Assembly (NCBI GenBank): GCA_016287095.1 | Contig: JAEEVK010000011.1 | Coordinates: 1-50,238 of the forward strand | Source: Lachnospiraceae bacterium | GTDB lineage: Bacteria > Bacillota > Clostridia > Lachnospirales > Lachnospiraceae | DNA: 50,238 nt | Reading direction: 5' to 3' | Part shown: positions 1 to 50,238 of the stretch, in pieces | Layout: every line of letters starts with the position of its first letter | Position numbering within the stretch: the first letter of the stretch is position 1 | Program-made: the position numbers and the translations under genes | Notes under the pieces: generated by a model | Seen by the model: the letters and a program-made list of their open reading frames with translations, nothing else | What the model was told of the DNA's origin: nothing | Databases searched by the model: none

Positions 1-596
1 ATCGCTATGGATATTTCGTTTATGTTGGGATTTGTTTTAATCAGATTTTTGATATTTAAAGATGGAGTATAATTGACTACAGAGATGTTTTCGTCAGTGT
101 TGCTGTATTTAGTTACATATACCTTAGTACCTGTATAAAGTGTTCTATCTGTCTCTGCCGAATCCAGCAGTAAAAGTTCTTCTTCCGTAACAGGTATGAT
201 TACAGAGCCTCTTTCCCTGTCAATTGCTATGATCTTTTTATGTGAAGCAACAATATAATCCGATCCTTCAATATATCTGATCCTTATATCCACATAGTCT
301 CCTTCGGATATATTGGAAGGTAAAGAAATAAAAGAATATTCAGTTTCCCTGATTTTTTCTGCCTTAATTGGTACTGTTTCTTCTTCTATAGTATTTTCTT
401 TCTCAGATTCTGTCTTTTGAGACAAAAGATTCTCAAGCTCTGTGATCCTTGCTATATACTGTTTCTCACTGTTATTCTTTTTTAAAAACATCCAGAAAAC
501 CAGGCAAAAGGCAACACTTAATAAAGCTACGGCTATAAGAGCCACAGCCAGTTTTCCTTTAAGCCCTCCGGACATCTTCCTGATCCTTTTTGACAT
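1..596 (-). CDS. SAF/CpaB-like membrane protein, 3' end outside window
   Basis: This is a partial gene of which the first 198 codons are visible; the stop lies beyond the left edge. After a short basic N-terminus there is one membrane segment at about residues 15-37, then a charged, coiled-coil-like stretch. A SAF-type domain follows, with the pattern LPSNISEGDYVDIRIRY, as in CpaB/RcpC pilus-assembly proteins and Clostridial SAF proteins. The start is ATG 594-596. A perfect AAGGAGG lies at 609-615, 12 bases upstream, which is a little far; the intervening ATG at 602-604 opens only a two-codon frame. A sigma-A type promoter precedes it. By family, such proteins help assemble Flp/Tad pili, but no other pilus gene is visible here, so that role is inferred. 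Confidence 0.6.
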   Translation of the reverse strand, partial: MSKRIRKMSGGLKGKLAVALIAVALLSVAFCLVFWMFLKKNNSEKQYIARITELENLLSQKTESEKENTIEEETVPIKAEKIRETEYSFISLPSNISEGDYVDIRIRYIEGSDYIVASHKKIIAIDRERGSVIIPVTEEELLLLDSAETDRTLYTGTKVYVTKYSNTDENISVVNYTPSLNIKNLIKTNPNINEISIA

Positions 597-703
597 CAGG
601 GCATAAAACCTCCTTAAAGCTTAACTAAAAAAATGTGGAAAATATGATGAAATATCAAAGATTAATGTTTTTCAAGAGTTACCGAATCTCTTAAGATGGA
701 CAT

Positions 704-732
704 AGTATACACTATTAACCTTGGTTTGTAAA
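704..732 (-). promoter_or_regulatory. Sigma-A type promoter of the SAF/CpaB-like gene
   Basis: On the minus strand, TTTACA (727-732) is followed after 17 bases by TATACT (704-709). This is close to consensus with ideal spacing. It would give a leader of roughly 100 bases before the ATG at 596. Confidence 0.6.
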
Positions 733-770
733 GAGGTATTTCAAAAAAATAATAAAAATCATTACTAAAA

Positions 771-817
771 ATGCGTAGCATTTGTCATACCTATATGTAC
801 GGCAACCTGCTACGCAT
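771..817 (-). terminator. Rho-independent terminator after asnA
   Basis: A perfect 10-bp inverted repeat (arms 771-780 and 808-817, loop 27) lies just after the asnA stop. On the minus strand it is followed by a T-rich run. The loop is long for a terminator but the position and T tract fit. Confidence 0.6.
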
Positions 818-832
818 AAAGTTCAAATTACA

Positions 833-1843
833 TTAAAGTATCTGTATTCCTGCCTTTAAAGCTTCCTCTGTCATCTCTTCGGGCCATACTGAAGAATGAA
901 CCTCACCGATATGAGCCTTTCTTAAGAAATACATACACATTCTGGACTGACCGATACCGCCGCCTATGGTGTAAGGCAGCTCTTTGTTAAGTATAGCCTT
1001 CTGGAAAGGCAGCTCGGCTCTTTCCTCACAGCCTGCAATCTTTAACTGGCTGGCTAAGGAATCCTCATCAACTCTTATACCCATGGAAGAGATCTCGAAT
1101 GCAGAATCAAGCACGGGATAATATACAAGTATATCTCCGTTTAACTCCCAATCATCATAGTCGGGAGCACGTCCGTCATGTCTTTCGCCGCTTAAGAGCT
1201 TTCCGCCTATCTTCATCAGGAATACTGCCTTCTTCATCCTGCAGATATTGTTTTCCCTCTCCTTGGGAGTGGCATCGGGCCACATATTCTCAAGCTCCTG
1301 GGTAGTAACAAATGTGATATCCTCGGGGAGTATCTCTTCTATATAAGAATACTTGTCAGCTATATAGTGCTCGGTATCCTTTAATGCCTGGTAGATGCTT
1401 CTTACCACGCTCTTTAATGTGTCGACATTTCTCTCATCCTTAAGGATTACCTTTTCCCAGTCCCACTGATCTACATAGAGTGAATGAAGATTATCAAATT
1501 CCTCATCCCTTCTGATAGCAGTCATATCTGTATAGAGGCCTTCACCATATACAAAGCCGTACTTCTTGAGTGCCATTCTCTTCCACTTAGCCAGGGAATG
1601 AACTACCTCTACCTGCTCTTCGTCAAGATTCTTTATACCAAATGTTACAGGACGCTCTACGCCGTTAAGATTGTCATTAAGTCCCGAATTAGGTCTTACG
1701 AAAAGAGGCGCGCTGACTCTGGTCAGATTCAGCTGCTTAGCGAGCTGACGCTCAAAATGGTCCTTAATGTACTTAATGGCGTGCTGTGTATCCTTAATGC
1801 TTAAGGCAGAAGCATAGCCACTGGGAATAATAAGTTTAGACAT
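833..1843 (-). CDS. asnA: Aspartate--ammonia ligase (asparagine synthetase A)
   Basis: The enzyme makes asparagine from aspartate, ammonia and ATP in the cytoplasm, using free ammonia rather than glutamine. The 336 residues match the usual AsnA length of about 330. The whole protein reads as AsnA, a class II aminoacyl-tRNA-synthetase-like fold: it has the N-terminal PSGYASALSIKDTQ region and a C-terminal GGGIGQSR motif that belongs to the ATP/aspartate site. The start is supported by AAGGG seven bases upstream of the ATG. It stands alone, with a hairpin terminator downstream and a CYTH gene upstream in the same direction. Ammonia use fits a rumen or gut anaerobe that also carries GSIII. Confidence 0.95.
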   Translation of the reverse strand: MSKLIIPSGYASALSIKDTQHAIKYIKDHFERQLAKQLNLTRVSAPLFVRPNSGLNDNLNGVERPVTFGIKNLDEEQVEVVHSLAKWKRMALKKYGFVYGEGLYTDMTAIRRDEEFDNLHSLYVDQWDWEKVILKDERNVDTLKSVVRSIYQALKDTEHYIADKYSYIEEILPEDITFVTTQELENMWPDATPKERENNICRMKKAVFLMKIGGKLLSGERHDGRAPDYDDWELNGDILVYYPVLDSAFEISSMGIRVDEDSLASQLKIAGCEERAELPFQKAILNKELPYTIGGGIGQSRMCMYFLRKAHIGEVHSSVWPEEMTEEALKAGIQIL

Positions 1844-1952
1844 ATGTTTACCCTTGTATGCTAAAGCATCCTTTCATATATATTTCCCTGATACATCCTT
1901 GTTATGATCAGGAATTAAATGTCAAATAAAAACAAGAGGTATTATCCCACAT

Positions 1953-2447
1953 TTAGTTTAAAAAGTCAAGATTTTCCTGTTCTGTGAGAAACCCGTTTCT
2001 GTATCTTCTGTCAGATGAAACCTCTTTTCCAAACCATGAAGGTTTTACGAAGCTGTCCGCATCTTCAACCGATTCAAACTCCACCTCTGCGAAATAGAGT
2101 CCTTCAAGCTTTCCGTGGAAAACATCCAGCTCGATCTTGTATGTTTTATCATTATAGGTATAAGGGATGATGTATCTTGTTTTTACTATAATGTTTCCAT
2201 CCACCTTGGTTTTCAGGTGCAGATAAGCATCTTTGGTCAGAGGGGCCTCAATCTCCTCATTAACTATGGGAGCTCCTTCTTCCTTTATTTCCTTCTTCAT
2301 CTTATAAGTAAAGATATACTTATCATTGCTTTTTCTTATGCGAAGTACCGGAGAACGGTTGAGATACCCTTGCTCAATCTCTTTTTTCTTATATTTATCA
2401 AGATTCTCAGGAAGTTCGTTAATAAGATACTTATGCTCTATTTCCAT
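1953..2447 (-). CDS. CYTH domain protein (triphosphate tunnel family)
   Basis: This 164-residue protein begins with the ExExK-type signature of the CYTH superfamily (E2, E4, K6). It continues with alternating charged beta-strand segments that form the metal and triphosphate tunnel, such as RIRKSNDKYIFTYK and IELDVFHGKLEGLYFAEVEF. Family members act on triphosphates (inorganic triphosphate, thiamine triphosphate) or are class IV adenylate cyclases. Short bacterial stand-alone forms are most often triphosphatases, so that is the more likely activity. A GGGGGA Shine-Dalgarno precedes the ATG, and a promoter is visible about 85 bases upstream. Confidence 0.85.
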   Translation of the reverse strand: MEIEHKYLINELPENLDKYKKKEIEQGYLNRSPVLRIRKSNDKYIFTYKMKKEIKEEGAPIVNEEIEAPLTKDAYLHLKTKVDGNIIVKTRYIIPYTYNDKTYKIELDVFHGKLEGLYFAEVEFESVEDADSFVKPSWFGKEVSSDRRYRNGFLTEQENLDFLN

Positions 2448-2529
2448 AAACCCATTCCCCCGTTTCTAAAAAAATAAAGACATCAGCCGACACCCAAATG
2501 TGTTCGTCCGACGCCCTTAACAAAACCCA

Positions 2530-2557
2530 ATTATACTCATTTTTCATAAAATATCAA
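2530..2557 (-). promoter_or_regulatory. Sigma-A type promoter of the CYTH gene
   Basis: On the minus strand, TTGATA (2552-2557) and a perfect TATAAT (2530-2535) are separated by 16 bases in a very AT-rich intergenic stretch. The predicted leader contains an imperfect hairpin around 2482-2515. Confidence 0.55.
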
Positions 2558-2659
2558 TAGGTTTTTTATAAAAATTTTATTTTTGTATAAATTTTACAAT
2601 TTTGTTACATAAATATTCATTGATTTTGTAATAAATCAACAATTATTTGGATATAAAAC

Positions 2660-3505
2660 TCATTCAAAAAGGTATTTTGCGACCTCATCAAACTTATCTT
2701 TATGCGGTGCAATGCCTATAAAAGCTACTACATACTTGTTTGAAGTCTCAAATCCGTTGATTTTTTCAAGGAATTTCTCAAGATTTAATCCGTATATATC
2801 CTCTTCGCCATATTCAGCATCACCGTTATCAAGAAGCTTTGCCGGAGTCACCTTATATTTTAAGGAATCATCAATACTGTCATAAATTTCCTTGGAGATA
2901 GCCTCTTTTACAGGTATTACCACTCCGTTGTTTACCTGATATTTAAGCTCGTCCTTTGTACATATCAGCATATCGATCTCTCCTGCCGACATATGCATGG
3001 TATAGCTCATCATTGAATTATAGTCAGCCACAAGTGAACTGTAATTGGTATCAAGCATTATGTTTTCATGGTCCTCATCCTTAACAAACATATCTGTCAG
3101 ATCGGCCTTAAACTGTTCCTGTGCTTCCGGCATAAACGGAGAAACGATCATAGCTATATAGAGTACCGGTTCCTGCTTAGGTTTAAGGAATGTATATACC
3201 AAGCTCCCTAACAGTGCCAGTATAAGTACTGCTACAATAACCTTTCCCAGATAATAATCCTTAAAGTAACTGAACTTAGCTTTACCTTTTAAATTTTTAA
3301 AGTTTTCGGATGCAGATTTTTCTTCTCTTACCTTATATAATGAAACCTCTCCGTCATCCTCTTCAGCCTCATCGTTTACCTTTTCAACTGTTTGGATCAG
3401 GCTTTTACCGCATTTACTGCAGCTGTCTGTCCCTTCTTTCCTTTTTGTTCCGCAATACGGACATTCTGCATAGTAATTAACCTTTTCACCTAATGCAATT
3501 TTCAT
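2660..3505 (-). CDS. Zinc-ribbon membrane protein, function unknown
   Basis: I do not recognise a named family for the whole 281-residue protein. Near the N-terminus, two CxxC pairs (CPYC at about residues 16-19 and CSKC at about 29-32) form a zinc ribbon. An acidic linker and a single membrane helix follow (about residues 88-110, VIVAVLILALLGSLVYTF). The remaining 170 residues would then be extracytoplasmic. A cytosolic zinc ribbon, one helix and an outer domain is a common layout of uncharacterised Firmicutes envelope proteins. The outer part resembles a substrate-binding-type fold only loosely. The start is backed by AAGGA seven bases upstream. It is divergent from the tRNA gene. Confidence 0.7.
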   Translation of the reverse strand: MKIALGEKVNYYAECPYCGTKRKEGTDSCSKCGKSLIQTVEKVNDEAEEDDGEVSLYKVREEKSASENFKNLKGKAKFSYFKDYYLGKVIVAVLILALLGSLVYTFLKPKQEPVLYIAMIVSPFMPEAQEQFKADLTDMFVKDEDHENIMLDTNYSSLVADYNSMMSYTMHMSAGEIDMLICTKDELKYQVNNGVVIPVKEAISKEIYDSIDDSLKYKVTPAKLLDNGDAEYGEEDIYGLNLEKFLEKINGFETSNKYVVAFIGIAPHKDKFDEVAKYLFE

Positions 3506-3545
3506 TTTATTCCTTACCTTTTATTATATTTTTACATAAAAAACA

Positions 3546-3574
3546 TTGACATTTATAATCAAAATCTGTATATT
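3546..3574 (+). promoter_or_regulatory. Consensus promoter of tRNA-Thr
   Basis: A perfect TTGACA (3546-3551) is followed after exactly 17 bases by TATATT (3569-3574), ending 17 bases before the mature tRNA 5' end. Confidence 0.8.
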
Positions 3575-3591
3575 AATAGGGTACTAAACAA

Positions 3592-3664
<73 letters not shown>

Positions 3665-3671
3665 TATCTTC

Positions 3672-3694
3672 AAGGTCTTCTGAGACCTTTTTTT
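3672..3694 (+). terminator. Terminator of the tRNA-Thr transcript
   Basis: A perfect 7-bp stem (3672-3678 with 3683-3689) with loop TCTG is followed directly by a run of T. It begins eight bases after the tRNA. Confidence 0.9.
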
Positions 3695-3710
3695 ATTTTC
3701 TCCCATTAGC

Positions 3711-4448
3711 TTATATCAATTTATACAGTAGTATAAGCACCAGCATATGCAAAGGATAGAACGCATAAAACGCCCATCGTGCATCCTTCCCTTTTTCACC
3801 TTTATACATAAATATCGGTATAAGAGCTATGAGGCCGGCCCATTCCAGCATATGGCTGAGTCCGAGGCTTATCAGCGACCATATAAAAACCATGAGCGCC
3901 ACATATCCCTTTCTGGCACCTCTCATAAAATAGAAAATCAGGATCAGGCCTATACCTACTTCCCCATAATCGAAATTTAGGAAATGAGCTATGAGGAACC
4001 CCAGCACACAGAAGAATACGGAAAAAGCGTTATATTTTAGCCTTGACTTTATGTAATAACACTCCCTGACTGTTTCCAATAGGCTTAGGAGTATAAGTCC
4101 CAAGGCAAACAAAAACAATACGTTCTGATGACCCAGACAGGCCGGAAAGCTCCATATCCCGCACATATAATCAAATACAGGTTCGGCTATAAATGCGGCA
4201 ATACCGAGTCTTAAAAGATACTTCTTTCTGTTCTTTGAATAAAAGAAACCCTCCACCAGCAGAAATGCCAGTATGATAAATGCCGTGCGTCCGATACATC
4301 TGCCCACAAGATACGGAATACTCACTCCCATCCAGCTTGGTTCGGACTCCTCGGGGATAAATACATATGTTATATGATCGATCAGCATGGATATACATGC
4401 TATGATCTTAAGCTGAAAGGCACTCAGACCTTTACCTTTAGTTCCCAT
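3711..4448 (-). CDS. TraX family membrane protein
   Basis: The 245 residues form a polytopic membrane protein with about eight hydrophobic helices. The N-terminal LKIIACISMLIDHITYVF matches the TraX signature (LK.IA...M.IDHI). The F-plasmid TraX acetylates the pilin N-terminus; chromosomal homologues in Firmicutes are probably acyltransferases acting on unknown targets. A substrate cannot be read from this locus. AAGGTAGATAT precedes the ATG. The gene begins four bases after the stop of the PAS/receiver gene, so the two are very probably co-transcribed. Confidence 0.8.
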   Translation of the reverse strand: MGTKGKGLSAFQLKIIACISMLIDHITYVFIPEESEPSWMGVSIPYLVGRCIGRTAFIILAFLLVEGFFYSKNRKKYLLRLGIAAFIAEPVFDYMCGIWSFPACLGHQNVLFLFALGLILLSLLETVRECYYIKSRLKYNAFSVFFCVLGFLIAHFLNFDYGEVGIGLILIFYFMRGARKGYVALMVFIWSLISLGLSHMLEWAGLIALIPIFMYKGEKGKDARWAFYAFYPLHMLVLILLYKLI

Positions 4449-4452
4449 ATAT

Positions 4453-5703
4453 CTACCTTAAACCAAACGCACGTGCCATAGCCTCATGCATTTTCAGGAA
4501 AAGCATGCCATACTCAACAGGCTTAGAGAATATCTCGTCTATCCCGTTTTCCTTCAGCATACTTCCGGACTGCGATGCAGATTTGTTGGAGATAGCAAAC
4601 ACCGGGATGGTCGAAGCGTCATCCTTACAGGAAAGCCTGATACAATGCGCCACCGAATATCCGTCCAGCTCTGGTGAACCGATATCTACCAGCGCCAGAT
4701 TATATGTACCGGCAGGATTTTTAATAAAGTCAGCCACGGCAGCCTTTCCGTCGCTTATAACCTTTACCTCGGCTCCTCTTCCGTTCAGCATTTCCTGCAT
4801 TATCTCGCCGCTAAGCTCACTGTCGGAAACTACCAATACATTTTTCCCTGTAAAATCAAAGTCTTCCAGGGAGATAGCAGCCCTTTCATTATCCCGTGCG
4901 TCTGCACCGGCTGTCTGTTCCTCAGATCTATGTGATATATCTTCATCGTTCTCTGAGTTTCCGAAAGAGAATACCTCTTCGTTGGACATGTTCTTTTTAG
5001 TCTTGGCCACCATCTCAACATAGCTTTCATCATCATAGTGAGCTATCTCTTCATTTTTCTTTTCGCTCTCCTCTATCATGCTGTCAAGAAGTTTTTTGAT
5101 CTCTATGGTCTTATCGGTTATAAGCTTTAATCTGTCCTTTGTCTTTTCTTCATCCGAGACAGTATTCCTTGCTATATCAGCCAGTCCAGCTATATCATTT
5201 AACGGACTTTTCATCTCGAAAGCAAACTTTTCGAAAAGCTCCTTTCGCTGACTGGATATCTCCTTTTCATGCATCAGCGAAACACTTAATAGCTTTCTGT
5301 AGCTCATATCCTCATCGGAAGCATTGTCCAGAATTCTGAAACATACGAAGTATTTCTTTTCTTCTTCATTGCCCTCGGAAGGCATGATACCTTTTACCTT
5401 TACCCAGAAATACTTGCCGTCGCCCCTGTGCATCCTGAAATTCAGTTTTTTAACAAATATCCCGTTTTTCTTATCCTCCAGGATTGATTTGGCATCAAAG
5501 AACCTAGTAAACACTACCCTGTCATCGGGATGTACCAGTTTCTGAGCAGTCAGCATTATCTCCAGCTCGATAAAACCTTTTCTTGTGTTGATTCCCGAAG
5601 GGTCCATAAGACTTTCAAATGTTCCCCTGTCCAGGCTTACATCAAGTATTTCATCATAATAATCACGCCATATCTGCATGAGCAAATCTTCTCTTGAATT
5701 CAT
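4453..5703 (-). CDS. PAS / degenerate HisKA / receiver protein
   Basis: The 416-residue cytoplasmic signalling protein has three parts. Residues about 15-130 look like a PAS domain ending in a PAC-like FRMHRGDGKYFWVKVKG. Residues about 145-215 are a HisKA-like helical hairpin with the pattern EMKSPLND. Residues about 286-410 are a receiver domain. Where HisKA proteins have the phospho-accepting His before EM.SPL, this protein has Phe162 (codon TTC at 5218-5220). No HATPase domain follows; an acidic linker leads straight to the receiver. The receiver keeps the phospho-accepting Asp340 (VDIGSPELDG) and the FSKP lysine, though the first acidic pair reads SD instead of DD. It probably senses through PAS and receives phosphate from another kinase. 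It sits directly upstream of traX. Confidence 0.75.
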   Translation of the reverse strand: MNSREDLLMQIWRDYYDEILDVSLDRGTFESLMDPSGINTRKGFIELEIMLTAQKLVHPDDRVVFTRFFDAKSILEDKKNGIFVKKLNFRMHRGDGKYFWVKVKGIMPSEGNEEEKKYFVCFRILDNASDEDMSYRKLLSVSLMHEKEISSQRKELFEKFAFEMKSPLNDIAGLADIARNTVSDEEKTKDRLKLITDKTIEIKKLLDSMIEESEKKNEEIAHYDDESYVEMVAKTKKNMSNEEVFSFGNSENDEDISHRSEEQTAGADARDNERAAISLEDFDFTGKNVLVVSDSELSGEIMQEMLNGRGAEVKVISDGKAAVADFIKNPAGTYNLALVDIGSPELDGYSVAHCIRLSCKDDASTIPVFAISNKSASQSGSMLKENGIDEIFSKPVEYGMLFLKMHEAMARAFGLR

Positions 5704-5798
5704 ATAAACCCCAATCTATTGATATATACCTTCTTATATTACCGTCATCACATGTCAAACCTTCAACCTCAACACCATCCAATGACATACAACAGCAA

Positions 5799-5840
5799 TA
5801 CAGCCGCCTTAGAATTATATAACATTTTAAGGCGACTGTA
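5799..5840 (-). terminator. Hairpin downstream of htpG
   Basis: A 13-bp inverted repeat (5799-5811 with 5828-5840, one mismatch that can be a G-U pair) lies 44 bases after the htpG stop. No good T tract follows on the minus strand, so it may be a processing or stability hairpin rather than a classical terminator. Confidence 0.4.
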
Positions 5841-5883
5841 AACCATTATATCTGTTCCAATTATAAACAATTTATAAAATTAT

Positions 5884-7968
5884 TTACTGTTCTTTGGTAA
5901 GTATCTGCATGATCTCATTGCTTCTCTCGATAAATGCTGTCATAGCCTCAGGTGCCAATGGCTTATGGCTCAGCATAGCCAGGTCGTAGAGCTGATGGAT
6001 AATAAGTTCGGTATTCTTACCCTTCTTGTTGGCATATACATACTTAACCAGCTCATTATCGCTGTTAAGTGTAAGAGTAACCTGAGCTCCGAGTCCATCC
6101 ATGTCCATACCGCCCATACCGTACATCTTCATCATATCGTTCATACGGCGGCTCTCTTCACTTAAGGTAATAACGGATGAAACCTTCTCATTCTTAAGCT
6201 TCTCAACCTTAACCTCAAGCTTATCGTTCTTAAGCACATCCCTAAAAAGCTTCTCTAATGCCTTCTGCTCCTTGTCGATGGTCTTCTGTTCCTTCTTATC
6301 AACATCAGCCTTTAATGAATCGGTAACATCGGCATCAACTCTTAAGAATGCTATCTTCTCATTATCTGCTTCAAGCTGTGAGATGAAAGGATTATCGATG
6401 TTATGAGTAAGAAGCACTGCATTCATGCCCTCATCCTTAAACATCTTTATGTACTGGCTCTGCTGCTTTTCATCGGTTACATAGTAAACCTTCTGCTTTT
6501 CAGGCTCTTTCTTTTCATCAGCGTCATCTGCAGAATCATCCTTGGAATCAATCACTTCGCCATCGGTATCAACGATATCGCCTTCAACCTTTTCAGCTTT
6601 ATCATCGGACTTATCGGCTTCCTTATCATAGAACTCGCCTTCTTTAGACTCATCCTTGGCTTCTTCTCCGTCTTTCTTGCCATATTCGGCATCAAGATAC
6701 TCCTGTAAGGTCAGATATTTGCCGTTTAAGTCCTTAAAGAGCATGGAGTCTTTAACTTTATCCTTGAACTTGTTGTCCTTCAGGCAGCCATACTTGATGA
6801 AGGGTGAGATATCATCCCAGTACTTTTCATAGTTCTCACGGTCAACGTTGAACATACCGGTAAGCTTATCCGCTACCTTCTTGGTAATATAATCTGAAAT
6901 CTTCTTTACGAAACCATCATTCTGAAGTGCTGATCTTGAAACGTTAAGAGGCAGATCAGGACAATCGATAACACCCTTTAAGAGCATCAGGAACTCAGGG
7001 ATAACTTCCTTGATATTATCAGCGATAAATACCTGATTGCTGTAAAGCTTTATAACACCCTCTAACTTGTCATAGTCAAGGTTCAGCTTAGGGAAGTAAA
7101 GGATACCCTTTAAGTTGAAAGGATAATCCATGTTCAGATGTATCCAGAACAGAGGCTCCTTATAATCATGGAAGGTTGAACGGTAAAACTCCTTATACTC
7201 ATCTTCCTTGCAGTCATTGGGATGCTTGGTCCAAAGAGGTGCTACCTCATTTATGGGCTTAGGTCCCTTCTTCTCTTCCTCTTCGCCCTCTTTCTTATCC
7301 TTGTTATCATCGGCCTTAGGCTCTTCGGGCTTTGCGTTTTCATTTACGAAGTAGATCGGTACAGGCATAAATGAACAGTACTTGTCAAGTACTTCTTTAG
7401 CCTTATACTCATTTGAGAACTCATAGCTGTCCTCATTAAGATACAATGTAATCTCTGTACCACGCTCGGTCCTGTCACTATCGGACATTTCAAAAGCCAT
7501 ACCCTCTTCAGATACCCAGTGAACAGCCTTTGCATCCTTCTTATATGAAAGAGTATCAATGGTAACCTTATGTGCTACCATGAATGCAGAATAGAAGCCC
7601 AATCCGAAATGACCGATGATCTGATCCTCATTTGCCTTATCCTTATATTTCTCAAGGAAATCAGCTGCACCGGAGAATGCTATCTGATTGATATACTCCT
7701 TTACCTCATCGGCGGTCATACCGATACCGTTATCGATGATCTTTATGGTCTTTTCTTCCTGGTTTACTCTAACCTCTATCTTATACTCGTTACCTTCGGG
7801 CTCTTCAAACTCACCTATCATTGACAGCTTTTTAAGCTTTGTAATAGCATCACAGCCATTTGATATAAGTTCTCTGTAAAAGATATCATGATCAGAATAC
7901 AGCCACTTTTTGATAATCGGGAAAATATTCTCGGAATTAATGGATAAATTGCCTTTCTCTGTGCTCAT
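5884..7968 (-). CDS. htpG: Chaperone HtpG (Hsp90 family)
   Basis: This ATP-dependent Hsp90-type chaperone has 694 residues. The N-terminal ATPase domain shows ELISNGCDAI, IIDNGIGMT and GHFGLGFYSAF, the Bergerat-fold motifs; the usual ELISNASDA is slightly altered. The middle domain carries LNVSRSALQND. A long acidic insert at about residues 435-495 (many Asp, Glu, Lys) makes the protein longer than the 625 or so of E. coli HtpG; such inserts are common in Lachnospiraceae. I chose the ATG at 7966-7968 because AAGGTG lies six bases upstream; a GTG at 7977 falls inside that ribosome-binding site. Expression is predicted to be heat-controlled by HrcA through the CIRCE element upstream. Confidence 0.95.
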   Translation of the reverse strand: MSTEKGNLSINSENIFPIIKKWLYSDHDIFYRELISNGCDAITKLKKLSMIGEFEEPEGNEYKIEVRVNQEEKTIKIIDNGIGMTADEVKEYINQIAFSGAADFLEKYKDKANEDQIIGHFGLGFYSAFMVAHKVTIDTLSYKKDAKAVHWVSEEGMAFEMSDSDRTERGTEITLYLNEDSYEFSNEYKAKEVLDKYCSFMPVPIYFVNENAKPEEPKADDNKDKKEGEEEEKKGPKPINEVAPLWTKHPNDCKEDEYKEFYRSTFHDYKEPLFWIHLNMDYPFNLKGILYFPKLNLDYDKLEGVIKLYSNQVFIADNIKEVIPEFLMLLKGVIDCPDLPLNVSRSALQNDGFVKKISDYITKKVADKLTGMFNVDRENYEKYWDDISPFIKYGCLKDNKFKDKVKDSMLFKDLNGKYLTLQEYLDAEYGKKDGEEAKDESKEGEFYDKEADKSDDKAEKVEGDIVDTDGEVIDSKDDSADDADEKKEPEKQKVYYVTDEKQQSQYIKMFKDEGMNAVLLTHNIDNPFISQLEADNEKIAFLRVDADVTDSLKADVDKKEQKTIDKEQKALEKLFRDVLKNDKLEVKVEKLKNEKVSSVITLSEESRRMNDMMKMYGMGGMDMDGLGAQVTLTLNSDNELVKYVYANKKGKNTELIIHQLYDLAMLSHKPLAPEAMTAFIERSNEIMQILTKEQ

Positions 7969-8030
7969 TATAAACACCTTGCCTTTCTTATTATAAACTG
8001 TTTGTTGCGGTTTTTCCGCTCATTGCATCT

Positions 8031-8059
8031 ATAATAATACAATTATTTTCAAATGTCAA
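8031..8059 (-). promoter_or_regulatory. Sigma-A promoter of htpG
   Basis: TTGACA (8054-8059) and TATTAT (8031-8036) lie on the minus strand with a 17-base spacer. The CIRCE element starts eight bases upstream of the -35 box. Confidence 0.8.
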
Positions 8060-8066
8060 GAAAAAA

Positions 8067-8093
8067 TTAGCACTCAATTTTATTGAGTGCTAA
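8067..8093. promoter_or_regulatory. CIRCE operator (HrcA site)
   Basis: Perfect match to TTAGCACTC-N9-GAGTGCTAA. The palindrome extends two more pairs inward, giving an 11-bp stem with a 5-base loop. On the minus strand it is followed by TTTTTT, and it lies 12 bases after the stop of the MATE gene. It could therefore also end the MATE transcript. Confidence 0.95.
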
Positions 8094-8105
8094 CAAAGTT
8101 TTTTT

Positions 8106-9497
8106 CTATTCGGTTAATAATGATCTGTTTCGAGTTACTTTTATAAAAATGATAATAGCGACTATTGAATTGACTGCATCCGCTACAAGCTGGGACCATA
8201 TTAGACCATCCATTCCCAACACGCTGTTCATCAGCAGCATTATTGGGATGATCAGTATCAAATGTCTGATTATTGCTAAAAGAAACGAAGTCTGTCCCCG
8301 GTTTACCGCATTCATATAATTTACTATATGGTATCCTATCATCATAAACGGAAGAGAAAAGCATCTGCCCTTTAGTATATCAACACCGCATCTTATGGTC
8401 TCTTCATCAGAGATAAAAGCTCCGACAACCTGTTCTGCAAAAAACCAGAATAAAACAGCGCAGACAGCTGAAAATATCAGAATGGAGTTTCTGGCAATAT
8501 TGCTGATCTGTTTTAATCTTTTGTGATCACCCGATCCGTAGTTGTATGCCAGCAAAGGGATCATCCCCAGACATACACCGAGTCCTATATTTATAGGGAT
8601 ACGCTCTAATTTCAGCACTATACCGGCAGAAGCCAGAGTGATATCTCCGTAATCAGAAGCTAAACGGTTGATGACTATAGTTACCAGGTCGAACAGAAAT
8701 ACCGCAAATGCTGCCGGAATACCTACAGAGTACAGTGATTTTTTATAATCCCTGTTAATCTTGGTACTTATACCGTTAGAATTATTCCGTTGTATAAAAG
8801 AAAGGAAAGGAAGTACCAACACAGTTTTTTCCTTTAGCTTTTTGAACATAAAGACAAAATACCCGAAAGAGATTATATTGGATATCAAGGTTGCAATACC
8901 TGCACCAAGTACCTCATATCCTTCGGGAAGTATGACAAACATAAACAGCGGATCCAATCCGATATTTAATAAGCTACCCAGGATTACACCTAAACCTGCT
9001 TCTTTTGAATATCCAGCATTACGTAAAAACTGAGGCATGCACATTGAAAGCACTGTGGGTACAGACCCCAGGACTACGGTAGTAAAAGCATACTGCTTTC
9101 CAAACTCCATTGTGTTTTCACTGGCACCCAGAAGCTTTAACAACGGTTCCATGAATATAAGAACAACGACAGAAAAAACAAGTGAGCATATAGTAGCGGT
9201 AATTATACTGTATGCCACTACTTTTTTCGCATCATTTTCTTTTTTCTCTCCAAGGAGTCTGGCCATAAGACTGCCACCTCCCACACCGAACACATTTGAG
9301 AGTGCTGCGGCCACGAGATAGATAGTTAGTGCCAGTGATGAAGCACCTATCATGTATGGATTGTCTGTTCTGCCTATAAACCATGTGTCAGCAAGGTTGT
9401 ATAACAAAACGACCAGCTGACTGGCTACCGTGGGCAAAGCCATTACCGCTAATGCCTTACCCGGTTTTACTTTTTCGAATAATAATTGTTTTTCCAT
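8106..9497 (-). CDS. MATE family efflux transporter
   Basis: The 463-residue protein has 12 predicted membrane helices in two MatE halves, starting LAVMALPTVASQLVVLLYNLADTWFIG, the typical first-helix pattern of NorM/DinF-like MATE proteins. The family exports drugs or metabolites using Na+ or H+ gradients; the substrate cannot be read here. The Shine-Dalgarno is weak. A promoter lies at 9552-9579. The gene runs toward htpG, with the CIRCE hairpin between them. It is a different subgroup from the second MATE gene at 47-48.4 kb. Confidence 0.9.
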   Translation of the reverse strand: MEKQLLFEKVKPGKALAVMALPTVASQLVVLLYNLADTWFIGRTDNPYMIGASSLALTIYLVAAALSNVFGVGGGSLMARLLGEKKENDAKKVVAYSIITATICSLVFSVVVLIFMEPLLKLLGASENTMEFGKQYAFTTVVLGSVPTVLSMCMPQFLRNAGYSKEAGLGVILGSLLNIGLDPLFMFVILPEGYEVLGAGIATLISNIISFGYFVFMFKKLKEKTVLVLPFLSFIQRNNSNGISTKINRDYKKSLYSVGIPAAFAVFLFDLVTIVINRLASDYGDITLASAGIVLKLERIPINIGLGVCLGMIPLLAYNYGSGDHKRLKQISNIARNSILIFSAVCAVLFWFFAEQVVGAFISDEETIRCGVDILKGRCFSLPFMMIGYHIVNYMNAVNRGQTSFLLAIIRHLILIIPIMLLMNSVLGMDGLIWSQLVADAVNSIVAIIIFIKVTRNRSLLTE

Positions 9498-9551
9498 TGT
9501 TTTTGGCTCTTTATCAACGAATTATACATATTGCATTAAAAACACTTTCCT

Positions 9552-9579
9552 ATGATAGCACTTTCTTTATGAAAGTCAA
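9552..9579 (-). promoter_or_regulatory. Promoter of the first MATE gene
   Basis: TTGACT (9574-9579), a 16-base spacer and TATCAT (9552-9557) on the minus strand, about 55 bases before the ATG. Confidence 0.55.
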
Positions 9580-9605
9580 GAAAACTCTGTGTATTATTAG
9601 CAAAA

Positions 9606-9645
9606 AAATATCCGATATAGTAATCGAATACTATATCGGATATTT
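9606..9645 (-). terminator. Strong terminator after the GH43 gene
   Basis: A perfect 17-bp stem (9606-9622 with 9629-9645) with a 6-base loop begins 10 bases after the GH43 stop. It runs into a T7 tract on the minus strand. Confidence 0.9.
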
Positions 9646-9655
9646 AACTTGAATA

Positions 9656-11107
9656 TCATTTCAAGAACACAAACTCTTCAAGCTCACATATTACCCTGCC
9701 ATCAAAGAAGCTGCTTGTCCAGGCTCCTTTCGGTAAACCGATATCTGCCTTAAAGTACAGTGCATGACGTCCGGTAACATTCTGTACCCTGCCGCGATAT
9801 ATACCATCTCCGAGCCCCAGTTCTATAACACCTATTTCTTTACCGGGTTTACCTTTGCTCAAAGAAGAATACTCTACTACCTCAGGAAGTCCTGCTGAAA
9901 GCACCTCATTATTATGCTCCTGTGATTCCTCGCTTTCATCTGCCTGAAGCTCTGCAATCTCTGTCTCAGTTCCATCTATCAGTACATGCATTTTACCCTT
10001 ACAGCCCATACCGGTTATCTTTACTGCAAGCTCCATGGTCTTTGTTGAGTAATCCTCTCCAAAGTCAAAATACTTATAACCTATTATACATCCATCGGTT
10101 ATCTGGGTTACAACACGCCTGAAAAGATCTTTTTCTGTAACAAAGCAGCCGCCGATAAGTACGCAGGCTATCTCTGCCTTTACGGGCTTATAAGGTGACA
10201 GAGATTCTTCAAAGCCAAGCGAAGTCATCTCCACAGTAGGAATGCTGCCATCAGGTAATATCTGTACTTTTTCAACACATGCTCGTCTTGAGAATACAGA
10301 ATTGTTTGTCATCCTGTGATAGAATATATACCACTGGTCTCCTGCCTTGCACAACGATCCGTGGTTATTTCCTCCCGGAAAATCAACACCGTTGTCTATA
10401 ATATATCCTCTTGCGGTAAAAGGTCCTGTGGGTGAATCTGATGTAGCATATGCCAGCAGACTTCCTTTTCTAGGTGAATAAATGAGGTAATATGTATCTC
10501 CGATTTTTCTGGGAGAGCTTGCCTCATAAAATCTCTTTTCTGCAGGTACCTCGCGTCTGTCATCTACTACCTGTTTCTTTAAGCTGCCGGGTATAACCTT
10601 GTACATGGTTTCAGGGTCAAGCTCGTTCATGTTTGAACCTTCAAATCCATAGTATACATATACTTTGCCGTCATCATCTACAAGTACACCGGGGTCATTA
10701 TATATACCGTTATCTCCTGCATCTTCAGGTGCATATTCATATGTTGATAAAAACTTAAACGGTCCTTCCGGTCTGTCACTTACACTTACACATCCGGGAG
10801 CTCCTGCTATATATGTATAAAGATAATATTTTCCATCCTTTTCAACCACATCGGGAGCATACAGTTCATGATCTGTATGCGGTACACTTGACTCATGGTC
10901 CGTATCAGGTCTGGTCTGGAATATATGTCCGTGACATGTCCAATCATTCAGGTTTGAAACAGGTGCACTCCAGCACTTGAGTTTATAGTCACAAAACCGG
11001 TCACAGCCGAATCTGTCATGTGACCCATAGATATATACCCTGTCTCCGAACTGTCTCGGTTCCCCATCAGGTATACACTCCCATAAAGGTAAAATCGGAT
11101 TTGCCAT
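9656..11107 (-). CDS. Glycoside hydrolase family 43
   Basis: This 483-residue protein without a signal peptide is presumably a cytoplasmic beta-xylosidase or alpha-L-arabinofuranosidase acting on short xylan-derived sugars. It has the five-bladed propeller pattern of GH43: WECIPDGEPRQFGDRVYIYGSHD near the N-terminus (first Asp region), YAPDVV, NDPGVLVDDDGKVYVYYG (the pKa-modulating Asp) and YEASSPRKI (general acid Glu). The last 150 or so residues are a beta-rich accessory domain of CBM6-like type. The start is supported by GGGAGAGGGA upstream. It has its own strong terminator. The upstream flank is not a promoter-like spacer but a decayed gene pair, so the native promoter may lie within or beyond that remnant. 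Confidence 0.85.
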   Translation of the reverse strand: MANPILPLWECIPDGEPRQFGDRVYIYGSHDRFGCDRFCDYKLKCWSAPVSNLNDWTCHGHIFQTRPDTDHESSVPHTDHELYAPDVVEKDGKYYLYTYIAGAPGCVSVSDRPEGPFKFLSTYEYAPEDAGDNGIYNDPGVLVDDDGKVYVYYGFEGSNMNELDPETMYKVIPGSLKKQVVDDRREVPAEKRFYEASSPRKIGDTYYLIYSPRKGSLLAYATSDSPTGPFTARGYIIDNGVDFPGGNNHGSLCKAGDQWYIFYHRMTNNSVFSRRACVEKVQILPDGSIPTVEMTSLGFEESLSPYKPVKAEIACVLIGGCFVTEKDLFRRVVTQITDGCIIGYKYFDFGEDYSTKTMELAVKITGMGCKGKMHVLIDGTETEIAELQADESEESQEHNNEVLSAGLPEVVEYSSLSKGKPGKEIGVIELGLGDGIYRGRVQNVTGRHALYFKADIGLPKGAWTSSFFDGRVICELEEFVFLK

Positions 11108-11125
11108 AATTATCAGTCCCTCTCC

Positions 11126-11335
11126 CTATTTTTTCTTTATTTCCAGAATATTACTGTAAATATGCGTACTATGCTTCTTTACATAATCATCAAACTCATC
11201 AATGCTTATATAAAATTTCTTACCCCACGATGATACTGTAAGACAGTTACCTTCAATAGCGGTAATGACTACAAAATGTCCATTGACGCTCTGCTGTTTT
11301 TTGTATACAGTCTCATGTTCTGTAGTTGAAAGGTG
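11126..11335 (-). pseudogene. Remnant of a C39-like peptidase gene (3' part)
   Basis: Bases 11145-11329 align without gaps to 18644-18828, the 3' half of the intact peptidase gene, with only scattered differences. The frame is still open and encodes the catalytic-His segment (NGHFVVITA) and the SSWGKKFYIS segment, then ends early at TAG 11126-11128. There is no start codon and the N-terminal half with the catalytic Cys is missing. Upstream it is joined directly to a remnant of a glgX-like gene. Confidence 0.85.
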
Positions 11336-11568
11336 CTAGCTTTTCATCTTTATCTGTATCCAGTGTTGATTTTGCCTGCTTATTAAGTATAAATAAACAG
11401 ATAGTCCTGAGCAGTACAAGTTCCTTCTGTTCACTGCCGACTCTTAGCCTGCTTTTTACCATAGGATGTGTTGAGACTACAATATCCCACTCGTGTCCCG
11501 TGATAACAGGGAGGCTGAATTCATGTGTCTCCCAGTGGGTATTTATAAATATAAGAAAACTCTTATCC
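11145..11568 (-). repeat. Direct-repeat copy of 18644-20019 with internal deletion
   Basis: Two gapless blocks, 11145-11329 with 18644-18828 and 11371-11568 with 19822-20019, lie in the same order and orientation as in the intact locus. They make long imperfect direct repeats either side of the accessory block at 11.65-18.6 kb. Confidence 0.85.
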
Positions 11569-11643
11569 TTAACATTGTGGCTGTCAGAGCATCAGCCACA
11601 TCAGTATAAGCACCATCGAGCATTACTTGCACAGTAAAAATCA
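11336..11643 (-). pseudogene. Remnant of a glgX-like gene (C-terminal part)
   Basis: Bases 11371-11568 align without gaps to 19822-20019 of the intact glgX-like gene and still read as its beta-sandwich C-domain (INTHWETHEFSLPVITGHEW and THPMVKS). An insertion of about 32 bases at 11569-11600, which carries an 8-bp inverted repeat, breaks the frame from the preceding GAYTD segment. The acidic tail and the first half of the peptidase, about 950 bases in the intact copy, are deleted between this remnant and the next. Confidence 0.8.
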
Positions 11644-11692
11644 TTTTAATTAACTATGAACACACATTCTTATCCTTCCTTTATTTCATCAT

Positions 11693-12511
11693 TCAAGGAG
11701 CTTTAGTTTTTTGTACTGTTCCGTCTGACAAAACATCAATTATATATTCTCCACCCAATTTAGAACCAACTTTATATTGTTTATAATTGGAAATATATTT
11801 TTCAATCTCTTGGCAAAACGGATCAGAATCTGTAACTTCATTATTATCCTTAGAAATTACAATTCCGTTTTTTGAAAAAGAAATCTTATAGGAATGCCCA
11901 TCACTAAGTATTCTTTCTACTTCTCTGGCATAAACAGCAATCTGTGCCACTTCAGCCAGTTCATCGTAACACCATCTATCATTGGAGATCCTTGTTTTCT
12001 CCAATCCACTCAATTCACTTATATTCAAAGAATCTATGTAGTTAGCTAATAATTCTTCAGCTTCACTTTCTGCTTTTTGATACTCCTCGTTTGAGTACCC
12101 ATTTTTCAGTTTATAAGTCTCTTCGGGTGTCATCTTTTTAAAAACTGCTTTTGATGAGTTAAAAAGATCAGATGACGAAATAGATATTTCATTATTTTCA
12201 TATTTATATCCATCTTTTTTATTAGACTCAATATCTATAAAATAATCCTCATTATACGAAAATGAAAAAATCTCATCAGTTCCTACCATTTCTATATAAG
12301 CGTTTCTATCATCTTCAATAGTTAGTGTTGCATAAAAAATGCCATACTTTTCATAAACATTAAAGAATTCTTCATCTCTCCTGGATTCATCATGTGCATC
12401 AATACATATAAGCTTATAATTTCCCAGGAATTCATCCTCCTTGCTACATCCCAAGACCATTGCTATTAAAATACCAACTAATACTATATGCATCTTTTTC
12501 AGCGTTTCCAT
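11693..12511 (-). CDS. Putative lipoprotein, function unknown
   Basis: The 272-residue protein begins with a lipoprotein signal: a Lys-Lys n-region, a hydrophobic stretch and a lipobox MVLGC with the lipid Cys at residue 22. It would be anchored on the outer face of the membrane. The mature part is rich in Glu, Asp, Lys and Tyr and reads as two small alpha/beta units (about 30-130 and 150-270). I do not recognise a family. The start is the ATG at 12509-12511, because GAGGA lies five to six bases upstream; an ATG 18 bases earlier lacks a site. Base composition is AT-rich, like the rest of the accessory block. Confidence 0.7.
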   Translation of the reverse strand: METLKKMHIVLVGILIAMVLGCSKEDEFLGNYKLICIDAHDESRRDEEFFNVYEKYGIFYATLTIEDDRNAYIEMVGTDEIFSFSYNEDYFIDIESNKKDGYKYENNEISISSSDLFNSSKAVFKKMTPEETYKLKNGYSNEEYQKAESEAEELLANYIDSLNISELSGLEKTRISNDRWCYDELAEVAQIAVYAREVERILSDGHSYKISFSKNGIVISKDNNEVTDSDPFCQEIEKYISNYKQYKVGSKLGGEYIIDVLSDGTVQKTKAP

Positions 12512-12800
12512 AGTTATCCTCTTCTGCATAGTTTATGCACATTAAGTCAGGCATAAAAAACTAAGTTAATTATATAACATAGTGCATTTTTGCACCTCAA
12601 AGTAACAATTTTATCATTTTCTGAAAAAGCACAAAGAAACTCTATCCATAAGTTTTAGATTCATTACAATTATTTAGAGTACAATAAAACTATGTTTTTT
12701 CCTTAGGATGCTCAAGTGCCGGACCAAGCATCCCGATATCATATTTTTTTTAAAAGTCCGTTTTTATTGGTTTCTGTATATCTGATCGACAAGAACGTAT
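12512..12800. other. Intergenic stretch, no gene seen
   Basis: AT-rich non-coding sequence upstream of the lipoprotein gene. It holds a small hairpin (GTGCA/TGCAC around 12583-12597). I see no convincing promoter and no RNA gene. Confidence 0.5.
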
Positions 12801-12962
12801 TTAGGATAATAAAAAATACTCTCGCAGTAACGCTCTATGGCAATTGTCAGCACATAAGTTTCGTATAAACATCAAACGATATTTTTCTAAACCAAAGATA
12901 CCGTTTTCATCAATATTTATATCAAACTTCACACCAAATTCGACATGAACATTTAATTTACC
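12801..12962 (-). pseudogene. Possible coding remnant, about 53 codons
   Basis: This open stretch has protein-like composition (it includes VEFGVKFDINIDENGIFGLE) and ends at TAA 12801-12803. It has no credible start codon or ribosome-binding site, and the adjacent frame continues past the stop for about 22 more codons with similar character, suggesting a frameshift. It lies just after the 152-residue membrane protein gene. I cannot name it; chance is not excluded. Confidence 0.3.
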
Positions 12963-12985
12963 TCATACTACAGATAGTTCCCATA

Positions 12986-13444
12986 CTATTTAAAATCTTT
13001 AAAATGTTTTCGAAAATAAATTCTAGCAATAATTTTAGAACAATGAAATAGCGCAAAATAACCTAAAAGAATTAGTAAAACAATCAAATAAAAAATTATA
13101 TTTTTCATATTGATAGGGTCAACTGAAAATTTTTGATTTTGAATAATAACAAATACATATATTCCACCAAGCATTAAAGTTGATAATATGATACCAATCC
13201 AATCAGACAAATCATGTTTAAATCTAAATTCTCCATCTTTATTTTTAACAAATGAATACCCTCTATATACATTGGGTCCATATCCAGTAAAAGTAATGAC
13301 ATTTACAACATAATAATCAGAATTTGATTTATCCTTTTGTTTTTCAACATAAGGCGGTCTTTTTTTAATATCAAGATAATAAATGAAAAAACCTATAAAT
13401 TGAACCAACAGCGGAAGGAACCAATAAGCACTAATATCTTTCAT
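12986..13444 (-). CDS. Small membrane protein, function unknown
   Basis: The 152 residues include an N-terminal membrane helix (about 5-22), an extramembrane segment of about 60 residues with a VNVITFTGYGP motif, and two further helices (about 85-105 and 115-135) before a basic tail. I do not recognise the family. An AGAGG ribosome-binding site lies 12-16 bases before the ATG. The predicted spliced small ORF ends nine bases before this ATG, so the gene appears to be third in an operon behind the large VWA protein. A helper or immunity-like membrane partner is possible but only inferred from position. Confidence 0.7.
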   Translation of the reverse strand: MKDISAYWFLPLLVQFIGFFIYYLDIKKRPPYVEKQKDKSNSDYYVVNVITFTGYGPNVYRGYSFVKNKDGEFRFKHDLSDWIGIILSTLMLGGIYVFVIIQNQKFSVDPINMKNIIFYLIVLLILLGYFALFHCSKIIARIYFRKHFKDFK

Positions 13445-13477
13445 TAGTAAATTTACCTCTCATTTCTAAATTGTAAC

Positions 13478-14100
13478 ATTTGAAGTAAACTCCTATCAGA
13501 AACCATACATGCGATTTTATCGCATACGGCTCCCCACATTTACTTCATACAGTATGTACTTATATTCTGAAGTTTCGTTGATATGCTGTATGTGATCTCA
13601 AGCAACACACTCTAAAGACCTCTTGTGTCTTACATATTTCCTTTCAGAAAACGCATTTGTGTTTCGATTCTTCGCTCCACATGGTTTCACATGCTTCGTC
13701 ACTCCTATAAACTCATCGGACTTCTTGCAACTCTTTTCGTTTCCTTATTTTGCTAGCACTTGTCCACGATATCTTGTTACTGGTGAGTTACAAGATTCAG
13801 ATACACTCGTCAATACCTTGGCTTCTCATCCTTCTTTCAAACTCCAGCGTTGCCTTGCCATTCTCGCGCTAACGAATGGATTGTACTGGTTGCGACCAAT
13901 ACGAGGTTTCCACCGCTTTATTGAACTAACGATGCCAAATCAATTCAGGATTTCGTTTTATGTTTCTAAGCCTTTTCTGCCTAAAAACTTAGCGAATACA
14001 ACGCACGATGTACTGTTCAAGACTGAATACCGACTCCTATCTAAGGTTTGTCGATGTAGAAATTTCACCTACCTATATTGAGAGTATCGAACTGACGCAC
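13478..14100 (-). mobile_element. Group II intron without maturase ORF
   Basis: On the minus strand the element opens with the group II 5' consensus GTGCG (14096-14100). It continues with a domain I-III-like structured sequence, with purine-rich GNRA-type motifs, segments such as GGTAGGTGAAATT and GCGAGAATGGCAAG, and a GTGACGAAGCATGTGAAACC segment. It ends with a 34-base domain V hairpin at 13499-13532. No reverse transcriptase is encoded; the domain IV position holds only about 100 bases. The 3' end is uncertain: domain VI is not clear, and 13478 is placed because an AT end there restores an open frame. A 9-bp inverted repeat (13481-13489 with 13539-13547) brackets domain V. If still active it must rely on a maturase made elsewhere. 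Confidence 0.7.
13499..13532 (-). ncRNA. Group II intron domain V
   Basis: This 34-base hairpin starts GAGCC (containing the AGC triad) and has a distal 6-7 bp stem capped by an A-rich loop. A 2-base bulge (GT) sits on the 3' strand, and a basal helix contains one extra bulged T. The usual GAAA loop is replaced by an A run, which may weaken docking. Confidence 0.75.
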
Positions 14101-14219
14101 CATATAAATTCCTTACATTTCTTAATATAATAAGCCTCAAAATACTTCTGCCCCTTAGCATCAAAGGGCAGAGCTATCAAATAATTCCAAAAGGTGCTAA
14201 TTCTCACTAATTTACTCAT
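14101..14219 (-). CDS. Small ORF split by the group II intron (5' exon)
   Basis: The ATG at 14217-14219 overlaps the stop of the 1348-residue gene by eight bases, which suggests translational coupling. Thirty-nine codons follow with natural composition (it contains ISTFWNYLIALPFD and YFEAYYIKKCKEF). The intron then begins at 14100. If the intron ends at 13478, the joined frame continues for eight codons (WLQFRNER) to TAA 13453-13455, giving about 47 residues. That ends just after the ribosome-binding site of the downstream membrane protein gene. Without splicing the frame runs into the intron and stops after a few codons. Function unknown. Confidence 0.5.
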
Positions 14220-17200
14220 ATTTCAAGTAAGCATCATAAAACTGGCCTGTTACATAATAACCAAGTTTTTCTCCAATGCTTTCAATTCTTCCTATTCTCT
14301 GTTTCAAATCTGACTCCACTTCATCTTGCCTTACTCCTGCTAAGAAATGGAGAAAATGCATTGCTGGACCATAATTATCATAGCCCTTACCAACACTATC
14401 CTCCCCAACTATACGTAATTGTGAAAGCAATTGCAATAATTGTAACTGCTCATCATTTTTAACTAAATGGTAGGATGTAAAATTATCGTTTTCAAATTTC
14501 CATCTTATATAATTAGCATAGGTGTCCGCAGAATGTCCAAACGCTATTATCTTTATACTTTCCTCATCAACCGCTCCAGTTCCACCCAAAAAATCACCTA
14601 CAGCAAGTCCCAACGATGCAGCCCATGCATATGGTCCCATTTTTGAAAAGGCAATTATCTCTCCAGTTTGAATAGCATTGTCTAAGAAATCCTGAATCAC
14701 TACATAATCATAAGCCTCATTCATATTGATTTGAATAGCATCAAGAATTCGAGATGCTGCTTCCCTTAATTCATCAATTTCAGAATTATCAACTATACAT
14801 GTCAAATATTCGATAATATAATCGCTCTGTTCTATCTCAGCATTAAGTGCAGCAAATGCATTAGACGAATTGCAAAGATCATCAAATATTCCTAAGGTTA
14901 TTGATAAACCAGTTACTATTGTACCCACTCTCTTGAGTATACTCTGGGTCTTAGGTGAAATATTGACTATAAAGCCCGGAACTCCATCAATTTTATTTTG
15001 GAGCTCATTGGATTCATTTATATATTTAACTAATGCGTTTCGTTTTGCGATATAGTTGGCACTTAAAGGCTTACTTTTGGTAAAGGTAAATTTCTTTGCA
15101 ACAGGTAGCATTTCAGATATTATTTGATCTTTGGCTTTTTTTAGCGCTTCTACATAATTAGCCAAATTACCAGCAGTATCCAACCCACCTGTTGTTGATT
15201 CTACCAAAAAACTAACTAAAGTATTATAGTCCGACTCATATATTTCAACATATTTCTTGCATATTTTATCAGTAATTGTTGCTTTATTGTATGCATTAAT
15301 AAAATTAATTAGAGCAATTTCATAATCTTTAACATAACTAATTTTTCCATTAAATAAAAAATTTCCTGATGCAAGCATAAATTTAGTAGTCTCACTATCC
15401 ATGTAATCCATTGCGGACTGTGAGGCAGCATAATTGCCATGATTTACTATAATGTTATTAAAATCACTTTCAGAAATATCTTTTACCTTGGGATTGGTAC
15501 CATTATTTTTTTCTATTTTATCAGTATATGAATCATAATCAGTATCAGTTTTCTCCATATCAGAATTAACTATTATGCTGATTATCTGGTTTTCTTTTAC
15601 AGTAAAAAGCAACTCTGAGCCATTTCGTAATCCATCATTATCAAAATCGCCATCTAAATCATTCTGGATATCTTCATACTCAGCATCTATGATAATTGGT
15701 TGATGATCCCATGAAAATAATAAATCATCACATAATAATTTAGTGTAATAATCCGAAATACCATCATTATTCGAATCGCGGGTATATTTTGCTTTATCAT
15801 TAACTTCTTCTTGAACCTTTGCTACTTGTTGCTGAAGATTCGAGGCATTCTCCGCATAATAGAATGACCCTCCTGTCGAATGAGCAATATTAGAAAGCAA
15901 TTCGTCGTCAATTGAGCCAATTCCAACTGTATGAACTATAATATCTGCACCAACGGCTCTGTCAATAATTGATCTGTACTGATTATCATATGTAGTTGAA
16001 GGCTCATCATATCCATCAGTAAATAGTATAATCATCTTAAAGCCATCTTCATCGAAGGTATCAAGCATTTCCACCGCCTTGTCAAGTCCAGTATAGATAG
16101 CCGTTGTGCCTCCCACAGACATTGCGTTAACAATCTGTTTTAGAGTAGACTTATTGCTTGTTAACTCTGATAACACAGTCGCAGAAGAGGTAAATGAAAC
16201 TATTCCTGCCTTATCATAAGGAGTTAAAACACCTATAAAATCGTTAAGAGATTCCTTCAATGTATAAATTCTATCGCGACCCATGCTTCCAGAAAGATCT
16301 GTTACGAACACTATATTTAAGTTTGTTTTACCATCTGAAGTAATAGCATGTGCTTTAATACCGTATTCCCAAACCTTAAGGAAATTAGTCTTATTCAATG
16401 TAATATATGCCGAAAAATGAGGCAGGTCAACATAAAAATAGTTGCTTACTCCATCCCAATCTCCAGGCATCTCGACCATCTCGTGATTTTCTTCATCAAT
16501 ATAGTAAAGCGCAGGAACAAAACCTTCTATATCAAGATACGAATCATCAAATGAAATCTTCAGTTTAGCAAATTTAAATTTACCATTAATGTTAAAGTCT
16601 ACCGCTGGATCTAAATATCCCATAATACGTCCATATTTTGCTCCTGAGTCATTTATAGGTTCTACGGTCAATGATTCAATATTTTCTCCACAAGATGTAA
16701 GTTGAAGTTCATAAGTAGTTCCACCTACGACAACTTCTTTATTTACTGTAAAATCCGTATCTGCTTGTAGAGGATTATATCCGCTTGTTACTTCAAATCC
16801 GTCTGATGCCCCGTCTTCATCAGTATCTTTGGCAAGAGGATTAGTTAAATAGATATTAACTTCGTCATAGTCTGTTAAATCATCATAATCACTATCAACA
16901 CCAAAAAGAAGTGTTCCAAGAATCTCCTCTTCTTTATTTAATAATCCATCTCGATCATAATCTTCATCGCCATCTATAATTCCATTATCATCTGTATCTT
17001 TTTTAAGAGGATCTGTTCCTATATCTACTAATTCAGTATAATCAGACAAGCCGTCCTCATCCGTATCCTTAGACAGAGAGTTTGTTCCATAGATTGCCTC
17101 AATGTAATCTTCCAACCCATCCATATCAGAATCTACATTAACAGCCTCTAATCCTATAGTTTTATCTTTATAAATGTTTGCAATAATGACAGTGTCACTA

Positions 17201-18258
17201 GAAACGGTATCATCATTATATAAAGCCGTTACCGTAAATTCATTATATCCTATAATAAGCGGAATATTCTCAATTACCCAGTTATTACCATTTACTGTCA
17301 ATTCACCCGATAATAAGTTAAGTCCAAAAGTATTATTCGAAGTATATGTCAAGCTTATTAAATTTTTCGAATTACCAACAGTTCCTTTGATAGAGTAGAT
17401 ATCTTTGGGAATATAAAAAATGTTTTCTCCATCTTGGACAAGCATCGAAGTATCAATTTTAACTATTCCTTTTGATTCATCTTCATAATTATCAGATGAA
17501 CCATCTACTTCATAATTACTTGAAATTATTCCAAAACTGGAAAGACTTACATTATAGATTGTTTCTGTATCAATATTGCCTTGATATCCATTAAATCCAA
17601 TAATAACACTCTGATTAGGCAATAGTCTCTGATTATACTCAGAATTCTTTATAATATAGTGGTTACCTTCATGTTTAATAATCGTACCATTCCAGATATT
17701 ATCGATTTCTCTACTAAAATCAAATTCTAAAGTCCAATCTTCAATTGGTTCTTTTCCTGTATTTGACAATTCGATAGTACCCGAGAAACCACTTTCCCAA
17801 TCACTATTCACCGAAAACTTTGTCGAATATCCACCTTCAACCACATACTCTGCACTGCAAAGTGATGTATTAGAAGGCAGTGCCTCATCATCACCATTTG
17901 CTGTAAATCCAATATAAACCTCAGAATTCTTCTTGATATCCTGATTATAGCCTATGTTTTTAACAGTATATAAATGGTTTTCTTCATAAATAATAGTACC
18001 ATTCCAGATATTGCTGATATCATTTGAGAACTCAAATCTAAGTCCCCAATTCTCGATATCTTGATGAGAAATATTTCTGATTATAAAATGAGCATTAAAA
18101 GCCCCACTCCAGCTACTGTCAACACCATAGTATATTTCTACCCCATCTTGCTGATAGATAATACTATCTGACAACTTTGCAGCTGTTCTTATTACTGGTA
18201 CTACCGAAATCACCAAACAAACACATAACAATAATGTCAAGATTTTTCTACCGTGCAT
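14212..18258 (-). CDS. Large secreted CBM2-like / calcium-repeat / VWA protein
   Basis: The 1348-residue protein has a signal peptide (about 1-27). Two CBM2-like modules lie at about 33-130 and 135-245, each with paired NIWNGTII and NQ.....S.V.IGF motifs. A beta-sandwich domain (about 265-370) and thrombospondin type 3-like Asp repeats (about 375-505, DSDMDGLEDY, DTDEDGLSDY) follow. A beta-rich region leads to a VWA domain (about 645-820) with an intact MIDAS DLSGS starting at Asp654 and a TDGYDE segment, then more Asp repeats (about 830-930) and an unrecognised, mostly helical 400-residue C-terminus. CBM2 binds cellulose or chitin; VWA domains mediate metal-dependent protein contacts. No hydrolase and no cell-wall anchor are visible. 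GGAGGTG precedes the ATG. It is AT-richer than flanking housekeeping genes. Confidence 0.85.
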   Translation of the reverse strand: MHGRKILTLLLCVCLVISVVPVIRTAAKLSDSIIYQQDGVEIYYGVDSSWSGAFNAHFIIRNISHQDIENWGLRFEFSNDISNIWNGTIIYEENHLYTVKNIGYNQDIKKNSEVYIGFTANGDDEALPSNTSLCSAEYVVEGGYSTKFSVNSDWESGFSGTIELSNTGKEPIEDWTLEFDFSREIDNIWNGTIIKHEGNHYIIKNSEYNQRLLPNQSVIIGFNGYQGNIDTETIYNVSLSSFGIISSNYEVDGSSDNYEDESKGIVKIDTSMLVQDGENIFYIPKDIYSIKGTVGNSKNLISLTYTSNNTFGLNLLSGELTVNGNNWVIENIPLIIGYNEFTVTALYNDDTVSSDTVIIANIYKDKTIGLEAVNVDSDMDGLEDYIEAIYGTNSLSKDTDEDGLSDYTELVDIGTDPLKKDTDDNGIIDGDEDYDRDGLLNKEEEILGTLLFGVDSDYDDLTDYDEVNIYLTNPLAKDTDEDGASDGFEVTSGYNPLQADTDFTVNKEVVVGGTTYELQLTSCGENIESLTVEPINDSGAKYGRIMGYLDPAVDFNINGKFKFAKLKISFDDSYLDIEGFVPALYYIDEENHEMVEMPGDWDGVSNYFYVDLPHFSAYITLNKTNFLKVWEYGIKAHAITSDGKTNLNIVFVTDLSGSMGRDRIYTLKESLNDFIGVLTPYDKAGIVSFTSSATVLSELTSNKSTLKQIVNAMSVGGTTAIYTGLDKAVEMLDTFDEDGFKMIILFTDGYDEPSTTYDNQYRSIIDRAVGADIIVHTVGIGSIDDELLSNIAHSTGGSFYYAENASNLQQQVAKVQEEVNDKAKYTRDSNNDGISDYYTKLLCDDLLFSWDHQPIIIDAEYEDIQNDLDGDFDNDGLRNGSELLFTVKENQIISIIVNSDMEKTDTDYDSYTDKIEKNNGTNPKVKDISESDFNNIIVNHGNYAASQSAMDYMDSETTKFMLASGNFLFNGKISYVKDYEIALINFINAYNKATITDKICKKYVEIYESDYNTLVSFLVESTTGGLDTAGNLANYVEALKKAKDQIISEMLPVAKKFTFTKSKPLSANYIAKRNALVKYINESNELQNKIDGVPGFIVNISPKTQSILKRVGTIVTGLSITLGIFDDLCNSSNAFAALNAEIEQSDYIIEYLTCIVDNSEIDELREAASRILDAIQINMNEAYDYVVIQDFLDNAIQTGEIIAFSKMGPYAWAASLGLAVGDFLGGTGAVDEESIKIIAFGHSADTYANYIRWKFENDNFTSYHLVKNDEQLQLLQLLSQLRIVGEDSVGKGYDNYGPAMHFLHFLAGVRQDEVESDLKQRIGRIESIGEKLGYYVTGQFYDAYLKYE

Positions 18259-18582
18259 ATTGCACCTCCATATAATTTTTTTATACCCGTTAACTGAATT
18301 GCTTGCCGTCCAAAGCCTTCCCCTTAAGGGAAAGGTGGCTGCAAAGCAGCCTAAATTCGTTTATGCTACGCTTTTTTTCTTCACAGCATTCTCAGTAAAG
18401 ATGTTCTTCTTTCAGGCAAGTGCGATAATCTTATTATACATCTCGTCAAACCTGTCCAAATTCGAGTGAACAACTCTGTATTTTCAATTTTTGATTGAAC
18501 TAACCCGCTACAATAATCAATTTCTTATGAATTGTAATATAAATTATAAACTGAAAACCGTGCGATTATTCATCGCTTACTT
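18259..18582. other. Intergenic stretch with small repeats
   Basis: Between the peptidase stop and the large VWA gene lie an imperfect inverted repeat at 18316-18335 and a GGCTGC/GCAGCC hairpin at 18337-18351. Together they resemble short repeat elements common between genes in Clostridia. A 23-codon open stretch on the minus strand ending at TGA 18412-18414 reads protein-like (DRFDEMYNKIIALA) and may be a remnant. A weak TATAAT-like box lies near 18435-18445. Confidence 0.4.
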
Positions 18583-19392
18583 TCAGTCCCCAAACTTCAC
18601 CTTAACCATCGAAGTCCAAAAGAATTTATACTTTTTTAATATCAGAATATTACTGTAAATATGTGTACTATGCTTCTTTACATAATCATCAAACTCATCA
18701 ATGCTTATATAAAACTTCTTTCCCCATGATGATACTGTAAGGCAATTGCCTTCTATAGCGGTAACGACTACGAAATGTCCATTGACACTCTGCTGCTTTT
18801 TATATACAGTCTCATGTTCCGTACTTGAGGCTGTATCCTTTACATAAAGATTTAATTCATGCTTGCCCCAGATGATAGGAAAATTATTGCCGATTGAGAG
18901 TATTACCGGAATATCATCCTTTAACATCCTCTCTACGGTCTCCCATTTCTTAATGGATGTCCATTTCCAACGGGATCTGTATTTCATCCCATGTTTTTTG
19001 AAATATTTGTTTAGTCCGTAAGCAAGCAGGAAAGCGTTTACGCCTCGCCCCGGTATTATCGGAATATATTTCTTACGCAGAATAGTGCTTTCTGTAAGAA
19101 ATTTTGCAATATCAATCTGTATAGTTCCAGTCTTTACAGTACTGTCTGAGTACCGGTTCCCAGTCTCTTTATCCGGGTTTTTACGACACTCTGCCTTTAT
19201 TTGATTTACTGCCTCAATATAAAGAACAATATCCGCTGCCCCAGCTATGCCACACCCGCAGGTCTTCTCTTTTTGTGTTTGATATAGATTCTGAGATCCG
19301 CCATACCAAACTATAGATCCGTCTTTTACTCCAAACAGGTCATGCGAAAGTGCTGCTGAATATTGTCGAGTCTCTCCAAACAGAACCTTCAT
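18583..19392 (-). CDS. C39-like (papain-fold) cysteine peptidase domain protein
   Basis: The 269-residue protein has no signal peptide. It shows the three landmarks of C39-like peptidases: a CGCGIAGAAD motif with the likely nucleophile Cys47 (Cys45 is adjacent), a NGHFVVVTA motif with His206, and an SSWGKKFYIS segment where the third catalytic or orienting residue would lie. The middle contains a GRGVNAFLL helix typical of the fold. The substrate is unknown. Its ATG overlaps the glgX-like stop by four bases (ATGA), so the two proteins are probably made together. A decayed second copy lies at 11.1 kb next to a decayed glgX-like copy, so the pairing is not accidental. The Lachnospiraceae distribution is not known to me. 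Confidence 0.75.
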   Translation of the reverse strand: MKVLFGETRQYSAALSHDLFGVKDGSIVWYGGSQNLYQTQKEKTCGCGIAGAADIVLYIEAVNQIKAECRKNPDKETGNRYSDSTVKTGTIQIDIAKFLTESTILRKKYIPIIPGRGVNAFLLAYGLNKYFKKHGMKYRSRWKWTSIKKWETVERMLKDDIPVILSIGNNFPIIWGKHELNLYVKDTASSTEHETVYKKQQSVNGHFVVVTAIEGNCLTVSSWGKKFYISIDEFDDYVKKHSTHIYSNILILKKYKFFWTSMVKVKFGD

Positions 19393-21704
19393 ACAGGCTC
19401 CTCATCGTCTAAATCCGGTCTGATGCCACGGTACTTTTTTTCTGTCTTTGAACCATTTTCATCCATAGATGTTTCCTCATCATCCAATGGTGCATCCCAT
19501 TCTATTTCGTCCGTAGCATCATCTTCAGCATTTTTATCCGCAACATCAGTTTCTTCTATGCCAACATTTTCATCATAGACATCTGTTAAGATATCGTTGC
19601 TATCAGCAGAACTAATCTCCTGGTTTCTAATATTACCGGATTCATTCTCTCCTGCAATATTTTCACCAAGCTTTTTACTGTCAGAGTTCAATATACCGAC
19701 AGCATTCTCCTTTATGTCGGTGTCAAAAGCTGAATTAGCTGACTCGGCATTTACACCTTCATTATCAGCAATGTTAACTTCAGCTTCCGGTTTTCCGGTT
19801 TTGTCAACCTCCGTCCTTGGTTTTGCCTGCTTATTTAACATAAACAAACAAATAGTCCTGGGAAGTACCAATTCCTTCTGTTCTCTGCCTACTCTCAGCC
19901 CGCTTTTTACCATAGGATGTGTGGATAATACAAAATCCCACTCATACCCGGTGATAACAGGCAGGCTGAATTCATGGGCTTCCCAGTGGGTATTTATGAG
20001 TAACAGGAAGCTTTTATCATCTGCATAAGCACCGTTCAGCATAATGCCCAATGTCCTTGAATAATATCCAAAATCCGGATACCATGCTTTGGTACCATGG
20101 TAAGATATATCAGGATTGCCGGTAAACTCAAAATCATTTCCCGACAAAATTTTATCATTTCTGAATACAGGATGTTCTTTTCTTATTTTTATAAGTTTTG
20201 TAACGAAATTCTTTATTTCAGTTGCTCTCTTTGTCTTATTCCAGATAACCCAGCCCTGTTCATTATCACAGCAGTAAGGATTGTTATTTCCCTCATGAGT
20301 ATTACCAAATTCATCTCCTGCACAAAGCATAGGGATACCCTGGGATAAATAAAGCAGAGTCAGCGCATTTTTAATCATCCTGTTACGCAGATCCAGCACC
20401 TTGTGCTTTTTGGTAGGGCCCTCAGCTCCGCAGTTCCAGCTGTAATTGGCTTCACGTCCGTCACGGTTACCCTCGCCGTTTGCTTCGTTATGACGCTCAT
20501 CATAGCTGAATACATCGTTTAAGGTAAAGCCGTCATGATCAGCCAGATAATTGATCTTGGCAAATCTCCCGCCATTATCCCTGTACAGATTTGAAGCAGA
20601 CACGATCTGGCCTTCATCACCCTTTAAGAACCTTCTGATACAATCCTGGAAGCCATAATCAGAAATGAATATCCTGTCCCTGACTATATCATGTCCCTCA
20701 TAATCCTCGTGAAAATCCCGACATAAAAGCTTAACGTTCCTTAATATCGGATCAGTGCTTACTGTTTTAAACTGTACCCTGCCTGTATTGATCCTAAAAC
20801 CGTCCACATGATATTTGGTAGCCCAGAAACGCAGGTTTTCAAGGATAAAGCCATCCGTTACATGGCTTTCATAATCCATCTCCATGATAACCTCGATACC
20901 TGCGGTATGAAGACTCTTTACCATGGACATAAACTCGTGGCATGCCTTTGCCGGCTCACTTGCATACCCAGCCTTTGGAGCAAAGTAATTTCCTGCAGCA
21001 CCATATCCCCAGAAGTTAAGCCTCGAATCCGGCACGGTCTCTTTAGGCTGTCCGAAAATGCGGGTGCGCTGAACCTCCCCTGTATATGAAGTACCTATAT
21101 TGATATGGAAATCCATCAGCTCGTTAAATTCATAACAGGGCTGAAGTATAAGCGTGGTAACACCCAGGCTCTTTAAATATGGTATTTTTTCGGCCACACC
21201 CTTAAATGTACCGGGATGCTTTATCTTTGAAGACTCATGAATCGTAAAGCCTCTGACATGAAGCTTATAGATTATCATATCTGTAGCCTTAACAAAAGGC
21301 TTTCTGTCTTTTTTCCAGTCAAAATCCTCAGTCTCAACAGAGCATACTCTACCCAGGGTATCAGAAAAGATTTCTCTGTCTCTGAGCCCTGTTTTACCTT
21401 CAAAAGCCGGAAGTTTTCCGTATCCGCTCGGACTCTTTATAAGTCTTGCACGGTCATCCAGGAAATATCCCCTATCACTTTCAAAGATATATTCATAATT
21501 TGCATTTGTACTTTTTTTAGCATCGTAATCAAGGGTTGCAGTAAAGATCGTAGGATAAAGAGGATGGGGCTCAAGCTTATGCTCCTTCCATTCTCCTCCC
21601 TGTTCTCTTATGAGGATCTTTATCCATTCACAGTTTTCTTCCGAAACCTGTGCTATCAGCTTTCCGTTTCTGACTACGACACCCAAATTAATGTCGCTCT
21701 GCAT
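19389..21704 (-). CDS. GlgX/isoamylase-like GH13 protein with altered catalytic residues
   Basis: The 771 residues follow the GH13 debranching-enzyme layout: an N-terminal CBM48-like domain (about 1-120), a TIM barrel (about 140-540), a beta C-domain (about 545-628) and an extra acidic tail (about 629-771). Regions around HDGFTLNDVFSYDERHNEANGEGNRDG and QGIPMLCAGDEFGNT are well conserved. In the nucleophile motif, normally DGFRFD, the sequence is DGFRIN: Asn306 (codon AAT, 20787-20789) replaces Asp. In the acid/base motif, normally IAEPW, it is ISDYG with Asp349 in place of Glu. The third residue, Asp391 (HDGF), is kept. The strand-4 motif is also changed (DYESH for VYNH). The protein may bind glycogen without cutting it. 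GGATAAAAGAC precedes the ATG. Confidence 0.85.
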   Translation of the reverse strand: MQSDINLGVVVRNGKLIAQVSEENCEWIKILIREQGGEWKEHKLEPHPLYPTIFTATLDYDAKKSTNANYEYIFESDRGYFLDDRARLIKSPSGYGKLPAFEGKTGLRDREIFSDTLGRVCSVETEDFDWKKDRKPFVKATDMIIYKLHVRGFTIHESSKIKHPGTFKGVAEKIPYLKSLGVTTLILQPCYEFNELMDFHINIGTSYTGEVQRTRIFGQPKETVPDSRLNFWGYGAAGNYFAPKAGYASEPAKACHEFMSMVKSLHTAGIEVIMEMDYESHVTDGFILENLRFWATKYHVDGFRINTGRVQFKTVSTDPILRNVKLLCRDFHEDYEGHDIVRDRIFISDYGFQDCIRRFLKGDEGQIVSASNLYRDNGGRFAKINYLADHDGFTLNDVFSYDERHNEANGEGNRDGREANYSWNCGAEGPTKKHKVLDLRNRMIKNALTLLYLSQGIPMLCAGDEFGNTHEGNNNPYCCDNEQGWVIWNKTKRATEIKNFVTKLIKIRKEHPVFRNDKILSGNDFEFTGNPDISYHGTKAWYPDFGYYSRTLGIMLNGAYADDKSFLLLINTHWEAHEFSLPVITGYEWDFVLSTHPMVKSGLRVGREQKELVLPRTICLFMLNKQAKPRTEVDKTGKPEAEVNIADNEGVNAESANSAFDTDIKENAVGILNSDSKKLGENIAGENESGNIRNQEISSADSNDILTDVYDENVGIEETDVADKNAEDDATDEIEWDAPLDDEETSMDENGSKTEKKYRGIRPDLDDEEPV

Positions 21705-21725
21705 GTCTTTTATCCAATCGTGGTT

Positions 21726-23360
21726 TTAGTCTTCGTCCTCGTTATTTACACTAAGTACCTGGCGGCGTCTTGCCATCTCATCATTTTCAAGATAATCATC
21801 ATAAGTTGAAATCTTATCTATCAGCTGGCCATCAGGAGTGATCTCCATGATACGATTAGCGATGGTCTGAATAAACTGATGGTCCAAAGCGGTGAACAGA
21901 CATACACCGGGGAACTTAATAAGTCCGTTATTAAGAGCGGTAATTGATTCCATATCCAGGTGGTTCGTGGGCTCATCCATGATAAGCACGTTAGATCCGA
22001 GGATCATCATCTTAGAGAGCATTACACGTACTCTCTCGCCTCCCGAAAGGACGTTAACCTTCTTTACACCGTCCTCACCGGCAAATAACATACGGCCAAG
22101 GAAACCTCTTACATACTGCTGGTCATCAACAGGTGAGAAGGGCATCAGATGGTCAACTATAGTCTCACTGCCCTTAAACTCCTCAGTATTATCCTTAGGG
22201 AAATATGATCTCTGAGTAGTTACACCCCACTTGAAAGAACCCGAATCAGGCTCCATCTCTTCCATAAGGATCTTAAACAGAGTGGTTGCTGCCAGGGTAT
22301 TTGATCCTACAAAGGCGATCTTATCGTCATGTCCCATTACAAATGAGATATTATCGAGTACCTTTACTCCGTCAATGGTCTTTGAAAGGTTCGTAACTGT
22401 AAGTACTTCGTTACCTATCTCTCTGTTAGGTCTGAAATCTATATAAGGATATTTTCTGCTTGAAGGCTTAATATCATCAAGCTCAATCTTTTCCAAAGCC
22501 CTCTTACGAGAAGTAGCCTGTTTTGACTTTGAAGCATTTGCCGAGAATCTCTGGATAAACTCCTGTAATTCCTTGATCTTCTCTTCCTTTTTCTTGTTTG
22601 CTTCCTTCATCTGCTTGATCATCAGCTGACTGGACTCATACCAGAAATCATAGTTTCCGGCATAAAGCTGTATTTTCTGATAATCTATGTCAGCTATCTG
22701 AGTACAAACCTTATTTAAGAAATAACGGTCATGGGATACGACGATGACGGTATTGTCAAAATTGATAAGGAACTCATCAAGCCATCTGATAGCCTCTAAA
22801 TCCAAGTGGTTGGTAGGCTCGTCGAGGAGCAGGATATCAGGATTTCCGAAAAGCGCCTGAGCAAGCAGTACCTTAACCTTCAACGGGCCGTTAAGTTCGC
22901 TCATCATCTTGTTATGATATTCGGTATCTACTCCAAGTCCGTTTAAAAGCTGAGCCGCATCAGACTCTGCCTCCCATCCGTTCATAGAAGCAAATTCACC
23001 CTCGAGCTCACTTGCCTTTATACCATCCTCATCGGTAAAATCCTCTTTAGCATAGATAGCATCCTTTTCCTTCATGATATCATAAAGTCTCTGGTTGCCC
23101 ATGATAACCGTATCAAGTACAGGGTACGCATCATACTGGAAGTGATCCTGCTTTAAGAAAGAAAGACGCTGTCCGGGAGTCATTACTACATCACCCTTGG
23201 TAGGTTCTATCTCTCCGGTAAGTACCTTAAGGAATGTGGATTTTCCGGCACCGTTGGCACCTATGAGTCCATAACAGTTTCCTTCTGTGAATTTTATGTT
23301 TACGTCCTCAAAAAGTGCGCGCTTTCCGAGCCTAAGTGTTACATTTACTGCTTGTATCAT
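21726..23360 (-). CDS. ABC-F family ATPase (YbiT-like)
   Basis: This soluble 544-residue protein has two ABC domains and no membrane segments, the ABC-F layout of translation factors that act on the ribosome. Domain 1 has an intact Walker A (GANGAGKST, residues 34-42) and LLLDEPTNHLD. The linker (about 245-300) is long and Lys/Glu-rich, as in the P-site tRNA-interaction motif. Domain 2 has LSGGERVR and IMDEPTNHLD. Two motifs are degenerate: the domain 1 signature reads LNGPLK instead of LSGGQ, and the domain 2 Walker A reads GSNTLAATT, lacking the Lys. These two belong to the same composite ATP site. It sits 21 bases before the glgX-like gene and 52 after glnN. Confidence 0.9.
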   Translation of the reverse strand: MIQAVNVTLRLGKRALFEDVNIKFTEGNCYGLIGANGAGKSTFLKVLTGEIEPTKGDVVMTPGQRLSFLKQDHFQYDAYPVLDTVIMGNQRLYDIMKEKDAIYAKEDFTDEDGIKASELEGEFASMNGWEAESDAAQLLNGLGVDTEYHNKMMSELNGPLKVKVLLAQALFGNPDILLLDEPTNHLDLEAIRWLDEFLINFDNTVIVVSHDRYFLNKVCTQIADIDYQKIQLYAGNYDFWYESSQLMIKQMKEANKKKEEKIKELQEFIQRFSANASKSKQATSRKRALEKIELDDIKPSSRKYPYIDFRPNREIGNEVLTVTNLSKTIDGVKVLDNISFVMGHDDKIAFVGSNTLAATTLFKILMEEMEPDSGSFKWGVTTQRSYFPKDNTEEFKGSETIVDHLMPFSPVDDQQYVRGFLGRMLFAGEDGVKKVNVLSGGERVRVMLSKMMILGSNVLIMDEPTNHLDMESITALNNGLIKFPGVCLFTALDHQFIQTIANRIMEITPDGQLIDKISTYDDYLENDEMARRRQVLSVNNEDED

Positions 23361-23412
23361 TTGTTTCCGGTTCTCCTAACTATTTTTTCTTTTTTTTAAT
23401 ATGCTATTCACA

Positions 23413-25521
23413 TTATACCTCGAAGATCATCTCTCCGTATGTCGGTACGGGCCATAGCTCAGCGTCCACCAATGTCTCCAACTGGTCTACCGGCTCTCTT
23501 AAGTTTTTCATAGCCTTTACAACATAGTCCCTGAAATAACGTGCTCTCTTCTCCTCACCGTCAAGTCTCGAAGCGGTATTAACGTTATCTATCAGAGTCT
23601 TTAATGCACGTCTGGCTTCTCCGATATGCTCAAGAGTCTCTCCGAGCATTTCTCTCATATTGTCTGCCTCTGATTCATCCAGAGCACTCGATATAGCGTT
23701 GATGGTATCTGCAATAACCTTGGCATGCTTTACAGCTGCGGGTATGAACTTTCTGGATGCCATCTCTATCATGGTCCTGGCTTCGATATTGACAGTCTTA
23801 GAGTAGATCTCATAGGATATCTCTGCCCTGGCTTCAAGCTCAGACTTAGAGAATACTCCCTGTCTTTCAAACATATCAACGGTCTTTTTATATGTGAGAG
23901 CCTCAATAGCATCCACATAGGATTCCTTATTGGGAAGGCCACGGCGTGCTGCCTCTTCAACCCACTCCTTAGAATAACCGTTGCCGTCAAATATTACTCT
24001 CTTGTGATCATTGATTATCTTACAGATAACCTTAATAACCTTATCGTTAAAGTCAATTGAGCCTTCCAGTTCGTCAGCTATCTCTCTCAAGGAATCTGCT
24101 ACAATGGAATTAAGTACGGTATTGGCATCGGCTATGGACATAGAGGAGCCAACCATACGGAGTTCAAACTTATTACCTGTAAATGCGAAAGGCGAAGTAC
24201 GGTTTCTGTCATTCACATCCTTCTTGATATAAGGTATGGAACTAACGCCTATTCTTAATAGCTCTCTCTCTTTAGAGCTTGTGGCCTTGCCGTTGGCAAG
24301 CAGCTGTGCCAGAATATCTTCCAGCTGTTCTCCGATAAATATCGAGAAAATAGCGGGAGGTGCCTCTGCTCCACCCAGTCTGTAATCGTTTCCGGGACAT
24401 GATGCCGACATCCTGATAAGCTCTGCGTGCTCATCACAAGCCTTGATCACTGCTGCCAAGAAAAGAAGGAACTGCATATTTTCATGAGGTTTCTTGCCGG
24501 GCTTCATCAGGTTTTCACCTTCATTGGTCACAAGTGACCAGTTATTGTGCTTACCTGATCCGTTAACTCCCGCAAAAGGCTTTTCATGAAGCAGACATGC
24601 AAGCCCATGGCGTGCGGCGATTTTCTTCATGCACTCCATAACCAGCTGATTGTGATCGGTTTCTATATTTACGGTACTGAAAATAGGCGCTAACTCATGC
24701 TGAGCGGGAGCTGCCTCATTATGCTGTGTCTTAGCATAGATTCCCAGTTTCCATAACTCTTCATTCAGTTCATGCATGAACGAAGAAACTCTTTCCTTTA
24801 TGGTACCAAAGTAATGGTCATCCATCTCCTGACCCTTGGGAGGCTTAGCACCGAAAAGGGTACGACCCGAGAAAATGAGATCATCACGTTTTAAATATTT
24901 CTCCCTGTCTATCAGGAAATATTCCTGCTCAGAGCCTACGCATACATCAACATGCTTTACTTCGTTTTTGCCAAAGAGTTTAAGTACCCTTAAAGCCTCT
25001 TTGTTTATAGCCTGCATGGATCTGAGTAACGGAGTCTTTTTATCCAGAGCTTCACCTGTATATGAACAGAAAGCCGTAGGGATGCACAGCGTTACACCTG
25101 AAGAATCCTCTCTTAAGAATGCGGGGGAGGTACAATCCCAAGCTGTATAGCCTCTTGCCTCAAATGTGGCCCTAAGTCCGCCTGAAGGGAATGAAGACGC
25201 ATCGGGCTCTCCCTTTATGAGCTCTTTACCGGAGAACTCCATGATAACACGGCCGTTATCACCGACTGCCAGGAATGAGTCATGCTTTTCAGCTGTAACA
25301 CCTGTCATAGGCTGGAACCAGTGAGTATAATGAGTTGCTCCTCTCTCCATCGCCCACTGCTTCATGGCATTGGCCACTACCTCAGCTACTTCGCTGGTAA
25401 GTTCATCGCCGTTTTCGATAGAATTCTTTAAAGCCTGATATTCGGCCAAAGGAAGTCTCTCTCTCATAACTGCATCATTAAAGGTATTACACCCAAAATA
25501 TTGAGTCAGATCCATGTTCAT
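23413..25521 (-). CDS. glnN: Glutamine synthetase type III
   Basis: The enzyme makes glutamine from glutamate, ammonia and ATP. The 702 residues match GSIII (about 700-730), which is much longer than GSI and typical of Bacteroides, Butyrivibrio and cyanobacteria. Recognisable parts are the N-terminal FGCNTFND region, [12 protein letters not shown], the [10 protein letters not shown] metal/ATP motif, [10 protein letters not shown] and the C-terminal helical domain special to GSIII. The start is MNMDL with GGGGA seven bases upstream. It follows glgB after 43 bases and precedes the ABC-F gene, so nitrogen assimilation is linked in transcription with glycogen branching here. I see no obvious GlnR or nitrogen-control site upstream. 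Confidence 0.95.
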
Positions 25522-25564
25522 TATCGTTCCCCTTTTTTACACATTTTAAAATCAAAAACTTATC

Positions 25565-27850
25565 TTACTTGGTTGTAGGCTTAATAGCTGTCCCTTTTGT
25601 CTTCTTCTTTGCCGCAGGAGCCTTTTCCTTTTCGGGAGTCTCAACCTTTACGGGTGCCGGCTTATACTCAAATACACATACCGAAAGAGGAGGAAGAACC
25701 ATCTCTATAGAGTTGTTCTGGCCATCCTTTGGCATAGGACGTGATTTACGAACCTTACTGTTGACTCTGCCTGATCCGCCATACTTTTCAGCATCGCTGT
25801 TGAGGATTTCCTTGTAATTTCCGGCATAAGGTACAGCCTGTATAAAGTAATTGTATACAACGGGAGTAAAGTTAAATACAAACAACAGGGTATTTTCCTT
25901 CTTTCCGTCATATCTGATAAAGCTTACTATACTGTGATCTGCATCAAGACAGCTCATCCACTTGAAACCGTTAGGATCGTTATCAAGCTCTGTAAATGCA
26001 GGTCTGCTGGTATACAGCTTATTTAAATCCGCACAGAACTTCTGCATCTTCTGATGAAGTTCATCGTCCAGGCAATCCCAATCCAGACTTCTTGCCTCAC
26101 TCCACTCTCTCTCCTGAGCAAACTCCTGTCCCATAAAGAGAAGTTTCTTTCCGGGATGCCCCATCATAAATCCGTAAGCAGCACGAAGATTTGCAAATTT
26201 ATCCACTGTAAATCCCGGCATCTTGTTCAGCATAGAACACTTTCCGTGTACTACCTCATCATGTGATAGTACAAGGACAAAGCGCTCGCTGTAAGCATAC
26301 ATCATACTGAATGTCAGCATGCCGTGACAGCCTTTTCTGAACAGCGGATCCTGTTTCATATATCCGGTAAAGTCGTTCATCCAGCCCATGTTCCACTTCA
26401 GGTCAAAGCCTAAGCCGTCATCCTCTACCTTTCCGGTAATCTTTGGCCAAGCGGTGGATTCTTCGGCTATAATGACTGCACCGTCATTACATTTATGGAA
26501 TACGGAATTAAGATGCTTTAACAGCTCTATAGCTTCCAGGTTCTCATTGCTGCCGTACTTGTTTGCAACCCATTGTCCGTCACGTCTGCCGTAATCAAGA
26601 TAAAGCATCGATGCAACAGCATCCATTCTGATACCGTCGGCATGATATTTCTTTACCCAGAACAGAGCGTTGGCGATGAGGAAGTTTGATACCTCGGGTC
26701 TGCCGAAGTCAAATATCAATGTACCCCAGTCAGGATGTTCACCAAGTCTCGGATCCTTATGCTCATACAGAGGACCGCCGTCAAATCTTGCCAAGCCAAA
26801 CGCATCCTTGGGGAAGTGAGCGGGTACCCAGTCAAGGATAACACCGATGCCCTCGTTATGCATATAGTCCATGAAATACATGAAATCCTGAGGTGTCCCG
26901 TATCTTGATGTTGCAGCATAATAACCGGTTACCTGATATCCCCATGATCCGTCAAACGGATGCTCCATGACAGGTAACAGCTCTATATGGGTATATCCCA
27001 TCTTTTTTACATATTTAGCAAGCTTTACTGCGATTTCCTTATAACTGTAGAAATCGTTATCCCCATCACCCTTTCTGAGCCATGAACCTAAATGAACCTC
27101 ATAAATGGACATAGGGATTTTTTCTATCTTTTGAGCCTTTCTGGTCTTGATCCACTCTGCGTCCTTCCAGTCATAATCAAGTCCTGTAACGATAGCGGCA
27201 GTTTCCGGTCTGAGCTCAAAACGGTTTCCGTAAGGATCTGACTTTAAGAATGCCAGTCCGTTCTTTGCCTTTATCTCATATTTGTAAACCGTGCCCTCTT
27301 TTAACTCGGGTATGAAGAGTTCAAATACTCCTGAAGCGCGAAGCTTTCTCATGGGATAGCGTCTTCCGTCCCACATATTAAAGTCGCCTACAACGCTGAC
27401 TCTCTCAGCACCCGGTGCCCATACGGCAAAGTATACACCCTTTACACCGTTTAAGGTCATGATATGAGCGCCCAGTTTTTCATAGATATCGTAATGGATA
27501 CCCTTTAAAAACTTGGCTTCATCATTGCTGTTGAAAACTATTGGGAAAGAATACGCATCATACTCCTCAACCTTGGTGTCATTGTCATATGTTACAACAA
27601 ACTTATAATCCTTTGCTTTTTTATCCTTTGTGAGGAGTGAGAAGTTACCCTTTTCATCGGTGGGCTCCATCTTTAAGGTCTTATCCTTAAACTTTACCTC
27701 TACGGATTTTGCTGTAGGTTTAAAAGCATTGTAAATAATTCCGTTTTTAGTCTTATGAGCACCCAGCCATGAATGCGGATCATCGCACTCGGAATACTCT
27801 AAAGCTTCCATTACACCCCAGTCTAATACTTCGTACAGTTCTTTCTCCAT
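25565..27850 (-). CDS. glgB: 1,4-alpha-glucan branching enzyme
   Basis: This GH13 enzyme introduces alpha-1,6 branches into glycogen. The 761 residues comprise an N-terminal CBM48-type part (about 10-240, with GDFNMWDGRRYPM), the TIM barrel and a C-terminal beta domain, then a Lys/Ala/Pro tail of about 30 residues. Catalytic motifs are intact: DGIRMDAV (nucleophile Asp), IAEESTAWP (acid/base Glu) and LSHDEVVHGK (third Asp). I place the start at ATG 27848-27850 because GGAGG sits five bases upstream. The ATG 12 bases earlier lies just in front of that site. The tail is absent from classic GlgB and may mediate contacts. The gene heads the series of five closely spaced genes ending with the peptidase. 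Confidence 0.95.
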   Translation of the reverse strand: MEKELYEVLDWGVMEALEYSECDDPHSWLGAHKTKNGIIYNAFKPTAKSVEVKFKDKTLKMEPTDEKGNFSLLTKDKKAKDYKFVVTYDNDTKVEEYDAYSFPIVFNSNDEAKFLKGIHYDIYEKLGAHIMTLNGVKGVYFAVWAPGAERVSVVGDFNMWDGRRYPMRKLRASGVFELFIPELKEGTVYKYEIKAKNGLAFLKSDPYGNRFELRPETAAIVTGLDYDWKDAEWIKTRKAQKIEKIPMSIYEVHLGSWLRKGDGDNDFYSYKEIAVKLAKYVKKMGYTHIELLPVMEHPFDGSWGYQVTGYYAATSRYGTPQDFMYFMDYMHNEGIGVILDWVPAHFPKDAFGLARFDGGPLYEHKDPRLGEHPDWGTLIFDFGRPEVSNFLIANALFWVKKYHADGIRMDAVASMLYLDYGRRDGQWVANKYGSNENLEAIELLKHLNSVFHKCNDGAVIIAEESTAWPKITGKVEDDGLGFDLKWNMGWMNDFTGYMKQDPLFRKGCHGMLTFSMMYAYSERFVLVLSHDEVVHGKCSMLNKMPGFTVDKFANLRAAYGFMMGHPGKKLLFMGQEFAQEREWSEARSLDWDCLDDELHQKMQKFCADLNKLYTSRPAFTELDNDPNGFKWMSCLDADHSIVSFIRYDGKKENTLLFVFNFTPVVYNYFIQAVPYAGNYKEILNSDAEKYGGSGRVNSKVRKSRPMPKDGQNNSIEMVLPPLSVCVFEYKPAPVKVETPEKEKAPAAKKKTKGTAIKPTTK

Positions 27851-27895
27851 ACCTACCTCCATGTATCATTTATATCTTTTTATATATGATGCTAC

Positions 27896-28041
27896 GGATT
27901 GCTCCGTTGCAAGCAACTATCGCAATCCTGCAAACACCTCGAATCTCGCGATTTTCAATGAAAATCGCTACTTCTCGGTGTTTGGGCATTCAAAAGTCTC
28001 AAAGCCTTTTCAAGCAAGCTTGAACGGCTTTTGGACTTTTG
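27896..28041. repeat. Three consecutive long imperfect hairpins
   Basis: Between the YesL-like stop and glgB lie three adjacent inverted-repeat structures. A: 27896-27902 with 27922-27928, enclosing 27906-27910 with 27913-27917. B: 27931-27938 with 27977-27984, enclosing 27948-27955 with 27961-27968. C: 27991-27998 with 28034-28041, enclosing 28001-28006 with 28026-28031 and 28009-28015 with 28018-28024. None has a T tract of terminator type. Confidence 0.75.
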
Positions 28042-28055
28042 ACCTTAACATCATC

Positions 28056-28814
28056 TTATTCCGCATACCATGCATCTACTTCTTTGTCCGAATCCTCATT
28101 GGGATCACCGGTGATGCGCTTAAATACAGGCTCTATAACAAATGAGCGAAGCAGCGCCGATACTCCGGGGAGAACAAAGGGGATAAGGACGATATACTGG
28201 AAAATATACTCAAAAAATGTCCAGAAGCAATATCCGAGTCCTACCCAGAAAGCTGCCATTATAATAGTTCTGAAAATATTTTTTATAGCAAGTATCAGTG
28301 CATTTTTTATAAGGTCCTTAAATTTCAGTTCAAAACGTGAAAGCAAGGGATTTACCCATACCAGAGCAAAAAGCACAAATACCGATATACCTATAAAGGC
28401 TCCGCGCATAAGGCCTGCAATATTAGCATCCACAGCGTCTGAATATGTAGCCCAGAAATAATCCACCAGCAGGATAGAAATCGCTAATCCGAAAATAACC
28501 GAACTTAAAGCCCCCTGCTTAAAGTTTGTCTTTAATGCGTGGAAAAAGCACTTTGTAGCGTAACTTCTCTCACGTCTTACAGACTTAACTACAGCATAAT
28601 AAAGTGCTGCCGAAGCAGGACCTACTGTTATCACGCTGATAGGGAACAGTAAGAGTATATACAGCCCCACCTTGTCATACTCAAACAGGAATACCATTAC
28701 GATAAAAATCATGGGCAGACTGATAAGTGACCAAAGGAAACTTAGCCACAATAAGTCCACTATCTTGTTTACCGTTGAAAAAAATTTGTTATCTACACTA
28801 AAAAATTTACTCAT
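28056..28814 (-). CDS. YesL-like (DUF624) membrane protein
   Basis: The 252 residues form about five membrane helices. The pattern WLSFLWSLISLPMIFI near the start and ITVGPASAALYYAVVKSVRRE match the DUF624/YesL family of Firmicutes. YesL-type proteins are often found with carbohydrate transport genes, but their function is unknown. An acidic C-terminus ends the protein. AGAGG lies eight bases before the ATG. It begins 30 bases after the AI-2E-family gene and is probably the last gene of the HD-GYP/transporter operon. Confidence 0.75.
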   Translation of the reverse strand: MSKFFSVDNKFFSTVNKIVDLLWLSFLWSLISLPMIFIVMVFLFEYDKVGLYILLLFPISVITVGPASAALYYAVVKSVRRERSYATKCFFHALKTNFKQGALSSVIFGLAISILLVDYFWATYSDAVDANIAGLMRGAFIGISVFVLFALVWVNPLLSRFELKFKDLIKNALILAIKNIFRTIIMAAFWVGLGYCFWTFFEYIFQYIVLIPFVLPGVSALLRSFVIEPVFKRITGDPNEDSDKEVDAWYAE

Positions 28815-28844
28815 ATTGAAAGCCTCTTTTTATTTCTGTACTCT

Positions 28845-30260
28845 TTATTTTTTCTTATGCTCTTCGGACTCATCAGACTCATGTTCATCATTTTCTTCGT
28901 CCGGTTCATCGTTTATAATTTCTTCTTCATGGATCTTCTTCTCGTACTCATCGGGAGTGAACTTTACCGGCTCCAGTTTAGGATCAACCAGTACCATTTC
29001 CTGTTCATCCACACTGTCAGCATCTATGTAGTAGTCCGTATCGGTCCGTAGTCCTCGTCGTTTCAGCCTGTATTCGGTAGTCTCCTTGACGATCATATAT
29101 ACACAGGCCATGCCCGGTACACCGAGCAGCATACCCGGCAGCCCAAACAAAGCTCCGAATACTACACACGAGAACAGTACCCAGAATGGTGAAAGCCCTA
29201 TGGAACCTCCGACTATCTTAGGATCCAGGAAATTGCAGTCAAACTGCTGAAGCACTATGATAAATATTACAAAATACAGTGCCTTTACAGGGTCTGCACA
29301 AAGTATAAGGAATGCCGTAGGCACACCGCCTATATAAGGTCCGAAGAACGGAATAACGTTTGTAACCGCTATGATAACGCTCACCAGCAGCCTGTAGGGT
29401 ATATCCATGACCATCATACCAATAAAGCACAGAACTCCGATGATTATCGAGTCAACTATCTTTCCTGTGATGGCTCCGGTAAACTTTCCATGACACTGCT
29501 TTGTGATCCTGACGATGGCATTGGCCCTGCGTCTCTTAAACAGCGAGAATACAATCTTCTTTGCATGACCAGCAAAGGTCTCCTTTGAAAGGAGAATATA
29601 AATAGAGAACACGATACCGATAACTATATCGTAAACGATACCGAAAACGCTCCATACTCCGCTCGCTATATAACTCAGAATATCCGATGTATAATGGATA
29701 AATCTGTTATTTACAAAGTCCTCCAGATAGTTTGCTGCCTTTTCAAAAGCTTCTCTCGCAAATTCGGAAATCTTTGAATCCCTGTTAAGGACATCCTGCA
29801 GCCATTCCTTTAAGTTTTCACTCTGCTTGGGCAGGATGTCAACCAGACCCTCTGTGGTTTCCGTACCCATGACCGTATCGGTCAGCTCAGGTATCAGCAT
29901 GTAAATGATAACGGAAATAAATGATATGAGTATTACCATCGTGAGTATCAGACTCAATACCCGGCACATTTTCTTTGCTCTGGTTATCTTCCTCGCATGT
30001 TTGTAAAAAACACGCTTCATAGCGTTTTCAAATACATTCATCAGAGGGTTCATCAGATAGGCGAACACTATACCGATGATAACCGGTGACAGCGCCTTGA
30101 AAACCTTTGAAAGAACCTCTGTAAATTCATCAAATCTCAGAAAAATAAAAATAATCAGGACAGCTCCGACAATGACAAGAAAGGCGGTCACGCCATAACC
30201 GCCGTATTTCTTCCATGGACTATCATTTCTTCTTTCCCTGATTACTTTACCACTTTCCAT
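28845..30260 (-). CDS. AI-2E family transporter (PerM/YdiK-like)
   Basis: The 471-residue protein has about eight membrane helices and the family layout: three N-terminal helices, a long outer amphipathic segment and a C-terminal membrane core with NVIPFFGPYIGGVPTAF and LDPKIVGGSIGLSPFWVL. The family name comes from proposed autoinducer-2 export; many members instead behave as Na+/H+ antiporters, so the substrate is open. A highly acidic, His-containing cytoplasmic tail of about 70 residues ends the protein. The start is ATG 30258-30260, with GAAGGA seven bases upstream. It begins 14 bases after the HD-GYP stop. Confidence 0.85.
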   Translation of the reverse strand: MESGKVIRERRNDSPWKKYGGYGVTAFLVIVGAVLIIFIFLRFDEFTEVLSKVFKALSPVIIGIVFAYLMNPLMNVFENAMKRVFYKHARKITRAKKMCRVLSLILTMVILISFISVIIYMLIPELTDTVMGTETTEGLVDILPKQSENLKEWLQDVLNRDSKISEFAREAFEKAANYLEDFVNNRFIHYTSDILSYIASGVWSVFGIVYDIVIGIVFSIYILLSKETFAGHAKKIVFSLFKRRRANAIVRITKQCHGKFTGAITGKIVDSIIIGVLCFIGMMVMDIPYRLLVSVIIAVTNVIPFFGPYIGGVPTAFLILCADPVKALYFVIFIIVLQQFDCNFLDPKIVGGSIGLSPFWVLFSCVVFGALFGLPGMLLGVPGMACVYMIVKETTEYRLKRRGLRTDTDYYIDADSVDEQEMVLVDPKLEPVKFTPDEYEKKIHEEEIINDEPDEENDEHESDESEEHKKK

Positions 30261-30274
30261 ATTCAAATCCTTCT

Positions 30275-31366
30275 TTAAAGAATTTCTTCAATCTTAAGCT
30301 TTCTAAACTTCGTAAGATCCATAAACTCGTTCTTAACCTGTACCACAGGCTTTGAAAGCTCACCCCTGTTTATCATAACGACACGTCCGATAGCGTCATT
30401 AGAAAGTCTGACAGTATGGTTTATGTAAACCTCTGTGATCTGCTCCAGGAGAGGTACCAGGTATCCTGCATTATACTTGCTGTTGCCATCCTCCAGGGCT
30501 TGTACTACATCAAAAGGACAGATCCTCGGACGGTATACTCTGTCAGAAGTCATCGCATCATATACGTCCGCGATAGCGACTATCATGGCAAAAGGCTCTA
30601 TCTCATCACCGCTCTTGCCATACGGATAACCGGTCTTATCGGCACGCTCATGGTGCTGGAGAGCTATCATCTTTATCCTGTCGTCTATCCTCTTCTCTTT
30701 TAAGATGCCATAACCCTTCATTGTATGTGTCTTTACAACCTCATACTCATCAGGTGTGAGAGAATCGGGCTTAAGCAGTATTTCCCTGGGTATAGTGATC
30801 TTTCCGATATCATGCAGCAGACCGCCCAGAGTGATGATCTGCTTATCCTCCTCGGGCATATCCAGCCATTTTGCAAAGCAGTTACAGATGAGTGAAACAT
30901 TTACACTATGAACATAAGTCATCTCATCATAGTCCCTGATACAATGCAGCATATTGAAAATACGGGAGTTGCTGCCCGTCTGGTCTATGATCTCTTCTAT
31001 CTCACCCAGAAGCTCTTCACCGTCTATCTCATGGTTTTCGGAAATAACCTTATTTACCGAATCCTTGAAAGAGCTGACTGTTTTATCATAACGCTGTGAA
31101 AACTCCCTGAACTCAACACTCTCTTTCAGTTGCTGGGTAAGAGTCTTCTCAGTCTCCTCCTCCATCTTGTATACTGTGATGGTATCAACAGAGTAAAACA
31201 TAATTTTCGATATCTTTTGAGCATCAAGAATAGACCCACGGCCCAATACCATCTGGTCATTTCTCGAATAAATATCCCTGGCAAGCTCCATGCCCGGTAC
31301 GGCACGGCTTATGGATATACGCTCTATCTTTCTTTCATCAGGTGTAGATCCCGGCATTATCCCCAT
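30275..31366 (-). CDS. HD-GYP domain phosphodiesterase
   Basis: The 363-residue cytoplasmic protein has an N-terminal segment (about 1-110) resembling the PilZ-like or DUF3391-type regions in front of many HD-GYP domains. The HD-GYP domain covers about 150-320: HDIGK metal site, HHERADKTGYPYG and ADVYDAMTSDR are intact. The family hydrolyses cyclic di-GMP. The substitution of Lys for Gly after Asp in the HHERxDGTGYP motif is minor. The start is ATG 31364-31366 with GGGAGG five bases upstream; an earlier ATG at 31408 lies in a stretch after a terminator-like hairpin and has no site. It leads the AI-2E and YesL genes. Confidence 0.9.
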   Translation of the reverse strand: MGIMPGSTPDERKIERISISRAVPGMELARDIYSRNDQMVLGRGSILDAQKISKIMFYSVDTITVYKMEEETEKTLTQQLKESVEFREFSQRYDKTVSSFKDSVNKVISENHEIDGEELLGEIEEIIDQTGSNSRIFNMLHCIRDYDEMTYVHSVNVSLICNCFAKWLDMPEEDKQIITLGGLLHDIGKITIPREILLKPDSLTPDEYEVVKTHTMKGYGILKEKRIDDRIKMIALQHHERADKTGYPYGKSGDEIEPFAMIVAIADVYDAMTSDRVYRPRICPFDVVQALEDGNSKYNAGYLVPLLEQITEVYINHTVRLSNDAIGRVVMINRGELSKPVVQVKNEFMDLTKFRKLKIEEIL

Positions 31367-31412
31367 AAATACCTCCCGGTTACAAAAAAACGCCCCTAAA
31401 AAAACCACCTAA

Positions 31413-31438
31413 AGGGTAAATGCATGCGCATTTACCCT
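31413..31438 (-). terminator. Hairpin terminator after the 55-residue membrane protein gene
   Basis: A perfect 11-bp stem (31413-31423 with 31428-31438) with loop ATGC. On the minus strand a T7 tract follows after about nine bases, so it may end transcription weakly or attenuate the HD-GYP gene. Confidence 0.55.
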
Positions 31439-31495
31439 GATGATAATACTTTATCTAATATACAATACCACATTTTTATGAAAATGTCTACTTTT

Positions 31496-31663
31496 TCATT
31501 GAAAAACAGTAAAGCCGATTACTGCCGGAATACCAAAAGCGACAGCTGCCATCCCATATATGCCGCCGGCCATCATCCCTATGCTCCAGGCAAGTAAAAA
31601 TGCCGATAAAAGCACATTTTTAATAACTCTTTTTACCCTCAATAACCTGCCCTTGTTGATCAT
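31496..31663 (-). CDS. Small membrane protein, 55 residues
   Basis: The protein has a strongly basic start (MINKGRLLRVKRVIK) followed by two short hydrophobic helices joined by glycines (AWSIGMMAGGIYGMAAVAFG). The ATG at 31661-31663 is chosen because GGAGGTG lies five bases upstream; an open frame reaches further but without a ribosome-binding site. I do not recognise a family. It lies 71 bases downstream of topB in the same direction and is followed by a hairpin. Confidence 0.6.
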   Translation of the reverse strand: MINKGRLLRVKRVIKNVLLSAFLLAWSIGMMAGGIYGMAAVAFGIPAVIGFTVFQ

Positions 31664-31734
31664 GCTGACACCTCCGTATGCAAAATTCATTAAAATTTTC
31701 TTTTTACATACTGAAGTATACAGCATAGTATGTC

Positions 31735-33969
31735 CTATTTTTTGGACTTACCATAGAAAGTTTTCGCGTACCTGAAATTGTTTTCCAGCAATGCTGAATT
31801 ATTCAGATTTTTCACGCCGTTTGTCATATTTCTGATATACTGCTCAAGCTTGACTATATAGTCCTTTTCAGAGATGGTACCCTCTGCCACTCCCGTAAGT
31901 CCTTTTTCCCAGCTCGCTGTCAGCTCCGGGTTGAGCAGACCTCTGATCGAGGCATTTACCACCTCATAGATGACCTCACCCTTTAAAGTAGGGGTTAATA
32001 TCTGGGTCTTTTTGTTTATGGCTATGTACTCTATCCTTATCAGCTTGTTCAGTATCTCGGCCCTGGTAGCAGAAGTACCTATACCGCTGCCCTTTATCTG
32101 TGCACGCAACTCCTCGTCCTCTATCAGCTGTCCGGCATTTTCCATTGCAAGTATCATGGAACCCGAGCTGTATCTCTTAGGCGGAGCTGTCTCACCGAGT
32201 TTGATCGCAAAATCAGAGATCTTAAGTTCAGAACCTTTCCTCAGTTTTCCGACTATCTCCAAAAGGTCCTTCCCGAGCTCCTCTTCCTCGACATCCCCTT
32301 CTTTTGCATCTCCCTGATTATCACCTTCGCCCTGACTGTCATCACCGGTTCCGTTAACGGCTCCGGCTGCCGGTCCTGCCTGTTCTTTTACAGGCTTTGC
32401 TACCTTAAGCCAGCCCTCTGACTCCAGTGCCTTGAGGTTGGCAAAATACTTTTCACCGTCCATCTCTATACATAGAGTGATTTTTCTGTATATAGCAGCA
32501 GGATAAAAGATGCTCAGGAAGCGCCTGCATATCAGCTCGTAAACCTTTTTGCATAAAGGCTTTAAACCGTTTAAGGCCCCGAAGCCCTGTCCTGTCGGTA
32601 CTATGGCATAGTGATCGGTTATCTGCTTATCATTAACATACTTTGTCTTTTCAAGCCCCATAAAGCTCTTTTTCTCAAGTATCTCCTCGGCAAACTCTTT
32701 TACAGGCTGAAAATTCTTAAGGCCGATGATATTTTTATCTATTTCTTTTGCTACGGCTGTAGAAAGCACTCTGGCATCGGTTCTGGGATAGGTCACGAGT
32801 TTTTTCTCATACAACTCCTGAGTCACCGCCAGCGTCTCATCGGGACTGATCTTAAAGAGCTTACTACACTCATTCTGGAGCTCAGCAAGGTTGAAGAGTA
32901 AAGGAGGATTTTTCGTTTCCTTCTTTTTCTCACAGCTTACCACTTTCCCTTTAAGCTCCTCAGGACATCCCAGAAGATATGCAGAGATCGGTACGTTTGC
33001 AGCCATCTGTGCATCGAGACCTGCCTGATCACCGTAAGCAACAGTCACTGCCTGATTGCCCTTGCCAAACACAGTGGAAAACTGCAGTTTATCCTCCTCA
33101 GTGCCCAACGCTCCGGCTATCAGCTTTTTCGCTGTATCCAGCTCCTTAAAACCGTTTTCCTTGTACATAAACGGAGTATTATAGTACTTCGAACCCTCTA
33201 CGGCTCTAAACTCGCAGTTAAGCTTAACGGATGAGCCCTCGGGCAAAAGCGCATCAGCTATAACTCTGTAAAATGGTGTCTTATTAAATGCCCTTATCTC
33301 CCTTTCACGCCTCACAATCATACCGAGCACACAGGTCATAACCCTGCCTACCGCTATAGCTCCGTACTTTTCCTCCTTTAGGAAATTTCTGACAGTATTG
33401 CCGTATTTCAGGCTGAGAACTCTCGAAAAATTGATACCCATCAGGTAGTCCTCTTTTGCACGAAGGTATGCGGCATCGGAAAGATTATCATACTCAGATA
33501 ATGGTTTAGCCTCACGGATACCCCTCATAACCTCTTCTTCTGTCTGTGAGTCTATCCATACACGTCGTTTGTCCTTGGTCTTCGGAACCTTAGCCATGTC
33601 GTCCACAAGTCTGTATATATACTCTCCTTCACGTCCCGAGTCGGTACAAACATAGATATGCTCTACATCATCACGGTTTAGCAGTGCTTTCACGATATTA
33701 AACTGCTTTTCCACATTCTTTATAACCTCATATTTAAAGGTCTCTGGCAGAAAAGGGATAGTATTCAGGTTCCATTTTTTTAGTGCTGGATCGTACTCCT
33801 CAGGATAACTCATGGTCACCAGATGTCCTACGCACCATGTTACCACACAGTCAGCCGATTCGATAAATCCGTCACTTTTCTTAAAGCTTTGTTTTGAATT
33901 ATGTGATATGGCGTCGGCAAACTGCTGCGCCACGCTTGGTTTTTCAGCTATAAATAATGATTTTCCCAT
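31735..33969 (-). CDS. topB: DNA topoisomerase III
   Basis: This type IA topoisomerase relaxes and decatenates DNA. The 744 residues open with the TOPRIM domain (FIAEKPSVAQQFADAI, then VCTDSGREGEYIYR with its acidic metal ligands). The active-site Tyr394 lies in LVTYPRTDAR. The C-terminal part contains GIGTSATRAEIL, typical of the family. A Gly/Asp/Glu-rich loop at about 540-575 is an insertion compared with E. coli TopB. No zinc-finger tail is present. AAGGA lies seven bases before the ATG. Gram-positive chromosomal TopB and mobile-element TopB look alike; nothing mobile is visible beside this one. Confidence 0.95.
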   Translation of the reverse strand: MGKSLFIAEKPSVAQQFADAISHNSKQSFKKSDGFIESADCVVTWCVGHLVTMSYPEEYDPALKKWNLNTIPFLPETFKYEVIKNVEKQFNIVKALLNRDDVEHIYVCTDSGREGEYIYRLVDDMAKVPKTKDKRRVWIDSQTEEEVMRGIREAKPLSEYDNLSDAAYLRAKEDYLMGINFSRVLSLKYGNTVRNFLKEEKYGAIAVGRVMTCVLGMIVRREREIRAFNKTPFYRVIADALLPEGSSVKLNCEFRAVEGSKYYNTPFMYKENGFKELDTAKKLIAGALGTEEDKLQFSTVFGKGNQAVTVAYGDQAGLDAQMAANVPISAYLLGCPEELKGKVVSCEKKKETKNPPLLFNLAELQNECSKLFKISPDETLAVTQELYEKKLVTYPRTDARVLSTAVAKEIDKNIIGLKNFQPVKEFAEEILEKKSFMGLEKTKYVNDKQITDHYAIVPTGQGFGALNGLKPLCKKVYELICRRFLSIFYPAAIYRKITLCIEMDGEKYFANLKALESEGWLKVAKPVKEQAGPAAGAVNGTGDDSQGEGDNQGDAKEGDVEEEELGKDLLEIVGKLRKGSELKISDFAIKLGETAPPKRYSSGSMILAMENAGQLIEDEELRAQIKGSGIGTSATRAEILNKLIRIEYIAINKKTQILTPTLKGEVIYEVVNASIRGLLNPELTASWEKGLTGVAEGTISEKDYIVKLEQYIRNMTNGVKNLNNSALLENNFRYAKTFYGKSKK

Positions 33970-33999
33970 ATAAGTTTCCTTAATCTCTAAAAAGTAAAA

Positions 34000-34027
34000 C
34001 AGTCTGGGATTATTATATCCCAGACTG
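34000..34027 (-). terminator. Terminator after argG
   Basis: A perfect 10-bp stem (34000-34009 with 34018-34027) with an 8-base loop is followed on the minus strand by TTTTACTTTTT, 40 bases after the argG stop. Confidence 0.85.
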
Positions 34028-34066
34028 CTTCTTTTGTAAAGAAAACAATATGTTAATATTTTAACC

Positions 34067-35293
34067 TTATTTATTATTCTTCTCAGCCTCAGCCATCTTC
34101 ATAGCACGTACTTTAAGTGAAAGTCCGAACAGGTTGATGAAGCCCTCTGCATCATGATGATCGTAAAGCTCGCCTGTTGTGAAACTTGCAAGGCTCTCGC
34201 TGTAAAGTGAGTAAGGTGATGTTGTGCCCTGCTTGATGATGTTGCCCTTGTAGAGCTTCATCTTTACTTCACCGGTTACATACTGCTGAGTACTCTCAAC
34301 AAATGCCTGAAGTGCTTCACGGAGAGGTGTAAACCACTTGCCTTCGTATACTACATCAGCAAACTTGTTACCGATCTCCTTCTTAACTGTCATGGTAGCT
34401 CTGTCAAGGATGAGTTCCTCAAGCTGCTCATGTGCTGCCATAAGGATGGTTCCGCCGGGTGTCTCATATACACCACGTGACTTCATACCTACTACACGGT
34501 TTTCCACGATATCTACGATACCGATACCATGCTTTCCACCTAATTTGTTCAGTTTCTTGATGATCTCGGTTGCACTCTGCTTCTCACCGTTAAGGCTTGT
34601 AGGGATACCCTTTTCAAAGGTCATGCTGATGATCTCGCCCTCATCGGGAGCCTTCTCAGGGCTTACACCAAGTACTAAAAGATGATCATAGTTAGGTGCA
34701 TTTGCGGGATCCTCAAGCTCTAATCCTTCATGACTGATGTGCCATAGGTTTCTGTCACGGCTGTAGCTGTTGTCTGCCGAGAAAGGAAGGTCGATGCCGT
34801 GCTTCTTGCAGTACTCGATCTCTTCCTCACGTGAACTCATGCCCCATTTGTCTGTCATTCTCCAGGGAGCGATGATCTTGATATCGGGTGCAAGCGCCTT
34901 GATACCAAGCTCGAAACGTACCTGATCGTTACCCTTACCGGTTGCACCGTGGCAGATAGCTGTAGCGCCCTCTTTACGAGCGATCTCTACAAGTTTCTTT
35001 GCGATAAGCGGTCTTGCCATGGAAGTACCGAGCAGATACTTATGCTCATAAACTGCTCCTGCCTTTACACAGGGCATAATATAATCATCTACGAATTCTT
35101 CTGTAAGATGCTCGATATAAAGCTTTTCAGCTCCTGAAAGCTTTGCTCTCTCCTCGAGTCCGTCAAGCTCGCTCTCCTGTCCTACATCGATACAGCAGCA
35201 AACTACATCGTAGTCAAAATTTTCCTTAAGCCACGGAATGATAGCTGTGGTATCAAGTCCGCCTGAGTACGCTAAGATTACTTTCTCTTTCAT
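34067..35293 (-). CDS. argG: Argininosuccinate synthase
   Basis: The enzyme joins citrulline and aspartate with ATP in arginine synthesis. The 408 residues match the family length. The N-terminal AYSGGLDTT is the PP-loop, followed by the citrulline/aspartate-binding segments [27 protein letters not shown] and [21 protein letters not shown] precedes the ATG. It is a single-gene unit here, with a consensus promoter, ArgR-box-like palindromes and its own terminator. argH is not in the window. Confidence 0.97.
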
Positions 35294-35318
35294 GTTACCT
35301 GTTCTCCTTTATGATTTG

Positions 35319-35395
35319 TTTATAATTATACATTCTGACTGCTTGTTTATGAATATACACCCATAAAATGCATTTGTCAAGTGTATTTTTATACA
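35319..35395 (-). promoter_or_regulatory. argG promoter with ArgR-box-like palindromes
   Basis: On the minus strand, TTGACA (35375-35380) and TATATT (35352-35357) have a 17-base spacer. TGTAT-rich palindromes surround them: 35382-35395 (TGTATAAAAATACA), 35346-35359 over the -10 box, and 35319-35332 downstream. A weaker one lies near 35405-35418. They resemble the arginine repressor box (TGAATwwwwATTCA in B. subtilis), with T in place of A at one position. ArgR binding is inferred. Confidence 0.55.
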
Positions 35396-35420
35396 TTTTA
35401 ATGATTTTTTATGCATATTT

Positions 35421-36281
35421 TTAATACATTTTAGGTGAGGTTCCCTTCGAGAACAAATCCCTTGGCATGATAATCTGCTCTGAATCATAGTTCTTGTATA
35501 GTTTGAGTGCTATGAAACCTGCCATAGCAACTATGGCCAGTACACAGATCACCATTATGACAGTCTGAGGGATATCTGTGCCGTCAAGATTCTCGAATTT
35601 CTCAATTGAACCGGGAATGGTGAGAAGTCCTCTTAATACTACAGCTATCCAGTAATACTGTATAGTACTCTTCTTTGCTGCATAAAATACAATGATCGAT
35701 GCAAAGATATGAAACACAAAGAACAGTATATATCTGAGTGCCTGAAGAAATAACTGTACTACCGTAATACTGGTTAAATATTCAATATTTTTGTCTAAGT
35801 CAACACCATCTATATCTGAGTATATTTCCTTTAAGCCCTCAACTCCTTTTTCATTTAAGGCCGTAGCAAATATAATGAAGACCACTATGGACAGTGCATT
35901 CATAAACAATATGTCGAGTCCGGCATGTCCCAATCCGTACATCAAAGCTGTATCTTTTTTATCATAGTTTACCAGGATTTTTTTGAATGCTACGAATATA
36001 CCCAGTTCCTCAAGTATACCGACTACTATCGCATAATATGCAGAATAAGAAATAACATTACTGTTCAAAAATGCAGAAGTAGGTCTTCCCTGATTCAGGA
36101 ATATGGTATGTACAAAGGTCGGACATACTATTGCAAATGTGAAATATACCAACAAGCCTAATAAAAACGGGATAAATTTTGTTTTTCTCCTGATCTTCAG
36201 ACATATCGCTATCATCAAAGGGAATGTTAGCATCATTATCAATAAAGTATATAACGATATTACTACTGCATCGCTGACCAT
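35421..36281 (-). CDS. YhfC family intramembrane metalloprotease-like protein
   Basis: The 286 residues form about seven membrane helices. The conserved core is a GILEELG motif (adjacent Glu pair) and, some 30 residues later, GLGHAGLD. This is the arrangement of the YhfC family, related to the CPBP/glutamic-type membrane proteases. The substrate is unknown. AGAGG is six to eight bases before the ATG. It follows DegV after 30 bases and may be co-transcribed with it. Confidence 0.75.
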   Translation of the reverse strand: MVSDAVVISLYTLLIMMLTFPLMIAICLKIRRKTKFIPFLLGLLVYFTFAIVCPTFVHTIFLNQGRPTSAFLNSNVISYSAYYAIVVGILEELGIFVAFKKILVNYDKKDTALMYGLGHAGLDILFMNALSIVVFIIFATALNEKGVEGLKEIYSDIDGVDLDKNIEYLTSITVVQLFLQALRYILFFVFHIFASIIVFYAAKKSTIQYYWIAVVLRGLLTIPGSIEKFENLDGTDIPQTVIMVICVLAIVAMAGFIALKLYKNYDSEQIIMPRDLFSKGTSPKMY

Positions 36282-36311
36282 TTCTTTAACCTCTTTTTAT
36301 CACTTTCTTCT

Positions 36312-37193
36312 TTATTCTTCCTGCTCTCCCATAAATACAATAGCACACATTGGTGATCCTGTATGGGCTCCGATAACCGGACCTATCTGCTGGATAATGC
36401 ACTCCTTTATCTTACCGGTCTCAAGAGCTAAACCTTTTAGCTCTTCGGCAAGTTCCAGACAACTGGCATGAGCTACGATCACCCTGTGGCTTATTTCCGC
36501 CTCAGCGTACTTTGTAAATTTTCCAACCAGTTCCTTTAGAGCCTTCTTCATGCCTCTGACCTTTTCGGAAACCTTTAGTTTTCCTTCCGCATCGGTAGTA
36601 AGTATCGGATGAACGTTAAGTATCGCTCCGAGTTTTGCTTCTACGGCATTTATCCTGCCGCCGCGCTTCAGCTGCTCGAGATTTCCTACCACAAACCAGT
36701 GGCATACCTTTCTCTTTATTTTTTCGGCATACTCAGCCAGCTCTTCGAAGCCTGCTCCTGCATCCCTTTTTGCACATACCTCCTGTAGGTAATATCCTTC
36801 ACCTACCGATGCACACAAAGAATCGACTACCTTTATAGTTACATCAGGATGCTTTTCCATCATCTCCTGTGCTCCGACACAAGCCGAATTATGGTTTCCG
36901 CTGAGTCCCGACGAAAAACACAGGTAAAGTATATTCTTATATCCTTCTGCAATCAGTTCCTTGTAGTAATCGGTAAATACTGTCGGCGGATTCTGTGAAG
37001 TGGATATCGGCACACCGGCATTTACTTTTTCATAAAACTCTTTGTAGTCTATGGTTTCTTCTGCGGGATTATAATAACACTCTTTTCCGTCCAATATGTA
37101 TATCATTGGGATTATCCTGACATTTAATCTGTCCAGGATTTCCTTATCCAGATCAACTGTGGCATCCGATACCACTATATATTCTTGATTCAT
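36312..37193 (-). CDS. DegV family fatty-acid-binding protein
   Basis: The 293-residue cytoplasmic protein has the DegV layout: VVSDATVDL at the start, SQNPPTVF with the binding-site Ser region, CFSSGLSGNHNSA and a C-terminal HTGSPMCAIVF with the conserved His-Thr-Gly. FakB-type DegV proteins hold fatty acids for phosphorylation by FakA in Gram-positive bacteria; no fakA is in the window, so a lipid role is inferred from the family. A ribosome-binding AAGGAAAAG precedes the ATG. Confidence 0.9.
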   Translation of the reverse strand: MNQEYIVVSDATVDLDKEILDRLNVRIIPMIYILDGKECYYNPAEETIDYKEFYEKVNAGVPISTSQNPPTVFTDYYKELIAEGYKNILYLCFSSGLSGNHNSACVGAQEMMEKHPDVTIKVVDSLCASVGEGYYLQEVCAKRDAGAGFEELAEYAEKIKRKVCHWFVVGNLEQLKRGGRINAVEAKLGAILNVHPILTTDAEGKLKVSEKVRGMKKALKELVGKFTKYAEAEISHRVIVAHASCLELAEELKGLALETGKIKECIIQQIGPVIGAHTGSPMCAIVFMGEQEE

Positions 37194-37265
37194 ATTTACT
37201 CTTTTCCTTGTCCATTAATATTGTCTTAATCTTTTATTATGCCTATATATAAACATCAGTCAGCT

Positions 37266-37295
37266 TGTCATCCTGAGCGGCAGCAAAGGATGACA
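37266..37295. repeat. Short REP-like palindromic element
   Basis: A 9-bp inverted repeat (37266-37274 with 37287-37295) encloses GAGCGGCAGCAA. The core TGTCATCCTGAGCG resembles an interspersed intergenic repeat I have seen widely in Clostridia genomes. It lies between degV and the DUF1461 gene. Confidence 0.5.
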
Positions 37296-37307
37296 GATTT
37301 GGTATGA

Positions 37308-38015
37308 TCATTGGTATATTATATTTTGAGGTTTAGGCATCATATTTCCCTGCAATTTCTTTTTTCTCTTTTTATATAAGTATATACCCATAGTCACACA
37401 TGCCCCTAAGATCACCGTACCGGCTATTACTACCAGGCAGAGCATGAAAAACTCTTCCGGCAGAATGTTGATGACCGGATCAAGCCTGGCATCAAATATC
37501 CAGTCATCATTATTAAAGGCTATCTTATGAAACAGCACAAATAGTCCGTCAAAGTCTATGATCGTAACGAAAACCAGTATCATAGGGATAACTATTGATA
37601 CTATGGAGCAAACCTTTAAAAATCTTATCTCTCTTTCCCTGATCCTCGATACAAAGCCTACTATCACAAATATTACAGAGATAAAGCCAGTAACATAAAA
37701 GATATTGAAAAGTACCTTACACTCCGCAAAATGCGAAAGGCCGGATACAGATGACTTTAGTGTCGGGAAATACAATTCTCCGAAATTGAATGGACAACAA
37801 TAATCTATCAATGCATCATAGTTGAGGATTATCTCGTCCCTTGGCAGTCCACTGTTTGCCTCTATATCAAACCAGTCAATGCAGGCATAATACAGCGGCC
37901 TGAAATTAACTGCAATTGCGAGCCCCAGCCCTACCAGTGCCAGAAAGAAGAATATACCGAGAAGTATATCCGTCCATCTGAACGTATCTGTATCATATAC
38001 ATTCTTATAACTCAT
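37308..38015 (-). CDS. DUF1461 (TIGR01906) integral membrane protein
   Basis: The 235 residues have four membrane helices with a long outer loop after the first. The sequence around LFHKIAFNNDDWIFDARLDPVINILPEEFF is the hallmark of the TIGR01906/DUF1461 family of Firmicutes. Function is unknown. It starts seven bases after the FliK-like stop and is the last gene of a cluster with CotH and FliK-like genes. A basic C-terminal tail faces the cytoplasm. Confidence 0.85.
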   Translation of the reverse strand: MSYKNVYDTDTFRWTDILLGIFFFLALVGLGLAIAVNFRPLYYACIDWFDIEANSGLPRDEIILNYDALIDYCCPFNFGELYFPTLKSSVSGLSHFAECKVLFNIFYVTGFISVIFVIVGFVSRIREREIRFLKVCSIVSIVIPMILVFVTIIDFDGLFVLFHKIAFNNDDWIFDARLDPVINILPEEFFMLCLVVIAGTVILGACVTMGIYLYKKRKKKLQGNMMPKPQNIIYQ

Positions 38016-38022
38016 ATTATTC

Positions 38023-39744
38023 TCACGCTCTTATATCAAAATTATACTTGAATTCCGGTACCTTCTCACCGCCACCCGACAGCGCCTCGACTATATTGCT
38101 GGTCTCGGTCTCCCTGACACTGAATTCTGAGGTCAGATGATAATTCTTAGCGGTCAACGCTGCTTCCAATTCTCCGAAACTGTCTTCAAGCAGGTTCTTG
38201 GCATCGTCATTATCACAGTAAAAACGAAGCTTCAAAAATCCTGACTTTAATTCCATATGTATATCCGTAGGTCCCAGATTCTTCATATCGAGATGTAAAA
38301 GCACGCTCTGAGAGTCACCCGGATCCGATTTCTTACGTCCGTTCTTAAATACATAGAGCTCTCCTCGTGTATTGCCCTCAGTCAGCTTTAAGGGCAGCTG
38401 TATATAAGGGAACACGTCATTCAGCGTATCCATAAACTTTATATTATCCATGGGCTTTGAAAGCTTCTCAGCCAGTGAGCCTTCCTTTTCCGCTATCTCG
38501 GAAAGCTTACTCAGAGCAGAATAGGTATCCTTATAAAACTCGTTTATATCCTCAGATGATGTGATATCTCCGGGTTTAAGCGTAAACTTATCTCCTAATG
38601 CCTTACCGATCAGTTTTTGGTATACCGGAGACCTGAAAAGCTCCTCCAGTCTCGCATTGTCTGCACCAAGAGCATTTTCATAAATGTTTTTAAGCACCTC
38701 TGCAGCAGTCTGATCAGGATTTATATTTCCGGCACCTTCAAAAAGACGGTTTGCCAGAGTATTCAACTCCTTCATCTCGTTTTCGGAAAGGAATGAGCCA
38801 AGAGTACTGCCGGAATTATTCTCCGATAATGATGCTGTATTGGACTGCATACTAAACTCGGTAGTGGTATTAAACGAAGTACCGTCCTCGTCCGAGCCAA
38901 AGCCGTTCATCCAGTTTGCACCGCTGCCCTCCGCGTCAGTACCGAGTTCGGCTATTATGTTCTCTACAGATGTAGTTTGTTGCATATTGAGGATTTCAGC
39001 CTCATTGACAGCTTCTGCTATGGCAGTACCTCCGGCTGCATATACAGCCTCCATACCACCCTGACCGGACGACAGCATATTTACTACGGATTCGGTCATA
39101 TTGGCATTTCCTGCCTGGACTGCGGCCTCTGCAGTATTTTCCGCTACAGTCCCCGCTAAATTCTGTGCTGCCGCATTATTCTGCAGCACAGCAGCATCCT
39201 CGGGCACACCCGTACCTGTCAGCATCTCGAGTACGCCTAAGTTAACCATCACGGATCCGTTCTCAGCCTCACCTGCCAGATACTCCATCAATGAGTCCAC
39301 GGCATCCGATATCTGCAGAGTCAGATTCTGTTCATTATTTATATAGGCCTGCAGCTGAGCCGCCGTAAAGTGGTTTACAGGTATATTGTTCTTATTCATT
39401 AGGAGAAGCGTAGAAACATCAGCTTCCCTGTATACATTAGCCTGAGTCATAACCCGATGCAGTGAATCCCTGTCGATGGACATCTGGTTTTCCAGCATGT
39501 CCCTGACGATCGCGGCATTCTTTTCATTTACAGGCAGTCCTGCATCCGATAAAGCCCTCTGGATGGTAGTATTAACCCCGCCGTTTACCCCGGTATTTGA
39601 ATCGGGTGCCTCCAGGACATTTGCCTGAGCCGCCTGTCTTGCGGCAGCACTCTGAGAGGCAGACTGCGTCTCAGCCACCTGCCCGTCTCTACCGGTAATA
39701 TTCACCTGATTATTCGGTTCATCAAGCCTTATGGGATTAATCAT
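38023..39744 (-). CDS. FliK-like C-terminal domain protein (DUF6240-type)
   Basis: The 573-residue protein has no signal peptide. Residues 1-80 are low-complexity, rich in Gln, Asn and Ala. Residues about 80-150 contain short helical repeats (NEKNAAIVRDMLENQMSI). A long Ala/Asn/Glu-rich stretch runs to about 330. The C-terminal part, about 455-560, has the pattern of the FliK hook-length-control C-domain: GELYVFKNGRK, VLLHLDMKNLGPTDIHMEL and LKLRFYCDNDDAKNLLEDSF. The layout of long disordered spacer and terminal FliK domain fits a molecular ruler, but no flagellar gene is in the window. Its ATG overlaps the CotH stop by eight bases. Confidence 0.65.
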   Translation of the reverse strand: MINPIRLDEPNNQVNITGRDGQVAETQSASQSAAARQAAQANVLEAPDSNTGVNGGVNTTIQRALSDAGLPVNEKNAAIVRDMLENQMSIDRDSLHRVMTQANVYREADVSTLLLMNKNNIPVNHFTAAQLQAYINNEQNLTLQISDAVDSLMEYLAGEAENGSVMVNLGVLEMLTGTGVPEDAAVLQNNAAAQNLAGTVAENTAEAAVQAGNANMTESVVNMLSSGQGGMEAVYAAGGTAIAEAVNEAEILNMQQTTSVENIIAELGTDAEGSGANWMNGFGSDEDGTSFNTTTEFSMQSNTASLSENNSGSTLGSFLSENEMKELNTLANRLFEGAGNINPDQTAAEVLKNIYENALGADNARLEELFRSPVYQKLIGKALGDKFTLKPGDITSSEDINEFYKDTYSALSKLSEIAEKEGSLAEKLSKPMDNIKFMDTLNDVFPYIQLPLKLTEGNTRGELYVFKNGRKKSDPGDSQSVLLHLDMKNLGPTDIHMELKSGFLKLRFYCDNDDAKNLLEDSFGELEAALTAKNYHLTSEFSVRETETSNIVEALSGGGEKVPEFKYNFDIRA

Positions 39745-41383
39745 TCAAAAACTCCTCATCCATAAACTTTATCCTGCTGTTAACGTAACTTATCAGATTT
39801 CTGGCCCTTTTTATGGCATTCTTACCGTTCTTACTGAGATCATCCTCATATTTTTCAAGTATTGCTTCTTCTTCAAGCATGCATTCCTTTATCGGGTCCT
39901 TTTTTTCACCCTTAGGATTTGTACGGAGCTCCTTCCACCTCTCTGAAACCATATCATGGAACCACTCCTGCTTCATGAGTATGATATACCAGGGGTTAGA
40001 CCTTTCCTCATAGGTCTTGGCAAACTCCTCTGTATTAAACACAGCTGCATAAAGTCCGCTGCTGGATCCTCCATATGCCCACTCAAAATCCCATGGACAT
40101 GTAAATGTAAGCCTCGAATCCTCACTTTCCGGATCAAAATCGGCATACATATAGAAGCTGCCTTCGCCTACATCCACATTCTTCGTTATCTCATGTACGA
40201 GATACATATCAACAACCGACTCGAGATTCATGGCTTTGTCTATTACAATCTTTGCGGGATCTATCGGATTGCCTTCCTCGTCAGTCTGATTCAGAAGTTT
40301 CTTCTTAGCCTTAACCAGATTGTAGTTTTCATCAAAAACATAATACTTCTGATGCTCGCAGGCTTCGTACACTATTTTGAAAACATTGTTAATATAGTTC
40401 TTAATGAACTTCTTCTGTTCATCGGAATAAACATCACTCTTTATCGAATAAACAACACTCTTTATTTTCTTAGTCAGGCCGTTTAAGTCCGTAACGGTTG
40501 CATTCTCATAATATACCCTGAAGCACGGAGCCTCACCGTAATTGTCAATCTCTACCAGATATCCGATATCAGTCCCGGTATAGCCATTCTCCGGTTCGGA
40601 AATGTTTATACGGTGCTTATTTACCTGATTCTGCTCACAGAGCTCATAAATACCCTTAAACTTCCCGTTTAAATATACATGACACAGGATACCGTCCGAG
40701 CAGTAATTATCCTCATGTAATATCGTACGTCCCAGCCTGAATGCTATATCATTGGGCAGCAGACTCGCCTCAGCCTTTACCAGCACCCACTTCTTGCATT
40801 TTGCCTCATCGTTGAGGCCGAACATATTGGTCTTAGATTCAAACTTTATCTTGTATGGTACCTGATTGGCCCTGATCATGGCTACATTGCCGCCGTATGC
40901 TGTAGAGTTTCCGCGCACCCTGATGCCCGCCGGTTCTCCGAAAAGCTTGTACTGCTTAATACTGTTGGCTGTATAAACCTGGCAATTTACATAGTCCTCA
41001 CGGGATACTACCTCAGCTCCGCCCTCGGTGTATATGAGCACAGTAGGTATAATAGTCTCGGATTCCAGTTTCTTAATATACTTCTTTATCTGCTTTTCTG
41101 TATAAAGTAAGGCTGTCGGATCACCTTCGTTTGTTTTTTTACCATTGTCTCCGGTATTTTCTGTCTGTCCGGCAGCGTTATCGGTATTCTTTGATTCCGG
41201 CTTTTCGGTTTTCGAAGATTTTTCCGTGCTGTCACCCTCAGGAGATATAAAACTGACTCCGGTATCCTGGGGCTTGTAAAGACTGTCAGCCTTTACTTCT
41301 TTATCATATGGCAGAAAAGCTATCAACACGAGTCCAAGGAGCAACCCCAGTCCCATCAATATGCTTTTACTCTTGTTTAACAT
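39737..41383 (-). CDS. CotH kinase family secreted protein
   Basis: The 548 residues begin with a signal-like segment (KSKSILMGLGLLLGLVLIAF) and a Ser/Glu/Asn linker, then the CotH domain (about 110-520). Motifs seen are RVRGNST, VPYKIKFESKTNMFGL, KKWVLVKAEA, the catalytic-type GYLVEIDNYGEA and the CPWDFEWAYGG metal/ATP segment. CotH kinases phosphorylate secreted or spore-coat proteins; in gut anaerobes CotH domains also appear near cellulosome-like proteins. The start is taken at ATG 41381-41383, because upstream ATGs lie within or before the likely -10 box (TATTAT near 41420). The Shine-Dalgarno is weak. It overlaps the FliK-like gene. Confidence 0.85.
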   Translation of the reverse strand: MLNKSKSILMGLGLLLGLVLIAFLPYDKEVKADSLYKPQDTGVSFISPEGDSTEKSSKTEKPESKNTDNAAGQTENTGDNGKKTNEGDPTALLYTEKQIKKYIKKLESETIIPTVLIYTEGGAEVVSREDYVNCQVYTANSIKQYKLFGEPAGIRVRGNSTAYGGNVAMIRANQVPYKIKFESKTNMFGLNDEAKCKKWVLVKAEASLLPNDIAFRLGRTILHEDNYCSDGILCHVYLNGKFKGIYELCEQNQVNKHRINISEPENGYTGTDIGYLVEIDNYGEAPCFRVYYENATVTDLNGLTKKIKSVVYSIKSDVYSDEQKKFIKNYINNVFKIVYEACEHQKYYVFDENYNLVKAKKKLLNQTDEEGNPIDPAKIVIDKAMNLESVVDMYLVHEITKNVDVGEGSFYMYADFDPESEDSRLTFTCPWDFEWAYGGSSSGLYAAVFNTEEFAKTYEERSNPWYIILMKQEWFHDMVSERWKELRTNPKGEKKDPIKECMLEEEAILEKYEDDLSKNGKNAIKRARNLISYVNSRIKFMDEEFLND

Positions 41384-41470
41384 TTTATGAATATATCCCT
41401 TTCTATTCACTAAATTCATATAATAACACATAATTTGGATTTAGTAAAGATAAAAGTCATCTGTGGGTTA

Positions 41471-41488
41471 TTTAGTAATATTACTAAA
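41471..41488. promoter_or_regulatory. Perfect 18-bp palindrome between divergent genes
   Basis: TTTAGTAATATTACTAAA is a perfect palindrome, placed between the divergent CotH and Thr-Pro-rich genes and 25 bases upstream of the -35 box of the latter. It has the shape of an operator for a dimeric repressor. No regulator gene is nearby to pair with it. Confidence 0.5.
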
Positions 41489-41512
41489 AATAATCTAATA
41501 TCGTATTATCTC

Positions 41513-41541
41513 TTGAAAAATCACCCTGCAAATGCTAATAT
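41513..41541 (+). promoter_or_regulatory. Promoter of the Thr-Pro-rich secreted protein gene
   Basis: TTGAAA (41513-41518), 17 bases, TAATAT (41536-41541), giving a leader of about 68 bases. Confidence 0.6.
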
Positions 41542-41559
41542 GACATCTGGATATATAAA

Positions 41560-41590
41560 TATTTGCTTTGCCTTTCAACCAAAGCAAATA
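41560..41590 (+). promoter_or_regulatory. Leader hairpin in the 5' UTR
   Basis: A perfect 11-bp stem (41560-41570 with 41580-41590) with a 9-base loop lies about 15 bases before the Shine-Dalgarno. It could stabilise the mRNA or modulate translation; it has no T tract. Confidence 0.55.
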
Positions 41591-41615
41591 ATCTTAACAA
41601 ATATAGGAGGGAACG

Positions 41616-43289
41616 ATGAAATTTAAGAAACTTTGGGCGATGTTAGTAGTCTTCTCACTGATAGCCTCACTTATCATCCCCGCAGAAAACGTTATTGCCG
41701 CTACAAGCAATGAACCCCAGGAAGGCGATGTGGCGTACTGGGAACAGGTAATCCGTACCGGCGATCTGGATGCTATCTACAATACCCAAACAAATGATGA
41801 ACTCGCTGACAATCTCTATACCGATATCAGCGATAAAAGAGAGCCCGGCAAGCCTTCAGAAAACATCAACTATGTAGTCGTATCGGATTATGATTACGTA
41901 TCAAACTCTTATTACGATTTTAACGAAGTCTCAGGCGACTATTATGTAACACCTACTCCTACCTACTATGACGAGGTATCAAACGATTATTATGTAACTC
42001 CTACCCCTACATATTATGAAGAGGTGTCAAACGACTATTACGTAACACCGGTGCCTACAGCAACACCTGTACCAACAGCTACACCGGTGCCCACAGTAAA
42101 GCCCACACCTTATCCAAATCCTACATATGTACCGGTAACAAGACCCGACCCTTCAGGAAATATCTATGTTACCCCTGAAGTTAAGACTCCTCAGAAGGTC
42201 AGCTTTAACGTAGACCTCGAGGTTGGCAGACTTGCACACATCAAGCCGCAGCAGGCTATGAACCATTCAAAGACCTCATCCAACACAGCAGTACTTAACG
42301 AGCCAAGACTTGCTACCGGCTCTTTTAATGCAGAATATGAGGCACGTGCAAACAAGCCCGGCAATGCAACACTTACCTTCTACAATCAGACAGAGCAGTT
42401 CACCGAGGAGTGGAATGTAAATGTATACTGCCGTCCTCTTGATTTTGAAAAGACAGAATATGTAGTAGAAAAGAAAGCAGGCAAGAACGGATATATCACC
42501 CTCTTCCTCAAGTATTTTGAGTACGAGTTTGAATATGCATACGCATTTGAATGGAGCAGTTCGGATAAGAGTGTTGCTTATCTTGCAGGCGGCGATCAGT
42601 TATCAACCTTCGCCCGTTTCTGCGTAGTAAAGCCCGGCGTAACCATCATCACAGTAAAGGATAAGTATGGTAACTCTTCACAGTGTGCTCTTATCGTAAA
42701 GGATGCAGAGATAGCACAGGCAACCCCTGAACCCACTCCCAAGCCTACAGCAACTCCCAAGCCCACTGCTACACCCGAGCCTACAGCTGAACCTACAGCA
42801 ACACCCAAGCCTACCAAGACACCTAAAGCTACACCTACTCCTACTGCAGAGCCTACAGCAACTCCTAAGCCTACCAAAACTCCTAAGGCTACACCTACTC
42901 CTACCGAGGAGCCTTTAGCTGACGGCATCACAGAGAAGCAGATAAAGCAGATGGTCAAGGAATCCACTATAGACCTCAAGGTCACCAGTTCCGGCGGAAA
43001 GCTCACACTTGACTGGGATTCCGACTCGGAGAACGATATCGTTTCAGAGCTCTTCCTTGACGGTTACCAGGTACAGGTAAAAGGTGCCGGATTCAAAAAA
43101 TTCACAACCATTAAAACCATAAAGGATGCTAAAAAAGTTACCTTTAATTTCAAAGACGGTGTAAACAAGAAGAAGTATACCTTCCGTGTCAGAGGATATC
43201 ATATAAACCATGAGACAGGAAAGAAAGTATATACCAAGTGGTCATACACTGTAAAAGCAAAATTTAAGCAAAAGAGTGTAAAGAAATAA
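41616..43289 (+). CDS. Secreted repeat protein with Thr-Pro linkers
   Basis: This is the only plus-strand protein gene. The 557 residues start with a signal peptide (cut near residue 30). A Tyr/Asp-rich region holds three 16-residue repeats of the type EVSNDYYVTPTPTYY (residues 104-150). A Thr-Pro linker and a Big2/Ig-like region (about 190-360) follow. A second linker has two near-identical 20-residue units (42786-42845, 42846-42905), and a fibronectin III-like domain with a basic C-terminus (about 440-557) ends the protein. Thr-Pro-rich linkers are usual in secreted cell-surface and carbohydrate-active proteins of this group. No catalytic motif, anchor or dockerin is visible. GGAGGG lies four bases before the ATG. 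A bidirectional terminator follows. Confidence 0.8.
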   Translation: MKFKKLWAMLVVFSLIASLIIPAENVIAATSNEPQEGDVAYWEQVIRTGDLDAIYNTQTNDELADNLYTDISDKREPGKPSENINYVVVSDYDYVSNSYYDFNEVSGDYYVTPTPTYYDEVSNDYYVTPTPTYYEEVSNDYYVTPVPTATPVPTATPVPTVKPTPYPNPTYVPVTRPDPSGNIYVTPEVKTPQKVSFNVDLEVGRLAHIKPQQAMNHSKTSSNTAVLNEPRLATGSFNAEYEARANKPGNATLTFYNQTEQFTEEWNVNVYCRPLDFEKTEYVVEKKAGKNGYITLFLKYFEYEFEYAYAFEWSSSDKSVAYLAGGDQLSTFARFCVVKPGVTIITVKDKYGNSSQCALIVKDAEIAQATPEPTPKPTATPKPTATPEPTAEPTATPKPTKTPKATPTPTAEPTATPKPTKTPKATPTPTEEPLADGITEKQIKQMVKESTIDLKVTSSGGKLTLDWDSDSENDIVSELFLDGYQVQVKGAGFKKFTTIKTIKDAKKVTFNFKDGVNKKKYTFRVRGYHINHETGKKVYTKWSYTVKAKFKQKSVKK

Positions 43290-43309
43290 ATAATTTGATC
43301 AATATAAAA

Positions 43310-43345
43310 AGATGGGCTTGTTTGTCAGGCCCATCTCTTTTTTTG
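43310..43345. terminator. Bidirectional terminator
   Basis: An 8-bp stem (43310-43317 with 43329-43336) sits between convergent genes. It is followed by a T-rich run on the plus strand, and by T5 on the minus strand for pncB. Confidence 0.8.
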
Positions 43346-43359
43346 CAATCAAATTATTT

Positions 43360-44562
43360 TTAAATATTCTGCTTCTCTCTGTCAATACGGAACTGTACCG
43401 CATTCTTTAAATACTCTAAATAAGCCTCATCCGAGCACATCGACTTTCCGGGGGCATCGCTTATCTTTGCGACAGGTCTGCCGTTTACGTACTGCAGCTT
43501 GATAACGATATTCAGCGCATCCTCGTTTGTATCGTTCGATACGAAGGTACCTATACCGAAGCTGACCTTTGTTCTGTCCTTGAAATACTCATATAATGCC
43601 TGAGCCCTGTCAAAGTCAAGGCTGTCACTAAAGAGCAGCACCTTTGTCTTGGGATCTACACCGTATTTCTTGTAGTGAGCGATGATCTTCTCACCCCACT
43701 CGTAAGGATCACCTGAGTCATGACGCACACCTGTGTAGTTGTTTACCATGGACCTGTCAAAGTCCATAAGGAAAAGGTCTGTGGTAATAGTATCTGTAAG
43801 AGCTGTACCGTTATCACCCTTATACTCATCATACCAGTCCTGCATAGCATAATGATTGGTATAAGCCAGGGGTATGGTATCGATGCCCTGATACATCTGT
43901 ACAAACTCATGAGCAAAGGTACCGATGGGCTTAACATTGTACTTCATAGCAAGGTAAACATTTGAAGTCCCAACGCACTGCTTTGTCTCTGTGCAAAGAC
44001 GTCTTACCGCCTCATCCTCCCATTCTCTCGAAAGCCTTCTGCGGCATCCGAACTCTGCAAAGCTGAAGGTATATTTACCGCTGTTAAAGTCTTCAATTTT
44101 CTGACTAAGCCTCTCCTCTGCTGCCCTGCGCAGATTGATATAGTCGTAGCTCATCCTGAAATAAACTTCGTTTACGATCTCCAGCAGATAAATCTCAAAC
44201 TGCATAGCTGAGAACAGAGGTCCGTCCACCTTTAAGATAAGCTCCCCGTTGTCCTTGAGTTCTGTATAAACATAGTCCCTAATAGGATGCCAGAGCCTTA
44301 AAAATTCCACATAATCCCTCTTTATAAAACGGATGGAACGAAGGTAATCGAGCTCCTCCTTACTAAATGTAAGTGTACAGAGATAATCGATCTGCTCATT
44401 TATCTCATCAAACATTTCCTGAGTAAAAACTATGTCCTCGTTCCTGCACTTAAACATATATTCACCGATAAGATCGGGATGCTTGTGGAACATAACCTGG
44501 TTCATGTTAAACTTGTACAGATCCGTATCAAGCAGTGATACAATAATTGGATTCAGTCTCAT
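43360..44562 (-). CDS. pncB: Nicotinate phosphoribosyltransferase
   Basis: The enzyme converts nicotinate and PRPP to nicotinate mononucleotide for NAD salvage. The 400 residues match E. coli PncB in length, and the start LLDTDLYKFNMNQVMF is the family signature. The central TNHYAMQDWYDEY carries the substrate His region and GVRHDSGDPYEWGEK the phosphoribosyl site. AAAGGAG lies six bases before the ATG. It begins 12 bases after the cellulase stop, so it is probably co-transcribed with a cell-surface GH5 gene, an unusual pairing. Confidence 0.95.
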   Translation of the reverse strand: MRLNPIIVSLLDTDLYKFNMNQVMFHKHPDLIGEYMFKCRNEDIVFTQEMFDEINEQIDYLCTLTFSKEELDYLRSIRFIKRDYVEFLRLWHPIRDYVYTELKDNGELILKVDGPLFSAMQFEIYLLEIVNEVYFRMSYDYINLRRAAEERLSQKIEDFNSGKYTFSFAEFGCRRRLSREWEDEAVRRLCTETKQCVGTSNVYLAMKYNVKPIGTFAHEFVQMYQGIDTIPLAYTNHYAMQDWYDEYKGDNGTALTDTITTDLFLMDFDRSMVNNYTGVRHDSGDPYEWGEKIIAHYKKYGVDPKTKVLLFSDSLDFDRAQALYEYFKDRTKVSFGIGTFVSNDTNEDALNIVIKLQYVNGRPVAKISDAPGKSMCSDEAYLEYLKNAVQFRIDREKQNI

Positions 44563-44574
44563 TTTATTCTCCTT

Positions 44575-46938
44575 TTAGCTTACACTCTTAGCTTCTTTCA
44601 GTGTGATTCCGTTTTTACCCAGCGGTACCTCATGGTCAAGTCCGACAAACTTGCCACCCTGCTGCCAGAGTACTTCCTTTACGAAATTATACTTCTCGGT
44701 ATCCCATGTTGTAAAGTCATCAAGTAACAGTCCGCCTGTGTCACCTGAGTTTGCATTCAGGCACCAGAAGGTGTGGTTCAGATGATACTTCTTGATGAGC
44801 TGTCTCATATAAGTCATCCATGTAAGGTTTGGCTCTCTCATGAAACCGCCCCACTCACCGATGAGCAGAGGTGCTATGTTCTCCTCATAGATGTAGAACC
44901 AGTTATCATGCCAGCAGTCCTTCATCAGACTGTCATAAGTGTACTTACCCTCAAACCAGGGCTGTTCATATACTGTAGGGCCATAGTCATGAGGTGAATA
45001 AACCAGTTTATCCTGGTACTTACCGAGATCAACAGGATAGTCGGCTACACCTCTTAAGTTACCGCCCCACCAGTTAAAGTAATAATCCTTATCGTTTTTA
45101 GAACTATAATCCTTATTTTTCTTAATGTCAACAGGGTAAATCTCTATACCCTCTACAAGGATCAGCACATTGGGATTCTTTGCCAGTACCTTTGCAGCAG
45201 CTGTCTCAGCCACGTATTTCCAGTTATTTGCCTTCTTTGAATCATTCCAGATAGCGGCACCGTCGCCCTCGTAAGGCTTTCCGTGAGGCTCATTCTTTAA
45301 GTCAAATGCGATAATGGTATCGTTATCCTTGTATCTGGCTGCCATCCATTCAAGTGCATGGTAATAATCGTTAACCTTTACCTTATCGGTATACCAGAGA
45401 TTTACATTATGCCCTGAAGCATTTGTCTCAGCAGAATGGATATCAGGCATAACCTTGATACCGTTCTCCTCAGCCAGTGCTAAGAAATAATCAAATATCT
45501 CCAGACTGTTCATACTGTTAAGCTCAGTATTGTAAGCATTGTTGTAATTTGCCCTCGGATACTCTCCTGCTGCCCACTGGTTGATGAGCTCAGCAGATAT
45601 CGGAACTCTTATCAGGTTAAAGCCGTGGTCGGCTATAGCCTTTACTGTAGGTGCCAGCTGACTGTTCCAGAGGCCGTCAAAGGTATTTGTACCTGTATTG
45701 TACCCAAACCAGTTAAGACCTGTGAGCCATACCTTCTTACCGTCCTTATCCAGGATATTCTTACCGTCGGTATGCAGCCAGTCATCACCCTTTTTACCCT
45801 TGGTGTTTTCTTTTATCTCATCTATCAGATCCTGGCCTTGCTTATCAGAACCGGAACCATTTCCGCCGTCATTGCCTGAACCACCGTTATTTCCGCCGTT
45901 ACCACCCTTATCCTCATTCTTGAGACCGGGATCATTCTGATCAACCTTGCCACTGACTATCGTCATAGCCTTGCCGTTAAGCTTAGCGGACTTGATATTT
46001 ACCTTGCTGGCTGAAGTACCGAGGTTGCAACCGATAACTACCGTACCACCTGCGTAGATATCACTGTTGTATCCTGCATCTGTTACAGTTAGTGTAGTTT
46101 TATCGGTACTAAAGGTACCGTTCCAGCCGCTGACAGATGCCAGCCCCTCAATATCCATTACGAGCTTCCAGCCGTTTACTGCTTTATCGGTATCATTGGT
46201 AATACCAAACTGTACACCAAACATATTTGTACTGCCGTCAGCCCAGGAGTTATCAACCGTATAGGTCAGAATATAACCGCCCTTGTCGTCTGATTTCTTA
46301 TCATCCGATTTCTTGTCATCGTTTTTATCAGAATTATCTGAATTATCTTCAACAGTATCTACATCAGAATTATCGACATCATTACTGTCACCATCGTCGT
46401 TATTTTCAGCATCACCGGTATTATCGTTATTATCGCTATCGCCACTGTTATCGTCTGTGGTATCTACATCTTCTTTATCACCGGTATTATCGTTTTTACC
46501 ACTATTGTCATCTACTGGATCAACATTATCAGTATCATCGGTATTCCTAGCATCTGATTTGTCAGTGTCATCGGTATCAACTGAGTCCTCCTTATCATTA
46601 TTATTTGTAACTTCTTCATCTACTGACGAATCATTCTTCCCGGAGTCAGTTTCATCGACGCTTCCGATATTATCCTGATCATCTGATACAATATTATCTT
46701 TGTTTTCAGTCTGAGTATCGGAATCGCTATTCTTTTCATCAACCTGTGTAGTATTTCCGGAGTTGTCTACTACGGTACCTACCGGATCAGAGGATACCTG
46801 CTTATCATTATCCTTCTTCCCGGAGTTTCCTATAACTACACCTATTATAATACCTATAGCAAGTACTGCTACTGCAGCTATCCCTATAATGATATACTTC
46901 TTAGTGTCTTTCTTTTCGTTTTCGTTCTTCTTGTCCAT
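44575..46938 (-). CDS. Membrane-anchored GH5 endoglucanase with CBM2
   Basis: The 787 residues have a cytoplasmic basic N-terminus and an uncleaved-looking membrane helix (about 16-40). A highly acidic spacer of about 170 residues of Asp, Asn, Ser, Glu and Thr follows, then a CBM2 (about 225-330, with WADG, GWNGTFS, GYNSDIYAGG), a Gly-rich linker and a GH5 barrel (about 385-780). The catalytic acid is Glu550 (FDLKNEPHG) and the nucleophile Glu695 (LIGEWGG); INWFGYN-like and HSAETNASGH motifs point to GH5 near subfamily 1, that is, endo-1,4-glucanase. The enzyme is probably held on the cell surface with the spacer reaching across the wall. AAAGGA precedes the chosen ATG. Confidence 0.92.
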   Translation of the reverse strand: MDKKNENEKKDTKKYIIIGIAAVAVLAIGIIIGVVIGNSGKKDNDKQVSSDPVGTVVDNSGNTTQVDEKNSDSDTQTENKDNIVSDDQDNIGSVDETDSGKNDSSVDEEVTNNNDKEDSVDTDDTDKSDARNTDDTDNVDPVDDNSGKNDNTGDKEDVDTTDDNSGDSDNNDNTGDAENNDDGDSNDVDNSDVDTVEDNSDNSDKNDDKKSDDKKSDDKGGYILTYTVDNSWADGSTNMFGVQFGITNDTDKAVNGWKLVMDIEGLASVSGWNGTFSTDKTTLTVTDAGYNSDIYAGGTVVIGCNLGTSASKVNIKSAKLNGKAMTIVSGKVDQNDPGLKNEDKGGNGGNNGGSGNDGGNGSGSDKQGQDLIDEIKENTKGKKGDDWLHTDGKNILDKDGKKVWLTGLNWFGYNTGTNTFDGLWNSQLAPTVKAIADHGFNLIRVPISAELINQWAAGEYPRANYNNAYNTELNSMNSLEIFDYFLALAEENGIKVMPDIHSAETNASGHNVNLWYTDKVKVNDYYHALEWMAARYKDNDTIIAFDLKNEPHGKPYEGDGAAIWNDSKKANNWKYVAETAAAKVLAKNPNVLILVEGIEIYPVDIKKNKDYSSKNDKDYYFNWWGGNLRGVADYPVDLGKYQDKLVYSPHDYGPTVYEQPWFEGKYTYDSLMKDCWHDNWFYIYEENIAPLLIGEWGGFMREPNLTWMTYMRQLIKKYHLNHTFWCLNANSGDTGGLLLDDFTTWDTEKYNFVKEVLWQQGGKFVGLDHEVPLGKNGITLKEAKSVS

Positions 46939-47020
46939 TATTGTTCCTTTCAAAAAATCATAAGGAGTTTACATGCACAGGAGGAGTCAAGACGGGTGAT
47001 GTATCCGCCGTCACTGTCCC

Positions 47021-48433
47021 TCATTTTTCCAACGCAGTAGACGTTCCCTTACCGGTACTGATCTTTTTAATCCACTTTCCGCTCCTGAGTCTTATCACGC
47101 ACCATATAGTCTTTGTGATCTGATCCAGCTTCAGGAAGAAATAAACCCAGAACACATCGAGATGAAGTACATAACCTGCCACATAGCCCAGCGGTATGGA
47201 CAGAGCCCAAAGGAAAATATTATCGGCAATCATCAGCATCTTTGTGTCACCGCCTCCGCGGAGTACACCCTTGGTCATGATACTGTTGGTAGCCTGGAAG
47301 ACTATGATCAGACTGATTGCGTTCATCAGATCTCTGGCAATACTCTTTACCTCTTCACCTGCACCTGTATAACTATTGATGATAGGATTGCAGATGATCA
47401 TCAGGATACCGGCTGATATGGCACCGAGTGCAAAGCCCAGTCCCAAGAACAGCCAGCCCTGCTCCTGAGTCTTCTCTTTACCATCACTACCCAATGTCTG
47501 ACCAGTGACTATAGCACCGGCCTGGCATACACCCTGTATCATAACAGTACTCAACTGCTGAGTAGTTGCGGTTATAGAATTTGCAGCTGCAAACGGGTCA
47601 CTCAGCTTACCTATAACACTGGCCACGGTACTGTTACCTATAGCCAGGATACCGTCACTGATAAGCACAGGTATGCATATTCTGAAATACTCGCCTATAA
47701 GGTTACGGGTCTTCAGCAGCATATCCTTTATCTTAAAGCCGATCTTCTTATCCACAAACAGGAAATAGATCATGATACATGCAGCCTCAAATATTCTCGC
47801 GATAAGAGTACCGAGAGCCGCACCCTGTTCCTCCATTCTGGGAGCGCCGAAGTGACCAAAGATAAATGTATAGTTGGCACCCATATTTACAAAGAAAGCA
47901 CCAATTGATACAAACATCGGAAGCTTAACCTGTCCCACGCTCCTCAGAACTATGGTAGTAACCAGTGAAACGCCCAGGAAGAAGTATGTGGGTATAGAAT
48001 ACTTAAAATAATTAGCACCAAACTCCATGATGACCGGATTGTCCGTATATATCGACATAATGGCCTTTGGAGCAACAGCCGTGATAATTGCAAAAACTGC
48101 AGCCAAACCAATAGTCAGTCTCAACATCAGAGTTACAGTCTGCTTTAATGCATGTTCGGCTTCCTCTTTATTTCCATTCACGGCATTTTTCATACCCCAG
48201 TATCGTGAAACCAGTACGGATGCACCCATACCGAGGCCCATACACAGGATATGATATATACCTATAAACACATTCGCCTGAGCAACTGCCGTGATTTTCT
48301 CGTCCTGCAACTGGCCTACCATGATATTGTCCAGCATGTTTACGCCTGTGGTTATCAAACTCTGGAACGCTATCGGCAGGGCAAGTTTAAAGACTCTTCC
48401 GTAAAAAACACGGTCTTTCTTATATAACTTCAT
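47021..48433 (-). CDS. MATE family efflux transporter
   Basis: The 470 residues have 12 membrane helices in two MatE halves; the start FKLALPIAFQSLITTGVNMLDNIMVGQLQ is typical of the Clostridial MATE subgroup, distinct from the copy at 8.1-9.5 kb. The substrate is unknown. The start is ATG 48431-48433 (MKLYKKDRVFYG), with GGGAGAG 11 bases upstream; an open frame continues 14 codons upstream. It lies 82 bases upstream of the GH5 gene in the same direction, and no strong terminator lies between them. Confidence 0.9.
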   Translation of the reverse strand: MKLYKKDRVFYGRVFKLALPIAFQSLITTGVNMLDNIMVGQLQDEKITAVAQANVFIGIYHILCMGLGMGASVLVSRYWGMKNAVNGNKEEAEHALKQTVTLMLRLTIGLAAVFAIITAVAPKAIMSIYTDNPVIMEFGANYFKYSIPTYFFLGVSLVTTIVLRSVGQVKLPMFVSIGAFFVNMGANYTFIFGHFGAPRMEEQGAALGTLIARIFEAACIMIYFLFVDKKIGFKIKDMLLKTRNLIGEYFRICIPVLISDGILAIGNSTVASVIGKLSDPFAAANSITATTQQLSTVMIQGVCQAGAIVTGQTLGSDGKEKTQEQGWLFLGLGFALGAISAGILMIICNPIINSYTGAGEEVKSIARDLMNAISLIIVFQATNSIMTKGVLRGGGDTKMLMIADNIFLWALSIPLGYVAGYVLHLDVFWVYFFLKLDQITKTIWCVIRLRSGKWIKKISTGKGTSTALEK

Positions 48434-48530
48434 TATATGATTTTCTCTCCCACTTATATCTCCATAAAATACCAATTTATCATTCTATCAAAAAAGAAAG
48501 GAAAGGTCAATCACTATTTTTCCATATAAA

Positions 48531-48570
48531 AAAGTTGCACAAAATGTCTGCTGTTTTTTTGTGCAACTTT
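48531..48570 (-). terminator. Terminator after the decarboxylase-family gene
   Basis: A perfect 14-bp stem (48531-48544 with 48557-48570) and a 12-base loop are followed by a T run on the minus strand, 37 bases after the stop. Confidence 0.85.
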
Positions 48571-48606
48571 ACTTTTTAGTATTTATTATTTTGGGTAACG
48601 TTCCCA

Positions 48607-50142
48607 TTATATCAGCTTAACTACCATGATTTCGCCACTATAATAGTCTGATATATTCTCTCCTATCACTTCTCCGCACATATACAGGGGTACACAGGGC
48701 GGACAAGTCAGAACCGGACTGGCAAGGATCCTGCCGATACTGTCTTTTACCATTACAGCCTCTGATGGAGCCATCATGGCCTCCTTTGGGCTCATCTTAC
48801 GTTCAGGAGCAAGGAGTCTGCTATGAATTTTTAACTCGTCCAACAAGGTAGCCTCACCTAACTCCTCGGATACCTTCGTTTCTCTTTCTGCACATGGACT
48901 AACACCTTCTTCTATATGCACACTAGTTAAATTCCTTTTGATTATCCTTAAAAGCTCATCCTCTACAGCCTTATAATCCTCTTCTGTATTCATTGGGCTA
49001 AACATGAAGACTATATGATCCTTATCATGATATTCCACATATATATTATGCTCAGCCAGATCTTCTGCCACCTTATTACCGTCAAGTATTCCTGAGAACA
49101 TAATCGTAAGTTTGAGGGGTTCGTTGCCTATTATGGCTAGACCTAACTTTTTATCATGATTATATACCTTTAAAGACTCGTCATATACATTCGGAATTAC
49201 AAAATATCCTAATGATTTTTTAATTTTATCAACACGTTCCGCAGCTAACCTGTATACTTTTCCCTGTTTTGCGGTCTTCTCCAAATATTCATTGCATAGG
49301 TCGAGTGACTGCAGTATCAGATAGGATGGACTGGTAGATGCAAAAGCAGACAGTGCCTTGCGTATATCACTGTCTGTATAAATCTTGCGACACCTGTCCG
49401 AGATATGCAGATACGCTCCTCCTGTCAGTACCGGCAAGGTCTTATGCGCTGATGAGCTGCACATATCGGCTCCCAGATCTATAGGGAACAAGGACTGCTC
49501 CAAAAACTTCAGGTACGCACCGTGTGCATTATCTACCAGCAGCAGCATCCCATATCTGTGGCAGGTCTCGGCCAGTTCTGATATATTGAGCATATTTCCG
49601 AGATAGTCAGGACTTGTAACATACAGGGCATCATAAACACACTTTTTTCTTGTATGCTCAGTCAAATTATCGACAATACTATCCGCTGCCGGTATATAAT
49701 TTTCTATATCCTGTCCGGTAACAGTACAGCTCTCATATGACTCTTCTCTCAATGGCATTATCCAATCCACATCTATATCAAGCAATGCCGCTGCATTTAC
49801 AAATGTGGAGTGAGCATTCCTGCCGGCCAAAATTCTCGGTTTTCTGCCCTCCTGCACAGCCGTCTTCTTTATCATAAACAGCATAGCCCTGATGCAAAGT
49901 GATGACCCTTCAGCCGAGTAGTATGTCGGGCACCCAAACATCCTGCTCGCATTCTGCTCGCTCTCTGCTATGATACCACCAGGTGCCGACAGATAGTCTG
50001 CACCGTCTATCTCAGTGATATCATACTTATATATGTCTGAGAAGCGCCCATACGGGCCCCTGCCCTTATGCCCGGGCATATGTACCCTTACAGGCTTGTT
50101 TTTTATGTATTTTTCTACAAAATCTATGATAGGTGTTTTCAT
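48607..50142 (-). CDS. Orn/Lys/Arg decarboxylase family PLP enzyme
   Basis: The 511-residue cytoplasmic PLP enzyme belongs to the SpeA/YaaO-type group of amino-acid decarboxylases. It has HMPGHKG near the N-terminus, YSAEGSSLCIRAM, VDNAHGAYL with the PLP-ring Asp, and SSAHKTLPVLTGGAYL with the Schiff-base Lys. The C-terminal domain has a LLAPERKMSPKEAM and LTCPPCVPL, also usual for the family. Substrate (arginine, lysine or ornithine) cannot be told from the sequence. The ribosome-binding site is weak. It begins 30 bases after the next partial gene; in related Firmicutes this family is often upstream of gmk/tmk-holB genes, but here order differs or those genes lie outside. Confidence 0.85.
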   Translation of the reverse strand: MKTPIIDFVEKYIKNKPVRVHMPGHKGRGPYGRFSDIYKYDITEIDGADYLSAPGGIIAESEQNASRMFGCPTYYSAEGSSLCIRAMLFMIKKTAVQEGRKPRILAGRNAHSTFVNAAALLDIDVDWIMPLREESYESCTVTGQDIENYIPAADSIVDNLTEHTRKKCVYDALYVTSPDYLGNMLNISELAETCHRYGMLLLVDNAHGAYLKFLEQSLFPIDLGADMCSSSAHKTLPVLTGGAYLHISDRCRKIYTDSDIRKALSAFASTSPSYLILQSLDLCNEYLEKTAKQGKVYRLAAERVDKIKKSLGYFVIPNVYDESLKVYNHDKKLGLAIIGNEPLKLTIMFSGILDGNKVAEDLAEHNIYVEYHDKDHIVFMFSPMNTEEDYKAVEDELLRIIKRNLTSVHIEEGVSPCAERETKVSEELGEATLLDELKIHSRLLAPERKMSPKEAMMAPSEAVMVKDSIGRILASPVLTCPPCVPLYMCGEVIGENISDYYSGEIMVVKLI

Positions 50143-50172
50143 AAAACAATTAATCTTTTTGATGTTATATAT

Positions 50173-50238
50173 TTATTCCATGCTCCTGGCCACCTCTACT
50201 GCAATGGCACATTCAAGTCTCTTTTTAAAAAGCTTGCA
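50173..50238 (-). CDS. Unidentified gene, last 21 codons
   Basis: An open frame enters from the right edge and stops at TAA 50173-50175. The visible end is charged and helical (KKRLECAIAVEVARSME). It is too short to name. It lies 30 bases upstream of the decarboxylase start in the same direction, so it is probably in the same operon. Confidence 0.5.
   Translation of the reverse strand, partial: CKLFKKRLECAIAVEVARSME

Follow-up and report, generated by a model that had tools for sequence, protein, structure and literature searches.

A GlgX (GH13_11) paralogue of Lachnospiraceae that appears to have lost GH13 catalysis and keeps residues for sugar contact

The closest described counterparts of the protein analysed here are the GlgX and TreX enzymes of family GH13_11, represented by S. 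venezuelae GlgX (7u39) and S. solfataricus TreX (2vnc), and the plant protein ISA2. For S. venezuelae GlgX, excerpts of the structural report list Trp222, Tyr224, His271, Asp342, Glu378, Trp380 and His449 as contacts of the -1 sugar and Arg212, Glu470, Asn534 and Tyr536 as contacts of the outer sugars (PMC9530166). ISA2 is described in excerpts of a study of the plant family as a noncatalytic GH13_11 paralogue of ISA1 which lost its catalytic residues early and was kept through the lineage (PMC12510319). In bacterial ADP-glucose pyrophosphorylase, GlgD is given as a regulatory subunit alongside the catalytic GlgC (PMC10395257, excerpts). This is likewise the case of a glycogen enzyme with a regulatory subunit. 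GlgD is itself a noncatalytic paralogue, and it differs from GlgX in both fold and pathway step. B. hungatei MB2003, in the part of the genome report consulted, carries a 648-aa "glgX2" without CBM48 in addition to a 726-aa glgX1 with CBM48 (PMC5716241). Searches of open-licence PMC papers turned up no description of a bacterial GlgX clade that is noncatalytic.

The window, by which we mean the whole 50,238-nucleotide stretch of Lachnospiraceae DNA analysed (contig JAEEVK010000011.1), carries on its minus strand a single frame with an ATG start, which is intact over 771 codons as the initial annotation had described. Its identification as a GlgX/isoamylase-like protein was likewise borne out, with plant ISA1, S. 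venezuelae GlgX and TreX as the nearest solved structures by sequence search, and with homology by phmmer, hhalign and Foldseek that spans the complete GH13_11 domain order. The profile of the family lies close to that of canonical Lachnospiraceae GlgX (hhalign E 9e-157). The gene and its parts are as follows.

19389..21704, minus strand: GlgX paralogue, apparently non-catalytic, 771 aa (open reading frame list; 317.2 bits against TIGR02100, the NCBIfam GlgX model, which does not reach the curated cut-off of 640.9)
21405..21704, minus strand: beta-rich domain at the N-terminus (aa 1-100), in the position that CBM48 occupies in GlgX (hhalign with canonical GlgX)
20853..20876, minus strand: position of the loop loss (about aa 277-284); canonical GlgX is about 44 residues longer here, and the window protein lacks the region-I His (alignments)
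20787..20789, minus strand: Asn306, codon AAT, in the nucleophile column (Asp in 30/30 canonical proteins; MAFFT, hhalign and codon reading)
20718..20720, minus strand: Arg329, codon CGG, in the true acid/base column (Glu in 30/30 canonical proteins; phmmer, MAFFT and hhalign)
20532..20534, minus strand: Asp391, codon GAC, in the transition-state Asp column
20241..20516, minus strand: block aa 397-488, with many columns identical across active and inactive proteins
19392..19787, minus strand: acidic low-complexity tail, aa 640-771; of its 132 residues 41 are Asp/Glu and 10 are Lys/Arg

Two AlphaFold models of the paralogue were both poor (pLDDT 50 and 56), therefore the cleft was read from alignment and the models were drawn on for the N-terminal domain only. 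In the second model residues 1-100 are predicted to be mostly strands, and six of the eight leading blocks of 10 residues reach pLDDT 81-87; Foldseek with the first of these poor models suggested GlgX, ISA1 and TreX as top matches. Pfam CBM_48 was matched by 2/19 paralogues versus 9/10 canonical proteins, and the window protein falls below the Pfam threshold; its beta domain aligns at that position. A scan for promoters and terminators gave no signal above shuffled sequence. The window also contains, at 11366-11567, a broken piece of this gene's 3' end. Beyond this fragment, a second, active GlgX, as considered in the initial annotation, was not found in the genome (85% complete).

Compared with GlgX and TreX, the window protein is alike in domain order, in the sequence of the barrel and C-domain and in block 397-488, and shares three of the four outer-sugar contacts; it is without the nucleophile Asp, the acid/base Glu, the region-I His and two loops, one following beta-3 and the other following the nucleophile, and it scores under the TIGR02100 cut-off. 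The initial annotation had placed Asn306 in the nucleophile position and Asp349 in the acid/base position, with Asp391 retained. Alignment with GlgX left the first where it had been read, and Asp391 is indeed present. The GAT codon for Asp349 at 20658-20660 was read correctly, but its assignment as acid/base is ruled out: in alignments made with phmmer (S. venezuelae GlgX), MAFFT (30 canonical relatives) and hhalign, canonical "KLIAE.WD" aligns to "KLLCRDFH" of the window protein, which moves this column to Arg329, and Asp349 is paired with the Asn of canonical "WAEWNGK". The earlier residue call is thus half wrong and its conclusion of lost catalysis right. The loss is in fact firmer than had been proposed, because the region-I His is also missing along with about 44 residues following beta-3. 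Between positions corresponding to window residues 272 and 292 the paralogues have 20-21 residues and canonical proteins 65-67, and about 14 residues are missing after the nucleophile (13-15 in paralogues versus 27-28).

Residues were compared across 115 distinct paralogues (24 of the same genus and 91 of other genera) and 30 canonical GlgX relatives (26 Lachnospiraceae and four from other families). Duplicate genes (L033-L044) and entries identical over the last 350 residues, as well as L002, L003 and L059, were dropped from the counts, one retained paralogue (L022) is truncated, and a 904-aa GH13 protein with intact motifs (L092) was excluded from the canonical set. The paralogues read are mainly the best-scoring among the matches listed, with weaker ones (e.g., G121, G177, G193, G235, G249 and G266) lying outside the residue reading. 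The line between paralogue and canonical protein was set by eye at 600 bits (619 and above versus 583 and below); later entries shrink this gap to 592 versus 587, although loop lengths and residues remain discrete.

Among the 115 paralogues the nucleophile Asp is found in two, the acid/base Glu in 14, both together in none and the transition-state Asp in 34, whereas all three catalytic residues, like the loops, are intact in 30/30 canonical relatives. The short loops are present in 115/115, with lengths that do not overlap those of canonical proteins. When six active-site residues were considered, two, three, four, five or six were altered in 1, 16, 30, 32 and 36 paralogues, respectively, compared with none in 30/30 canonical proteins. 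Seventeen further family members, 15 of them new, gave the same picture (nucleophile Asp in none, acid/base Glu in five, short loops in 17/17). Since the losses are common to the whole clade they are more than chance. The initial annotation had suggested looking for a Lachnospiraceae clade sharing the Asn and Asp of the window protein, and a clade there is; a shared Asn there is not, as the nucleophile column holds Asn in 45 of the 115, Met in 16, Val in 11, Leu in 11, Ile in nine and Asp in two. A clade defined by Asn at this position was accordingly rejected, and because the column varies freely Asn is no shared new catalytic residue. The protein does not fit the class of GlgX enzymes because nucleophile Asp and acid/base Glu are both absent; it appears no longer able to hydrolyse by the GH13 mechanism, yet reads as a full GlgX fold.

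When 57 paralogues were placed in one tree with 31 further sequences, a single branch of length 0.92 parted the two groups (SH-aLRT 100). All 24 genomes searched from the same genus have a homologue, and a profile built from 19 paralogues found matches in 202/250 Lachnospiraceae genomes, of which six were judged to be canonical only, leaving 196/250 as carriers by score. In a sample of the order, 20/22 Lachnospiraceae genomes have the paralogue; among the 174 genomes of other families no paralogue was found, the 25 that match all reading as canonical GlgX in their catalytic residues (in one genome, as two fragments). A phylum sample of 398 genomes gave five matches: three are from Lachnospiraceae, a fourth is a canonical GlgX, and the fifth is a 904-aa GH13 protein whose motifs are intact. 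From its sequences the family reads as a GlgX (GH13_11) paralogue of single origin, confined within the samples searched to Lachnospiraceae.

That the gene is a decaying pseudogene or an assembly artefact is scarcely credible. The broken fragment elsewhere in the window and the stop that cuts the same-genus copy L022 would be in keeping with decay, but open frames of 564-813 aa are found among the best 150 matches listed, some of which report stops within the matched span, and loop lengths are constant. Moreover dN/dS is well below 1 in genus pairs, at about 0.07 between the window gene and L005, where synonymous sites are near saturation; two more closely related pairs gave 0.06 and 0.04. Purifying selection acts on the paralogue in the genus pairs tested. 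The earlier proposal of a pseudo-enzyme that is not decaying is upheld by this selection together with the open frames and the clade-wide loss of the catalytic pair.

Sugar contacts were mapped through the phmmer alignment with S. venezuelae GlgX, in which chain number equals published number plus three, as inferred from motifs, and the counts below refer to the contacts listed in the excerpts of that report. Of the -1 contacts, W232 (counterpart of Trp222) is kept in 113/115 paralogues and Y234 (Tyr224) in 107/115, and the counterpart of Trp380 is Trp in only 50/115. For the outer sugars, E411 (Glu470) is kept in 114/115, N475 (Asn534) in 115/115 and Y477 (Tyr536) in 111/115, so that three of the four contacts are 97-100% conserved; the counterpart of Arg212 could not be placed. 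E411, N475 and Y477 lie in block 397-488, which also holds the motifs HNEANGEGNRDG, SWNCGAEG, GDEFG and GNNNPYC and W488. This block is as conserved in active GlgX as in the paralogues, and a folding or structural reason may therefore underlie its retention; the Glu470 counterpart is variable in the canonical relatives too (Glu in 10, Trp in 20). Chemistry gone with the sugar grip apparently kept is what a glucan-binding pseudoenzyme would show.

On these grounds the paralogue probably takes part in glycogen metabolism as a glucan-binding partner without catalytic activity, and would be the bacterial counterpart, in function, of plant ISA2. The glycogen-binding scaffold or regulator put forward in the initial annotation would accord with the retained sugar contacts and with the glgB association described below. 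New chemistry, its other suggestion, has a small probability, yet no catalytic column of the three keeps an acid throughout the clade. We infer glucan binding, a partner and an effect on glycogen as follows. The protein would bind glycogen chains without cutting them and would work with glycogen enzymes, GlgB foremost, so as to establish or preserve how the chains are branched or to recruit enzymes to the particle. Such action would match the role ISA2 is thought to have in plant starch. Whether proteins of this sort influence the architecture of branched glucans generally could be examined in a bacterium, which makes no crystalline starch.

The paralogue lies in a same-strand run of genes whose gaps do not exceed 52 bases and of which the last two overlap. 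From upstream to downstream its other members are listed here.

25565..27862, minus strand: glgB, glycogen branching enzyme, heading the run
23413..25521, minus strand: type III glutamine synthetase (glnA)
21726..23360, minus strand: ABC-F ATPase, 21 bases from the ATG of the paralogue
18583..19392, minus strand: protein with a C39-like peptidase fold (its Pfam match is weak, at 25 bits versus a cut-off of 24), whose ATG overlaps the stop of the paralogue (ATGA)

A glgB three genes upstream was observed in 7/47 loci, all of the same genus and two of them from the same genome; no glgB operon with the paralogue was seen outside the genus among the 47 loci. Across Lachnospiraceae, 20/95 genomes have glgB on the paralogue's contig at a distance of 45 kb or less, compared with 3/112 for glgA as a control (Fisher 2.7e-5, among genomes that figure in the best 150 matches listed for both genes). 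This looser proximity may be inherited synteny, and the genomes are not phylogenetically independent. A role outside glycogen metabolism for a non-catalytic protein, for example with the ABC-F or C39-like neighbour, would be consistent with the immediate position of these two genes and with the apparent restriction of the glycogen operon to the genus, but we consider it unlikely, as the sugar-contact residues are retained and every carrier has a GlgB match. Nor is the ABC-F gene a family-wide neighbour: a first count by single-linkage cluster gave 23/47 loci, and a stricter count, directly upstream on the same strand, gave 14/47. Thirteen of these 14 are of the same genus (two from the same genome), and the arrangement is therefore mainly a genus trait.

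Across the 250 Lachnospiraceae genomes, a GlgB match was found in 196/196 carriers versus 43/54 genomes without the paralogue (Fisher 2e-8, uncorrected for phylogeny or completeness; of the 11 genomes lacking GlgB, three have a completeness below 75%). At the threshold used (E 1e-100) 239 genomes have GlgB, 238 of them over the cut-off, the weak one being taken as G227, a carrier. GlgA was found in 193/196 carriers. GlgB is present in 43 of the 54/250 genomes that lack the paralogue, which is therefore dispensable.

Canonical GlgX, with presence set at our own line of 330 bits (78 genomes, 49 over the curated cut-off), was found in 72/196 carriers versus 6/54 non-carriers (Fisher 2e-4). This association would favour a strict analogue of ISA2, that is an obligate regulatory subunit of active GlgX, as would the attachment of rice ISA2 to ISA1 with an increase in ISA1 activity (PMC12892837, excerpts). 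However, at the same line canonical GlgX was not found in 124/196 carriers and only 3/24 genomes of the same genus have one; an obligate GlgX partner was rejected on the former count, and so strict an analogy seems quite improbable. The resemblance to ISA2 is that both are GH13_11 paralogues on long branches with catalytic residues lost across the clade, as far as the excerpts on ISA2 extend. The window paralogue differs in being bacterial, found only in Lachnospiraceae in our samples, and in that an active isoamylase is often not found in the same genome; it is not classed as ISA2 here, this standard partner being so often not found. Judged from its distribution, with a tree that contains no plant sequences, loss of catalysis was most likely independent of that in ISA2.

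Type I pullulanase was found in 47/196 carriers (threshold E 1e-80; 57 genomes, 56 over the cut-off), and in 92/196 carriers neither it nor canonical GlgX was found. A search for GDE_C in 45 of these 92 gave eight matches, six over the cut-off, of which one was strong (G123, 411 bits) and the rest below 26 bits. The genome of the window gave neither type I pullulanase nor GDE_C. Carriers of this kind depend either on GH13 enzymes of other types or on something not yet recognised, and the question is raised of how glycogen is debranched in these 92. The paralogue is presumably annotated as "glycogen debranching enzyme"; if it cannot debranch, pathway predictions based on annotation would mislead for many genera of Lachnospiraceae, a family common in gut and rumen.

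The same gap would be accounted for if the paralogue were still an active debranching enzyme or transferase whose catalytic residues had moved elsewhere, and acids conserved in the paralogues and not in canonical GlgX (e.g., D524, 98%, and D532, 97%) could be read in this way. We regard this as highly improbable, as the catalytic columns hold no conserved acid, most of the conserved acids (D397, D415, E428, D464, E465 and D480) are common to active GlgX, and other GH13 enzymes could serve, such as a 710-aa maltodextrin-glucosidase-like protein with intact-looking motifs encoded in the same genome as the window gene. A more far-reaching speculation, to which we give little probability, concerns the roughly half of glycogen-making carriers in which the paralogue is the sole GlgX-type protein found, with no type I pullulanase and, in nearly all of the 45 searched, no clear GDE of the animal/archaeal type. 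There it would handle alpha-1,6 branch points itself, by non-GH13 chemistry or by offering the branches to a partner, such that glycogen is processed without a classical debranching enzyme.

Canonical GlgX and the paralogue occur together in 72/250 Lachnospiraceae genomes, and the glgX2 of B. hungatei MB2003, as described in the excerpts of its genome report, is plausibly a member of the paralogue family.

Two paralogues retained Asp in the nucleophile column: in L008 (1498-3432), where the motif reads DGFKLD, the acid/base Glu was absent, and in L058 the acid/base segment was deleted. In 92 Lachnospiraceae genomes carrying the GlgX paralogue, no canonical GlgX was found and no type I pullulanase either, and GDE_C was strong in only 1 of the 45 tested members of this set. 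On contig C6 of genome G173, the paralogue and a canonical GlgX (L127 and L163) lie on the same strand with approximately 2 kb between them, providing a natural setting for examining interaction between the two.

The window paralogue ends in a low-complexity tail:

19392-19787 (-), acidic C-terminal tail of the GlgX paralogue, approximately 130 residues

Long frames were also observed in its closest relatives (739-761 aa in L004, L005 and L006), while most other paralogues were shorter, at 600-680 aa.

Two further features were identified in the window:

11133-11567 (-), relict copy of the 3' parts of the C39-like gene and GlgX paralogue
14212-18258 (-), 1348-aa protein

Within the relict, 11133-11329 matched the C39-like gene (18632-18828) with 90% identity and 11366-11567 matched the GlgX paralogue (19817-20018) with 84% identity, the stretch between the two pieces being missing. 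The 1348-aa protein, which may be a surface adhesin, combined a VWA domain with TSP3 repeats and matched CBM2 (cellulose-binding) twice.
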